The notes under the pieces were generated by a model. The model ran no database searches and had not been told where the DNA came from. It saw only the letters and a list, made by a program, of their open reading frames with translations. Of a DNA stretch of 48,419 nucleotides, positions 1-48,419 are shown piece after piece. Source of the DNA: a bacterium. GTDB taxonomy: Bacteria > Patescibacteriota > Minisyncoccia > Ryanbacterales > GWA2-47-10b. Position 1 is the first letter of the stretch. Every line of letters starts with the position of its first letter. The position numbers and the translations under genes were made by a program. The DNA lies in the NCBI GenBank assembly GCA_027624915.1, contig JAQBTR010000005.1:1-48419 (forward strand), in the 5' to 3' direction.

Positions 1-620
1 CCCTTACTAATGTAGGTTGCATGAAAACTTGGTCGTGCACGGTCTGAATTATTAGCATACGAACCGTGTATCATGTTTCCGTGCATAATAAGTAATGTTC
101 CTTGTTTTACTTCAATATCAATGCTTTTTATTGCAGGCATTTCCGTTTTGTTGCCAGGGCGTAATTCATTATCGTATACAGATTCAAAGGGTAGCAATCC
201 GCAGTTCTGAGATTCAGGGTATAAGTAGAGTCCTCCATTTTCTTTATCTGTATTTTCCAAGAAAATGTGTGCGGTTATAAATGCTCCATCTTTAGCTTGA
301 GGATATGCATTATCTTGATGAGGATTCCATGCTTGATTAGCAAATGTGTTCCCAGGACGTTTATACGCATATTGCGTCATCAATCCATCTACCTCTTTCC
401 CTTGCAACATTTCAATCGTGTCTACAATTCGTCTATCACACATCATCTGTCTAAAGTATGGTTGTTCCCTATCGATGTTGTGGTAGATGTTGCCATCCCC
501 AAAGTATGGTTCTGCTATTAACTGTATTTTTTCGCATTCCTCTTTAGTAAAAATTCCTGCTACAAGTATATATCCGTTTTTTTTATAAAAATCTATTAAC
601 TCTTTTAGTGGGTCGTTCAT
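1..620 (-). CDS. Phytanoyl-CoA dioxygenase (PhyH)-like oxygenase, C-terminus cut by window edge
   Basis: An open frame begins at ATG 620-618 and runs off the window start; 206 residues are visible. The frame holds WNPHQDNAY (about residues 98-106), giving the HxD half of an Fe(II) facial triad (H101, D103). A distal HGNMIHGSYANNSDRARPSF stretch supplies the third histidine (H185) and arginines suited to 2-oxoglutarate binding. This spacing and the flanking beta-strand pattern are those of the PhyH family of Fe(II)/2-oxoglutarate-dependent oxygenases. The substrate cannot be told; family members hydroxylate lipids, antibiotics and other small molecules. It is the last gene of a minus-strand accessory group and is unusual cargo for a reduced genome. 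Only a short C-terminal tail should be missing. Confidence 0.8.
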   Translation of the reverse strand, partial: MNDPLKELIDFYKKNGYILVAGIFTKEECEKIQLIAEPYFGDGNIYHNIDREQPYFRQMMCDRRIVDTIEMLQGKEVDGLMTQYAYKRPGNTFANQAWNPHQDNAYPQAKDGAFITAHIFLENTDKENGGLYLYPESQNCGLLPFESVYDNELRPGNKTEMPAIKSIDIEVKQGTLLIMHGNMIHGSYANNSDRARPSFHATYISK

Positions 621-639
621 TTTGTTTTTTGTTTCATAA

Positions 640-831
640 TTACTCTTTCTTTAGCATTTTCAAAATATCTTCTTTGCGATAACGCCTGTCTTTTCTTTCG
701 CCAAAACGAACAGCAACGAGTATGCCTTTATTGTCCCACTGCCGCAAGGTGTTTGGATGGCATTTCAAAATATCACACGCTTCTTGGAGCGTCAGAAGTT
801 CTGGCATTTTTTGGCTTTTCTTGTTATTCAT
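640..831 (-). CDS. Small helix-turn-helix DNA-binding protein (excisionase/MerR-like HTH)
   Basis: A 63-residue protein that is almost entirely one winged HTH of the HTH_17/excisionase type: a first helix LLTLQEACDILKCHPNTLRQ, a WDNKGIL turn, then a basic wing with ERKDRRYRKEDILKML. Such domains occur in phage excisionases, plasmid regulators and antitoxin-like proteins. It starts 3 nt after the stop of the membrane protein at 835-1371 and ends 19 nt before the PhyH-like gene, so the three are probably co-transcribed. No integrase is visible in the window, so a role as a recombination directionality factor is only a guess; a local regulator is equally possible. Confidence 0.72.
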   Translation of the reverse strand: MNNKKSQKMPELLTLQEACDILKCHPNTLRQWDNKGILVAVRFGERKDRRYRKEDILKMLKKE

Positions 832-834
832 AAG

Positions 835-1371
835 CTACTTTTGCGGGTATCTCCTTAAACATTCGGCTTTATCGTCCGCTAACCCCTTATTAAATAAGTT
901 TACATAGGGGTCTATTGCTAAACGGCAAGAACACTCGTTGTCTTGCCTTTCAAAATAGTCTAAAAGCCCCGCAATTTTGCTGGGGTCGGTTATGCTTCTT
1001 TGCTTCTTATACTCCTCGTCTGTTAGTTCGTATTTTGTAAGGTATTCGTCATAACTCAATTCTTTAATATCTATACACTTATTCGTTAGCTCGCCCTGTG
1101 CCTTACACTCGTTATGCCACCTTTTGTGGTATTTTTCCTGTGCGTTGGCTCTACAAGTATTTAATGCCAGCTCGGCTTCCTCTTTGGCTTGTTGCTCTTT
1201 AAGCTCTTTTGCTAATTCCGTCTCTGTTTTAATCTGTTGCTGTCTCTCAATAAAACGCTGTTTATTTACTTGGCTGGCATAGAAAAAGCCCCCCAAAATA
1301 ATGCTGGCTATTAAAATCACTGCTGGTAGTGATAGTTTATTTATTTTGTCCAAAAGATTGTTTTCTTTCAT
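835..1371 (-). CDS. Membrane-anchored, cysteine-containing protein of unknown function
   Basis: A 178-residue protein. Residues 1-15 are polar, about 16-34 form one transmembrane helix (LPAVILIASIILGGFFYA), and about 38-75 are a highly charged Q/E/K-rich coiled-coil segment. The remainder carries six cysteines (including NECSCR), suggesting a disulfide-stabilised or metal-binding domain outside the membrane if the N-terminus is cytoplasmic. I do not recognise the family. It is the first gene of a short minus-strand group with the HTH protein and the PhyH-like oxygenase. Confidence 0.6.
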   Translation of the reverse strand: MKENNLLDKINKLSLPAVILIASIILGGFFYASQVNKQRFIERQQQIKTETELAKELKEQQAKEEAELALNTCRANAQEKYHKRWHNECKAQGELTNKCIDIKELSYDEYLTKYELTDEEYKKQRSITDPSKIAGLLDYFERQDNECSCRLAIDPYVNLFNKGLADDKAECLRRYPQK

Positions 1372-1466
1372 AAGCCGTTGATTTTTTACCTAACATTGCT
1401 TAACATAAGCATATCGCAGATATAAAGTATCTGCAATACCAAAATTACGATTATCCAAACATTAAG

Positions 1467-1702
1467 ATGATAAACACCAAACAAAAAATATCCATTATCC
1501 GTATGGAAACGCTTGAGCATATAGCAGTTCATTTCGGAGAACTTACCTCTGGATGGAGAATTGAACTCCTACTAAAAGATTGGGGTGTGCCCGGAACTCT
1601 CATTAACCGTTCGGACTCAAAATGGCGGCCGGCCGCGTAGGGCTTAATTTATATTCCCAGTTTTTGGCGGAAGCAATCGAAAAATTAAATTCTAAAAAAT
1701 AA
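1467..1702 (+). pseudogene. Decayed gene remnant: 57-codon N-terminal piece plus out-of-frame tail
   Basis: From ATG 1467 a 57-codon frame reads like the beginning of a real protein (METLEHIAVHFGELTSGWR, then ELLLKDWGVPGTLINRSDSK), then hits TAG at 1638. In the next frame protein-like sequence continues (GLNLYSQFLAEAIEKLNSKK) to TAA at 1700-1702. The break coincides with a GC-only 12-bp perfect palindrome, GCGGCCGGCCGC, near 1625-1636 in otherwise AT-rich DNA. The N-terminal pattern resembles a protein family I have seen in candidate-phyla genomes but cannot name, so function is left open. A frameshifted or internally deleted gene is the simplest reading. Confidence 0.4.
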
Positions 1703-1708
1703 GCTCAA

Positions 1709-1740
1709 TTCAAAACGGCTCATGCATGAGCCGTTTTGAA
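1709..1740. terminator. 32-bp perfect palindrome, likely bidirectional terminator
   Basis: TTCAAAACGGCTCATG is followed directly by its exact reverse complement, so the 32 bases form a perfect palindrome with A/T-rich outer ends. It lies just after the decayed remnant (plus) and in the gap downstream of the membrane protein at 1828-2031 (minus), which fits a terminator usable in either direction. Confidence 0.55.
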
Positions 1741-1762
1741 AAACATGATCTCTGGGTCGCAA

Positions 1763-1780
1763 GCCTGCCTACCGGCAGGC
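1763..1780. repeat. GC-rich hairpin (GCCTGCC-TACC-GGCAGGC)
   Basis: A perfect 7-bp stem with a TACC loop. Its composition contrasts with the flanking AT-rich DNA. Similar CCTGCC/GGCAGG palindromes are, from memory, interspersed in some parcubacterial genomes, but I see only this copy here. Confidence 0.4.
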
Positions 1781-1827
1781 AGGTGTGGTGGCATTATAAT
1801 CCTGCTTTCCTCTACAAATACAAAGTC

Positions 1828-2031
1828 CTAAATGTGGTTATCGCGATGTTTTGAGAGCCACGACACTACAGCATATACGAGATAAAAACTATAGAAACTG
1901 AGTGCTGGTCCAAAAACTATTGGAGATATTCCACTCCTCCATTCAACTCCATCTGGTAGGGCGAAATAATGAACATATAAAGTAACGGCAAATATCGCCA
2001 AGTGAACAAAAATCATTCTATACTTGCTCAT
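1828..2031 (-). CDS. Small two-helix membrane protein
   Basis: A 67-residue protein starting MSKYRMIFVHLAIF. Two hydrophobic segments, about residues 6-25 and 38-58, are separated by a loop containing DGVEWRSG; the tail is basic (SKHRDNHI). No family is recognised. It stands alone, with about 100 nt to the pseudopilin-like gene upstream on the same strand. A small inner-membrane protein is the most that can be said; chance coding is possible but the two clean helices argue for a real gene. Confidence 0.5.
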   Translation of the reverse strand: MSKYRMIFVHLAIFAVTLYVHYFALPDGVEWRSGISPIVFGPALSFYSFYLVYAVVSWLSKHRDNHI

Positions 2032-2129
2032 ACTTTAAATAGTATCAGAAAGTTATATCAAAACCTATTGGGGTCGGCAACTCGAGGACGTTCGAACCTG
2101 TTTTGTATAGATACCCCACCCCTAGTTCA

Positions 2130-2633
2130 CTATTTCGGACCCAAATCAACTGGAACTTTATTACTAACACAGTAATTAGGGTCATCGCACTGACAGCCCA
2201 ATTGTAAGCCATCTAAATCTTGCCCTACGTGCGTTCCATAGTAGTAATCAGAATCTAGTTTCTGTAAGCTCGCTTTTAATACGTAAGAGCCCCCATTACT
2301 ATCAGAAGAGTATTCATATTGAGACCACCCACTATCTGATAGTGGGTCATCAAAACCAACTGCTAAGCCTCCAAGAACACCAACGTCTGAGCAATCCGTG
2401 GTGATTGGATAGTTTCCATTTTCCTCGTGATAAATTTCCAAGGATATCTGTAGGTTTCGCAAGTCTGTAGTTCGTTTTTTGTTTATAAATTCTGGACCCT
2501 CGTGTCCGTGTCTAAAGACTTTTTGTGTATTAGCTAAAATAAAGCCTGCACCAATAACAATAATAAACGTCACAGCCATTGCCAACATTATCTGCCTTGG
2601 TGTTCCAATATATTTCCACAAGAAACTTAACAT
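2130..2633 (-). CDS. Membrane-anchored pseudopilin-like protein (T2SS G-like globular domain)
   Basis: A 167-residue protein with one N-terminal transmembrane helix (about 15-34). It is followed by KKRTTDLRNLQISLEIYHEENGNYP, the signature of type II secretion G-type pseudopilins (RxxDLxxIxxALExYxxxNGxYP). The C-terminal half is rich in Asp, Tyr, Ser and Gly with several cysteines. The usual prepilin peptidase site (G-FTLxE) is absent: the helix is preceded by WKYIGTPRQIM, so it is probably anchored rather than polymerised. A PilB-type ATPase is encoded at 38421-40091, so the cell probably has a pilus or pseudopilus, but this gene is not linked to it. Confidence 0.6.
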   Translation of the reverse strand: MLSFLWKYIGTPRQIMLAMAVTFIIVIGAGFILANTQKVFRHGHEGPEFINKKRTTDLRNLQISLEIYHEENGNYPITTDCSDVGVLGGLAVGFDDPLSDSGWSQYEYSSDSNGGSYVLKASLQKLDSDYYYGTHVGQDLDGLQLGCQCDDPNYCVSNKVPVDLGPK

Positions 2634-2669
2634 ACCCCCATCTTAAAAGTGATTGTTACTTTTTACCAG

Positions 2670-2742
2670 GGTGAGTGACGGGATTCGAACCCGCGATCTT
2701 CTCTGCCACAGAGAGACGCTTTACCGCTAAGCTACACCCACC
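2670..2742 (-). tRNA. tRNA-His(GTG)
   Basis: On the minus strand the gene begins GGTGGGTG and ends CACTCACC, pairing over 8 bp including the extra G-1:C73 pair that is the hallmark of histidine tRNA. The anticodon arm is TCTCT-CTGTGGC-AGAGA with anticodon GTG, and the T-arm GCGGGTTCGAATCCCGT is canonical. CCA is not encoded (CTGG follows). Confidence 0.95.
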
Positions 2743-2795
2743 ATATGTTAAGGGATTATATACCAAAAACCTCCTTGTATCAATATACTGCCATT

Positions 2796-2820
2796 AAAAA
2801 AGCCCGCGTGCTAGCGGACT
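2796..2820 (-). terminator. Intrinsic terminator overlapping the pyrB stop codon
   Basis: Minus strand: GTCCGC-TAGCAC-GCGGGC followed by TTTTTT. The hairpin begins inside the last codons and stop of pyrB, an economical arrangement. Confidence 0.7.
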
Positions 2821-3826
2821 ACTTTGACCTGGCCTTTGCTATCAATGACAGGAAAGCCATTCTTGTCATCCAACCGTTATAGACCTGGTCGTCAATGATA
2901 ATTCGATCATCTTCGAGTGGTGGAAATCTTCCGGGTATTTCGAGACCTCGTGGAAGAGGATGAGTTATGAGAGTGTCAGATTTGATTGCCTTTCTAAATT
3001 CTAATGTCGCTCCATATCTTGTTACGTATTCCTTTTCGAACTTTAGGTCTGGTTTTTTCTTGCGTCGTTCTTTTTGAAGTCTCGTAAAATACCAAACATC
3101 AACTTCGCCAGCGATTTCCTGCCAGTTATCAACTTTGATTACCTCAAGATCAAGGCGGACGGCATCAAGAATGTCTTGCGGAAGATTATAATCAGGGAAT
3201 GATACGACATAGACCCTACCACCAAAGTGACGGAGCGCAAGAATATCAGACTTGATAGTACGTGAGTGAGGTAGATCTCCCACAAACGCCCACACTAGAC
3301 CACCTGACTCAAATACCTTTCGTCGCCGTTCCCAGATAGTGTAGAGGTCCAAGAGCATTTGTGTTGGGTGCTCAATATTACCCTCACCCGCACTGATGAT
3401 AGATGTTTTGTATCCGTACGCTTCAACGGTCTCAACAGCACGACGCATTACGTTTGGCTCACTCCCCTCATGACGCAAGATACATATATCGTAATCGTAT
3501 CTAAGCGCCATCAAAATTGTATCTTCATAGCTCTCACCTTTGGCGCGCGAAGAAGTTTTTTCTGCATGCGTATTGCTTCGCCATTTACCACCAAGGAAAT
3601 CTACCGCCTCCAAAAACGAATCGTGCGTCCTGGTGGAGGGTTCATCAAAATGTAACTTCACACGATACGGACTTGAATCATCGTGTTTTAGAACCTCTCC
3701 AAGCTGACGTTTTCCAAGAGGACTCTTCATAGCTCCTTTTATATATGCTGTCTTTTCAAAGATCTCAATCAAGTCACGGTGTGTGAAGTCCCCAGCTGAT
3801 ACTATATGTCTTCTATCCCAGGGCAT
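2819..3826 (-). CDS. pyrB: Aspartate carbamoyltransferase, catalytic chain
   Basis: Condenses carbamoyl phosphate with L-aspartate, the first committed step of pyrimidine synthesis. The 335-residue protein has the carbamoyl-phosphate loop as DEPSTRTHDSF (about 61-71; the family usually has STRTR, here STRTH), HPTQ (about 153-156) and THPLPRGLEIP (about 289-299), which identifies aspartate rather than ornithine transcarbamoylase. It starts at ATG 3826 with AAAGGTG upstream and a good promoter at 3858-3886. It is monocistronic, with terminators on both sides. No other pyr gene is in the window, so whether the cell completes de novo UMP synthesis cannot be judged here. Confidence 0.9.
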   Translation of the reverse strand: MPWDRRHIVSAGDFTHRDLIEIFEKTAYIKGAMKSPLGKRQLGEVLKHDDSSPYRVKLHFDEPSTRTHDSFLEAVDFLGGKWRSNTHAEKTSSRAKGESYEDTILMALRYDYDICILRHEGSEPNVMRRAVETVEAYGYKTSIISAGEGNIEHPTQMLLDLYTIWERRRKVFESGGLVWAFVGDLPHSRTIKSDILALRHFGGRVYVVSFPDYNLPQDILDAVRLDLEVIKVDNWQEIAGEVDVWYFTRLQKERRKKKPDLKFEKEYVTRYGATLEFRKAIKSDTLITHPLPRGLEIPGRFPPLEDDRIIIDDQVYNGWMTRMAFLSLIAKARSK

Positions 3827-3857
3827 GTAACACCTTTCTTTTAGTTAAACCTCCACC

Positions 3858-3886
3858 ATAATGCTCTTTGCCACCACCTTTGTCAA
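3858..3886 (-). promoter_or_regulatory. Promoter of pyrB
   Basis: Minus strand: consensus -35 TTGACA (3886-3881), 17-bp spacer, -10 CATTAT (3863-3858), about 32 nt before the pyrB ATG. No attenuator is evident in the short leader. Confidence 0.65.
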
Positions 3887-3888
3887 AC

Positions 3889-3916
3889 AAAAAGACCGTC
3901 CGTGAACGGTCTTTTT
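3889..3916 (-). terminator. Terminator of the sigma/anti-sigma/secreted-protein operon
   Basis: AAAAAGACCGT-CCGTGA-ACGGTCTTTTT, an 11-bp perfect stem with A and T tracts on both sides, about 17 nt after the stop of the 3934-4752 gene. It abuts the pyrB -35 box. Confidence 0.75.
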
Positions 3917-3933
3917 ATATGAACCCATCAGTA

Positions 3934-4752
3934 TTAACGAATAGCTTTGACTTGTGTGACAATCTCACGAAAAATCTGATAGACATCCTTAATAAGCATC
4001 TTTACTTCCTTGAGCTTAGATTGTATCCGCTTAAGAAAATCGAGGTCTGTTTCATTGTTCTGAATAATCTCCTTTACGTCACTCAGAATATTTTTTGCAG
4101 TTGTTATTTTTTCTCTTGCGCTCGATAGAAGACGTTTTAATTCTGTCACGTCTTTTCCATTCTCTGAGAGGTCGGTTAGATATTGCTCGATTCTATCAGC
4201 ACGAGCCTCAATGGTTGTAATGACTCGATGCTCATAGACACCGATGTGTGCAAGTAACACGAGACCACGAACCTTGGTGTTGTATGCATTTTTTCTATGC
4301 GATGCGAGCTCTTCCTTGATGCGTGCCAACTCTTCAATTGTAGTTGCGCTGTTGGTTTTTTCTTGAAGCTCAGTGAGCTTGGCAATATCACGATCAATTT
4401 CGGCAATAATGCGTGCTTCGAGCTCATCATCTATTACTGGGAGATTTGTGACCCGCTCTTTTAAAAGCTCTGCATGTTTAATAAGTGAGTCTATGGCACG
4501 AAGTAAAAACTGCTTTTGTCGTTCAAAATTATTATTGTCACCTAGTCGCTCACGCGCCTCTTGAAACCTAGTACGAGCCTCTTGGAGATTGCTCTTATCC
4601 ATCTTTTTTTGAAATGCCTCACGCACTTTTAATACACCGGCGCGAGCTGGTACACGCCTATGAGATTCTGCAACAGCGGCAGGCGCAAAGGTTGCGACAC
4701 CTATGGCAACTGCAAGACCCCCTATAATAATTTTTTTGTGTAATGTGTTCAT
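3934..4752 (-). CDS. Secreted all-helical protein, third gene of ECF sigma operon
   Basis: A 272-residue protein with a Sec signal peptide (KKIIIGGLAVAIGVATFAP, cleavage likely after AVA near residue 28). The mature part is almost wholly charged amphipathic helix: repeated Glu/Arg/Lys-rich heptads with no aromatic core, resembling the DUF5667-type helical proteins that often sit beside ECF sigma/anti-sigma pairs. Its start is 2 nt after the anti-sigma stop, so the three genes form one transcript. A periplasmic sensor or stress-protective role is an inference from position; no catalytic motif is visible. Confidence 0.65.
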   Translation of the reverse strand: MNTLHKKIIIGGLAVAIGVATFAPAAVAESHRRVPARAGVLKVREAFQKKMDKSNLQEARTRFQEARERLGDNNNFERQKQFLLRAIDSLIKHAELLKERVTNLPVIDDELEARIIAEIDRDIAKLTELQEKTNSATTIEELARIKEELASHRKNAYNTKVRGLVLLAHIGVYEHRVITTIEARADRIEQYLTDLSENGKDVTELKRLLSSAREKITTAKNILSDVKEIIQNNETDLDFLKRIQSKLKEVKMLIKDVYQIFREIVTQVKAIR

Positions 4753-4754
4753 GA

Positions 4755-5324
4755 TTAAAATTCGGCTAGAGCCGTATCAATCTCGGCCGTACTAAATTCG
4801 TCTAAAAAGAAATCGTCCATGGTACCGCCAAAATCTATGTCTTGTTCTTCTTGGTCTATCTCTGCCACCGTTAGCTTAATGTTCACCAAACTTATTGCGG
4901 GTGCCGCGGTATCTTCTGGTGCGGCCGTACCTCGACTTTTCTTTGTAAGGTCGTCTTGGTTATCAATAAAAGCAACAGTTTGATCCTCATTTACTACTGT
5001 ACTTGAGCGAAACTGGCCAAGAGTTACAGTAACAAGAAGCAATGCCATAGCCCCAACCGGCAATACAACGCGCCACGGAAAGACAAAAGAACCCTCTTTG
5101 ATTGAACGCTTGCCATTAAGCTTTGTGACTATGGAGCCTGAAAGCTTCAATGACGGTTCTATTTGTTTTGCGGTCTCACCCAAGAGATGTGCGGTTGCAA
5201 AAATTTCTTTAAGCTCACCCGAATACTCTGGGAACATGCTTAAAATATCAGATACCGAAGTGCCCTGATCATGCAACATCAGTACCTTATCCAAAATATC
5301 TTCTGTTAGTTCGTTTTTGTTCAT
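4755..5324 (-). CDS. Putative membrane anti-sigma factor
   Basis: A 189-residue protein. The N-terminal cytoplasmic part (1-80) contains LDKVLMLHDQGTSVSDILSM and then PEYSGELKEIF, a helical repeat style seen in anti-sigma proteins next to ECF sigma genes. One transmembrane helix lies at about 84-103 (WRVVLPVGAMALLLVTVTLG). An acidic, low-complexity external tail follows, ending with many Asp/Glu. Its ATG overlaps the sigma stop (ATGA), implying translational coupling. The single-pass topology is what a regulated-proteolysis anti-sigma factor needs. There is no HCxxC zinc motif, so it is not a ZAS-type anti-sigma. Confidence 0.65.
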   Translation of the reverse strand: MNKNELTEDILDKVLMLHDQGTSVSDILSMFPEYSGELKEIFATAHLLGETAKQIEPSLKLSGSIVTKLNGKRSIKEGSFVFPWRVVLPVGAMALLLVTVTLGQFRSSTVVNEDQTVAFIDNQDDLTKKSRGTAAPEDTAAPAISLVNIKLTVAEIDQEEQDIDFGGTMDDFFLDEFSTAEIDTALAEF

Positions 5325-5881
5325 ATGAGATTATTATTTTTAAATTCGGCTCGCAAAGACTTAAGTGCCCGACTTTGCACTTGTCTTATTGCCGGTTCTG
5401 ACTTGCCTGTCATTTTAGCAATTTCTTTATTGGTAAGCCCATCAATAAATTTTAAAGTCATAATTTCGCGTTGGTCATCCCCCAGACTCGTAAGCGCACC
5501 GTACACCAAACGAGAGGCTTCATTTTGTTCGGCGAGCCGCTCTGTTCTGTCAGGTGCTTCACGTGTGGCAAAAAACACGTCAGGGTCATCAGGTATCAAA
5601 TCCTTTTTCTTTTTCCAATGATCAATAATACTGTTGCGTGCAATGGTATAGAGCCATGCTAAAAAGCGTTCTTCCCTATCATCAAATCGCGGAAGCGCAT
5701 TCCACGCTTTTACAAACACGGTTTGTGTAAGATCTTCGGCATCTGCTCGGTTACGAACACGTATAAATACAAAGCGAAAAATCGGCGTCATAAACTGCCG
5801 ATACAGATCGTCAAATGCGGCACTATCACCGCCTTTTGCCTTTTGTACTAAAGCTATCAATGAAGAGTCATTAAGTGACAT
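5321..5881 (-). CDS. ECF-type RNA polymerase sigma factor
   Basis: Directs RNA polymerase to a stress regulon. The 186-residue protein (start chosen at ATG 5881, MSLNDSSLIALVQKAKGGD) has sigma region 2 with FDDLYRQFMTPIFRF and RADAEDLTQTVFVKAWNALP. Region 4 follows as LTSLGDDQREIMTLKFIDGL and an HTH TNKEIAKMTGKSEPAIRQVQ. The frame stays open 38 codons upstream, but that part is unlike the family and crosses a terminator-like hairpin. A TATAAT lies only 12 nt before the ATG, suggesting a nearly leaderless transcript. It is coupled to the anti-sigma gene by a 4-nt overlap. Confidence 0.88.
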   Translation of the reverse strand: MSLNDSSLIALVQKAKGGDSAAFDDLYRQFMTPIFRFVFIRVRNRADAEDLTQTVFVKAWNALPRFDDREERFLAWLYTIARNSIIDHWKKKKDLIPDDPDVFFATREAPDRTERLAEQNEASRLVYGALTSLGDDQREIMTLKFIDGLTNKEIAKMTGKSEPAIRQVQSRALKSLRAEFKNNNLI

Positions 5882-5912
5882 AAGTACAACGATTATACAC
5901 ATATCTTGTGAC

Positions 5913-6275
5913 AAATAAAAAGGCTGGCCTGTGAGCCAGCTTGTCATGATATAAATCCTTTGGGACGCCATCCTTTTTGATAGCAAGGGTCGCACACAGG
6001 AACGTTAACTAGAACGCCATGTTGCTTAGCGATGAGTCAAAAAATCACAAACCTAAGTCTGTGATTTTTTGATTGTGCGCGACTTCAAGTCTTCTATCGT
6101 TATAAACAGTCAAAAAAAGCGTGGTGTAAAACACCAGCTTTTTTGATTGTGCGCGAGAGGAGACTTGGTCACAGCTCTTGCTACGCAAGGCCGCTACCCC
6201 GCCTCCTCATGCCTACGGCATATCGTCCGGCCTTCAAGTCCCCACGCAAGCAAAGCAGTTTGCTTGCTCTCGCTT
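5913..6275 (-). repeat. Decayed tRNA-Leu 3'-end copies, each followed by a hairpin
   Basis: No gene is visible in this stretch. Read on the minus strand downstream of the intact tRNA-Leu, its 3' end recurs: TCGCGCA preceded by AAGTCTCCTC at 6167-6150, and a shorter version at 6091-6076. Each copy is followed by a strong hairpin with a T-tract (6145-6111: GCTGGTG/CACCACGC; 6072-6037: AATCACA/TGTGATT). A last hairpin (5940-5923: GCTGGC/GCCAGC plus T-run) resembles the one directly behind the intact tRNA. Between 6246 and 6267 lies GCAAGCAAA-GCAG-TTTGCTTGC (plus strand), whose AAAGCAGTTT tip recurs at 23564-23573. Confidence 0.7.
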
Positions 6276-6276
6276 A

Positions 6277-6317
6277 CAAATAAAAATGGCTGGCGAAAAG
6301 CCAGACGTTTTTATTTG
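6277..6317 (-). terminator. Terminator of rplS / tRNA-Leu
   Basis: Minus strand CAAATAAAAA...CTGGC-TTTTC-GCCAG...TTTTTATTTG: the outer A/T arms pair over 10 bp around a GC-rich stem, starting one base after the tRNA-Leu discriminator. Confidence 0.7.
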
Positions 6318-6401
6318 TGCGCGAGAGGAGACTTGAACTCCTACGGGATTACTCCCACACGCCCCTCAAGCGTGCGCGTCTACCAGTTTCGCCACCCGCG
6401 C
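6318..6401 (-). tRNA. tRNA-Leu(GAG)
   Basis: An 84-nt class II tRNA. The acceptor GCGCGGG pairs with CTCGCGC; the anticodon arm is CACGC-TTGAGGG-GCGTG (anticodon GAG). There is a long variable arm (TGGGAGTAATCCCG) and a T-arm GGAGTTCAAGTCTCC. CCA is not encoded. It begins 2 nt after the rplS stop codon, so it is probably processed from the rplS transcript. Confidence 0.93.
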
Positions 6402-6403
6402 AT

Positions 6404-6901
6404 TTATTTTTTAGTTGCCTCAGCTTTAACAGCCTCAGCTTTTTCTTCCGACGAAACTTCTTGTAAAGTTTTTTCGGACACGTCTACCTTATCTTCGCTT
6501 GAATCAGCTTCATTTCCAACCGCCGGAGTTGCCTTTTGAACTGCAAACTGAACCTGACGCATCTTCTTGCGCATGTCGCGAGCTGCCTTGTGACGGAGAT
6601 AATACAATTTTGCACGACGCAAACGAGATGCACGTCGTACTACTTCAATTTTTTCGATTACTGGTGAATGAAGAGGAAACACTCGTTCAACACCAACACC
6701 CATAGACATCTTACGAACGGTGAATGTTCCTGAGATACCCTTACCATGTTTTTGAGCAAGAATAAGACCCTCGAATGTCTGGAGTCGAGACTTTTCACCT
6801 TCTTTAATTCGTGTGGTTACGCGAACCGTGTCTCCAGGTCGCATATCTACCTCGGATGGTTTCATGAACCCCTTTATATCATAATCTACTGCGATTGACA
6901 A
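6404..6901 (-). CDS. rplS: 50S ribosomal protein L19 (bL19) with C-terminal extension
   Basis: Structural protein of the large subunit at the 30S/50S interface. The 165-residue protein shows the L19 core in residues 1-110: [20 protein letters not shown], then [20 protein letters not shown], then [20 protein letters not shown], then the basic [11 protein letters not shown]. Residues about 125-165 are an acidic, Glu/Ala/Lys-rich low-complexity tail not found in the usual 115-residue protein. It overlaps the end of rluD by 16 nt and is followed by tRNA-Leu. Confidence 0.93.
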
Positions 6902-7587
6902 TGTTTTAAGGTCTTTTCGAGATCTTGTGGCAGTGGAGCCTCCAAGGTCATGTGTTCGCCTGATGGAAGTGCAAAATCAAGCCGAAAGGCATGTAAAAAC
7001 TGCCTTTTTAGTGTGGTTGGGCATACATTGCGCTTGCCTGCATAAAGCTCGTCACAAACAATAGGATAGCCAATGTGAGCTAAATGTGAGCGTATTTGAT
7101 GTGTTCTCCCTGTCTTTGGAGATACCTCGAGAAGCGTAAATTTATTGCCAAATCGTTCTCTTACCTTGTACTCGGTTACGGCATCTCGTGACTTTCCCTG
7201 TTCACCTCCCACAACACGCTTTTCAAAATTTTTGGTTGAACGTGCGAGTGGTTCATCTATTATCCCTGAATCGTCTCGAACAGAACCGACTACAAGTGCC
7301 AAATATATTTTTCTAATCTTTCGCTCTTTAAATAATTCTTTAAAATGACGAAATGCATTTCCGGTTTTTGTAATTAACAAAACGCCCGACGTATCCTTAT
7401 CGAGACGATGCACGATACCAGGGCGCTCGGAGTCTTCGCCTACCCCCTTAATGTCAGGATAATTTTCTAGCAACCAGTTAACTACCGTACCCTTCTTGTG
7501 ATGGTCGTCAGGATGCACCACAACGCCGGCCGGTTTATTGATGACGAGTATTTCCGAGTCTTCAAATATGATTTTCGGTGCTCGCAT
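6886..7587 (-). CDS. rluD: RluD-type 23S rRNA pseudouridine synthase
   Basis: Isomerises uridines of 23S rRNA to pseudouridine. The 233-residue protein (start at ATG 7587, [20 protein letters not shown]) carries the catalytic motif [12 protein letters not shown] with its aspartate, a KIYLALV strand and the [19 protein letters not shown] box typical of the RluA/RluC/RluD family. The N-terminal S4 domain of full-length RluD is missing. The frame has an in-frame ATG 10 codons upstream, but the chosen start matches the catalytic domain. RluD is preferred to RluC only on overall similarity; the substrate uridines are not provable. Confidence 0.85.
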
Positions 7588-7675
7588 AGCCTCTACATAA
7601 TAGCGAAAAACTCGCAAAATTGCGAGCCCTCGGTGTAACGTTATACTGCTCGCTTCGCTCCCAGTATCCTACAAT

Positions 7676-7712
7676 CCGCAAATGAACAATCTATAATTGT
7701 TCAGCGGAATTG
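7676..7712. repeat. Hairpin repeat, copy 1 (CCGC-AA-TGAACAAT...ATTGTTCA-GCGG-AATTG)
   Basis: CCGC, two spacer bases, stem TGAACAAT, loop CTATA, stem ATTGTTCA, GCGG, then AATTG. A second copy at 23135-23174 keeps the outer bases but has a different stem (TGAAAACT/AGTTTTCA) that still pairs perfectly. The sequence with the hairpin removed resembles the D-arm region of leucine tRNAs (GCGGAATTGG). It lies in the 132-nt gap between the HIT gene and rluD, which also holds hairpins around 7610-7627 and 7641-7669. Confidence 0.6.
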
Positions 7713-7719
7713 TGGTCAG

Positions 7720-8130
7720 CTACGTTACAGACTTTATCTTCTCAGCAATCACCTCTAATTCTTCGGTTGGTTTGTTAGAAACAACAGACTGTAATGAACT
7801 TCCTCCATCTCCCTTCCAGCGTGGCATAATATGAAAGTGCATATGGTCTACTTCTTGCCCTGATACTCGTCCGTAATTCATCCCGAGCGTAAAACCATCT
7901 GGCACGAGAGCTTTTTTAACTTTGTTGGTTACCAATTGAACCGCTTCAAAAAATGGACCGACATCTTCTTTTGGTAATTCTGATAAGTTTTCTACATGTT
8001 TTTTTGGTATCACCATTGTGTGCCCAGGCGAACGAGGTTGAGCATCCAAAAACGCAAGAACAATATCATCCTCATATACTTTTACTGGTAAAATCTCCTC
8101 TGCTATTATTTTGCAAAATAGACAATCCAT
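7720..8130 (-). CDS. HIT family hydrolase (histidine triad)
   Basis: A 136-residue nucleotide-binding hydrolase/transferase of the HINT/HIT group that acts on nucleoside phosphoramidates or dinucleoside polyphosphates. The triad is HMHFHIMPRW (about 96-105), preceded by GFTLGMNYG and RSPGHTMVIPKKH. The N-terminal CLFCKIIAEEILPVKVYEDD is standard; its CxxC could bind zinc together with the internal His as in some homologues. It lies upstream of rluD and 9 nt downstream of the Clp-like gene on the same strand. Confidence 0.9.
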   Translation of the reverse strand: MDCLFCKIIAEEILPVKVYEDDIVLAFLDAQPRSPGHTMVIPKKHVENLSELPKEDVGPFFEAVQLVTNKVKKALVPDGFTLGMNYGRVSGQEVDHMHFHIMPRWKGDGGSSLQSVVSNKPTEELEVIAEKIKSVT

Positions 8131-8139
8131 AATAATTTT

Positions 8140-10632
8140 TTATAGTTGAGTAATTTCTTTCGGATCAAATATAAATGTATCTCCTCGCTTGAGTTCGCCT
8201 GAAAGAATTTTTTTGGCGATTACCTGTTCTACATGATCCTGAATTGCGCGGCGCATTGGGCGTGCACCAAATGTCTTGTCATACCCAATCTCTACCACAC
8301 GAGCTGCTAGATCTTCTGTTGGTTCAAAATTAATATCTTTTTCTTTTAATCTCTCACCCAACTCACTGAGCAATATTAATGCTACTTTTGTAAGTTCTTC
8401 TTTGGTAAGTGGATGATACACAATCATGGAATCAAACCGATTCAAAAGTTCTGGCGGAAAACTTCCCTCGGCCCGCACCGCCTCAATAGTTTCTGACTGA
8501 ATTTGTTCTGTGGTCTTATTCGCTTTTAACATGTCCCAAATGGCATTAGAGCCTGCATTTGAAGTCATTATTATCATGCTTTCTCTTGCCGATACTTCAC
8601 GTCCGCCTGCATCAGTAAATCTACCCTCATCCAAAATTTGTAAAAAAAGATTAACAACCTCAGATGAAGCTTTTTCAAACTCATCAAACAAAAGAAGACT
8701 AAACGGTCTTTCGCGCAAGCGAGAGGCTAGTATTCCTGGCTCTTCATGCTCCGCCGACCCTATGAGTTTTTGTATACCTTCGTCTCCCTGATATTCGGAC
8801 ATATCAAAACGAATCATTGATTCAACATCACCAAAATAAACCTCAGCAAGTGTTTTTGCAGTTTCCGTCTTTCCAACACCAGTGGGGCCAAGAAACAAAA
8901 ATGTGCCAAGTGGTCTATCTCCTTCTCTTAGTCCCGAGCGTGCTCTGCGCAATGCGTTTGATACGGCACTTATTGCATGCTCTTGGCCAACAATACGCTG
9001 GTGCAAAATCTTCTCAAGATTTAATAGTTTCTCTTTTTCCTCCCCTTCCGCGTCTAGTGTAGGTATTTTTGTTCTTTTGTTAACGACAGCATCTATATCC
9101 TTTGCTGTAATAAGTGTCGGCGATTTTCCTGCCACTGCTCCCGCACCATCAAGCAAGTCTATGGCCTTCTTTGGCATTGCGCCCTCCGTAATAAAACGTC
9201 TTGCAAGCTCCTCCGCTCGTCTTAGTGCTTGATACGTAAATATATGACCAGTCGTCGCTTCAAGAGTTATAAGGACATCTTCAAGCATACGAATAGTACG
9301 GGCGGGCTTGGGCTCCTCTACTTCAAACTTTTCAAATAGTCTTGCTACCTTTTCGTTTGACTCAAGATGTTTGTGATACGTACTTCTTGTCGCTAATGCT
9401 ATCACCTGTAAATCTGCGCGTGATAAAAACGGTTCTATAACATTTAATATATCAACGCCAAGCTCATGAGCAGACTCAATAAGAGCTGGTAAGTTATTTA
9501 TAACAAGAATAATGTTTCCTGCCTTAATTGAATCTAAAAATATCTTTAAAATAACCTCCTCGTAATTGCCGATGTCCTTTGTTGATGCTACAAGACCCGC
9601 CTCATCCAAAATAATGACACGCTTATCCCAAAGCTCTGGCGCAGAGCGTCCAACATGTATGCTCTCGGCCAATCCTTCAACAATGGTGTGCCTGCCAGAT
9701 CCTTCATCTCCAACCAAAAGAACGTTTGCTTCGTATGACCGTGCCAAAATATCTTGAACTGATTTTATTTCTTGGGTTCTTGCTTCGCGCTCTAAGAGTG
9801 ATCGTGACGATATTACCTCGTTAGAATATGTATCTAAAGTAAATGTATATCCGTACCCAAGGTCTCTTATTAAGCTCGGAAAACGAAGCAGCATATCTTT
9901 TGACCACCAAACACTTCTTCTTCCCTCTTCGTTAAAGGCATGCTCCACCCAAAATGCGGCCTCTATTGCATCCTCATCTTTAATTTTGTTTTTAAACAAA
10001 AAATCTCTAAGAGCTTTGTCGTGAGTTAGTAAGGCAACCAACATATCGCCAACACGAATTGTTATAGCGGCCCTCCTATCAACGTTGTTGAGGGCGGTTT
10101 TAAATAAAATATCGGATGGTAGTACGTCTTCATCGCGCGCTCCATTAACCCAGGCCATAGCATCTCTGCTTGATAGCCCAAGTCTCAGAAAAAAAACTTT
10201 TCCAAAATTTGTTTTTGAAAATAAATCTGCAAACCTTGAGAGTTGTATAGTACCGATAAGTGGCGTCTTTGTGTAAGACACCATACGAAGAGATTCTATG
10301 CTCGCATAGTATGTTGTGTCATTCTTTTGAAAAAGTCGAACATGATTGAGGTTTGAACGGTAATAAAATTCAATAGCAACTATATCAAGCCACAAACCAA
10401 ACAAGACCAGGGTGGCACCATAGAGAATTGTTTCAAACTTTGAGATGGTAACTAAAAAATCTTCAGGAAGAAAAGCGGAAGCAAACATGACTGCAAGAGA
10501 AAGAAGAAGTAAAATACTAAAAAAGACCGTAACAAAAAATGCATATGTACGGCGTACTCGCCAAGAAATCCAGGAATCTAAGCTAAAGGCCTTGATTGCT
10601 GTTGGTTGAGAATTTAAAAGATTATATGTCAT
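8140..10632 (-). CDS. Membrane-anchored ClpC/ClpB-like AAA+ ATPase with degenerate first ATP site
   Basis: An 830-residue double-AAA+ protein. Residues about 30-55 and 67-92 are transmembrane helices, followed by a Clp_N-like region (about 145-235). AAA-1 has GDEGSGRHT (308-316), where the Walker A Lys and Thr are replaced by Arg and His, although Walker B (RVIILDEAG) is intact. AAA-2 is canonical: GPTGVGKTE (582-590), LLLFDEFEK, TSNAG, and C-terminal sensor 2 FGARPMRRAI. No IGF/LGF-type ClpP-docking loop is seen between SNAG and LNRFD, so it may be an unfoldase without ClpP. ClpC-like proteins with an N-terminal anchor occur in Patescibacteria. It starts 1 nt after the stop of the small membrane protein upstream. 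Confidence 0.85.
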   Translation of the reverse strand: MTYNLLNSQPTAIKAFSLDSWISWRVRRTYAFFVTVFFSILLLLSLAVMFASAFLPEDFLVTISKFETILYGATLVLFGLWLDIVAIEFYYRSNLNHVRLFQKNDTTYYASIESLRMVSYTKTPLIGTIQLSRFADLFSKTNFGKVFFLRLGLSSRDAMAWVNGARDEDVLPSDILFKTALNNVDRRAAITIRVGDMLVALLTHDKALRDFLFKNKIKDEDAIEAAFWVEHAFNEEGRRSVWWSKDMLLRFPSLIRDLGYGYTFTLDTYSNEVISSRSLLEREARTQEIKSVQDILARSYEANVLLVGDEGSGRHTIVEGLAESIHVGRSAPELWDKRVIILDEAGLVASTKDIGNYEEVILKIFLDSIKAGNIILVINNLPALIESAHELGVDILNVIEPFLSRADLQVIALATRSTYHKHLESNEKVARLFEKFEVEEPKPARTIRMLEDVLITLEATTGHIFTYQALRRAEELARRFITEGAMPKKAIDLLDGAGAVAGKSPTLITAKDIDAVVNKRTKIPTLDAEGEEKEKLLNLEKILHQRIVGQEHAISAVSNALRRARSGLREGDRPLGTFLFLGPTGVGKTETAKTLAEVYFGDVESMIRFDMSEYQGDEGIQKLIGSAEHEEPGILASRLRERPFSLLLFDEFEKASSEVVNLFLQILDEGRFTDAGGREVSARESMIIMTSNAGSNAIWDMLKANKTTEQIQSETIEAVRAEGSFPPELLNRFDSMIVYHPLTKEELTKVALILLSELGERLKEKDINFEPTEDLAARVVEIGYDKTFGARPMRRAIQDHVEQVIAKKILSGELKRGDTFIFDPKEITQL

Positions 10633-10633
10633 A

Positions 10634-11014
10634 TCAGCTTATTGCATATACAAACCCAAATAAAAATGCCAACGGGGCTAGAATAGGGGCAAACAAAACC
10701 AACACAACAAAGAGTCCACCAATCACAAACCCAACAACCTGAGCCATAACACCAATAAACACAAAAACAGTACGTACAACCATACCAACAATACGCATAA
10801 GAGAATTCACTGCTATAACCTCAAAAAAGTCCTGAATATCAAACCCTCGCCTACGTGTCTCTTTTATCCGATAAAGAGGTGAGAAAAAATTACCTAACAG
10901 GGTCGGAATAGAAAACATCCTAAACAAGAACCAATGTATGTTAAACCAAGCGTTAAAAAGAGCTGGAATCCCTACAGAGTACTGCCATGTAATATATCCA
11001 ACGATGCTATTCAT
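10634..11014 (-). CDS. Small membrane protein paired with the Clp-like ATPase
   Basis: A 126-residue protein. Its N-terminal half has amphipathic aromatic segments (ITWQYSVGIPALFNAWFNIH), then a basic hinge (RIKETRRRGFD), then two strong transmembrane helices (about 72-94 and 97-122). Its TGA is one base from the ATG of the Clp-like gene, implying coupled translation and a shared complex. No family is recognised; a membrane partner or adaptor for the ATPase is inferred from the arrangement alone. Confidence 0.6.
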   Translation of the reverse strand: MNSIVGYITWQYSVGIPALFNAWFNIHWFLFRMFSIPTLLGNFFSPLYRIKETRRRGFDIQDFFEVIAVNSLMRIVGMVVRTVFVFIGVMAQVVGFVIGGLFVVLVLFAPILAPLAFLFGFVYAIS

Positions 11015-11056
11015 TGAATATATTGTAACACTCTATTAAAAATGGGTCAGCGTGGA

Positions 11057-11746
11057 TTACGACCCAAGTCTACGCTCACGTCCTTGAAACTCATTAACTG
11101 CGGCTTCAAAGTCCTCAGGCGTAAAATCCGGCCACATTTTATCTGAAAAATGAAGCTGTGCATCCGCTACGTCCCACATCATAAATCCTGCAGATAGGTG
11201 TGGGTCACCACCGGTTCTAATTACCAAATCTACTGGGGGTAAATCTTTTGTATACAAATACTCTTTCGGATCGGCAGACCCAGCTGCACTCGCCTCTTTA
11301 AATGCGTACCTCATCTCACTCTTGCCGTCATAGCAAATCAAAAGATTGAGCACATGCTTTGTACGTGAACGAGTGTCTCCAATCACCTTGTGAAAAAGAT
11401 TGACCAGAGGTTCTGGCAGCATCTCGCGCCACTCACCCATTACTCGGACACGTACATCATTTTCTTTGAGATGGTCACTACCTAGAGCCTTTTGCATCAT
11501 TCGACGAAAAATATTAAAAAGTTCTGCTATCTCACGCTTTTCTCGTTTGCGAATATTATCGATGCTCATGCCCCAAAACGAAAGACAGTAGACATTCATA
11601 TCTACCGATTTTTTTAGGATGTCTTCGAACGCCTTATGGCCGGCACGATGCCCCGCCCAGGGTGAATTCCCACGTGCCTTAGCCCAACGGCGGTTACCGT
11701 CAGGAATGATTGCGATATGTTTAACTTTATAATCGTGATCAGGCAT
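11057..11746 (-). CDS. uppS: Isoprenyl (undecaprenyl) diphosphate synthase
   Basis: Cis-prenyltransferase that elongates farnesyl diphosphate to the C55 lipid carrier for cell-wall synthesis. The 229-residue protein has IPDGNRRWAKARG (14-26, catalytic Asp and the NRRWA box), GHRAGHKAFEDIL, YCLSFWGMSIDNIRK, and the C-terminal DLVIRTGGDPHLSAGFMMWD. The last box differs from the usual RTSGExRLSNFLLWQ: the Ser-Gly-Glu is Gly-Gly-Asp and the following residues diverge. The fold and substrate-binding arginines appear kept, so activity is likely, though chain length could differ. Confidence 0.87.
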   Translation of the reverse strand: MPDHDYKVKHIAIIPDGNRRWAKARGNSPWAGHRAGHKAFEDILKKSVDMNVYCLSFWGMSIDNIRKREKREIAELFNIFRRMMQKALGSDHLKENDVRVRVMGEWREMLPEPLVNLFHKVIGDTRSRTKHVLNLLICYDGKSEMRYAFKEASAAGSADPKEYLYTKDLPPVDLVIRTGGDPHLSAGFMMWDVADAQLHFSDKMWPDFTPEDFEAAVNEFQGRERRLGS

Positions 11747-11769
11747 ATATATGTAACGCAGTGAAAATC

Positions 11770-13014
11770 TTATTCGTATCTGAGGGCTTCTATAGGACTT
11801 CTCTCGCTCGCCTTACGTGCAGGATACAGCCCGAAAACAAGTCCTACAAGTGATGAGATTAAAACTCCGAGTGTCGCTGCAGGAATCGAAAACTGAAAAC
11901 TCCATGCAAACCCTGCGAATGCAGTTATCGCAAGAGACAACAAAAATACTATAAGAGCTCCTGATGCAACACCGAGTATGCCTCCGGCTGATGTAAGTAA
12001 AACTGCCTCCGTCAAAAATTGACGCATAATGTCCTTTGTTGTAGCACCAAGTGCTTTGCGAAGTCCGATCTCGCGCGTTCGTTCTGTTACTGATACAAGC
12101 ATTATATTCATGATGCCCACACCACCAACAAGTAACGCGATTGCGGCAATCGCCGCCACCGCATTGGTCATAATATCGATAATCCCACTTGTTTGATCTA
12201 AAAGATTTGCTTGCGTCAAAACATGAAAATCATCTTTATCGGGGTCGGAGATACCATGAAGCTCGCGTATCGTCGCCTTAATATCTTCTACGGTACTGTC
12301 GGTGTTAGCAACATCCGCGACGCGCACCCAAACTTCGTTATAATGATCCGTTCCTGTTAAATATGTCTGTGCCGTTGAGTACGGAACAATGACAAGTTCT
12401 CCAATATCAAAGAACAGTACTTGACCACCCTCAGCAAGAACACCAGTCACTCTGAAGTTTTGATCTTTTATCTTAACGATTTTACCAACAGCACTATCAG
12501 AGCCAAATAATTCTTCAGCAACACTCGCGCCAAGAACTGCAACACGTTCTTTGTCGGCGATTGCCGCTTCACCAAATAAAAATCCTTCTTTAGGCTCAAG
12601 ATCAAAAACTGTAGACATAAACTCCGCTGAAAATCCCATCATTAGCGGACGGTAAGTCTCTCCCCTATACGATATAGAGCCTGGAATAGAGACTGCCGGA
12701 ACTACTTCTAAAGCTCCTGGTACGTTGGATTTTTTCTGAAGGGCTCGTATGTCTCTTTCTTTGATTGTGTTGGTAAGAGCGGTCTGTGCGAACTCCGTAG
12801 GGCCCTCGGGCTCTCGTCCCGGTTCAATCCAAATAATATCTGAACCGAGGGACTGTAGCTCCCCCGTAATAAGGTGAGTCGCGCTATTGCCAGCTGAAAC
12901 AATAATTGTAATAGACATAATTCCTATAACAATCCCAAGAATAGTTAAGAGCGAACGAGACTTGTGTCGTAGGAGACTCTTTAATGCGCTTTTTAAAATA
13001 TTTTTAAAATTCAT
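11770..13014 (-). CDS. MacB/FtsX-like ABC transporter permease (second copy)
   Basis: A 414-residue permease. Start chosen at ATG 13014 (MNFKNILKSALKSLLRHKSR), one base after the stop of the preceding permease; the frame extends further upstream only by overlapping that gene. One N-terminal helix (LLTILGIVIGIMSITIIVSA) is followed by a large external MacB-type domain (about 45-280). Three C-terminal helices come next, including GGVGIMNIMLVSVTERTREI and the coupling motif GLRKALGATTKDIMRQFL. It ends with the typical GLYPARKASERSPIEALRYE. It likely pairs with the permease at 13016 and the ATPase at 14271 to export lipoprotein, peptide or toxic compounds. Confidence 0.88.
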   Translation of the reverse strand: MNFKNILKSALKSLLRHKSRSLLTILGIVIGIMSITIIVSAGNSATHLITGELQSLGSDIIWIEPGREPEGPTEFAQTALTNTIKERDIRALQKKSNVPGALEVVPAVSIPGSISYRGETYRPLMMGFSAEFMSTVFDLEPKEGFLFGEAAIADKERVAVLGASVAEELFGSDSAVGKIVKIKDQNFRVTGVLAEGGQVLFFDIGELVIVPYSTAQTYLTGTDHYNEVWVRVADVANTDSTVEDIKATIRELHGISDPDKDDFHVLTQANLLDQTSGIIDIMTNAVAAIAAIALLVGGVGIMNIMLVSVTERTREIGLRKALGATTKDIMRQFLTEAVLLTSAGGILGVASGALIVFLLSLAITAFAGFAWSFQFSIPAATLGVLISSLVGLVFGLYPARKASERSPIEALRYE

Positions 13015-13015
13015 A

Positions 13016-14263
13016 TTAGTCGTAACGCAAGGCTTCAAGTGGACTCTTTTTTGAAGCGCGATTAGCCGGATAAAGACCAAAGACAATACCAACTAGTGCA
13101 GATACAAAAATACCCAAAATCGCGCCCGAGACAGGAAAGGCAAAATCCCACTGGGCATCCATAATATTAGAAAGCAATAGAGATATCCCATATGAAAGTA
13201 TGGCTCCTGCCAAAACACCAATAACACCTCCTACGAGCGTAATTACCAAGGCTTCAATCAAAAACTGAAACAAAATATTTTTGCGAGTAGCACCAAGAGC
13301 TTTGCGAAGGCCTATTTCCTTTGTTCGTTCGGCCACCGCAACCAACATAATATTCATAATTCCAATGCCACCTACCAAAAGAGAGATTGCAGCAACCAAT
13401 ACCAAGAAAGAGGTAAGAACACCTGTAACGGTGCTCACTGTTGAAGTTAACTCATCCTGAGTTCCAACAAAAAAATTATCGTTATCAGGATCAGTAATGC
13501 CATGTGTCTCTCTAAGGGTTCGTTCTATGTCCAAAACAGTTGCATCAATATTTACCGGATCGTCTACTTGTGTAATAAAACGATTAAAATGCTTGATGCC
13601 AAAAATATTACGTTGAGCATACGTATACGGGGTAATAATTGCTTTATCAAAGTTAAAGAAAAGTACCTGCCCCTTCGCAGGGAGCGTCCCAATAACACGG
13701 AGATTGTTTCCTTTGACCTTTATCTTTTTTCCTATCGGGTCATCGTGTGGAAAAAGTTCTTCGCGAACATCTTTTCCAATAACCACCACTGGTGCATATC
13801 CAGTCACTTCGTCCGTTGTAAAAAATCTTCCCTGATCCGTAAATACATCAAAAAGGAAACTTATGAGCTCTGTTGCTCCAATAATCATTGGTGCAAAGGT
13901 CTCTCCTTCGTATGAGATAGTTTCAATTGCAAATACAACAGGCATTACCTCTGTCAGATGAGGAACGTTTGCTTTATTTTTTAACGCATGAAACTGTCGC
14001 TCTTTAAGCGAGTCACCATACAGTGTCTCTATTATTGCGGGGTCTGCGGGTCCTGTTGGTTCTCGTCCAGGTGCGATTGCTATCGTTCGCGCACCAAGTC
14101 CTTCAACCTGATTAAGAATGAGATTTTCGGCAGCCTGACCTACGGACATAACAATCATAATCGCCATGATTCCAACAACAATACCAAGAATTGTAAGAAT
14201 AGTTCGCGACCGATGGAGTGCGAGGCTACGATATGCCGACTGTACTAGGTGAGTCGTCCGCAT
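13016..14263 (-). CDS. MacB/FtsX-like ABC transporter permease (first copy)
   Basis: A 415-residue permease with the same plan as its neighbour: helix 1 ILTILGIVVGIMAIMIVMSV, an external domain of about 230 residues, GGIGIMNIMLVAVAERTKEI, GLRKALGATRKNILFQF, and the end GLYPANRASKKSPLEALRYD. The start at ATG 14263 (MRTTHLVQSAYRSLALHRSR) leaves 7 nt to the ATPase gene. The two permeases look like an old tandem duplication that diverged, which would allow a heterodimer; a homodimer of each is the alternative. Confidence 0.88.
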   Translation of the reverse strand: MRTTHLVQSAYRSLALHRSRTILTILGIVVGIMAIMIVMSVGQAAENLILNQVEGLGARTIAIAPGREPTGPADPAIIETLYGDSLKERQFHALKNKANVPHLTEVMPVVFAIETISYEGETFAPMIIGATELISFLFDVFTDQGRFFTTDEVTGYAPVVVIGKDVREELFPHDDPIGKKIKVKGNNLRVIGTLPAKGQVLFFNFDKAIITPYTYAQRNIFGIKHFNRFITQVDDPVNIDATVLDIERTLRETHGITDPDNDNFFVGTQDELTSTVSTVTGVLTSFLVLVAAISLLVGGIGIMNIMLVAVAERTKEIGLRKALGATRKNILFQFLIEALVITLVGGVIGVLAGAILSYGISLLLSNIMDAQWDFAFPVSGAILGIFVSALVGIVFGLYPANRASKKSPLEALRYD

Positions 14264-14270
14264 AATCGTC

Positions 14271-14996
14271 TTATTTAATAAACTTATCGCCGCGCTTGTG
14301 ACGCCTCGAAACCTTGGAATCTGTTTCCACTCGCCCATCGCGCAATCGAATAATCCTGCTTGCGTAATCTGCTGTATATGTTTCGTGCGTAACCAAAATA
14401 ACCGTATGGCCATGAACCTCGTTTAATTCCTGGAGCGTATCCATAATAATTCGTCCCGAATCCGAATCGAGGTTACCTGTTGGCTCATCCGCAAATATTA
14501 TTGTTGGTTTGTTTACTAGGGCTCGCGCAATAGCGACACGTTGTTTTTCTCCACCTGATAGCTTTGTTGTTTCAAAATTGGCACGATGATCAAGCTGAAC
14601 AAGTTTAATTGCATCCATTGCTCGTTTTTCCCACTCACTTTCTGGAACACTAGAATACATAAGTGGAAGTTTTACGTTTTCAAGCACCGTATGACGTGGC
14701 AAAAGATTAAATGATTGAAAAACAAACCCCATCTTGCTGTTACGCACGCCAGCTACCTGATCGTCAGTTAGGTCCTCAATTGTTTTGCCATCAAATGAAT
14801 ATGTTCCTCCTGTTTGTCGATCCAAAAAACCAAGAATATGAAGAAGTGTAGATTTGCCTGAACCAGACGGGCCCATGATTGCTACAAACTCTCCTTTATT
14901 AATATAAAAAGAGATGCCATGGAGAACCGGGGTTTCTATCTCGTCTGTATAGTATGTTTTTTTAACACCCGAAAGATCTAAAAGTTTCTCGGTCAT
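14271..14996 (-). CDS. MacB/LolD-type ABC transporter ATPase
   Basis: A 241-residue ATPase powering the adjacent permeases. It has Walker [10 protein letters not shown] (about 42-50), Q-loop [20 protein letters not shown], signature [15 protein letters not shown], Walker [14 protein letters not shown], and H-switch VILVTHE. The DEPTGNLD motif and the short length place it in the MacB/LolD/FtsE group. It overlaps the fusion-protein gene upstream by 4 nt. Confidence 0.92.
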
Positions 14997-16543
14997 TCTC
15001 GTACAAACACTATTATCTTGTCGCCCACCGAAAGGCCAGATGTAATTTCTATTGTTCCTTCAGATCCGCGAAGGCCGGTTGTCACCACAACCTCTTCATG
15101 AGAGTCTCCACTAACAACTCGTACAAATTTCTTTCCATCTTTTGAGACAACCGCACGAGCTGGAATTGCAATCACACCCTTTTTCTCATCAGCTCGGATG
15201 TCGATATTTGCCGTCATGCCAGAACGAATTCTTTCATCCCTCTCATCGAATACAAGAGTTACTTTATATGTTGCCACTCCTTCAATTACGGTTTCTGCAG
15301 GATCAATTTTTGATATATGAGCCATAAAAATATCATCACTCGTGTACGCATCTAACGTCACTCGTGCAGAATCTTCTAACTTAAGGTTAGAAATATCAGA
15401 CTCTGGAACATTAGCCTCCATTTCAAATCCACTCGTACCAATAACTGATACGAGATTTATGTTAGCCGCAACAATCTCACCTACTGTGGCATCCTGTCTT
15501 GTAACAATTCCACTAATTGGTGTTCGTATGATTGTTTTGGCGATTTCTGCTCCAATGCCATCGACTCGTGCTTGCGCGCTTTCTACATTTGCTTCTTGTC
15601 TCAATATCTCTTCGGCTGTTGTTCCTGCTTTAGCAAGAATTAACTCTTCTTTTGCTAGTGACAAGCTTGAACTCGCTTGGCGAAACTTTTCTTCTGCAGC
15701 CGACATATTAATAATGCCAGTATTTACTGAGGTGCGCGCAGTAGACGTATCTGTCTGATAGGTAGATTGTGTTGCTGTACTTATACCACCAACAGTTCCA
15801 TTAATCGCAGATGCAATTAGATCGAGTAGATCACGTACGGTACCCATAACTGACTTTGCTTCTTCAAAATACACATTCATATCGCTAGAAGAATTTAAAA
15901 CAAGGAGGTTGTCTTCCCATCTTTCTAAAAGTAACTCTAATAGGAACCTGGCAGTTTCGATATTGATCTCACCCTGAACGCCTGGTGAGAATACTAATTG
16001 AGGATTATCACTTCTCGGTCCTGTAAACATAGAATCAATATTTTTTCTTATTCCATCGTCCGAGCGCGTAAATGCATCTCTCATTTTATCTATCGCATTT
16101 AGTTTTGCGTCCACAAGAACCTGCTCCTGATTAGCAACTTTGACGCGAGCAATTTCTACTTCTTCTGGTCGCGTTCCTCGTTGTAGCTCTGACAATCGTG
16201 CATTTTCTGCTTTCAAGTTTGCTTGTGCCTCTGCCAGGTCTGCACGCAGGTCTGCATTGTTTTGCTGAACCAAAACTGCACCGCGTCCCACGGTATCTCC
16301 AACATCTGCAGAGATTGAAGCGATACGCCCTGACTTTTCAAACGCAAGATTAACGCTTTCAGTTGCTTGCACGCGGCCAGTAACGCTAATCTCCTGAACT
16401 ATATCTGTAAGCTCAATGTCAAGAAATTCATTCGTTGATTCTTCTGGGCTTCTAAACAACATGTAAGTCCCAATAATCAAAAGAATAACTGCTACAATTA
16501 GTACAGCGCGTTTGTGACTAGTGAAAAATCCCATCATGCTCAT
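14993..16543 (-). CDS. MacA/HlyD-type membrane fusion protein
   Basis: A 516-residue periplasmic adaptor (start at ATG 16543, MSMMGFFTSHKRAVLIV; the longer frame is unsupported). One N-terminal helix (about 11-28) is followed by a biotinyl-lipoyl half-site (GRIASISADVGDTVGRGAVL), then a long alpha-helical hairpin (about 85-310) that is larger than in MacA. The returning lipoyl half is IIRTPISGIVTRQDATVGEI, followed by beta-barrel domains. With the ATPase and permeases it forms a tripartite-style exporter. A monoderm-like candidate-phylum cell would have no TolC, so the adaptor may work without an outer-membrane channel. Confidence 0.88.
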   Translation of the reverse strand: MSMMGFFTSHKRAVLIVAVILLIIGTYMLFRSPEESTNEFLDIELTDIVQEISVTGRVQATESVNLAFEKSGRIASISADVGDTVGRGAVLVQQNNADLRADLAEAQANLKAENARLSELQRGTRPEEVEIARVKVANQEQVLVDAKLNAIDKMRDAFTRSDDGIRKNIDSMFTGPRSDNPQLVFSPGVQGEINIETARFLLELLLERWEDNLLVLNSSSDMNVYFEEAKSVMGTVRDLLDLIASAINGTVGGISTATQSTYQTDTSTARTSVNTGIINMSAAEEKFRQASSSLSLAKEELILAKAGTTAEEILRQEANVESAQARVDGIGAEIAKTIIRTPISGIVTRQDATVGEIVAANINLVSVIGTSGFEMEANVPESDISNLKLEDSARVTLDAYTSDDIFMAHISKIDPAETVIEGVATYKVTLVFDERDERIRSGMTANIDIRADEKKGVIAIPARAVVSKDGKKFVRVVSGDSHEEVVVTTGLRGSEGTIEITSGLSVGDKIIVFVRE

Positions 16544-16625
16544 ATAATAAGGTATAAAAGGGTTTTCAGGAAGGTTAATTCGTGCTATTATCACTCCCAC
16601 ACTAATATGGAGAGTGTGGCCAAAT

Positions 16626-16697
16626 GGCCCCATCGTCTAACGGTTAGGACGTCAGGTTTTCATCCTGGAAATAGGGGTTCGATTCCCCTTGGGGTCA
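16626..16697 (+). tRNA. tRNA-Glu(TTC)
   Basis: 72 nt. Acceptor GGCCCCA/TGGGGTC, D-arm CGTCTAACGGTTAGGACG, anticodon arm CAGG-TTTTCAT-CCTG (anticodon TTC), T-arm AGGGGTTCGATTCCCCT, discriminator A. CCA is not encoded (CAT follows). Confidence 0.95.
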
Positions 16698-17094
16698 CAT
16701 TCAGAAACTTGGTCGGAAGTAAGCGCAAAATCTGGGCGCGCCGAAGGCGCGCTGTATGGCGAGGGTATGAAATCCGTCTTGCGGGCGCGGGCGAATTCGA
16801 TAGAGATCCTTTGGATGGTACATCAAACAAATCGTCATGGCTGTTGCCTCGCCTTAGGTCAAGGTCTCCAGACATTGCCGTACCGTGACATGCGTCAGCG
16901 GTGCAGCCTTGTTGTTCGAAAACGACTTCTTGAATTGCATCAAATGTACTGTCAAAACTTGTATCACATTCTGGATTTTCTGGCGGCGTAGGTGGGGGCG
17001 TATTCTTTACGTCTCCAGAACTACCACTACTACCGCAAGAGATTATAAAAATTGCGACCAATATGCCGCACAGATAGATAATGCGCAGTTTCAT
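16660..17094 (-). pseudogene. Truncated lipoprotein gene with a CxxxCH motif, running into tRNA-Glu antisense
   Basis: The frame starts at ATG 17094 with a good ribosome site (AAGGAG, 6 nt away). It encodes a lipoprotein signal peptide (LVAIFIISC, lipid-modified Cys20), a Pro-rich linker, and FDAIQEVVFEQQGCTADACH followed by GDLDL and DDLFDVPS. That pattern belongs to secreted c-type-haem-like domains (CxxxCH) common in Deltaproteobacteria and Planctomycetes. Homology-like sequence ends near 16800. The last 45 or so codons are low-complexity Arg/Pro-rich, cross a GC-rich hairpin (16736-16752) and read antisense through the tRNA-Glu 3' half. I read it as a captured gene whose 3' end was lost. 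Higher GC than its neighbours supports transfer. Confidence 0.5.
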
Positions 17095-17145
17095 CTCGAT
17101 CTCCTTGTTAAGTTGTAAACGTGCGCCTCTTTAATTATCGCACCC

Positions 17146-17176
17146 CCTCATTGTATTGCAGTGCAATACAATGAGG
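17146..17176. repeat. 31-bp near-perfect palindrome between genes
   Basis: CCTCATTGTATTGCA-G-TGCAATACAATGAGG: 15-bp perfect arms around one base. It lies 24 nt past the stop of the 17200-17925 gene and 52 nt before the lipoprotein start. On the minus strand it is followed by GGGTGCG rather than a T-tract, so it may be an operator or RNA-stability hairpin rather than a classical terminator. Confidence 0.5.
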
Positions 17177-17199
17177 CTCAATACTTCATCTTTCTCTAC

Positions 17200-17925
17200 C
17201 TACTCACCCTTCTCATCGCTCGGTAGTGGAAAGATGAAAGATAAGACTTTATCCATTCCTCCATATACGGTGTTGACTGCATCATCAACTGCTCGAAATT
17301 TGGGATCTACTTCTCGCATATATGCATTGTTAGCTTGTTCTCGAGCTATTTCAGCATCAATTTGATTGTTACGCGCCATAACTCTATATATCGGCGCCAC
17401 GTCTCGCTGATATCGATATGCTTCAACCCGCGCCTCTCTAGCTCTTGCGCGTGATTCAAGTCTTGCGGTTTCGCTACGGGCTGCTGATTCGACCTGAATA
17501 CGACCTGCCTGTTCCATGCGTAGTATTGCAGCCTCCTGTGCTGCAGGAACTGAAAGTGTGGCGGCTGGCCTCGTAAACCTCATTCGTTGAGCGGCGGCAT
17601 CTTCTGGTTTCATCATTGACCCCATACCTCCCGCAAAAATTGTGCCAAGCATAAAAACACGCAATCCTTTTGCTAAGCCTGGGTAACTATGAGCTAATTT
17701 TTCTAAAGCACCTGGCTCATCTGGATCTTCGCCCGCTCTTTTTGTAAGTTCACGCAACATATCACCCTCCCCTCTTGCGAAGTCAGTTCTAAGACCCTCT
17801 TCCAATTCAGGAAGTGGTTCTTCGGTAATCTCGCGAATAATCTCTTCTTCTTCTGGAGAAAATTCTGGGGTTTTTATTTCTTCTTCGTTTTCTGGACCTG
17901 ATGTGTTCATGCTTTCCATATTCAT
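17200..17925 (-). CDS. Hypothetical protein: acidic N-terminus, one hydrophobic segment, Arg/Ala-rich helical tail
   Basis: A 241-residue protein. Residues 1-60 are strongly acidic (Glu/Pro-rich), about 88-105 are hydrophobic (GLRVFMLGTIFAGGMGSMM), and about 125-200 form a long charged helix rich in Ala, Arg and Glu (ETARLESRARAREARVEAYR). The end is hydrophobic then acidic. The family is not recognised. It starts 2 nt after the small gene upstream, so the two are one operon. Confidence 0.55.
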   Translation of the reverse strand: MNMESMNTSGPENEEEIKTPEFSPEEEEIIREITEEPLPELEEGLRTDFARGEGDMLRELTKRAGEDPDEPGALEKLAHSYPGLAKGLRVFMLGTIFAGGMGSMMKPEDAAAQRMRFTRPAATLSVPAAQEAAILRMEQAGRIQVESAARSETARLESRARAREARVEAYRYQRDVAPIYRVMARNNQIDAEIAREQANNAYMREVDPKFRAVDDAVNTVYGGMDKVLSFIFPLPSDEKGE

Positions 17926-17927
17926 AT

Positions 17928-18197
17928 CTATTCTTCTAGGTAAGCAAATAATTCCTTTCGTTCGGCCTCAATAATCTCTTCTGTCCCACCATTATCTACT
18001 GCTGCAATCTTTAGCTTCATGTTTTCTGTTACTTCAACAAGCAGTCCTGGATCATTTCCTATGACGCCCACAAAAAGAACCATGGCTTCTGGCGCCATAA
18101 AACCAAAACGCTCCTTCCACAAGGTAACGTCATCCTTGTGAAGCTCACTTCCATCAAGAAGTTCATGCGCTTTTTCTATGACATCATCGTGTTGCAT
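17928..18197 (-). CDS. Conserved-looking small protein of unknown function
   Basis: An 89-residue, acidic, soluble, mostly helical protein (MQHDDVIEKAHELLDGSELH; ERFGFMAPEAMVLFVGVIGN). No signal or motif is seen. The well-formed codon pattern and tight 2-nt spacing to the next gene support it as real. It is transcribed away from tRNA-Val(GAC). Confidence 0.5.
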   Translation of the reverse strand: MQHDDVIEKAHELLDGSELHKDDVTLWKERFGFMAPEAMVLFVGVIGNDPGLLVEVTENMKLKIAAVDNGGTEEIIEAERKELFAYLEE

Positions 18198-18233
18198 ATC
18201 TCTATAGTATGTAGGAGATACAAAATTACAAGC

Positions 18234-18261
18234 TTCAAATATAATAGAAACGTGGTAAAAT
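18234..18261 (+). promoter_or_regulatory. Promoter of tRNA-Val(GAC)
   Basis: -35-like TTCAAA (18234-18239), 16-bp spacer, -10 TAAAAT (18256-18261) preceded by TGG (extended -10-like), 16 nt before the tRNA. Confidence 0.5.
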
Positions 18262-18277
18262 CCTAGTTACCTCACTC

Positions 18278-18354
18278 GGGCGTATAGCTCAGCTGGTTAG
18301 AGCGTTGCATTGACATTGCAGAGGTCGGAGGTTCGAGCCCCCCTACGCCCACCA
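18278..18354 (+). tRNA. tRNA-Val(GAC), CCA encoded
   Basis: 77 nt. Acceptor GGGCGTA/TACGCCC, D-arm AGCTCAGCTGGTTAGAGCG, anticodon arm TTGCA-TTGACAT-TGCAG with anticodon GAC, T-arm GGAGGTTCGAGCCCCCC, ACCA end encoded. A second valine tRNA (TAC) lies at 23737-23810. Confidence 0.95.
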
Positions 18355-18369
18355 CCCAGGTTTTATTAA

Positions 18370-18504
18370 ATAAATGGTAGAGTTAAAAAGATCTCCCAGA
18401 TCTTTTTAATGTCTCCACCGATGAAGTCAGAGGTTCATGAAGTGCTGGGAGCACTTCATGCGGTTTGCACTCGAGTCGATAGACGAGACCTATAGTTGCA
18501 AACC
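18370..18504 (+). pseudogene. tRNA-like remnant interrupted by two perfect hairpins, plus a third hairpin
   Basis: Downstream of tRNA-Val(GAC) the sequence reads like a tRNA broken by insertions: AATGGTAGAG (D-arm end), a hairpin TTAAAAAGATCT-CCC-AGATCTTTTTAA (18383-18409), then TGTCTCCACCGATGAAGTC and AGAGGTTC (anticodon loop to T-loop start). A second hairpin follows, CATGAAGTGCT-GGG-AGCACTTCATG (18436-18460). A third pairs GGTTTGCA (18462-18469) with TGCAAACC (18497-18504). The stretch CACCGATGAAGTCAGAGGTTC matches 16 of 21 positions of tRNA-Val(TAC). The first hairpin sits where the split tRNA-Val copies at 23667 and 23883 carry theirs. It may also end the tRNA-Val transcript. The original identity is unclear (anticodon region TCTCCAC). 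Confidence 0.55.
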
Positions 18505-18531
18505 TATCCTAAACTTCTAGGGCGCACACAA

Positions 18532-19587
18532 ATGACTACAAAATCAACAACAATTCTTGCGATTGAAACAAGCTGTGACGAGACTTCCGTTGCGGTTATT
18601 GATTGTAGTGGCACAAAATCAAAACCAAAATATAAACTTCGTTCAAATATTGTCTCCTCGCAGGTAAAACTTCACGAGCAATATGGTGGTGTCGTACCAA
18701 ACTTAGCCAAACGTGAGCATATAAAAAATTTACCAATGGTTCTTAAAACTGCCCTTGGGGAAGCGTCCGTGTTGACACCGGAAAATGAAATTGATGTTAT
18801 CGCGGTAACCGTAGGGCCAGGACTTGAGCCAGCACTTTGGACGGGTATTACGTTTGCACAGGATCTCGCGCAAAAATGGAAAAAGCCGGTTGTAGCTGCA
18901 AACCATATGGAAGGACATCTAGTTACTCCCCTCCTATCAAAATCACAAAAGGAATATGAGTTTCCTGCAATTGCATTATTAGTATCTGGGGGTCATACGC
19001 AACTCGCACTTGTAAAAAACTTTGGGGATTACAAAATTATTGGAGATACAGTAGATGACGCCGCTGGTGAAGCATTCGATAAGGTGGCGCGTATGCTTGA
19101 TCTTGGATATCCAGGTGGACCTATGATTTCAAAACTTGGTAAAACCGGTAACCGATACACATACTCATTTCCACGACCAATGATTAACCACAAAAACTAT
19201 AACTTCAGTTTTTCGGGACTCAAGACAGCGGTCTTGTATACGCTCAGAGACCTTAATGAGAAAAAAGAACTGTATAGTAAAAACGATATTGCAGCGTCCT
19301 TTGAGGATGCTGTCGTAGACGTGCTTATATCAAAAACAATTAAGGCAGTCAGAGAATACGGTGCCAAGACATGTATCCTTGGAGGTGGTGTTGCGGCCAA
19401 CGAGCTTTTGAGAAAAAGATTGACAGCGGCAATCAAGGAGGATATTACGACAAAGCTTTTCTTGCCAGAGGCAGAATTAACTGGAGATAATGCGGCCATG
19501 ATAGGTGCATCTGCTTATTTTCATGTACTCGATGATGATTTTACCGACTGGAAGAAACTAGTCGCAAATGCTACACTCAGCTTGTGA
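18532..19587 (+). CDS. tsaD: tRNA N6-adenosine threonylcarbamoyltransferase
   Basis: Transfers the threonylcarbamoyl group to A37 of ANN-decoding tRNAs (t6A), working with TsaB, TsaC and TsaE; TsaE is encoded at 36246. The 351-residue protein (start ATG 18532, MTTKSTTILAIETSCDETSV) has the ASKHA phosphate-1 motif ILAIETSCDETS, the metal site HMEGH (NHMEGHLVTP), LVSGGHTQL, DDAAGEAFDKVARMLDLGYP, and the C-terminal GGGVAANELLRKRL and DNAAMIG. All TsaD hallmarks are present. Its stop overlaps the GTG start of valS (GTGA). Confidence 0.95.
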   Translation: MTTKSTTILAIETSCDETSVAVIDCSGTKSKPKYKLRSNIVSSQVKLHEQYGGVVPNLAKREHIKNLPMVLKTALGEASVLTPENEIDVIAVTVGPGLEPALWTGITFAQDLAQKWKKPVVAANHMEGHLVTPLLSKSQKEYEFPAIALLVSGGHTQLALVKNFGDYKIIGDTVDDAAGEAFDKVARMLDLGYPGGPMISKLGKTGNRYTYSFPRPMINHKNYNFSFSGLKTAVLYTLRDLNEKKELYSKNDIAASFEDAVVDVLISKTIKAVREYGAKTCILGGGVAANELLRKRLTAAIKEDITTKLFLPEAELTGDNAAMIGASAYFHVLDDDFTDWKKLVANATLSL

Positions 19588-21740
19588 AGTTCGAAGATTT
19601 ACCGAAGGCTTACGAGCCAAAAGAGCACGAGGAGGAGATCTATCGAATCTGGGAAAACTCAGGTTTTTTTAATCCTGATGCACTTCCAAACTCAGACAAA
19701 AGAAAACCATTTTCACTCATGATGGCGCCGCCAAATGTTACGGGTCATATACACGTTGGGCATGCAATGGAAAACACAATGTCTGATGTTTTGGTTCGCT
19801 TAAAACGAATGCAAGGATTTAAACCTCTATTCCTCCCTGGGAAGGACCATGCCGGAATTGCCGGGCAACATGTTGTTGAAAAAGAATTAAAGAAAGAGGG
19901 AAAGTCTAGAACAGCCATTGGCCGAGAAAAATTTGTAGAACGAGTGTGGGATTGGATGGACCAATACGGTTCTGATATAGATCAAGAACTAAAACGTCTT
20001 GGTCTTTCGGTGGACTGGTCACGAAAGCGATTCACCATGGATGAAGGATACCAAAAGGCTGTTGAAGAAGTTTTTATTCACTATCACAAGAAGGGATACA
20101 TATATCGTGGGAAGCGCGTAGTTAATTGGTGTACGCGTTGTCAGACAACTATTTCTGACCTTGAGGTTGAATACAAAGAAGAAAAAGGTAATTTTTATGA
20201 AATAAAATACGGACCATTAACTATTGGTACCGTACGACCAGAGACAAAACTTGGTGACACGGCACTCGCCGTACACCCGGACGACGAACGATACAAAGAA
20301 TATCACAACAAAGAGATCGAAATTGAATCTGTAGACAACACAATACCACGTAATCAACCGCCCAAAAAAGCAAAAATAAATCTAATTGTTATCCCCGACG
20401 AGGAGGCAGACCCAGGGTTTGGTACTGGAGTAATTAAGGTAACCCCTGCTCACAGCATGGCTGACTTCGAGATCTACGAGAGACATCCTGAGGTTCCTGT
20501 TACTAAAATCATAGACGAGTTTGGAAAGATGAATGAAAATGCTGGGGCCAGATACCAAGGACTAAAAGTAAATGAGGCCCGTGAACAGATAGTTAAGGAC
20601 TTGGACGAGCTAGGACTTTTGATAAAAACAGAAGAGTACGATCACTCTGTATCTCATTGTGAACGATGTGGAGCCATTATTGAGCCGCTACTGTCTAACC
20701 AATGGTATGTATCCATGAAAGAGCTTGCGGGAGCTGCGACAAAAGCAATCAAAAAAGACAAAATAGAATTTATCCCACCTACACGAAAGAAAGTCATGCT
20801 TGATTGGATAGACAATATTCGTGATTGGAATATTTCTCGACAACTTTGGTGGGGACACAGAATCCCGGCTTGGCACTGTGCTTGCACGGAGCCAGAATGG
20901 CACATTAGCCACACAAAACCAGACACGCCATGCAAAAAGTGTAAAAAAACTTGGAAACAGACCGAGGATGTTCTTGATACATGGTTCTCTTCTGGTCTTT
21001 GGACTTTTGTGACGCTTGGATGGCCAGATAAGACAGAAGACCTAGAAACATTTTATCCTACGGCACTCATATCTAGTGCACGTGAGATTTTCTTTCTTTG
21101 GATTTTTCGTATGATTTTTTCTGGTATCGAATTCATGGGAGAACCTCCATTTAAAGTCATATACACTCACCCAACGATTCTTGATAGCCAAGGGAAAAAA
21201 ATGTCTAAATCAAAGGGTAATGTAGTAGACCCAATGAAGTTAATTGATGAGGTTGGAATTGATGCAACCCGATTTGGTCTTGTATGGCAAGTTATGTCGA
21301 CGCAGGACATTCAATGGTCTCTTGGAGGTTTTCGTACTGGCAAAAAGTTTCTCAACAAATTATGGAATTCTTGGAGGTTCATTTATGGACAGCTTGGGGA
21401 TGGAGAATATACCCTCGAACGTCCAAAAGTAACGCTCGACCATACTAAGAAAATCATTGCTGAATATGACGAAACAACGGGGACAGTTAATAATATGTTA
21501 GAAAAATTGGAATTTGGTGCAGCCCTCCATGAACTATATGATTTTTATTGGCACCATTTTTGCGATATATTCTTAGAGGGGGCCAAAAAGGACGATTCAG
21601 ATGAAACAAGACAAACACTCATATATGTATTTGCTGGTTGTCTCAAACAACTTCATCCATTTATTCCTTTTATAACGGAATATATTTGGAGCCTTGTCCC
21701 CCTACAAAAGAAAACACTTCTCATTGTAGAGGAGGTCTAG
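19584..21740 (+). CDS. valS: Valyl-tRNA synthetase, short form lacking the C-terminal arm
   Basis: Charges tRNA-Val. The 718-residue protein starts at GTG 19584, overlapping the tsaD stop. It has the class I HIGH motif as HIHVGH (55-60) after MAPPNVTG, an inserted editing domain (TVRPETKLGDTALAVHPDD and GTGVIKVTPAHSMADFEIYE), a CxxC...CxxC pair (CTEP...CKKCKK), and KMSKS as KKMSKSKGN (about 536-544). It ends with the anticodon-binding helices (LHPFIPFITEYIWSLV). Bacterial ValS usually runs 860-950 residues with a coiled-coil arm; that arm is absent here. A shortened enzyme fits candidate-phyla genomes. Two tRNA-Val genes are nearby. Confidence 0.94.
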   Translation: MKFEDLPKAYEPKEHEEEIYRIWENSGFFNPDALPNSDKRKPFSLMMAPPNVTGHIHVGHAMENTMSDVLVRLKRMQGFKPLFLPGKDHAGIAGQHVVEKELKKEGKSRTAIGREKFVERVWDWMDQYGSDIDQELKRLGLSVDWSRKRFTMDEGYQKAVEEVFIHYHKKGYIYRGKRVVNWCTRCQTTISDLEVEYKEEKGNFYEIKYGPLTIGTVRPETKLGDTALAVHPDDERYKEYHNKEIEIESVDNTIPRNQPPKKAKINLIVIPDEEADPGFGTGVIKVTPAHSMADFEIYERHPEVPVTKIIDEFGKMNENAGARYQGLKVNEAREQIVKDLDELGLLIKTEEYDHSVSHCERCGAIIEPLLSNQWYVSMKELAGAATKAIKKDKIEFIPPTRKKVMLDWIDNIRDWNISRQLWWGHRIPAWHCACTEPEWHISHTKPDTPCKKCKKTWKQTEDVLDTWFSSGLWTFVTLGWPDKTEDLETFYPTALISSAREIFFLWIFRMIFSGIEFMGEPPFKVIYTHPTILDSQGKKMSKSKGNVVDPMKLIDEVGIDATRFGLVWQVMSTQDIQWSLGGFRTGKKFLNKLWNSWRFIYGQLGDGEYTLERPKVTLDHTKKIIAEYDETTGTVNNMLEKLEFGAALHELYDFYWHHFCDIFLEGAKKDDSDETRQTLIYVFAGCLKQLHPFIPFITEYIWSLVPLQKKTLLIVEEV

Positions 21741-21758
21741 ATTAACTTTTTATATGTA

Positions 21759-22481
21759 ATGGATACGCTCGTACTTACAATAGTAGGAGGATTTGTCCCG
21801 GCTCTTTTGTGGTTGTGGTTTTGGCTCAAAGAAGATGAGCACCCCGAACCTAATAGATTTCTCGCGCTCGCATTCATCGGAGGAATGGCGGCAATCCCAG
21901 CAGCTCTTATTTTAGAGTTCTTCTGGTTAAAAATCGTCGAGCACTTTGCTACGGGAGCTGGTAACGGAGTTTTCTCTAGTACTTCGCTTATACTCATAAC
22001 TGGATTTGCATTCGTAGAGGAATACGTTAAATACTTTTTTGCATATGCGCTTGTCTTTTGGCGGAAAGATTATGATGAACCGGTAGATGCAATGGTCTAT
22101 CTTATTACGACAGCGCTTGGTTTTGCTGCAGTTGAAAATGTCTTTTACCTTTTAAATCCCTTTTCTTCCGCACTTCTGCATGGATTTACGACAACAGGAC
22201 TTCGCTTCTTGGGCCCAACCCTCTTACATGCTCTCGCATCTGGTCTTTTGGGGTATTTCATTGCTGGGTCATATTTTAGGACCCGTTTTCGCCGCGAAAC
22301 AGCCCTTGCTTTCGGTCTCCTGTGGGCAACGGTGTTGCACGCGGGCTTTAACATTTCTATAATACTATCAACGAATGATGCAGGGATAACGCGAATAGAA
22401 CCTGTACTGGTTCTCCTAGGTATCGTCGGAATTATTATTCTCTTCTCATTTGAGAGAGTTAAGCATAAGATAATAAGATAA
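21759..22481 (+). CDS. PrsW-family intramembrane metalloprotease
   Basis: PrsW (RsiW protease) begins regulated cleavage of membrane anti-sigma factors. This 240-residue protein has about seven to eight hydrophobic helices and the family's conserved residues: FVEEYVKYF (E87-E88), GFAAVENVFYL (E125-N126), LLHALASGLLGY (H157) and TVLHAGFN (H194). It lies 18 nt after valS and 1 nt before an Hsp20 gene. A membrane anti-sigma factor that could be its substrate is encoded at 4755-5324; that link is an inference. Confidence 0.82.
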   Translation: MDTLVLTIVGGFVPALLWLWFWLKEDEHPEPNRFLALAFIGGMAAIPAALILEFFWLKIVEHFATGAGNGVFSSTSLILITGFAFVEEYVKYFFAYALVFWRKDYDEPVDAMVYLITTALGFAAVENVFYLLNPFSSALLHGFTTTGLRFLGPTLLHALASGLLGYFIAGSYFRTRFRRETALAFGLLWATVLHAGFNISIILSTNDAGITRIEPVLVLLGIVGIIILFSFERVKHKIIR

Positions 22482-22482
22482 C

Positions 22483-23037
22483 ATGCCTAGAGATTCACGA
22501 TCATTTTTTGAGAAATTAACCGGATCCGTTCCGGCTGATGAGTATTACGAAGAAGATACAACGGAGGAGGAGGGGCCGGTTACAAACGAGCCACCTCAAG
22601 CACACCTTGCGATGGCAACCGCAACCAAATCTAAAGTTCGCCAAATACGCAAAGTAACACCAGTAAAACAGGAGGGGCGCGAGGATGAAGCATGGCTAAC
22701 CGAAGAGGAAGGTCAGCTCACGGTAGATGTATTTCAAAAAGAAGGCAATATAATTATTCAATCAACAGTTGCTGGCGTACGACCAGATGATTTGGATGTA
22801 CAAATAACCCGCGACATGGTAACCATTCGTGGAAAACGAGAACAAGCACGAGAAACAAGTGGAGATGACTACTACTATCAAGAACTTTATTGGGGATCAT
22901 TTTCTCGCTCGATACTTCTCCCTCACGAAGTTGATGTAGATGGATCAAATGCAACATTAAAAAATGGACTTTTAACAATTACACTACCTCAACTTGATAA
23001 GAATAGAACGGAAAGACTACGAGTAAAGCACGATTAA
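22483..23037 (+). CDS. Small heat-shock protein, Hsp20/alpha-crystallin family
   Basis: ATP-independent holdase chaperone. The 184-residue protein has an acidic, low-complexity N-terminal arm (1-75, DEYYEEDTTEEEG). The alpha-crystallin domain (about 78-175) follows: LTVDVFQKEGNIIIQSTVAG, VRPDDLDVQITRDMVTIRGK, YYYQELYWGSFSRSILLP, and NATLKNGLLTITLPQ containing the A-x-x-x-n-G-x-L motif. The usual C-terminal I-x-I is not evident after LPQLDKN. It is transcribed with the PrsW-like gene, which suggests a stress role for both. Confidence 0.9.
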   Translation: MPRDSRSFFEKLTGSVPADEYYEEDTTEEEGPVTNEPPQAHLAMATATKSKVRQIRKVTPVKQEGREDEAWLTEEEGQLTVDVFQKEGNIIIQSTVAGVRPDDLDVQITRDMVTIRGKREQARETSGDDYYYQELYWGSFSRSILLPHEVDVDGSNATLKNGLLTITLPQLDKNRTERLRVKHD

Positions 23038-23073
23038 TAAAAAATATCCAGCACGTGCTGGATATTTTTTATT
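23036..23073 (+). terminator. 38-bp perfect palindromic terminator after hsp20
   Basis: AATAAAAAATATCCAGCAC followed by its exact reverse complement; it overlaps the last bases of the hsp20 stop codon. The GC-rich centre with A and T flanks makes it usable in both directions. Confidence 0.8.
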
Positions 23074-23134
23074 TGTTTGTGCACTGCTCACTAAGTTCTG
23101 TGTGCAACAGGACAAATCCCCAGCATTTGCGAAT

Positions 23135-23174
23135 CCGCGAATGAAAACTCAACGAGTTTTCAGCGGAATTGGTA
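23135..23174. repeat. Hairpin repeat, copy 2 (CCGC-GA-A-TGAAAACT...AGTTTTCA-GCGG-AATTGGTA)
   Basis: Second copy of the repeat at 7676-7712. The stem changes from TGAACAAT/ATTGTTCA to TGAAAACT/AGTTTTCA, i.e. both arms changed together. The GCGGAATTGGTA on its right edge is the standard D-arm sequence of bacterial leucine tRNAs, so this may be a tRNA-Leu fragment interrupted by a hairpin. The surrounding gap 23074-23278 holds no gene that I can see. Confidence 0.6.
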
Positions 23175-23278
23175 TCACTTCTCACTAAACTTGCCTATCG
23201 GCATACAAACGACCTAATTTTTGATGACCGAAGGAAATGTAAAAATGGAAATACTCTTGTGGTGCTCCTAGTATACTT

Positions 23279-23333
23279 AATTTAGCAAATCAAAAAATCC
23301 TAGGTTTAAACCTAGGATTTTTTGAGCTAAATT
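23279..23333 (-). terminator. Terminator of tRNA-Phe
   Basis: Core CAAAAAATCCTAGGTTT plus its exact reverse complement (23291-23324, 34-bp perfect palindrome). An outer pair, AATTTAGC (23279-23286) with GCTAAATT (23326-23333), reaches the encoded CCA end of tRNA-Phe. Confidence 0.75.
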
Positions 23334-23407
23334 GGTGCCGCGAGTCAGAATTGAACTGACGACACGACGCTCTTCAGGCGTCTGCTCTACCACTGAGCTA
23401 CCGCGGC
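23333..23407 (-). tRNA. tRNA-Phe(GAA), CCA encoded
   Basis: 75 nt. Acceptor GCCGCGG/TCGCGGC, D-arm GCTCAGTGGTAGAGC, anticodon arm GACGC-CTGAAGA-GCGTC (anticodon GAA), T-arm GTCAGTTCAATTCTGAC, then ACCA. Confidence 0.94.
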
Positions 23408-23431
23408 ATTTCAATTGTCCCATGAATATAA

Positions 23432-23608
23432 CGCAGGACTCGGTCACAAATAATTTTTCTAACGAAAAATTTTCTCAGCCCCGCCTCGCGGTGCTCACCT
23501 TGTTCTCCTTTCGGTCGAACAAACTCGCACAACGCTGCGGCCTTCGAGACCCTCTAATTAAGTAAAGCAGTTTACTTAATTAGAGGGTCTCGAACCTGCG
23601 ACATCTTC
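23432..23608 (-). pseudogene. Outer tRNA-Val copy, 3' half, interrupted within the T-arm
   Basis: Minus strand: GAAGATGTCGCAGGTTCGAG (3' side of the anticodon arm to T-loop), then a 24-bp perfect stem with CTGC loop (23594-23571 with 23566-23543). About 100 nt of hairpin-rich insert follows (AAGGCCG...TGTGAC), then the other T-arm half CGAGTCCTGCG (23442-23432). The insert's ends resemble those of the insert at the tRNA-Leu locus (6167-6240). Confidence 0.6.
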
Positions 23609-23623
23609 TTAATCAGTACTTTG

Positions 23624-23705
23624 TGGGCGATGCAGGACTCGAACCTGCGACATCTTCGGTGTAATCGTTAAAAAGACATAACATGTCTTTTTAACTCCAG
23701 CCAAC
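23624..23705 (-). pseudogene. Middle tRNA-Val copy, 3' part, with hairpin after the D-arm
   Basis: Minus strand: TTGGCTGGAG, hairpin GTTAAAAAGACAT-GTT-ATGTCTTTTTAAC (23695-23667), then CGATTACACCGAAGATGTCG continuing to the end of the tRNA at 23624. The anticodon TAC and the whole T-arm and acceptor 3' strand are kept. The 5' strand of the anticodon stem is largely replaced by the hairpin. Confidence 0.65.
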
Positions 23706-23736
23706 CCCCCCCACATTCTATTGCTTAAAGTCTTAG

Positions 23737-23810
23737 TGGGCGATGCAGGACTCGAACCTGCGACATCTTCGGTGTAAACGAAGCGCTCTAGCCAACTGAG
23801 CTAATCGCCC
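23737..23810 (-). tRNA. tRNA-Val(TAC)
   Basis: 74 nt. Acceptor GGGCGAT/ATCGCCC, D-arm GCTCAGTTGGCTAGAGC, anticodon arm CTTCG-TTTACAC-CGAAG (anticodon TAC), T-arm CGCAGGTTCGAGTCCTGC. CCA is not encoded. The acceptor stem continues into a perfect flanking inverted repeat (CTAAGACTTTAA), so the precursor would have a greatly lengthened acceptor helix for 5' and 3' processing enzymes to deal with. Confidence 0.94.
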
Positions 23811-23841
23811 ACTAAGACTTTAAATCTGTCTGTATGTGGGA

Positions 23842-23854
23842 GAGCTAATCGCCC
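23842..23854 (-). pseudogene. Middle tRNA-Val copy, 5' fragment
   Basis: Exact 13-nt match to the 5' end of tRNA-Val(TAC), GGGCGATTAGCTC. It is then interrupted (TCCCACATACAG...) at the D-loop, where the inner unit begins. It pairs through its flank with the middle 3' part. Confidence 0.55.
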
Positions 23855-23872
23855 ACAAAGTACTGATTTTTT

Positions 23873-23934
23873 GGATGTAATCGTTGAAAAGACATGTTAT
23901 GTCTTTTCAACTCTAGCCAAACAGCTAACCGCCC
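23873..23934 (-). pseudogene. Outer tRNA-Val copy, 5' half, with hairpin after the D-arm
   Basis: Minus strand: GGGCGGTTAGCTGTTTGGCT then AGAG, hairpin GTTGAAAAGACAT-AAC-ATGTCTTTTCAAC (23911-23883), then CGATTACATCC. It differs from tRNA-Val(TAC) by a few substitutions and by the hairpin. The stem differs from the middle copy by one compensated pair (A-T to G-C). Confidence 0.65.
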
Positions 23935-23984
23935 ACGAGACAATCGATAACACATCAAGTTTATATATTGTACATATTTTAGAA

Positions 23985-24018
23985 GAAAATAAAAGCGCCC
24001 AGTACAAAAACTAGGCGC
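23985..24018 (-). terminator. Terminator of the small basic protein gene
   Basis: Minus strand GCGCCTAGT-TTTTGT-ACTGGGCGC followed by TTTTATTTT, 16 nt after the stop at 24035. Confidence 0.75.
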
Positions 24019-24034
24019 GAACGAGAAGGGTCAA

Positions 24035-24358
24035 TTAGCGAACTCTCTTATATTGGCGAGGAGGTATTGAATCAGAATAACCAAGCTTTATTGCTAAAAA
24101 TTGAGCACGGGCAAGTTTGGACGTAAAGCGGCGACGTAGGTCTTTGGTGCTACCCAAGCGATCTCTAAAATTACGAAGAACCCCAAGACGCCTGCGAACA
24201 GTATCTTGGTTTGCATCCGTTATTGGAAAGCGAAAAATTGTTTCGAACTCTTTTATTTCGGCGGGTGTGAGCAAGCCTCTCCGAGGCAAAAGGGTTGAAA
24301 CAAGCGTACCTGCACCACTAGAAGTAATGAGGCCAGTAATTCGCTCTGCTATGGTCAT
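24035..24358 (-). CDS. Small basic protein of unknown function, strongly expressed by signals
   Basis: A 107-residue, helical, Arg-rich protein (pattern TPAEIKEFETIFRF, DTVRRRLGVLRNFRDRLGS, FTSKLARAQFLAIKLGY). No signal peptide or membrane segment. Expression signals are unusually good for this genome: a -35/-10 pair close to consensus and a full GGAGGTGA ribosome site 3 nt before the ATG, with a clear terminator. The family is not recognised; the charge suggests a nucleic-acid-binding protein, but that is a guess. Confidence 0.6.
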   Translation of the reverse strand: MTIAERITGLITSSGAGTLVSTLLPRRGLLTPAEIKEFETIFRFPITDANQDTVRRRLGVLRNFRDRLGSTKDLRRRFTSKLARAQFLAIKLGYSDSIPPRQYKRVR

Positions 24359-24392
24359 GTGTCACCTCCGTGACTATGTTCTATCTGAAACT

Positions 24393-24420
24393 AGTATAGC
24401 GTAAAATCTTTATATGTCAA
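24393..24420 (-). promoter_or_regulatory. Promoter of the small basic protein gene
   Basis: Minus strand TTGACA (24420-24415), 16-bp spacer, TATACT (24398-24393), then GGAGGTGA before ATG 24358. Confidence 0.75.
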
Positions 24421-24561
24421 TCCCCATACTAATAATTGCATTGTTACACGAAGAAACTAGGGTTATATGAAAACTAACTACGTTTAGTAGAGAAGCCCCC
24501 AACGGTGACAATAGGCACGGCACAACAAAAATTTCTAATGCCATTATTTAGTATGGGGGAT
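24420..24561. other. 142-nt element framed by long imperfect inverted repeats (possible structured RNA)
   Basis: Left arm 24420-24442 (ATCCCCATACTAATAATTGC...) pairs with right arm 24537-24561 (ending TTTAGTATGGGGGAT) with few mismatches. Inside, ACTAA-CTACG-TTAGT and GGG/CCC form a central hairpin, leaving two unequal single-stranded bulges. This rod-with-bubble plan recalls 6S RNA but no 6S sequence signature is recognised. It fills the space between the stop codon of the YkuK-like gene and the -35 box of the next promoter, touching both. Confidence 0.45.
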
Positions 24562-25103
24562 TAGGTGTGCTTGTCAGCGACAACAAATGCCCCATATGAA
24601 TATGGCTTAATAACGGGAGAAAATCCAAATCCTTTTACCATTCCACAAATTCCATCTAAAAGGGTTTTTGTTTGCCCGCCCTCTCCCACATCAAGATGAA
24701 TACACTTAAATTCTATTTTGTCTCCCCAAAACATTTCTTCCCCAAGTTCGTCCTTAATTAAACTTCGAAACTCTTGTGCTAATGTTACAGACAACATTGC
24801 TTCACGCCAAATACGCTCTTTAAAATTAAACGTTCGCTCACGGTGTTTTGTCCAAAAATGAATACCACCATTCCCTATTCGTCTAACCACAACTGCTGTT
24901 ACAAAATTTGTTGTCCCCTTAAGCACAGCGTGCGAATCACTGCCTATAACCACCTCGTATTTAGCATTTGGATATTTTGCTACATATTTTTTTATCTCTG
25001 AGACAACAGAAAAAAGCGAAAGCTCTGTCCCGGCTTCTGTTCTAAAAATTTTATCATCAGATAAGGCTCTGCTGGACGTCGTTTTGTAGTTGATACGATT
25101 CAT
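24561..25103 (-). CDS. YkuK-family (DUF458) RNase H-like protein
   Basis: A 180-residue protein (start ATG 25103, MNRINYKTTSS) with the family pattern YEVVIGSDSHAVLKGTTNFV, then GGIHFWTKHRERTFNFKERI, then EFKCIHLDVGEGGQTKTLLD. YkuK-like proteins have an RNase H fold; their role is unknown. It overlaps the exonuclease gene upstream by 47 nt, which is long, so a later start cannot be excluded, though homologous sequence begins by about residue 20. Confidence 0.72.
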   Translation of the reverse strand: MNRINYKTTSSRALSDDKIFRTEAGTELSLFSVVSEIKKYVAKYPNAKYEVVIGSDSHAVLKGTTNFVTAVVVRRIGNGGIHFWTKHRERTFNFKERIWREAMLSVTLAQEFRSLIKDELGEEMFWGDKIEFKCIHLDVGEGGQTKTLLDGICGMVKGFGFSPVIKPYSYGAFVVADKHT

Positions 25104-25845
25104 CAGTAACAACTACGTTAGCAACTCTAGCCAACTGAAACAAGGCGTGCTTTTGTCGTCCATGACAGTAGCCCTCAAGCGTATCCCTGTTAAGAGTCTG
25201 TATATCAACTGTCTCTTTTTGTTTTGTTTTATCTTTATCCGTATATTCGAGCTCTACTGCTAAGCGCTTATTAAATGCATCCTCAAGAATTTTCTTTAGA
25301 GATGGTGCCGTAACCTTCCAATTAACCATAACTCGCACGCGCCCCCTATCTCTCGTATCTGCCAATACAAAGCCATTCTTTTTTCCAAACTCATACAAAT
25401 CACGGGTTAGTCTAACATCCTGTATACAGTAGTTCTTAACTTTGTCTTTAAGTCCGCGACGCCACCAATCGATCGCCTCTAGCCCTATTCCACTTTTTTG
25501 TGTCCCAAGAGTTGCTCCACACAAATTGTTAAGAGAGACACGGAACCCAAGAGACTTCTCAACCTCCTCCATGAGGTCTAGGTGTGTGAGAGTATCTAGA
25601 TCCTGCTCAACATGTGGCTGCAGTACCGGAAAATCAAAGTGTTTACTGTTAAAACCAATAGCAAGTTGTGAATTTGTCATCAATTCTTCAAGTTTTGGAA
25701 ATTCTTCTTTTTCATATACATAAAAAGAATCGTCAGCATAATTATATACACCGACGACCGTCACCCCTAACATGTGCATATTTTGTTTTCCTCCAACCTC
25801 TCTGAGTTCTTTTTCTGTCTCTATGTCAATTACGAGTGTATTCAT
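25057..25845 (-). CDS. Predicted 3'-5' exonuclease (RNase H-like) fused to a WYL-like domain
   Basis: A 262-residue protein (start ATG 25845, MNTLVIDIETEK). The N-terminal half is a DEDD-type exonuclease: VIDIETE (motif I, DxE), AIGFNSKHFDFPVL (motif II, NxxHFD), and NYCIQDVRLTRDLYEFG (motif III with the last Asp). It is close to the YprB/PolB-exonuclease-like group. Residues about 185-255 (APSLKKILEDAFNKRLAVEL, EYTDKD, and YCHGRQKHALFQLARV) look like a WYL domain, a nucleic-acid or nucleotide-ligand-sensing fold. The combination suggests a DNA or RNA exonuclease with a regulatory C-terminus; substrate unknown. Confidence 0.7.
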   Translation of the reverse strand: MNTLVIDIETEKELREVGGKQNMHMLGVTVVGVYNYADDSFYVYEKEEFPKLEELMTNSQLAIGFNSKHFDFPVLQPHVEQDLDTLTHLDLMEEVEKSLGFRVSLNNLCGATLGTQKSGIGLEAIDWWRRGLKDKVKNYCIQDVRLTRDLYEFGKKNGFVLADTRDRGRVRVMVNWKVTAPSLKKILEDAFNKRLAVELEYTDKDKTKQKETVDIQTLNRDTLEGYCHGRQKHALFQLARVANVVVTDESYQLQNDVQQSLI

Positions 25846-25923
25846 GGATATCTTTTTGTACCATGAAATTAACCGCTGGTACATTAATTTTTCCAACAAT
25901 CAAGATAGTGGTACAGTTGTTAT

Positions 25924-26796
25924 ATGAATCCCAATGCGATTTTTGTTGTAATTCTGGTTGTGGCGCTTATTATTGTTGCCTTTATCACAGTAGGAGACCT
26001 TGGGGTAAGTGGTGGGCCCGTTGCACAGGCGCCAAACTCAAATGCCGAATTTGGGGTGGTTGTAGAAAAAAAGACCTTTCTCTCAAGTTTTCGAAAAACA
26101 CCTCCCCCAAGTTCCCAACAACAAACTAAAACCGAGGAGGACATCCTAGAAAAAAACATTACAATCAATCGAAAGAATGCGAAGTTAAGCGACGTTGATA
26201 GAGAGTATATAACAATTCAATATTCTTCGCGTGCCAAGGAGTCTATCGACCTCACAGATTGGAAAGTAGAAAATACTCGTGGTAGTGGCTTTGTGTTAGG
26301 TAGAGTTTCTAATTTACCTGGCCGATCGAGCTCTTCTCTTGATAACGATAGACTCATTGTCCCACCGGGGGGACGTGTTCATGTTATTACCGGCCGTAGT
26401 CCTCGTGGAGAAAACTTTAGAGTCAACAAATGTTCTGGATATTTTAATCAAACAAAGACATATACGCCATTTGTTCCTCATAGTTGTCCAAGCCCAAAAA
26501 ACGAACCTGGGCAAGACGGATTTTCTGACGAATGTTTTAACTACGTAAAACGTCTACCTTCGTGCAAGATTCCATCTCCGCTCCCTACTATTCTGGATGA
26601 CAGGTGTCGTAACTATGTAATAGAAAATATTAGTTATGCTGGATGTATAGACAACCACAAAACAGATGATGATTTTTATAAAGACGAGTGGTGGGTTTAT
26701 CTGAAACGCCCTGACCAACTTTGGTCAGATTCTCGCGACACAATTTATTTAAAGAATTCTTCTGGTGTTCTTATAAAGTCTTACTCTTACCAGTAA
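25924..26796 (+). CDS. Membrane-anchored lamin-tail-like (LTD) protein with Cys-rich insert
   Basis: A 290-residue protein with one N-terminal membrane helix (FVVILVVALIIVAFITVG) and a linker rich in Pro, Ser and Gln. The LTD-like beta-sandwich follows: REYITIQYSSRAKESIDLTD, WKVENTRGSGFVLG, LIVPPGGRVHVITG, and at the end the W-x-D...IYLKNSSGVLIKSYSY strand. Between the two halves sits an insert of about 95 residues with cysteines (CSGYF, CPSPK, DECFNYV, SCKIP, DDRCRNYV, AGC). Anchored LTD proteins are common in candidate phyla and thought to act at the cell surface. Its last 26 nt overlap the convergent methylase gene. Confidence 0.65.
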   Translation: MNPNAIFVVILVVALIIVAFITVGDLGVSGGPVAQAPNSNAEFGVVVEKKTFLSSFRKTPPPSSQQQTKTEEDILEKNITINRKNAKLSDVDREYITIQYSSRAKESIDLTDWKVENTRGSGFVLGRVSNLPGRSSSSLDNDRLIVPPGGRVHVITGRSPRGENFRVNKCSGYFNQTKTYTPFVPHSCPSPKNEPGQDGFSDECFNYVKRLPSCKIPSPLPTILDDRCRNYVIENISYAGCIDNHKTDDDFYKDEWWVYLKRPDQLWSDSRDTIYLKNSSGVLIKSYSYQ

Positions 26797-27271
26797 GATA
26801 GTAGGCTATAACACCAAAAGCTACAGAAACATTAAGTGATTCTTTTTTGCCTCTCATTGGTATCTCTACAATATCATCTGCTTTTTTTATGAGTGAAGGC
26901 GACAAACCTTTAACCTCATTTCCCATAATGAAAGCTATTTTAGCTTTCGACTTAAATTTGTTATAAGGCTTTGATGTTTTTGTTTTTTCTATAGCAATTA
27001 TTTTATATCCATCTTTTTTTAAAGATTTGATAAGTTTTCCTATATCAGTCTTTTTACTCCACTCTACATACTCTTCGGCACCGAGTGCTGTTTTTAAAAT
27101 CTCTCTTCTTGTCCTCCCAAGCTCATCAACAGGAGATGGAGTATAGCCAGTTAAATACACCTTGATAATACCTGCGCCGTCAGCGGTACGCAAAACGGAG
27201 CCTACATTATGCAGGCTCCGAACGTTATGTATAATCGCAACTGTAGAGTTCGTGCGAAAATTTGCTTTCAT
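26771..27271 (-). CDS. SpoU/TrmH-family RNA methyltransferase
   Basis: A 166-residue SPOUT methylase acting on tRNA or rRNA ribose 2'-OH. It shows motif 1 VRSLHNVGSVLRTADGAG, motif 2 KIAFIMGNEVKGLSPSLI, and motif 3 IVEIPMRGKKESLNVSVAFG with the catalytic Arg/Asn/Glu residues. Minimal length with no extra RNA-binding domain recalls TrmL, but the position modified is not determinable. Tail-to-tail overlap with the LTD gene. Confidence 0.87.
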   Translation of the reverse strand: MKANFRTNSTVAIIHNVRSLHNVGSVLRTADGAGIIKVYLTGYTPSPVDELGRTRREILKTALGAEEYVEWSKKTDIGKLIKSLKKDGYKIIAIEKTKTSKPYNKFKSKAKIAFIMGNEVKGLSPSLIKKADDIVEIPMRGKKESLNVSVAFGVIAYYLTGKSKTL

Positions 27272-27304
27272 GGCGAAATTAATATAATTTTTGCGCGATC
27301 TCCA

Positions 27305-28069
27305 TTATTTGAGTTCAAAAATTATAGTTACGTTTGATGTAATCTCATTCTCTCCTACGGGTATTGATGGAGAAGGGATTGCGTTGCCGCCTACAGAATC
27401 GAGGGTCGCATATGATTTTTCTGCATAATATATACCTCCTCTGCCTCCTTCTGAAAAGCCTACTATACGACCAAGTCTAACGCCAAGATCGCTTGCTAGT
27501 GCCTCTGCTTTTTCTCGTGCGTCCTTAATTGCCTCCTCTCGCGCCTCTCTTTCAAGCGTATCTGGCTCGTCAATTGTAAATGAAAGACTACTAATCTCAT
27601 GTGCGCCGTTTTCTGTGGCTCCCGCAATAATATCTCCGGAGTCATCTAAGTGACGAATTTTAACGCGAAGACTTTGTCGTACCTGCCACCCCTTCAGAAC
27701 CTGTCCATTACTTCTAGTATAATCATATCGTGGGCTGAGCGAATAACCTATTGTTTTTATATCTTCTTCTTTAATGCCCTTATCATTAAGAAAATTGACT
27801 ACATCATCAGATGCAACAGACGCAAGGCGTGTAACGACTTCTGGATCTTGGGCCTCTTTAAAGATAGTAATTGTTATCTCTCCTACATCAGGCTTTGCAA
27901 AAACAGAACCCTCACCTGAAATACTAATTGTATTCTCGGGAACAATAGCTCGTGATTCGCGAACTTCTCTTAATGTTCGTGCACCTAAAAATACAACAAC
28001 CATTACTAAGACAAGTGCAATAAGCACTCTTAGAAAACCCTTTTGATGGATATTTTTTACTTCTTCCAT
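27305..28069 (-). CDS. SIMPL-domain (DUF541) membrane-anchored protein
   Basis: A 254-residue protein with one N-terminal membrane helix (about 14-31). The SIMPL domain follows: ISISGEGSVFAKPDVGEITI, KGIKEEDIKTIGYSLSPRYD, GWQVRQSLRVKIRHLDDSGD, and the long helix AREEAIKDAREKAEALASDL before IPVGENEITSNVTIIFEL. SIMPL proteins (BP26-like) sit in the cell envelope; biochemical function is unsettled. Monocistronic in appearance. Confidence 0.85.
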   Translation of the reverse strand: MEEVKNIHQKGFLRVLIALVLVMVVVFLGARTLREVRESRAIVPENTISISGEGSVFAKPDVGEITITIFKEAQDPEVVTRLASVASDDVVNFLNDKGIKEEDIKTIGYSLSPRYDYTRSNGQVLKGWQVRQSLRVKIRHLDDSGDIIAGATENGAHEISSLSFTIDEPDTLEREAREEAIKDAREKAEALASDLGVRLGRIVGFSEGGRGGIYYAEKSYATLDSVGGNAIPSPSIPVGENEITSNVTIIFELK

Positions 28070-28143
28070 GGCGTTATTTTAAACGATTAATTGATAATTG
28101 TGTGACACTTAAACGTTTTTGCTGTATCGGTTTGTAGTTAAAA

Positions 28144-29412
28144 TTAATTCCTAACCGCATCGCGGACAACCTGTCTGTCGTCCCAAGCAATCTTCTTGCC
28201 CCTTGGTCCCATCATTAAAGACTCTGAACCCTTCCCCGTTACAACAACAACATCATCTGCGCGAGCAGACTGAACTGCTCTGGTTACGGCTTCTTTGCGA
28301 TCCAAAATTATTGTTGGCTTCTTTTTTATTATACCACTCTTTATGTCTCCAATAATCTTCTCTGGGTCTTCGTCATAAGGGTCTTCAGTAGTTAAAAAAA
28401 TCTGATCACACCACTCGTCTGCTATTTGTCCCATTTCCGGACGCTTCCATATGTCACGCCCACCACCAGCAGAACCCAAAACACAAATCATTTTCCCTTT
28501 TGAGCCTTTAACCGCTTCATATACATTTAAAAGCGCATCCGGTGTATGAGCATAATCTACCACCACCGAAAATACTGAAAATGGTGGCTTCAATACATAT
28601 TCTATACGCCCAGGAACTCCTGTAATCTTCTCAAATGCATCACGAATCCGTTCTGGGTGTATACCTCGCGATAAAGCAATAGTAAAAGCACAGAGTGCAT
28701 TATACAGATTAAATTTTCCTAGAAGCTTTAGGCGCATCTCTATATTGTTATAAACAAAAGAAACACCTCTCTCGTCAAACGAATAGTGACCTGGTTCGAT
28801 TGTTTTCCCGAACTCTTTCCATCTATGACAGTCGAGGCCATAAATCCAGGCTTCTGACCTTTGGTACTGAAGGAAGTGAGTAGTTGACTCTTCATCATCT
28901 CCATTGAGAATCATTGTCCTTCCCTTCTTCTTAGATTTGGCAACTGCCTTAAACAAACGGGCCTTGGCTCTTCTATATCTTTCAAAACCGCCATGAGCTT
29001 CTATATGCTCTTTTGTAATATTCGTAAATGCTGCTGTATCAAATTGAATAAAACGGTGACGGGATTGCATAATACCTTCGGACGTAACCTCCAAAATTAC
29101 AACATCGCACTTCGCGCGAATAGCATCTCGTAAAAAACGTTGAACAAAAAAACGTCCTGGCATAGTCATTTTTAATTCATTTTTCCACTTCTTGTCTCCT
29201 ATAATAAACCTAATGGATGATGCCGATGCTACTTTATATCCCGCCTCAACAAAAACTTGATGTGTGAGATCAACAACCGTTGTCTTTCCATTGGTTCCAG
29301 TAACACCTATAACGATTAGTTCTCTTGAGGGAAAACGGTACAAAAGAGCTGCAAAAAGCGCAAACAAAAAATGATATACATGCAGTAAAGGCTTTGGAAT
29401 TAATTTTTTCAT
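28144..29412 (-). CDS. MurE-like Mur ligase lacking the first domain
   Basis: A 422-residue Mur ligase. It lacks the roughly 90-residue N-terminal UDP-binding domain of MurE and instead begins with a hydrophobic stretch (LLHVYHFLFALFAALLYRFP). The ATP loop is VIGVTGTNGKTTV (about 34-46). Then come SEGIMQSRHRFIQFDTAAFT, NITKEHIEAHGGFERYRRAK (carbamylated-Lys region), NLYNALCAF, and the C-terminal VVDYAHTPDALLNVYEA and TTEDPYDEDPEKI. The position that is DNPR in meso-DAP enzymes reads EDPYDED here, so the amino acid added is uncertain. Its ATG overlaps the ruvA stop by 4 nt. Confidence 0.75.
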   Translation of the reverse strand: MKKLIPKPLLHVYHFLFALFAALLYRFPSRELIVIGVTGTNGKTTVVDLTHQVFVEAGYKVASASSIRFIIGDKKWKNELKMTMPGRFFVQRFLRDAIRAKCDVVILEVTSEGIMQSRHRFIQFDTAAFTNITKEHIEAHGGFERYRRAKARLFKAVAKSKKKGRTMILNGDDEESTTHFLQYQRSEAWIYGLDCHRWKEFGKTIEPGHYSFDERGVSFVYNNIEMRLKLLGKFNLYNALCAFTIALSRGIHPERIRDAFEKITGVPGRIEYVLKPPFSVFSVVVDYAHTPDALLNVYEAVKGSKGKMICVLGSAGGGRDIWKRPEMGQIADEWCDQIFLTTEDPYDEDPEKIIGDIKSGIIKKKPTIILDRKEAVTRAVQSARADDVVVVTGKGSESLMMGPRGKKIAWDDRQVVRDAVRN

Positions 29413-29981
29413 GAGTGTCTCCCTAACAACTTGAGCGCCTCCCGAACCCTCTCATCAGCACCCCCTATGGTGTTTGGAATCTTGTGGAGAATTTCACGCG
29501 ACTCTGAAAGAGAGTACCCAAGAGAAACAAGGGCGTCGATTGCATCGGCATCTTCGCTTGATACAGACACGCTCTCCATTCCCCCAAGCTTGTCTCTAAG
29601 TTCCATAACAATCTTTTCGGCAATCTTTTTGCCTATCCCAGATATTTTAGTTAGGTAGGCGACCTCTCCCGATGCAATGGCATGTTTTAATGTATCGAGA
29701 GGTGCTACAGATAGAACACCCAGTGCCGATCTTGGGCCAATACCAGAAATAGTAATAAGCATTTCAAAAAGCTCCAATTCTGCCATGGAGTTGAACCCAT
29801 AAAGTTCGAGCGCTGTTTCGCGTACATGCAGGTGCGTAAAAAGAGAAGCCTTATCCCCTTTTTTAGGAATAGACTTTAGAGTTTCTAGCGATGTGAATAA
29901 TTTATATCCAACACCCCCAACGTCGATCAAGGCAAAGCGTGAGCCACGAAAGAGTACTGTACCTTCTATGTGTGCTATCAT
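29409..29981 (-). CDS. ruvA: Holliday junction branch migration protein RuvA
   Basis: Binds Holliday junctions as a tetramer and loads RuvB (40422-41423). The 190-residue protein starts MIAHIEGTVLFRGSRFALID (OB-fold). It carries two helix-hairpin-helix motifs (LITISGIGPRSALGVLS and LTKISGIGKKIAEKIVMELR) and a C-terminal RuvB-binding domain (DAIDALVSLGYSLSESREIL). Its ATG lies only 17 nt from the divergent uvrB ATG. Confidence 0.95.
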   Translation of the reverse strand: MIAHIEGTVLFRGSRFALIDVGGVGYKLFTSLETLKSIPKKGDKASLFTHLHVRETALELYGFNSMAELELFEMLITISGIGPRSALGVLSVAPLDTLKHAIASGEVAYLTKISGIGKKIAEKIVMELRDKLGGMESVSVSSEDADAIDALVSLGYSLSESREILHKIPNTIGGADERVREALKLLGRHS

Positions 29982-29998
29982 ACTCGCACTTATATAAT

Positions 29999-31945
29999 AT
30001 GTCTTTTAAACTTGTTTCTCAATTCGAGCCATCGGGAGACCAGCCACGCGCTATCAAAACATTAACCGATGGGCTGCGTGAGGGCAAACGTTCTCAAACA
30101 CTTTTAGGGGTTACGGGGTCTGGTAAAACCTTCTCAATGGCACAAGTAATAGCTGCGACTAATCGTCCTGCGCTTGTTTTATCTCACAACAAAACACTCG
30201 CCGCACAGCTGTATGAAGAATTTCGTGATTTTTTTCCTCAAAACTCAGTACACTACTTTGTTTCATATTATGACTACTATCAGCCAGAGGCCTACATTCC
30301 AAACACAGATACCTATATAGAAAAAGACGCAAAGATAAACTCTTTTATAGACGAGCTTCGCCACGCAACAACACAAGCAGCCCTCACACGCAAAGACCTT
30401 ATTATTGTTGCTTCTGTTTCGGCGATTTATGGAATTGGAGAGCCAGAAACATATCTAGATTTTTCTCTTAACCTAGAAGAAGGAAAAAGGATGGACGTTA
30501 AAGAATTTACTAGCTCACTCGCTGACATGCAATACATTCGTAACGACATTGAGCGAACACCGGGAACTTGGGGGCGAACTGGAGAGGCCATTACTGTAGT
30601 TCTTCCTTCTGGAGAGCGCGTGGTGCGAATTATCTTTTTTGGGGGCGAAATAGAAGAAATCCAAGAGAGCCTTAACAGTCCAGATATTAATTTTTCGCGA
30701 GTAAAAAACTATAAAATATTTCCAGCAAAGCATTTTGTGACACCACTCGATACCTTAGAAACTGCTACAAAAAATATAGAAAAAGAACTTAAGGATCGTG
30801 TCTTGGAACTCAAAAAGAGCGGTAAAGAGTTTGAGGCTGAACGCCTTTTGCGCCGAGCACGATATGATATAAAAATGCTTCGAGAAACCGGGTACACCCA
30901 AGGAATAGAAAATTACTCAAGACATTTAACTGGTCGTGCCGCTGGCGAACCACCTGCTACACTTCTCGAATATCTACCCGACAACTTTCTTACATTTGTT
31001 GATGAGTCACATATTACACTTCCTCAAATTAGGGGCATGTTCGCCGGAGACCGGGCGCGCAAAGAAACTCTTGTAGAACATGGATTTCGATTACCATCTG
31101 CGCTTGATAACCGTCCTCTTACATTTGAAGAATTTGAAAAAAATATTGGGGACGCCATATTTGTTTCAGCAACCCCAGGGCTATATGAACGAGCACGTGG
31201 CAATATAGCCGAACAACTTATTAGACCAACTGGACTTCTTGATCCAACAATAGAGGTCAGAGGAGCTGAACATCAAGTGAAAGACGTTGAGAAGGAGATT
31301 GTGAAGCGTGCTAAGAAAAATGAGAGGACTCTTGTTATTGCTCTTACAAAACGCATGGCTGAGGATATAGCCGAGTACCTATCTGATCGAGGGTTAAAAG
31401 TCGCCTGGCTTCATTCTGAAGTTAAAACAATAGAACGACATGACATATTGCGTAGCCTAAGAGATGGTACTGTTGATGCTATTGTTGGTATCAATCTATT
31501 ACGTGAGGGTTTGGACCTGCCAGAGGTGTCTCTCATCTGTATTTTAGACGCAGACAAAGAGGGGTTCTTAAGAAACGAAACAACTCTCATACAAACAGCT
31601 GGTCGCGCAAGTAGAAACCCAGAAGGCCATGTTATCTTTTATGCTGACAAAATTACCGAATCTATGAAAAAGACAATAGACGAGACCTCTCGGCGGAGAA
31701 AGTACCAAGAGTTGTATAATAAGAAAAATAAAATAACTCCAACAGCAATACATAAAGATATCAAGCCGTCTTTGTTTGCTGGCATGAAAAAATTAAAGAA
31801 GGAAAATGTGTTGAGGGAGCTCTCTAAGGAAAAGAGGTCAAAAATTGAACAGAGACGCGAAATCGAGGATGAAATGCTTGAAGCCGCCTCCCGTCTCGAC
31901 TTCGAACGGGCAGCAGAACTCCGCGACATACTCAAATCTCTTTAG
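29999..31945 (+). CDS. uvrB: Excinuclease ABC subunit UvrB
   Basis: Damage-recognition helicase-like subunit of nucleotide excision repair. The 648-residue protein (start ATG 29999, MSFKLVSQFEPSGDQPRAI; the 20 codons upstream are antisense to ruvA) shows Walker A TLLGVTGSGKTFSM, the beta-hairpin YYDYYQPEAYIPNTDTYIEK, the helicase motifs FVDESH and EGLDLPEVSLICILDADKEG, and a C-terminal UVR motif ASRLDFERAAELRDIL that binds UvrC. A TATAAT abuts the ATG. Confidence 0.96.
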   Translation: MSFKLVSQFEPSGDQPRAIKTLTDGLREGKRSQTLLGVTGSGKTFSMAQVIAATNRPALVLSHNKTLAAQLYEEFRDFFPQNSVHYFVSYYDYYQPEAYIPNTDTYIEKDAKINSFIDELRHATTQAALTRKDLIIVASVSAIYGIGEPETYLDFSLNLEEGKRMDVKEFTSSLADMQYIRNDIERTPGTWGRTGEAITVVLPSGERVVRIIFFGGEIEEIQESLNSPDINFSRVKNYKIFPAKHFVTPLDTLETATKNIEKELKDRVLELKKSGKEFEAERLLRRARYDIKMLRETGYTQGIENYSRHLTGRAAGEPPATLLEYLPDNFLTFVDESHITLPQIRGMFAGDRARKETLVEHGFRLPSALDNRPLTFEEFEKNIGDAIFVSATPGLYERARGNIAEQLIRPTGLLDPTIEVRGAEHQVKDVEKEIVKRAKKNERTLVIALTKRMAEDIAEYLSDRGLKVAWLHSEVKTIERHDILRSLRDGTVDAIVGINLLREGLDLPEVSLICILDADKEGFLRNETTLIQTAGRASRNPEGHVIFYADKITESMKKTIDETSRRRKYQELYNKKNKITPTAIHKDIKPSLFAGMKKLKKENVLRELSKEKRSKIEQRREIEDEMLEAASRLDFERAAELRDILKSL

Positions 31946-31948
31946 GAA

Positions 31949-31977
31949 TTGACTTATGGTGTAAAAACCATTACTGT
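31949..31977 (+). promoter_or_regulatory. Promoter of rpsT
   Basis: TTGACT (31949-31954), 17-bp spacer, TACTGT (31972-31977), 7 nt before ATG 31985, so the transcript would have almost no leader. Confidence 0.5.
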
Positions 31978-31984
31978 AGAGTCC

Positions 31985-32239
31985 ATGCCTAATACAAAAG
32001 CCGCAACAAAAGCTTTACGACAGTCGCAGAGGCGACGTCTTTTAAATATCCGCCGAAAGCGTGCCATGACTGGACCCCTAAAGGCAATCGAAAAGGCACT
32101 GAAGGCTGGCAATAAGGATGAGGCCCTAAAACTCCTTCCAAAGGTACAGAAAGAGCTCGACAAATCTGCAAGGCGGAACATTATTACAAAAAACACAGCA
32201 AGTCGCACAAAATCACGGCTTTCTAAACGACTTAAGTAA
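31985..32239 (+). CDS. rpsT: 30S ribosomal protein S20 (bS20)
   Basis: An 84-residue, Lys/Arg-rich, three-helix protein binding 16S rRNA. MPNTKAATKALRQSQRRRLL, then RKRAMTGPLKAIEKALKAG, and the C-terminal ARRNIITKNTASRTKSRLSK are the bS20 pattern. The start at 31985 gives the normal length; the longer frame overlaps the promoter. Convergent with holA, 4 nt apart. Confidence 0.93.
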   Translation: MPNTKAATKALRQSQRRRLLNIRRKRAMTGPLKAIEKALKAGNKDEALKLLPKVQKELDKSARRNIITKNTASRTKSRLSKRLK

Positions 32240-32243
32240 GCGC

Positions 32244-33116
32244 CTAGTGAGCTAGAAGAAAATAAAGAAGCCCTGTCTCCAGGTCTTCTTTTTTTCTTGG
32301 ATCAGACCACATAACAAGAGCTTCTTGAGCTCTCTCTAGTTCTTCATGAGAAAAGTTTCTCGCTTGATTACTGGCCTTAGACAAAACAAAGGAACTCATT
32401 CCTTTTATATTCCCAACCTCGGCTGAACATATATTGCGTACATGCCACAATAGAGTACGCAACACCCCGTCAGGTTTAAATCCTGCCATCATTAGTTTCT
32501 CGAAATGAAAAAATGCCTTCTCGCGCTCACCTCTTCCCCAATAGTCTCCAAGTAAAAAAAGCTCTTTATCCTGCATGTTGGTGACTATCCTATTTGCCTC
32601 CCCCCCAAGTAAAATTTTTTCAAACTCGCCAGTAAATTTTTCTGGACTATCTTGATAGAGTCTCGTTAAGTGTTCTTTTACCTCGGCAGATATTTTTGTC
32701 TTTGTGCGAACGGCCTCGCTCTCAATATAATCTCTTAACTTAACTATTGAGATATAATTAAACTCCTGAACTTGTTTTGCCCTCTTTTTAATCGCATCAA
32801 AAAGCTTACCCTTCTTTGGTATACCCTCTTCATAAAAAACAATAATAGAATCGTCCCCTTCCCATCCTTTTATAAAATCTTTTAGTATTTCCTCTGCTCC
32901 ACTGTCTGCTTTTGAGAGATTTTTAATTATAAGATATGATTTTTTACCAAAAAGTGTATCTCCACCAATAGACTCAAGAAGTGTGTCAAATCCGTTCTCG
33001 TTATCACAACGAATCTGGTGCCATGCAAACGGCACTTCACTTTCAAATCTATCAATAAATTTTTGTAAGTTGCGGGAAGATGCCTGTCTGTCTTCTCCGA
33101 ATAACAAATAGATCAT
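32244..33116 (-). CDS. holA: DNA polymerase III delta subunit
   Basis: Clamp-loader subunit that opens the DnaN ring. The 290-residue protein starts MIYLLFGEDRQASSRNLQKF and has the delta pattern: IGGDTLFGKKSYLIIKNLSK, DDSIIVFYEEGIPKKGKLFD, SPEKFTGEFEKILLGG and the C-terminal helical collar (LLWHVRNICSAEV, DLETGLLYFLLAH). Divergence from model-organism HolA is high but the order of blocks agrees. Confidence 0.83.
   Translation of the reverse strand: MIYLLFGEDRQASSRNLQKFIDRFESEVPFAWHQIRCDNENGFDTLLESIGGDTLFGKKSYLIIKNLSKADSGAEEILKDFIKGWEGDDSIIVFYEEGIPKKGKLFDAIKKRAKQVQEFNYISIVKLRDYIESEAVRTKTKISAEVKEHLTRLYQDSPEKFTGEFEKILLGGEANRIVTNMQDKELFLLGDYWGRGEREKAFFHFEKLMMAGFKPDGVLRTLLWHVRNICSAEVGNIKGMSSFVLSKASNQARNFSHEELERAQEALVMWSDPRKKEDLETGLLYFLLAH
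32265..32295 (+). terminator. Terminator of rpsT inside the holA 3' end
   Basis: AAGAAG (32265-32270), CTG-TCTC-CAG centre, CTTCTT (32285-32290) and a T-run to 32295. The hairpin serves rpsT while the same bases encode the HolA C-terminus on the other strand. Confidence 0.6.
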
Positions 33117-33278
33117 GTTTTTGAATTTGCTTTTGTTATGAGATGTATTCTATTTTGTACGAGAACAACGAAGCGAGAGGAAACAATATACGGAGTATGC
33201 GTTGATGAGAGGTTCGTTGTTCGTAGCCAAAATGAGTGCATCGTAATAAAAATGAAATATAAAATTATGATCCAAGAA

Positions 33279-33719
33279 TCATCGTTTGAGTGAGTGTTTT
33301 TCGAGCAATTTGCGCACACGATCAACAATCTCTTGTGGCGTATTATTTGCCTTTACTAAATAATCTTTCGCTCCAAGTGAGTCTGCTCGCTCCATAAATT
33401 CTGGAGAACTCTGATTAGAAAGAACCATAACGAGAGTCTCTGCAATCTTAGGCTTCGCTCGAACTTCCGAAAGATAATCAAATCCGTTCATTTTACCTGG
33501 GAGGGTTATATCAAGGAGAACTAAGTGGGGTTTCTCTTTTTCTGTGAGCGACATACCTATCTCCCCATCTTCGGCTTCAAGCACCGTATATCCCTCTTGT
33601 TTAAAACGACCAACTAATATATTACGCAAAAATTTATCATCTTCTACTATAAGAATCTTAGCTTCGCTTCGCTTTAACATTGAGGCTATAGGAATGTCCG
33701 GAGTCTTGTCATCAATCAT
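33279..33719 (-). CDS. Single-domain response regulator (REC)
   Basis: A 146-residue CheY-like receiver with no output domain. It has ILIVEDDKFLRNIL (acidic pair), VLLDITLPGKMNGFDYL (phospho-acceptor Asp), VMVLSNQSSPEF (Ser in place of the conserved Thr) and GAKDYLVKANNTPQEIV (conserved Lys). The start is either ATG 33719 or the internal ATG 13 codons later. It begins 1 nt after polA ends and is probably co-transcribed; no histidine kinase is in the window. The gap 33117-33278 downstream holds an inverted repeat (ACAACGAA/TTCGTTGT) and no gene. Confidence 0.87.
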   Translation of the reverse strand: MIDDKTPDIPIASMLKRSEAKILIVEDDKFLRNILVGRFKQEGYTVLEAEDGEIGMSLTEKEKPHLVLLDITLPGKMNGFDYLSEVRAKPKIAETLVMVLSNQSSPEFMERADSLGAKDYLVKANNTPQEIVDRVRKLLEKHSLKR

Positions 33720-33720
33720 A

Positions 33721-36249
33721 TTATTTCCATTCTTTCATATCGCCCCAGTTATGACCAATCTTTACATCCACAACTATTGGTATATCAAGTTCGGGCACAT
33801 CTTCCATAATTTTCTTTATTTTAGGGATTATAATCTTTATTTTGTCTTTCTTCATCTCAAAAACTAGCTCATCGTGTACCTGCAACAACATATAAAAATT
33901 GTCTGATTTGTCCACCTCATTATCAATCCTAATCATCGCTCTCTTGATTATGTCTGCGTTGGTCCCTTGAAATGGAGCATTAACCGCCATTCGTTCCGCT
34001 TCTTTCCTTACAAAATCAAAAGATGCCTTCAGATTTGGCAAAAAACGTTTCCGTCCAAAGATTGTTTCAACATACCCTCTTTCTCTCCCATCTTCTATTA
34101 TCTTTTCTCTAAAATCTCTTATAGCTGGAAACTTTTCAAAGTATAAATCAAGATACTCTTGTGCCTCCCCTGCTGAAACCTTAATGCTTGCCGCAAGAGC
34201 GCGAGCACCCATGCCATACAAAATACCAAAGTTTATGGACTTGGCCTTGAAACGAATATCTGGCGTTACTTTATCGAGTGCTACGTGAAATACTTCAGAT
34301 GCGGTTCGTTGATGAATGTCTTCGTTATTTTTAAAAGTCTCTAACATTTTCTTATCTTTTGAAAGGGCTGCTGCAATTCGAAGTTCGATTTGAGAATAAT
34401 CGAGTGCTACAAGTTCATATCCTGGACGCGCGATAAAAACACTCCGTACTTCGCGGCCTCTCTCGCTACGATTTGGTATATTTTGGAGATTGGGGTTTGT
34501 TGATGAAAAACGCCCAGTGGCAGCTCCAATCTGGTTGAATGTTGTGTGGACTCTACCGTCATTGGCTATTAATTCTGGTAGTGCCTTAATGTATGTGGAG
34601 TACAATTTACTTACCTCGCGGTACTCTATGAGTGGCTCTATTATAGGATGAAGGTCTTGTAGTTTTAATAATTCGGAAAATTTCGTAGAGATGCTTTTTG
34701 TTGATGTTTTTTTAATGCCTTTTGTTGGAAGTCCCAGAACCTCAAACAAAATATGAGAAAGTTGTTTCGGAGAATTTATATCAAACTTTTCGCCAGCATG
34801 GTCTAAAATTATTTTTTCAAGTTTTTTTATTTCTTTTGAAACCTCTTTTTCTAATACACCTAAATGTTTCTCGTCCACCAAAACCCCATCTCTCTCCATT
34901 TTGTACAAGACGGGTATGAGTGGTAGCTCAAACTCATAGTATGTTTTTTCTAACTTGTGTTTTATAAGCTTCTTCTTTAAATCATCAACAAGCTCAAGAA
35001 TATTCTTTGTTGTTTTAGCTCTATCTTCAAGAAGCAACCCAAGATCAAACGCTCGTTTCTCAGAATCAATAACCCACTCCGCGACCCTAAGATCAAACTC
35101 AACAGAAAACAAAAACCCCAATGTATGAAATAAAGATTTTGCATCGTCGGTTATGATTCGCCCGTGCAGAGACAGTAACTCCTCAAGACCCTCAAAAGAC
35201 TCAAAAGAAAATAATTTATCTTTTACCCCAACAACCACCTTCTCTTCCTCTTTATATAAAACGATTGTTTCTGTTTTTTTTATTACCTTCTCTAGTTCTT
35301 TTATCTCCCCTTTCTTTATGTTTGTTGCTGGCTTTAATTCCTCAAAACCCTGTGGGGCCTCAAGTCTATTTATTAAACTAGGAAAATGAAACTCGCGAAA
35401 AGTAGCAACGGCACTCTCATATGGAATCCCCTTAAATTCAATATCTTTTAGCTTTAGCTCTACTGGGGCATCCAATCTAATAGTCGCCAACTCCTTTGAA
35501 AATAAGGCTTCTTCTTCATTTTCTAATAAAAGATTTTTAATCCTTTCGGTAAGCCATTTTGGGTGTTTTTTCTCTTTTTTTATTTTTTTATAAATATCCT
35601 CTACGGTTCCATAGTTATTTATAAGGCTAGTTGCGGTTTTGTCGCCGATGCCCCTTACTCCGATAATGTTATCTGATGGGTCACCCTTAAGACCCTTAAA
35701 ATCAATTACAAAGTTCGGCTTAAACGAATACCGCTCAACAACCTTGTCCTCATCGTACAAAATCGTATCATCTATTCCTTTTCGGAGGGTATAGACCCTT
35801 ACTCTCTTTCCGCTTACTAATTGCATCGTATCCATGTCGCCTGATGCAATAATTAACTCAATATCTTTTTCTTTTTTTAATTTTTCAACGATTGTCCCAA
35901 TAATATCATCGGCCTCAAATCCGGCCACTTCAAACATTGGTATATTAAATGCTTTAAAAATCTCTTTTACTTTTGCAAACTGTGGAATCAAGTCATCTTT
36001 TGTCTTTTCTCTCGTTGCCTTATATTCCTTATATGCCTTGTGCCTAAAAGTTGGTTCTGCGCGATCAAAGGCTGCTGCAATATGTGTCGGACCTAAATCA
36101 CGAATAAGTTTTAATAAAATAGATGCAGTTCCATAAACCGCCCCCATCGGCTCGCCAGAGGACGATGTAAAAGAAGGGAGCGCGTGATACGCACGATGTA
36201 TAAATGCGTGAGCATCAATAATAACAAGTTTGTTTTTCTTTTTTGTCAT
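33721..36249 (-). CDS. polA: DNA polymerase I, proofreading-deficient form
   Basis: Gap-filling and repair polymerase. In the 842-residue protein the 5' nuclease domain (1 to about 290) is intact: VIIDAHAFIHRAYHALPSF, FEADDIIGTIVEKL, ASGDMDTMQLV, GVRGIGDKTA. The central 3'-5' exonuclease-like domain lacks the DxE and the other acidic residues, so no proofreading is expected. The polymerase domain has motif A LDYSQIELRIAAAL, motif B RFKAKSINFGILYGMGA and motif C QVHDELVFE. Its ATG overlaps the tsaE stop (ATGA). Confidence 0.96.
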   Translation of the reverse strand: MTKKKNKLVIIDAHAFIHRAYHALPSFTSSSGEPMGAVYGTASILLKLIRDLGPTHIAAAFDRAEPTFRHKAYKEYKATREKTKDDLIPQFAKVKEIFKAFNIPMFEVAGFEADDIIGTIVEKLKKEKDIELIIASGDMDTMQLVSGKRVRVYTLRKGIDDTILYDEDKVVERYSFKPNFVIDFKGLKGDPSDNIIGVRGIGDKTATSLINNYGTVEDIYKKIKKEKKHPKWLTERIKNLLLENEEEALFSKELATIRLDAPVELKLKDIEFKGIPYESAVATFREFHFPSLINRLEAPQGFEELKPATNIKKGEIKELEKVIKKTETIVLYKEEEKVVVGVKDKLFSFESFEGLEELLSLHGRIITDDAKSLFHTLGFLFSVEFDLRVAEWVIDSEKRAFDLGLLLEDRAKTTKNILELVDDLKKKLIKHKLEKTYYEFELPLIPVLYKMERDGVLVDEKHLGVLEKEVSKEIKKLEKIILDHAGEKFDINSPKQLSHILFEVLGLPTKGIKKTSTKSISTKFSELLKLQDLHPIIEPLIEYREVSKLYSTYIKALPELIANDGRVHTTFNQIGAATGRFSSTNPNLQNIPNRSERGREVRSVFIARPGYELVALDYSQIELRIAAALSKDKKMLETFKNNEDIHQRTASEVFHVALDKVTPDIRFKAKSINFGILYGMGARALAASIKVSAGEAQEYLDLYFEKFPAIRDFREKIIEDGRERGYVETIFGRKRFLPNLKASFDFVRKEAERMAVNAPFQGTNADIIKRAMIRIDNEVDKSDNFYMLLQVHDELVFEMKKDKIKIIIPKIKKIMEDVPELDIPIVVDVKIGHNWGDMKEWK

Positions 36250-36701
36250 GAGCTAAAAGTTATGTTTCTTGCTGTAGGAGAAGAGTGAAAAAAGGTAATC
36301 CAAAGAGTGTCTTTTGGTAAAAGTTTTGAAACGCGCTCCGCCCACTCTATAACAACAATATTATTTGGCTCAGCTATAATATCTTTAAAACTCAAGGATT
36401 TTAGTTCTGATTGTTTTTTAATTCTATATAAATCTATGTGCCACAGATTTTTGAAAACTGAACGTGTAATAGTATAACGTTTTGCAATAACAAAAGTTGG
36501 TGACTGTATCTTAGATTTAGTCCCGAGGCCACGAGCTAGGTGTGTAGCAAAGAATGTTTTTCCAGATCCTAGCTCACCAGAAAGAGCAATAACAAATGAA
36601 CTCTTTCTTTTTCCACTATAGACTCGAAGTTCTTCACCAAGCAATCTGGCTAATTTTCTTGTATCCTTGGTGCTTTTTGATATATAAGACTTATTCATCA
36701 T
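36246..36701 (-). CDS. tsaE: tRNA threonylcarbamoyladenosine biosynthesis ATPase
   Basis: ATPase of the t6A pathway that regulates the TsaB-TsaD complex. The 151-residue protein (start at ATG 36701 or 36698, MMNKSYISKS) has Walker A LSGELGSGKTFFATHLARGL, SPTFVIAKRY, WHIDLYRIK and VVIEWAERV. TsaD is encoded at 18532. Confidence 0.92.
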   Translation of the reverse strand: MMNKSYISKSTKDTRKLARLLGEELRVYSGKRKSSFVIALSGELGSGKTFFATHLARGLGTKSKIQSPTFVIAKRYTITRSVFKNLWHIDLYRIKKQSELKSLSFKDIIAEPNNIVVIEWAERVSKLLPKDTLWITFFHSSPTARNITFSS

Positions 36702-36782
36702 TACGTCTAGACTAGCATAAAAATAAAATGGCCCCGCCTCATCCATTATGGATTATAGCGGAGCCGTTGGGTGTGTTTCTTC

Positions 36783-37388
36783 TCATTCAAAGGTATCGGG
36801 TGGCCTCCTGAACTGAACCACGCCAGATCTACGAGCTCGTTGATACCCATCTTCTTCTGCGGCCTCGGCCGTTTCAACCTCATGTTCGTAAGTGCCGCGC
36901 TCCTCGCCGCGCATACCCCTGCATTCAACGTCGTCTTCGTTACACCACCGTTCACCAGTTTCTAGATCAACAACAGGACCGTAGGACTCTTCAATGCCGC
37001 CAAAAGCTTCGAAGCCTTGCCCAATACCATCCAAGGTACCACCAACGGCATCCCCTACAAATTCCAGGGGTTTGCCGATTATGGTCTTGAATATCTTGCC
37101 AAGTGGACCACGTTTGCGATGAGTAAGTTGGTAGGGACCACGAACCCTTGCGCGAGGTTGTACGAGAACCTGGGGCTGATTATATCCCTGCCAGCCACCA
37201 TAACCGCCGTAGCCGCTATAGGGATAGGGGTACATACGCACCGGGTCGCGTCTGATGATGGTAACGTTGGGGCCGCGAGTAACTGTCCCGTACCCAAAAT
37301 CAAATGTTCTAATCTGTGAGTATGCGGCCGTTGGTAAGGCGATGAGAACGCCCACCAAGATGAGAATTGTGTAGATTGCCGTCTTCAT
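36783..37388 (-). CDS. Secreted Tyr/Gly/Pro-rich protein of unknown function
   Basis: A 201-residue protein with a clear Sec signal peptide (YTILILVGVLIALPTAAYSQ, cleavage probably after AYS). Then comes a Tyr/Gly/Pro-rich segment (RMYPYPYSGYGGYGGWQGYN) and a basic patch (QLTHRKRGPLGKIFK). A glycine-rich amphipathic stretch (EFVGDAVGGTLDGIGQGFEA) and an acidic tail with one Cys pair end it. No family is recognised. It has the best promoter and ribosome site in the window, so it may be an abundant exported protein. GC content is above the local average. Confidence 0.6.
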   Translation of the reverse strand: MKTAIYTILILVGVLIALPTAAYSQIRTFDFGYGTVTRGPNVTIIRRDPVRMYPYPYSGYGGYGGWQGYNQPQVLVQPRARVRGPYQLTHRKRGPLGKIFKTIIGKPLEFVGDAVGGTLDGIGQGFEAFGGIEESYGPVVDLETGERWCNEDDVECRGMRGEERGTYEHEVETAEAAEEDGYQRARRSGVVQFRRPPDTFE

Positions 37389-37423
37389 GAGTGTTCTCCT
37401 TTTCGGTATTTATTCTAAAAGGA

Positions 37424-37452
37424 ATTATACAGGTAAATATGCTATTTGTCAA
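37424..37452 (-). promoter_or_regulatory. Consensus promoter and ribosome site of the secreted protein
   Basis: Minus strand TTGACA (37452-37447), 17-bp spacer, TATAAT (37429-37424): both hexamers match the consensus exactly. AAGGAG (37401-37396) lies 7 nt before ATG 37388. Confidence 0.88.
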
Positions 37453-37518
37453 TCCTTTATTTAATCCACTCATTATCCCCTAGACCATAGTGAAACCCGC
37501 GTGTTACGAATGTATATT

Positions 37519-38406
37519 ATGGAAGAGTTAAAAAATGCAATTAAAGAATCCTCCTCGGCAATTATTGTTTTGCCAGACCACGCCTCTGATAAAGACTATT
37601 TGGCGGCTCTTCAACTACAAAAAATTGCTGAAGATAAAATACATGTGTTGGCACCATCAGACAAAGAAGAGTCTTGGCAACAAATTTTTAACACCGAATC
37701 TCGTAAAAAAGAATTCGCAATAACCATTGATACAAAAGTTACGCCCGTTGAGGAGCTTCGTTATGAAAAAAATGGAACAAGTCTTATCATCTACCTATCT
37801 CATAGACAAAAGTTCGATCAGAAAGCTATTTCTTGTGCTGCCCATCTACCACCAAGCGACCTTTTTGTAACGATTGGATTTAGCTCTCAAGAAGAAGCAG
37901 AGGTGGCGCTCGAGCCACTTCCTCATAAGGGTGTTGCACGCCATCTCTGGATAGAAGACAAGAATACTGCGCCAGCGCTCACCGCAGAAACACCTGGAGA
38001 TTATGTATATGATGCGCCTGTGCGATCTAAGCTAGCTCCCGCACAAGCAGCGCTTCTTGGTAGATTTATGGTTAGGTCTCGAGAGGATTTTGAAAACGAT
38101 ATTCTTTGGTCATTTATCACTCGAGAAGATTTTTCTAAAACCGGTACAAGTATGCGAGAAATACTTCTTGTAATACAGTCATATGTAGAAATAGCTTCTC
38201 ACCCACCAACCTTAGCTATTTTCTGGCAACATGAAGACCAAAAAGGTACTCATGGGATTGTATGGTCTACAAACGAACAATTACTAGAAAACATGGCTGA
38301 TGAATTTGACATTGTAATTAAAACCCAACATGTAGAGCTCCCAGAATTCGCAAACTTCATAGAAGCAGAAACAACTGTACGTAAATTGCTGCGACTAGCT
38401 CTCTAG
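37519..38406 (+). CDS. Hypothetical protein, possibly a degenerate DHH-like phosphoesterase
   Basis: A 295-residue soluble protein (start ATG 37519, MEELKNAIKESSSAIIVLPD; alternatives at 37510 and GTG 37501). The opening AIIVLPDHASDKDYLAALQL recalls the first strand and helix of DHH/NrnA phosphoesterases, but no DHH or metal-binding aspartate set follows, so any such domain would be inactive. It lies 14 nt upstream of the PilB-like ATPase gene on the same strand, so a link with pilus assembly is possible. Family assignment is tentative. Confidence 0.5.
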   Translation: MEELKNAIKESSSAIIVLPDHASDKDYLAALQLQKIAEDKIHVLAPSDKEESWQQIFNTESRKKEFAITIDTKVTPVEELRYEKNGTSLIIYLSHRQKFDQKAISCAAHLPPSDLFVTIGFSSQEEAEVALEPLPHKGVARHLWIEDKNTAPALTAETPGDYVYDAPVRSKLAPAQAALLGRFMVRSREDFENDILWSFITREDFSKTGTSMREILLVIQSYVEIASHPPTLAIFWQHEDQKGTHGIVWSTNEQLLENMADEFDIVIKTQHVELPEFANFIEAETTVRKLLRLAL

Positions 38407-38420
38407 GGTAACATAAGGGT

Positions 38421-40091
38421 GTGGCAGAATTTGATAAAGAAAAACGAGAAGAAAAATTAGCTAATATACGATCAAGGGAGGAAGAAGACCTTGCTCGTAT
38501 TTTGTCTAAGCGTTATAAAATCCCATACCTTGATCTTACACGAGTTTCAATTGATCTTGACGCCCTAAAAAAAATTCCCGAAGAAAAGTCTCGAGCCGCT
38601 GGCGTGGCTATTGTACAGGCAACTGGACGAAAACTACAGGTTGCTGTAAAAAATCCAAACATTGCATCCGTAAGAGAAATTATTGAAGAACTCCATAGAG
38701 AAGGTTATGAGCCTCAACTTTTCCTAGCTTCAATTCAAAGCCTTGAACGAGCATGGGTGCGATATAAAGAAATAGCAAAAGAAAGCATACAAACTGGAGA
38801 TATTATAGATATCTACAAAGACGATGTTCGTGATTTTCGAAATAAATTAAAAAATTCTAAAGATTTTCAAAAAGAACTGTCTACAAAAATCGCACAGGGT
38901 GCCTCTAGAAGGGCAACGGACCTTTTAGACTTAGTATTGGCTGGCGCATATGAACTCGAAGCTTCTGATATTCATATCGAACCAGAAGAGACTCTTGCTA
39001 AATTTCGATTAAGGCTCGATGGAATTCTGCACAATATCTTAGACTTAACACACGAAGCCCATAGAATACTCTTATCGCGCATCAAGCTTACATCTGGTTT
39101 AAAACTCAATATACATAAACGGGCGCAAGATGGAAGGTTTACAATTCGCAATAACGATGTAGACATTGAAATCCGTGTTTCTACATTGCCAGGACCATAC
39201 GGCGAATCTATTGTTATGCGTTTGTTGCACCCTAATGCAATCTCAACAACTTTTGACGAACTTGGTATGTTAAAACCTGTCCGTGAAATGATTGAAAAAG
39301 AAATTCATCGTCCTAACGGAATGGTAATAACGACAGGCCCTACCGGCTCTGGTAAAACAACTACACTGTATGCTTTTTTGAAAAAGCTTCGTAGCTCAGA
39401 AATAAAAATAATCACAATTGAAGACCCTATCGAGTATCACCTACAAGGAATTACACAAACTCAGGTGAGTCATTCGGCAGAATACACATTTGAAACTGGT
39501 CTTTCTGCGATTGTTCGTCAGGACCCTGATATCATCTTAGTTGGTGAGATTAGAAACAAAGAGACTGCGGAAATTGCTATGCATGCATCACTAACAGGAC
39601 ACTTGGTATTCTCTACATTACACACAAACAACGCCCCAGGAACAATACCTCGTTTGGTTGACCTTGGTGTACAGCCAAATATTATAGCGCCAGCAATCAA
39701 CGTAGCTATTGCACAACGACTTGTGCGCAAGCTTTGTGCTCACTGTCGTCAGGAAACAAGAGTAACGGAGGAGGAGGAGCAAATCATTATAAAAGCGGTA
39801 GAGGCTCTACCAAAGACCTATAAAAAACCAGACTTAACAAATATAAAAACTTTTGGATCAAACGCATGTGATAAATGTAACTACACAGGATACAAGGGGC
39901 GTATTGGTGTGTTTGAGGCCTTCTTGATTGATGATGAGATTGAGCAATTAATTTTAAAAAATCCTTCTGAGGCGGCTGTCAGAGAGGCGGCGGTTAGGAA
40001 GGGTATGGCAAGTATGCTTCAGGATGGTATCTTAAAGCTTCTCCTTGGCCTAACAACATTCTCTGAACTTAAAAGAACTGTGGGAATTTAA
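38421..40091 (+). CDS. pilB: Type IV pilus / type II secretion assembly ATPase (PilB/GspE family)
   Basis: Cytoplasmic hexameric ATPase that drives pilin polymerisation. The 556-residue protein starts at GTG 38421. An N-terminal GspE_N-like domain (YKIPYLDLTRVSIDLDALKK) is followed by N2 (EASDIHIEP...RLRLDGILH), Walker A TTGPTGSGKTTTLYAFL, Asp box IITIEDPIEYHLQGI, Walker B DPDIILVGEIRNKETAEIA, His box GHLVFSTLHTNNA and a tetracysteine zinc site (CAHC...CDKC). All catalytic motifs are intact. PilB versus GspE cannot be settled without the rest of the system; a pseudopilin-like protein is at 2130-2633. Confidence 0.88.
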   Translation: MAEFDKEKREEKLANIRSREEEDLARILSKRYKIPYLDLTRVSIDLDALKKIPEEKSRAAGVAIVQATGRKLQVAVKNPNIASVREIIEELHREGYEPQLFLASIQSLERAWVRYKEIAKESIQTGDIIDIYKDDVRDFRNKLKNSKDFQKELSTKIAQGASRRATDLLDLVLAGAYELEASDIHIEPEETLAKFRLRLDGILHNILDLTHEAHRILLSRIKLTSGLKLNIHKRAQDGRFTIRNNDVDIEIRVSTLPGPYGESIVMRLLHPNAISTTFDELGMLKPVREMIEKEIHRPNGMVITTGPTGSGKTTTLYAFLKKLRSSEIKIITIEDPIEYHLQGITQTQVSHSAEYTFETGLSAIVRQDPDIILVGEIRNKETAEIAMHASLTGHLVFSTLHTNNAPGTIPRLVDLGVQPNIIAPAINVAIAQRLVRKLCAHCRQETRVTEEEEQIIIKAVEALPKTYKKPDLTNIKTFGSNACDKCNYTGYKGRIGVFEAFLIDDEIEQLILKNPSEAAVREAAVRKGMASMLQDGILKLLLGLTTFSELKRTVGI

Positions 40092-40127
40092 AAAAACACC
40101 CCGCTAATAGGGGAGTGTTTTTTTAAA
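40087..40127 (+). terminator. Terminator of pilB
   Basis: TTTAAAAAAACACCCC-GCTAAT-AGGGGAGTGTTTTTTTAAA, with one bulged base; it overlaps the pilB stop. A/T tracts on both sides allow use in either direction. Confidence 0.75.
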
Positions 40128-40132
40128 CAAAA

Positions 40133-40370
40133 GTTCTCTCTAAAAGTCTCCAGGCAATGTGCCCGGGCATGGGTACCACGGGCTGAGAGCCCCTTCGAGG
40201 AACAACCGAGCGACCCCCTCCTTTCAAAAAAGATATCACTGGCATACAAGACAAAATATGTCATAGTACCCATATATCCTTCCTGAAAGGAAAGGGACCA
40301 GGTTGCCCAATGACTAAAAGAAGGCCCAGATAAGGTAAACCTCACTTGCCTAGAGACTCCTAGAGAGAAC
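40133..40370. ncRNA. Candidate structured RNA, about 238 nt, unidentified
   Basis: This 330-nt gap has no credible coding frame. GTTCTCTC...AGTCTC...AGGCAA (40133-40157) pairs with TTGCCT...GAGACT...GAGAGAAC (40346-40370), closing the region with a helix of about 20 bp. Inside, ATGGGTAC pairs with GTACCCAT, and local hairpins include GGGCT-GAG-AGCCC, CCT-TCG-AGG and TTCCT-GAA-AGGAA. I checked by eye for RNase P, SRP, tmRNA, 6S, TPP and T-box signatures and found none convincing. Strand is undetermined; the plus strand would be read into ruvB, the minus strand into the pilB terminator. Confidence 0.5.
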
Positions 40371-40421
40371 AATTATAGATATATCAAACAAGCGGACATA
40401 TTGTAGCGTAAAATTACTAAG

Positions 40422-41423
40422 ATGTCAATACCCAAAAAAAAACAAGAGGAATTTGCCCTAGATAGTACATTACGACCAAATCAATGGGATGATTACGTGG
40501 GTCAGCAATCTATAAAGGAAAATCTACAGATTCTTATTGAGGCTGCAAAAAAAAGGAAAGAACCTTTGGAACACCTTCTTTTTTATGGTCCTCCTGGTCT
40601 TGGAAAGACAACTCTCGCACACCTTATACGCTCAGAAATGGGGGCACAAATGAAAATTACCTCTGGGCCTGCAATAGAAAAAGTTGGTGATTTAGCATCC
40701 ATTCTCACAAACCTACAAGACAATGATATTTTGTTTATTGATGAGGTGCATCGACTAAATAAGCTGGTTGAAGAGATTTTATATCCAGCAATGGAGGCGC
40801 GGAGCCTAGATATTATTATAGGAAAAGGTCCTGCGGCACGCACTATCCAAATAGAGCTCCCAAAATTTTCACTGGTTGCAGCAACAACTCGTATAGCCCT
40901 TTTGTCTTCCCCTCTTCGTTCTCGTTTTTCTGGAGGAATATACAGATTAGAATATTATACCGAAGAAAATATACAAAAAATCTTAGCTCGTTCGGCAATG
41001 TTGCTTGGAGTGACAGCGGAGGATTCAGCTCTTATGGAAATAGCCAAAAGAAGTAGGTTTACGCCACGCATGGCAAATCATCTACTAAAACGCTGTCGTG
41101 ACGTTGCAATAGTTAGAGGAGATGGTATTATTTCTCAACGTATAGCAAAGATGGCTTTAGATCTTCTTGATATAGACGAACTTGGTTTAGAGGCAGAGGA
41201 TAGAAGAATTTTGGATATATTAGTAAATAAATTTAATGGTGGTCCTGTTGGACTCGGAACTCTTGCGGCAGCTGCATCAGAGGAAGTAAGCACTATTGAA
41301 GAAATACACGAACCATATCTTTTACGTCTAGGATTTATCGAACGCACACCAAGAGGTCGCATAGCCACAAACAAAGCTTATGAACACTTAGGCCTATCCG
41401 TTAATGATGGCCAGTTATTCTAA
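40422..41423 (+). CDS. ruvB: Holliday junction DNA helicase RuvB
   Basis: Hexameric AAA+ motor for branch migration with RuvA. The 333-residue protein begins MSIPKKKQEEFALDSTLRPN and has Walker A LFYGPPGLGKTTLAHLI, Walker B DILFIDEVHRLNKLVEE, sensor 1 FSLVAATTRIALLSSPLRSR, and the C-terminal winged helix (GGPVGLGTLAAAASEEVSTI, EPYLLRLGFIERTPRGR). Full family length. First gene of a ruvB-yebC-ruvC cluster. Confidence 0.96.
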   Translation: MSIPKKKQEEFALDSTLRPNQWDDYVGQQSIKENLQILIEAAKKRKEPLEHLLFYGPPGLGKTTLAHLIRSEMGAQMKITSGPAIEKVGDLASILTNLQDNDILFIDEVHRLNKLVEEILYPAMEARSLDIIIGKGPAARTIQIELPKFSLVAATTRIALLSSPLRSRFSGGIYRLEYYTEENIQKILARSAMLLGVTAEDSALMEIAKRSRFTPRMANHLLKRCRDVAIVRGDGIISQRIAKMALDLLDIDELGLEAEDRRILDILVNKFNGGPVGLGTLAAAASEEVSTIEEIHEPYLLRLGFIERTPRGRIATNKAYEHLGLSVNDGQLF

Positions 41424-41437
41424 TCATAAAACTATCT

Positions 41438-41986
41438 ATGTCAGGACATTCAAAGTGGTCTACAATAAAACACAAAAAGGCAGTGACTGATGTAAAAAGA
41501 GGAAAGTTGTTTTCAAAACTAGGTAAGGCTATTACTGTCGCCGCACGAGAGAAGGGTGGCGATCCAGAAATGAACCCAACATTACGTACGGCTATTCAAA
41601 AAGCAAAAGAAGTTAGTATGCCTCAAGAGAATATAGATAGAGCAGTTTCAAGGGGCGCTGGTGGTGATGGAGACACAATACTACAAGAGTGTGTGTACGA
41701 AGCTTATGGGCCCGGGGGTGTCGCTCTTATTATTACAGGAATTACAGATAATAATAACCGTACATCAAATGAATTAAAACATCTTTTATCTCAAAACAAC
41801 TCTAAACTCGCAAGCCCCGGTAGTGTTCTCTGGGCTTTTGAAAAAAAAGATGGAGAGTGGTTTCCTCAAGAATATAGCCTCGTTGCTCTTTCTAAATCAG
41901 ACAACGACTCTCTTTTAAAACTTATGAATACTATTGATGACCACGATGACGTACAGGATATTTATACAAACAACAAAGAAGAATGA
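41438..41986 (+). CDS. YebC/PmpR-family protein, short form
   Basis: A 182-residue YebC-family protein, a DNA-binding regulator or, as recent work suggests, a translation factor. The N-terminal MSGHSKWSTIKHKKAVTDVK, then FSKLGKAITVAAREKGGDPE, MPQENIDRAVSRG and YEAYGPGGVALIITGITDNN are fully typical. The usual length is about 240. Here the part after LASPGSVLWAFEKK is compressed and jumps quickly to the family's C-terminal IDDHDDVQDIYTN, so most of one domain is missing. It sits between ruvB and ruvC, a conserved neighbourhood in bacteria, and its TGA overlaps the ruvC ATG. Confidence 0.88.
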   Translation: MSGHSKWSTIKHKKAVTDVKRGKLFSKLGKAITVAAREKGGDPEMNPTLRTAIQKAKEVSMPQENIDRAVSRGAGGDGDTILQECVYEAYGPGGVALIITGITDNNNRTSNELKHLLSQNNSKLASPGSVLWAFEKKDGEWFPQEYSLVALSKSDNDSLLKLMNTIDDHDDVQDIYTNNKEE

Positions 41987-42444
41987 GGGTATTAGGAATC
42001 GATCCTGGTATTGAACGTGTCGGATGGGGAATAACGGTTTCTCATGGAAATGATGCAACATATATAAATTGTGGTTGCATAAAAACTTCTAAAAAATTGT
42101 CACACTATGAACGACTAACTTTAGTTGCTGACAAATTAAAACAGGTTATCATTCGAGAAAAACCAGATAAGGCGAGTGTCGAAAAACTTTTCTTTTCTAC
42201 AAACAAAAAAACAGCCCTTACTGTTGCCGAGGCTCGTGGTGTTATCTTATATACAATACACAAAGAGGGTCTTCCTATAGAAGAGTTCACACCTTTAGAG
42301 GTAAAAATGGCTATAACAGGAAACGGAAAGGCTGATAAGAAACAGGTTGCGTGGATGGTAAAAAACATATTAAAAATAAAAGAAGATATAACTCAGGATG
42401 ATGCTTTAGACGCTCTCGCGCTCTCACTTATGATAAGGAGTTGA
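41983..42444 (+). CDS. ruvC: Crossover junction endodeoxyribonuclease RuvC
   Basis: Resolves Holliday junctions. The 153-residue protein has the catalytic acids in MRVLGIDPGIERVGWG (Asp7), KASVEKLFF (Glu near 67) and TQDDALDALALSL (two Asp near the end). FFSTNKKTALTVAEARGVIL is the standard DNA-contact region. 4-nt overlap with yebC. With RuvA and RuvB in the same window the resolvasome is complete. Confidence 0.95.
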   Translation: MRVLGIDPGIERVGWGITVSHGNDATYINCGCIKTSKKLSHYERLTLVADKLKQVIIREKPDKASVEKLFFSTNKKTALTVAEARGVILYTIHKEGLPIEEFTPLEVKMAITGNGKADKKQVAWMVKNILKIKEDITQDDALDALALSLMIRS

Positions 42445-42445
42445 G

Positions 42446-42454
42446 TTATCCACA
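42446..42454 (+). promoter_or_regulatory. Exact DnaA-box sequence TTATCCACA
   Basis: A single perfect 9-mer directly after the ruvC stop. One box does not make an origin; it could be a titration or regulatory site or chance. The rest of the 117-nt gap to the next small gene shows nothing else. Confidence 0.45.
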
Positions 42455-42561
42455 TTTATTTTATTGCGAGAGTATTCATAGTGGGTGTATGTTCTTCTTA
42501 TTAGCGACATAAAGAGAATAGGACAAAAAAGGTCACCATTTAAAGGGTAATAGTTGACACA

Positions 42562-42705
42562 ATGGACTTTGTAAAAAACACTTGGGATTTGGAACAAGAA
42601 GAGCTCGTTGACGAAGAAGACGATGGTCTTTATGGAGAAGATAAAGAAAATGAACAGGATGTTGAGTTCGATGATGATGACACATTTAGCGAAGAGGGTA
42701 TGTAA
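42562..42705 (+). CDS. 47-residue highly acidic small protein
   Basis: The frame ATG 42562 to TAA 42705 encodes MDFVKNTWDLEQEELVDEED and continues with GLYGEDKENEQDVEFDDDDT, about half Asp/Glu. It lies in a 346-nt gap between ruvC and the PBP gene and is followed 3 nt later by a strong terminator, which supports a real transcript. No Shine-Dalgarno is seen. No family is recognised; acidic mini-proteins can mimic DNA or bind basic partners, but that is speculation. Confidence 0.5.
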   Translation: MDFVKNTWDLEQEELVDEEDDGLYGEDKENEQDVEFDDDDTFSEEGM

Positions 42706-42708
42706 TTA

Positions 42709-42742
42709 ATCAAAAAACACCGCTAAAACGGTGTTTTTTGAT
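42709..42742 (+). terminator. Terminator after the acidic small ORF
   Basis: ATCAAAAAACACCG-CTAAAA-CGGTGTTTTTTGAT, a perfect 14-bp stem followed by TTTT. Confidence 0.8.
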
Positions 42743-42790
42743 TTTTAAAAAACCTAGCCAAAATAGCTTTTATGTGGTACTTTTTAAAAC

Positions 42791-45265
42791 GTGTCTAAAA
42801 GAAAAAAATATAGTAGAAAGTTCTTTTTAACTCTTTTTTTTGGGGGCGGTTTTGTGGCCTCTGTATTTATATTTTGGCTCCTGTTTCTTATAGTAGAAAT
42901 TCCTAGTGTAGACGATTTTGAAAGTCGTGTAGTACCAGAATCAACTAAAATTTTTGATAGTACTGGAGAAACGTTGCTTTGGGAAATACATGGGGATCAA
43001 AAAAGAACAACTATTCCTTTGGAAGAGATCTCTCGTAACGCGAGAAATGCGACTATAGCAATAGAAGATAACTCTTTTTATACTCATCATGGAATTCGAC
43101 TTTTGTCTCTTTTCCGTGTTATTTTTCTAAACACCCTTCAAGGAAAATCAATTGGAAGTGGAGGCTCAACAATAACTCAACAACTCGTAAAAAACACATT
43201 ACTTACGCCTGAGCGAACGATAACGAGAAAAATAAAAGAAGTAGTTATTGCATTTAAACTAGAGACGGCACTTACAAAAGATGAAATTCTAACTCTTTAT
43301 CTAAATGAAATTCCTTATGGTTCTAATGCTTATGGTATTGAAGCAGCTTCCCAAAATTATTTTGGGAAATCTGCTTCCAAATTAAGTTTAGCTGAGTCTG
43401 CCTACCTAGCAGCCCTTCCAAAAGCCCCTACATATTTTTCACCTTATGGGAGCCGTAGTAATGAACTCGAGTCTAGAAAAAACTTAGTGCTAACACGGAT
43501 GAAAGAAATTCAGTATATAACAGAAGATGAGTATGAAAGCGCAAAAAATGAACTTGTAGAGTTTTTACCACAGAGCCGATTGGGAATCCGTGCTCCTCAT
43601 TTTGTAATTTATGTTAGAGAGGAGTTAATTGAAAAATATGGGGAAGAGTTTGTTGAGCGTGGCGGACTTACCGTAATAACAACTCTCGATATAGAACTTC
43701 AGGAAAAGGCCGAGGAAATTGTAGCAAGAAAAGTAGAAGAAAATACAGAGAGGTTTAATGCAACAAACGCGAGTCTCATAGCAATAGATCCAAAAACAGG
43801 TCGGATTATTACTATGGTTGGTTCTAAAGACTATTTTGATATTGAAAATAATGGAAACTTTAATGTCTCACTTGGTTTACGTCAGCCAGGGTCTTCGTTT
43901 AAGCCATTGGTTTATGCAACAGCGTTTAAACAAGGATATACGCCTGAGACTGTTGTTTTTGACCTAGAAACACAGTTTGCAGCCTACGGTGAGGATTATA
44001 CCCCACAAAACTATGATGAGGTCTTTAGAGGCCCTATAACACTTAGGAATGCGTTGGCTCAATCTATAAATGTACCTGCTGTAAAGACCCTTTACTTAAG
44101 TGGGGTTCGAGAGGCAATAGAAACGGCTCGAGATTTTGGAATTAGTACACTTGTTGATCCTTCTCGGTATGGATTATCTCTTGTTCTCGGTGGTGGTGAA
44201 GTAAAACTTTTAGAGCTTACATCTGCTTATAGTGTTTTTGCAAATAAGGGAATAAGAACAGATTATCACCCAATAATCGAGGTTAGAGATAGTTCTGGAA
44301 AAATTCTAGAACAAGAGCGTATTTCTTCAAGGCGAGTTCTTGATGAGAATATATCAAACCTTGTAACAGACATTCTTTCTGATAATAAAGCTCGTACACC
44401 AGCTTTTGGTGCACGCTCCCCTTTATATTTTGATAATCATGACGTTGCTGCAAAAACTGGTACTACAAATGATTTTCGTGATGCATGGACTATTGGATAT
44501 AATCCAAATCTTGTTGTTGGAGCCTGGGCTGGAAACAACGACAACTCGTCAATGAAAAAGAAGGTGGCTGGATTTATTATCACGCCATTATGGCGCGAAT
44601 TTATGGATATAGCATTAGCTAAGTTAGATGGTGGTGGAAATGCAAAATTTACAACACCAGACTTTCCAAACCCTAAAAAACCAGTTCTTCGTGGTGAATG
44701 GAAAGGCTCTCAAAGTTTTATGGTTGATAAGTTATCAGGAAAAATAGCTACAGAATATACACCACTAAATCAACAGGAGGAAAAAATTATTCAATCTATT
44801 CATTCAATTCTTTACTGGGTAGACAAAGATGATCCTGATGGTGATTTTCCTAAAGAACCAATGAATGATATTCAATTTGGGCGTTGGGAAGAACCTGTAC
44901 GCAAGTGGGCAAAAGAACAAAACCTTAAAGATGAGGAGATTCCTGAAGGGTTTTTTGAAATTGATATTTCTCATAACCCTGAAAATTGGCCTGTAGTAAT
45001 ATTCACTCATACAGGAGAAAAAATATCATTTAGAAAAGATGAAAAATTAATATTTTATCCTCAAATAATTTCAAAGTTTTCTGTTTCTCAAGTAGATGTC
45101 TTTATTGATGGTAACTTTGTTAGGTCAGAACGACAAAGCATCTCTCAACTACAAATAAACCAAGATTCGTTACACCTTACTCTTGGTGATCACTTATTAA
45201 CACTTCGTGTATATGACGTACTTGGTAACAAAAACGAAGGTGTTCTTGGGTTTTCTATTAATTAG
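42791..45265 (+). CDS. Class A penicillin-binding protein (PBP1A-like, transglycosylase/transpeptidase)
   Basis: Polymerises and cross-links peptidoglycan. The 824-residue protein starts at GTG 42791 with one membrane helix (about 15-36). The GT51 domain has IAIEDNSFYTHHGI (catalytic Glu), GGSTITQQLVKNTLL and KIKEVVIAFKLE. The transpeptidase domain has RQPGSSFKPLVYA (SxxK), ALAQSINVPAVK (SxN) and VAAKTGTTNDFRDAW (KTG). The last 170 residues form a non-catalytic beta-rich region that may bind the wall or a partner. The last 4 nt overlap the convergent DUF721 gene. UppS and a MurE-like ligase elsewhere in the window serve the same pathway. Confidence 0.93.
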   Translation: MSKRKKYSRKFFLTLFFGGGFVASVFIFWLLFLIVEIPSVDDFESRVVPESTKIFDSTGETLLWEIHGDQKRTTIPLEEISRNARNATIAIEDNSFYTHHGIRLLSLFRVIFLNTLQGKSIGSGGSTITQQLVKNTLLTPERTITRKIKEVVIAFKLETALTKDEILTLYLNEIPYGSNAYGIEAASQNYFGKSASKLSLAESAYLAALPKAPTYFSPYGSRSNELESRKNLVLTRMKEIQYITEDEYESAKNELVEFLPQSRLGIRAPHFVIYVREELIEKYGEEFVERGGLTVITTLDIELQEKAEEIVARKVEENTERFNATNASLIAIDPKTGRIITMVGSKDYFDIENNGNFNVSLGLRQPGSSFKPLVYATAFKQGYTPETVVFDLETQFAAYGEDYTPQNYDEVFRGPITLRNALAQSINVPAVKTLYLSGVREAIETARDFGISTLVDPSRYGLSLVLGGGEVKLLELTSAYSVFANKGIRTDYHPIIEVRDSSGKILEQERISSRRVLDENISNLVTDILSDNKARTPAFGARSPLYFDNHDVAAKTGTTNDFRDAWTIGYNPNLVVGAWAGNNDNSSMKKKVAGFIITPLWREFMDIALAKLDGGGNAKFTTPDFPNPKKPVLRGEWKGSQSFMVDKLSGKIATEYTPLNQQEEKIIQSIHSILYWVDKDDPDGDFPKEPMNDIQFGRWEEPVRKWAKEQNLKDEEIPEGFFEIDISHNPENWPVVIFTHTGEKISFRKDEKLIFYPQIISKFSVSQVDVFIDGNFVRSERQSISQLQINQDSLHLTLGDHLLTLRVYDVLGNKNEGVLGFSIN

Positions 45266-45552
45266 TTTTTAAAAATTATACGAGAAATAGAAAGCGAAGG
45301 ATTTAAATCTTTCGCTCTTTGTTTTATTCTTTCTTGTGAAAGAATTATTTGTTGTTTAACAGAGCTTGATTGGGAATGAATAATAAGTACACCTTCTTTA
45401 TAAGAAACGGTGAAATTTTTTATATTTTTTGGCAAACACGAGAAAACAACAGAATATAGAGTATTGGATTCTTTTGTGTTTTTAACGGTGTTTGTCTTGT
45501 CTATCCTTTCAAAGGCAGCTGTAAGTAAAGATTGAATCTTTATAAGACTCAT
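45262..45552 (-). CDS. DUF721 (DciA-like) protein
   Basis: A 96-residue protein with the DUF721 pattern: an N-terminal helix (IKIQSLLTAAFERI), then SYKEGVLIIHSQSSSVKQQI, then LSQERIKQRAKDLNPSLSI ending in SRIIF. DciA, the DUF721 prototype, loads the replicative helicase in bacteria without DnaC, and the position directly after dnaN and dnaA supports that role. Its ATG overlaps the dnaN stop by 4 nt. Shorter than classical DciA; divergence makes this a probable rather than certain call. Confidence 0.62.
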   Translation of the reverse strand: MSLIKIQSLLTAAFERIDKTNTVKNTKESNTLYSVVFSCLPKNIKNFTVSYKEGVLIIHSQSSSVKQQIILSQERIKQRAKDLNPSLSISRIIFKN

Positions 45553-46667
45553 ATAACACCTTTCATTGGCATAACAACATAAAGTGATTTCTCATTTTTT
45601 AATGGACGAACGAGAAGGGGTTGAGATTCTCCATTAAAACCAAACATAATTTTTTCATCTGTAAAAGATTCAAGTCCATCCAAAAAATAGTGATAATTAA
45701 AAACAATAGAAAGACCCTCTCCATCTATATCTATTGGAATATCAGCCTTATATTCACCAACTGATATATTATTACTCTCAATAGAACATGTTTTTTTATC
45801 TGAATTAAAAGAAAAAGAGATCCCTTGTAGTTTATTAGTAAATAAACTTGCTCTACGTATATGTCCTATAAAATCTGTTTTTGAAATAGTTATTTTTGTT
45901 TCAAATTTTTTAGGAATTATTTGTCCGTAATTAGGAAAAGATCCTTCTGTGAGGCGCGAATAAAGTCTTATATCATCATATATAACTGTTATTTCTCCTT
46001 TTCCTACATCAAAGAGTATTTCTTCTTTTTCTCCAAAATCTAAAAGTTTAATAATTTCTTCAGTAGTTCTTAAGGGTAAAAGAAAATTTTCCTCTCCTCC
46101 CTTAGAAGACAAAGACACGGGTTTTATAATTTCCTCTGAGAGTCTAAAACTATCAGTTGAGGCTATACGTACATTTTCTTTTTCTAATGAAATATAAATA
46201 CTTGCAAGCTCTGGTTTAATTGAATTTTTTGAAATAGATATAAGACTCTTAGAAAAAACACGTAAAATATCTTTTTTGTTGAAAGATATTTTATAAGACC
46301 CCTTCATTACAGGAAATGGAGGAAAATCATCTTGAGGATATCCTTTAAATAAAGTACGTCCAGATTCTGTCCCTACATAAAGGTCATTTTTTTCTACTTC
46401 AAGTGAAATTTTTTCATCTTTAGGAAGGGTAGATATAAAAGAAGTAAGTGTTTTTGCTGGTATAACAACCTTACCTGGACTAGATATATTAGCTCTAAGA
46501 GAAATCTCTATTCCTATTTCTAAGTTGGTTGCTATTATTTTTAATAAACCATTTTCAGCGGTAATTAAAAGAGAACCAAGTATTGGTAAAGTTAAATCTT
46601 TTCCGGTATTTCTTTCAGAAAGAGATAATGCTTTTTTTAGATTGTCTGTAAGAACGGTGCACCTCAT
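45549..46667 (-). CDS. dnaN: DNA polymerase III beta subunit (sliding clamp)
   Basis: Ring-shaped processivity factor. The 372-residue protein has three repeated clamp domains. MRCTVLTDNLKKALSLSERN and TLPILGSLLITAENGLLKII open domain 1, FPPFPVMKGSYKISFNKKDI starts domain 2, and SRLTEGSFPNYGQIIPKKFE leads into domain 3. It ends with the hydrophobic SLYVVMPMKGVI, the usual clamp end (VVMPM). It is downstream of dnaA across a likely origin. Confidence 0.95.
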   Translation of the reverse strand: MRCTVLTDNLKKALSLSERNTGKDLTLPILGSLLITAENGLLKIIATNLEIGIEISLRANISSPGKVVIPAKTLTSFISTLPKDEKISLEVEKNDLYVGTESGRTLFKGYPQDDFPPFPVMKGSYKISFNKKDILRVFSKSLISISKNSIKPELASIYISLEKENVRIASTDSFRLSEEIIKPVSLSSKGGEENFLLPLRTTEEIIKLLDFGEKEEILFDVGKGEITVIYDDIRLYSRLTEGSFPNYGQIIPKKFETKITISKTDFIGHIRRASLFTNKLQGISFSFNSDKKTCSIESNNISVGEYKADIPIDIDGEGLSIVFNYHYFLDGLESFTDEKIMFGFNGESQPLLVRPLKNEKSLYVVMPMKGVI

Positions 46668-46842
46668 AAGTAATAAATAGTTTTTATATATATATTATTA
46701 GTAGTTATAGTTGTAAGAGGGATAAAATGGATAACTCTAGTTTGTTTTATTGGCTAATGATTTTTAGGAGATTTCAAACTTAAGTATGTGTGGAAAAGCT
46801 TGGGTGAAACTGTTGGATAAAAAAGAAGAAAAATATTTTTTT
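46668..46842. other. oriC: Putative replication origin (oriC) between dnaA and dnaN
   Basis: The 175-nt gap is very AT-rich, with a TATATATATATTATTA tract (46685-46700) that could unwind. On the minus strand it contains DnaA-box-like 9-mers: TTTTCCACA (46797-46789), TTATCCAAC, TTATCCATT and TTATCCCTC (ending TTATCC at 46820-46815, 46734-46729 and 46725-46720). Only the first is a close match to TTATNCACA. The alternative origin site is the dnaA-rpmH gap (48205-48335). Confidence 0.5.
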
Positions 46843-48204
46843 TTAGCTTTCATAAATCTTTGCACGGATTAACTTCAGTTCTTCCACAAGTTTTACATCT
46901 GTTTTTAATTCACGCGCAATTTTTTCATAAGCATGAAGTGCTGTTGTATGATCTCTCCCACCAAGTTTTTGTCCAATAAATGGATATGAGCCATGATAAT
47001 CTTCACGTAAAAGATACATTGTAATTTGTCGTGGTTTTACCACCTCACGTCGCCGAGATCTTTCATAAAGTCCTTCACCCCCAAGATCATAAAACTCTGA
47101 TACAGCCTTGATTATTTGAGCTGTTGTAACTATCTTCTTCGCACGAGCATTAAGTTGTTCTAGTGCAATTTTAGCCTCCTCAAGCCCTAATAATTTACCT
47201 TTTAACTTTGATTTGGCAAGAATAAGATTAAGAGCTCCTTCAAGCTCTCTTATATTTTTTTGGATAATGGATGCTATATACTCTAAAACCTCAATTGGAG
47301 GCTCAAAATCTTTAGTAGCAGCTTTTAATTTAAGAATAGCTAAACGCGCTTCAAACTCAGGCTCACTAATATCGGCCGTTAAACCAGCCTCAAACCTTGA
47401 ACGTAAACGCTCTTCCAGTTTTGATATAGCTCCAGGTGGTTTGTCTGAAGAAAATACGATTTGTTTACCTCTTTCGTGAAGAGAATTAAATGTGTGAAAA
47501 AATTCTTCTTCGCTTTTTGCCTTACCAGCTATAAATTGAACATCGTCAATTATAAAGAGATCTATGCTTCGATATTTTTCTTTAAAAAATTGTAATGGTT
47601 CTCGGTTTTGTAATACAGAAATAAGCTCATTAACAAACTTTTCAGAAGTTATATATAGAATCTTATATCCCGGGTTGTCTTTTTTAACTTGATTGCCAAT
47701 AGCATGCAAAAGATGTGTCTTACCTAGACCAACACCACCATATACAAAAAATGGATTATATAGTGAACCAAGGTTTTTAGTTATAGATAGCGCTGCCGCA
47801 TGTGCAAACTCATTAAAAGTTCCAACAATAAAAGTATCAAAAGTATATTTAGGATTAAGGTTTGTTTCCCTATCAATAGAGAACTCCTTAAACTCAAGTT
47901 GTTCATCAGCTGTCTCTAGTTGTGGCTCCCGCTTCTTTATTACAGGGGCTGGAGTATCTCCAGCGACAACAAGATAAGAAGCATTACGAATTAAGGGTGA
48001 GTTTGTACGTAATGAACGAAGGATTTGTTTATGAAACTTTTTTTCTAACCACTCTTTAGCAAATGCGTTGGGTACAGAGATTATCACCGTACCCTCCTGT
48101 ACGTCTTGGATGGCCGTATGTTTAAACCAAGTGGCAAAGTTGGCACGGGATACCTCAAATTCAATCTCTCCTAAAACTGATTGCCACAATTCGTTATGGT
48201 TCAT
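46843..48204 (-). CDS. dnaA: Chromosomal replication initiator DnaA
   Basis: Binds oriC and opens the duplex. The 453-residue protein has domain I MNHNELWQSVLGEIEFEVSR, and domain III with YTFDTFIVGTFNEFAHAAAL, Walker A VYGGVGLGKTHLLHAIGNQV, Walker B LFIIDDVQFIAGKAKSEEEF and RLRSRFEAGLTADI. Domain IV has EGLYERSRRREVVKPRQITM and the DNA-binding signature GGRDHTTALHAYEKI. All motifs are intact; domain II is a short acidic linker. It is divergent from rpmH and has its own promoter. Confidence 0.97.
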   Translation of the reverse strand: MNHNELWQSVLGEIEFEVSRANFATWFKHTAIQDVQEGTVIISVPNAFAKEWLEKKFHKQILRSLRTNSPLIRNASYLVVAGDTPAPVIKKREPQLETADEQLEFKEFSIDRETNLNPKYTFDTFIVGTFNEFAHAAALSITKNLGSLYNPFFVYGGVGLGKTHLLHAIGNQVKKDNPGYKILYITSEKFVNELISVLQNREPLQFFKEKYRSIDLFIIDDVQFIAGKAKSEEEFFHTFNSLHERGKQIVFSSDKPPGAISKLEERLRSRFEAGLTADISEPEFEARLAILKLKAATKDFEPPIEVLEYIASIIQKNIRELEGALNLILAKSKLKGKLLGLEEAKIALEQLNARAKKIVTTAQIIKAVSEFYDLGGEGLYERSRRREVVKPRQITMYLLREDYHGSYPFIGQKLGGRDHTTALHAYEKIARELKTDVKLVEELKLIRAKIYES

Positions 48205-48210
48205 AAATAC

Positions 48211-48239
48211 ACTATACGGACTTGGTAACGATTTTCCAA
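48211..48239 (-). promoter_or_regulatory. dnaA promoter with overlapping inverted repeat
   Basis: Minus strand TTGGAA (48239-48234), 17-bp spacer, TATAGT (48216-48211), 7 nt before ATG 48204. The arms CTTGG and CCAAG (48221-48240) form an inverted repeat across the -35 and spacer, a possible operator. Confidence 0.5.
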
Positions 48240-48335
48240 GATTGAAAAATTAAGGCTAATATGTTCTAATTGTTTATAACCTGTTCACTTCTTGTGTACA
48301 GTAAATTAGGCCTCCGGGCGCTATACTAGGAATAT

Positions 48336-48419
48336 ATGTCAGTAACCTATCAGCCAAAAAAACGAAAACGAGCACGAACACACGGTTTTCTTAAACGAAA
48401 ACAAACTCCGGGTGGACGG
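48336..48419 (+). CDS. rpmH: 50S ribosomal protein L34 (bL34), cut by window end
   Basis: 28 codons are visible from ATG 48336: MSVTYQPKKRKRARTHGFLK then RKQTPGGR. The TYQPKKRKRARTHGF block is diagnostic of bL34 (usual length 44-47), so about 17 residues are missing past the edge. A TATACT lies 9 nt upstream. Divergent rpmH-dnaA is the standard arrangement next to bacterial origins. Confidence 0.93.
   Translation, partial: MSVTYQPKKRKRARTHGFLKRKQTPGGR

Follow-up and report, generated by a model that had tools for sequence, protein, structure and literature searches.

The DNA analysed here, which we refer to as the window, is a stretch of 48,419 nucleotides from a patescibacterial genome (G000). 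Its placement in the Patescibacteria (CPR) is based on genome size, on relatives in the class and on the highest-ranking patescibacterial hits; the best hits of a RuvB scan were mixed (Doudnabacteria, Parcubacteria, Clostridia). On its minus strand three copies of tRNA-Val(TAC) are nested, the intact copy lying in the D-loop of a second, and the second lying in the anticodon loop of a third. The features of this locus, and of one related locus in the same window, are the following:

23737-23810, minus strand: intact tRNA-Val(TAC) (ARAGORN; Rfam, 71.5 bits)
23804-23823, minus strand: level-1 inverted repeat, left arm (20 bp, perfect with 23744-23725)
23725-23744, minus strand: level-1 inverted repeat, right arm (20 bp, perfect with 23823-23804)
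23842-23856, minus strand: second tRNA-Val copy, 5' piece, split in the D-loop (sequence reading)
about 23623-23707, minus strand: second tRNA-Val copy, 3' piece, including the hairpin at 23695-23667 (Rfam tRNA, 21.5 bits, sub-threshold)
23667-23695, minus strand: 29-nt hairpin of the second copy, GTTAAAAAGACAT..ATGTCTTTTTAAC (sequence reading; covariation)
23848-23868, minus strand: level-2 inverted repeat, left arm (21 bp, perfect with 23631-23611)
23611-23631, minus strand: level-2 inverted repeat, right arm (21 bp, perfect with 23868-23848)
23873-23936, minus strand: third (outermost, oldest) tRNA-Val copy, 5' half, including the hairpin at 23911-23883 (full-length match of model R1, E 7e-13; this copy was among those used to build the model)
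23883-23911, minus strand: 29-nt hairpin of the outermost copy, GTTGAAAAGACAT..ATGTCTTTTCAAC (sequence reading; covariation)
23586-23610, minus strand: outermost tRNA-Val, 3' part up to the T-loop (sequence reading)
23442-23594, minus strand: T-loop element, a 24-bp CTGC-loop hairpin with an anti-T-arm, followed by a conserved structured core of about 100 nt (homologues downstream of many tRNAs)
23432-23441, minus strand: 10-nt remainder of the outermost copy's T-arm 3' strand, beyond the T-loop element (sequence reading)
6150-6401, minus strand: tRNA-Leu(GAG) (6401-6317), then another member of this T-loop element family (6316-6150) with a copy of the tRNA 3' end

The intact gene (23810-23737) is the only one of its kind found in the genome, and about half of the 20-bp repeat that frames it is its own acceptor stem, which the flanks extend. 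This arrangement had been proposed in a sequence-only reading of the window, and Rfam, ARAGORN and renewed sequence reading confirm both the position of the intact gene in the D-loop of the second copy and that of the whole unit in the anticodon region of the third; the 20-bp and 21-bp perfect repeats were likewise found as claimed, the former extending the acceptor stem. The third copy, which is split after the anticodon, had been described with a 3' half from 23608 to 23432; that half is present, but the T-loop element (23594-23442) interrupts it within the T-loop. A further feature, added to the earlier description, is that in both outer copies a 29-nt hairpin with a 13-bp stem has taken the place of the anticodon stem's 5' strand. 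Among seven copies, which had been picked as hairpins, 11 of the 12 pairs of its helix have changed on both sides with pairing retained. Copies matching the hairpin model R1 were counted from 51-62-nt matches only, because the model also matches ordinary tRNA-Val. Inner and outer tRNA in the window are 96% identical, and downstream of the intact gene lie stretches of 42 and 20 nt that match the tRNA exactly. The 551-nt minus strand folds at -254.8 kcal/mol as compared to -153.5 for shuffled sequences (z -15.4), none of 100 shuffles being as stable. Given these exact matches and the stability of the fold, the nesting is not a product of chance. No open reading frame of at least 80 codons occurs between 23037 and 24035, so that the insert in the window is without an ORF, and simple promoter scans found no promoter.

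A fold of this stability could suggest that the locus is one functional precursor, in which the outer halves are spliced exons or regulatory shells controlling maturation of the inner tRNA. The compensatory changes in the hairpin fit this scenario, as does an insertion near position 37/38, the canonical position of tRNA introns in archaea and eukaryotes. Yet an archaeal-type intron or split tRNA implies joinable exons, and in the window the hairpin replaces the 5' anticodon strand in both outer copies; in another genome (L073) the outer copy is without its 3' half, and outer copies are absent altogether from close relatives. Neither a group I nor a group II intron matched in Rfam, in the window at gathering score or in 23300-24100 at E values up to 5, and permissive searches returned only tRNA and chance matches. 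One locus (L149), in which the split is the sole damage and inner and outer copies are otherwise whole, would by its sequence yield joinable exons. We regard a functional precursor as very improbable. From their sequence, the outer copies in the window are most likely dead, having lost the anticodon stem. The concentric tRNA-like shells of the earlier reading are therefore more probably a side effect of the nesting, or an insulation of the inner tRNA, than functional structures. In the case of insulation, paired flanks and the hairpins of the dead copies would prevent the identical outer halves from pairing with the inner tRNA.

To follow the history of the locus, the orthologous site can be recognized by an adjoining PrsW-like gene and a tRNA-Phe, the PrsW-like gene marking it throughout the order. 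Within the family of the window's genome, the site holds a plain tRNA-Val in G004, a D-loop piece together with a T-loop element in G003, two levels in G001 and three in the window (G000); in the wider order, it is plain in G009, lacks Val halves in G005, and reaches two levels in G008 and three in G007. The plain, two-level and three-level states point to one inherited tRNA-Val gene that has received insertions repeatedly. They bear out the earlier proposal that a tRNA, together with its flanks, has inserted repeatedly into a tRNA, with an empty site in G004 and one to three levels in relatives. Such states also decide against an assembly artefact generated from one tRNA, a possibility that had been named among the grounds for rejecting the earlier reading. 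Although the assembly containing the window is a draft in 31 contigs, the levels differ in sequence, every level is framed by separate repeats, and the same plan turns up independently in numerous other assemblies; we consider the chance of an artefact negligible. Past the outermost copy, the string GGGACAAT..TGAAAT (23441-23408, minus strand; L252) resembles the leader plus trailer of the plain tRNA-Val in G004, and may be what is left of an even older tRNA-Val copy that has disappeared.

The nested plan is not confined to this site. Among 54 relatives matched with the region, most genomes of which yielded at least one tRNA-Val locus, halves of tRNA-Val surround an intact gene at about 14 of the 39 distinct tRNA-Val(TAC) loci in the class (judged by eye). 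Three types of border were evident. Type A retains the 5' anticodon stem, in the form GACTCG-TTTA-TTCA / CCCCGTTAGA..tRNA..TCTAACGGGG / CAAG-C-CGAG (L149, L143, L145, L159); type B shows the hairpin (the window, G001, G007, G008, G026); and type C consists of conserved flanks of about 60 nt with differing tRNAs inside (L002, L066, L184). A further locus (L039) links types A and B. Besides the window and G007, three levels are present at L143, L145, L017 and L030, and in the first two of these the boundaries are identical at every level (TTATTCA / CCCCGTTAGA ... TCTAACGGGG / CAAG-CCGAG).

These borders bear on a scenario without any mobile element, in which template switching or break repair driven by palindromes captured nearby tRNA copies, and selection kept those products that had one working tRNA. 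Perfect palindromes of varying sequence, as seen in the repeats and hairpins, fit such a process, as do the copies near-identical to the inner gene that occur in the window and, at L017, in the outermost level. Against it stand boundaries and repeat sequences that are identical at a given tRNA position, both between genera and inside a single locus, as well as type C flanks that are conserved around different tRNAs. Moreover, inner tRNAs are often unlike the outer ones, with identities of 61-85% in three loci, on account of which the newcomer would often be of outside origin. We therefore judge template switching unlikely.

Other tRNAs of the window's genome carry comparable traces. A fragment of the same tRNA, at least 14 nt long and within 400 nt, accompanies 10 of its 40 tRNA genes, as compared to 3 of 1560 for the flanks of other tRNAs and 1 of 40 for the antisense control. 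Here tRNA-Asn and tRNA-Lys are nested too, tRNA-Ser and tRNA-Met have D-loop pieces upstream, and tRNA-Thr, tRNA-Gln, tRNA-Arg and two tRNA-Leu are accompanied by 3' copies that begin in the T-loop. In other genomes, a tRNA-Ala (L178) and an apparent tRNA-Val(CAC) (L169, reverse strand) lie within repeats of the same kind as at the tRNA-Val loci. The T-loop element in the outermost copy is a hit unrelated to the nested tRNA insertions. It belongs to a family with a structured core of about 100 nt that lies directly 3' of many tRNAs, the tRNA 3' end being repeated behind it and the anti-T-arm varying with the host tRNA; members were seen at L016 (in tandem), L018, L020, L021, L023, L024, L026 and L027. 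The consensus shows both-sided changes at 13 of 27 pairs and matched no Rfam family.

T-loop and D-loop fragments of this kind are direct repeats of tRNA ends and in this resemble att sites. They could accordingly be read as remnants of integrase-type islands, in which tyrosine recombinase elements entered tRNA loops, shrank, and left att-like tRNA fragments behind. Site-specific integration nevertheless yields tandem halves beside an integrase gene and not a whole tRNA between the halves of another; the order in the window is nested, its insert has no ORF of at least 80 aa, and the only type of gene seen in the inserts examined is GIY-YIG, with no recombinase. Collapsed islands thus appear an improbable source.

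Two observations at other loci concern tRNA loops and introns. A tRNA-like gene called as Ile(aat) in the genome of the window (L233, G000 C8) has perfect stems on either side of an anticodon loop that is enlarged (CTTAATCCCAAGAGAATTACGGGGGCAAG), which may be another anticodon-loop insertion. Upstream of the tRNA-Val in G005 (L256), a sequence (..GATGATATAGTCC) that by eye looks like a group I intron at its 3' end is followed by a tRNA 3' half.

The inverted repeats connect the inner tRNAs with other small elements of the class. CCCCGTTAGAnATT repeats were found in 20 of the 54 genomes (one match for the reversed control pattern), where they bound units of about 90-110 bp with unrelated interiors, many of them at start codons, and also GIY-YIG genes of about 280 bp. 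Inverted repeats of the CCCCGTTAGA type are common to some inner tRNAs, to palindromic elements of about 100 bp, and to repeat-bounded genes of about 280 bp, which encode GIY-YIG proteins (Pfam PF01541). These CCCCGTTAGA units are short, repeat-bounded and present in many copies across the class; the repeats of the window differ from them and were found at this site only. Target duplications of 4 bp (TTCA, TGAA, CAAG, CTCG) were read by eye at many non-tRNA repeat copies, and no clean duplication was seen at the tRNA-Val anticodon site.

Other GIY-YIG genes are bounded by other inverted repeats of 11-21 bp. When 30 GIY-YIG loci were picked by protein similarity alone, eight had a tRNA no more than 60 nt away, in each case on the same strand, against about 0.2 expected from tRNA density, and several of the tRNA-adjoining genes sit beside a split copy of the same tRNA. 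At L121 the order is a 5' piece of tRNA-Gln, the GIY-YIG gene, a repeat, intact tRNA-Gln, the repeat again, and a 3' piece of tRNA-Gln; at L130, L135 and L028, a tRNA 5' piece, GIY-YIG and the intact tRNA follow one another; and at L134, GIY-YIG precedes an intact tRNA-Lys inside a perfect repeat and then pieces of tRNA-Lys. At L068, L195 and L210 the gene lies beside an intact tRNA-Val and a dead tRNA-Val with a palindrome as anticodon strand, a lesion of the same kind as in the window. The unit in the window contains no GIY-YIG gene, in contrast to L121, L130, L135, L028 and L068, and of the two such genes in its genome neither is near a tRNA.

The best explanation, to which we assign a probability of about three in four, is that small mobile insertions break an essential tRNA gene and bring along a replacement that is itself a fresh target. 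The observations behind it are the anatomy of the locus, the empty and multi-level states, the recurrence across genera and tRNAs, the repeats common to palindromic elements and GIY-YIG genes, and the occurrence of GIY-YIG genes beside split tRNAs. In this scenario, short non-coding insertions, each with a whole tRNA-Val inside an inverted repeat, would have entered the essential, single-copy tRNA-Val(UAC) gene on at least two occasions, with one insertion splitting the resident gene in the anticodon loop and the next splitting the newcomer in the D-loop. In each round, the newcomer would become the working gene and the split copy would die. An element linked to a nuclease would enter a tRNA loop together with a whole tRNA; because it carries this tRNA the host would survive, and since the rescue copy restores the target, insertion could recur and so produce nests. 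Serial rescue-insertion as such is strongly supported. That a GIY-YIG nuclease cuts the tRNA loops and drives the insertion is a candidate mechanism, to which we would give just short of even odds; for the window, the nuclease would have acted in trans or have been lost. Somewhat more tentative is the complete picture of a natural cleave-and-rescue system, in which tiny GIY-YIG-driven elements cut essential tRNA genes, insert with a replacement, home into themselves and build nests.

If true, this would allow a selfish element to persist within genes the cell cannot lose, by bringing the replacement, and would account for the rings of tRNA fragments around the tRNA genes of these reduced genomes. 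It would also open a route for foreign tRNA genes to supplant resident ones, and offer a source of small tRNA-targeting nucleases as well as a natural gene-drive-like mechanism that is open to in vitro tests.

Among known systems, SegB of phages T4 and T6 is a GIY-YIG homing endonuclease encoded beside tRNA genes; it has been implicated in cutting tRNA-containing sequence and amplifying tRNA segments, and such nucleases are widely co-located with tRNAs in phages (PMC13096335). The likeness lies in the nuclease gene adjoining tRNA genes. SegB, however, acts in phages and not in a patescibacterial chromosome, has no inverted-repeat unit, and leads to head-to-tail amplification via homologous recombination, whereas the nested loci hold a replacement tRNA inside a split one; phage records gave ordinary tRNA matches only, none covering 80% of the query. 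In rRNA genes of CPR bacteria, uncharacterised insertions have been described, some bearing GIY-YIG and some short and without ORFs, with no intron match (PMC11270868). They share with the nested loci the type of bacterium and the insertion into a structural RNA gene, but lie in rRNA, and a replacement copy of the host RNA is not described. With tRNA-integrating islands and in the disruption of archaeal tRNA genes by mobile elements (PMC3293823), mobile DNA likewise inserts into a tRNA, after which both an intact tRNA and a fragment remain; there, the element is of kilobase size with a recombinase, the order is linear, and nesting is not described. None of SegB, the CPR rRNA insertions or the archaeal disruptions is described as bringing a whole replacement tRNA into a split tRNA, and literature searches (subscription papers and preprints being outside their scope) brought up no account of nested bacterial tRNA genes. 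On these grounds we call the architecture new, while the mechanism is unproven; the earlier statement that no described bacterial element of this plan was known agrees with these searches, but the plan is not unique to the window.

Synthetic cleave-and-rescue gene drives inactivate an essential gene while providing a copy that rescues the carrier. The system proposed here differs in being natural and tRNA-based, and in that the rescue restores the target, so that insertion can recur. Palindromic and MITE-like elements (RPE, REP) are short, dispersed, bounded by inverted repeats, and sometimes located inside coding regions. The nested loci are distinguished from these by a whole essential tRNA and by a repeat shared with GIY-YIG genes and not with a known transposase.

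Two further observations concern small elements of the class. GIY-YIG genes of about 85 aa with inverted repeats of many sequence types (L106-L135) are enriched immediately upstream of tRNA genes, and are possibly a general small mobile element of the class. Finally, CCCCGTTAGA palindromic elements at start codons (L081, L097, L101) seem to contribute a new start together with an in-frame N-terminal extension (..ISNGV), in which they are like the palindromic elements of Rickettsia.
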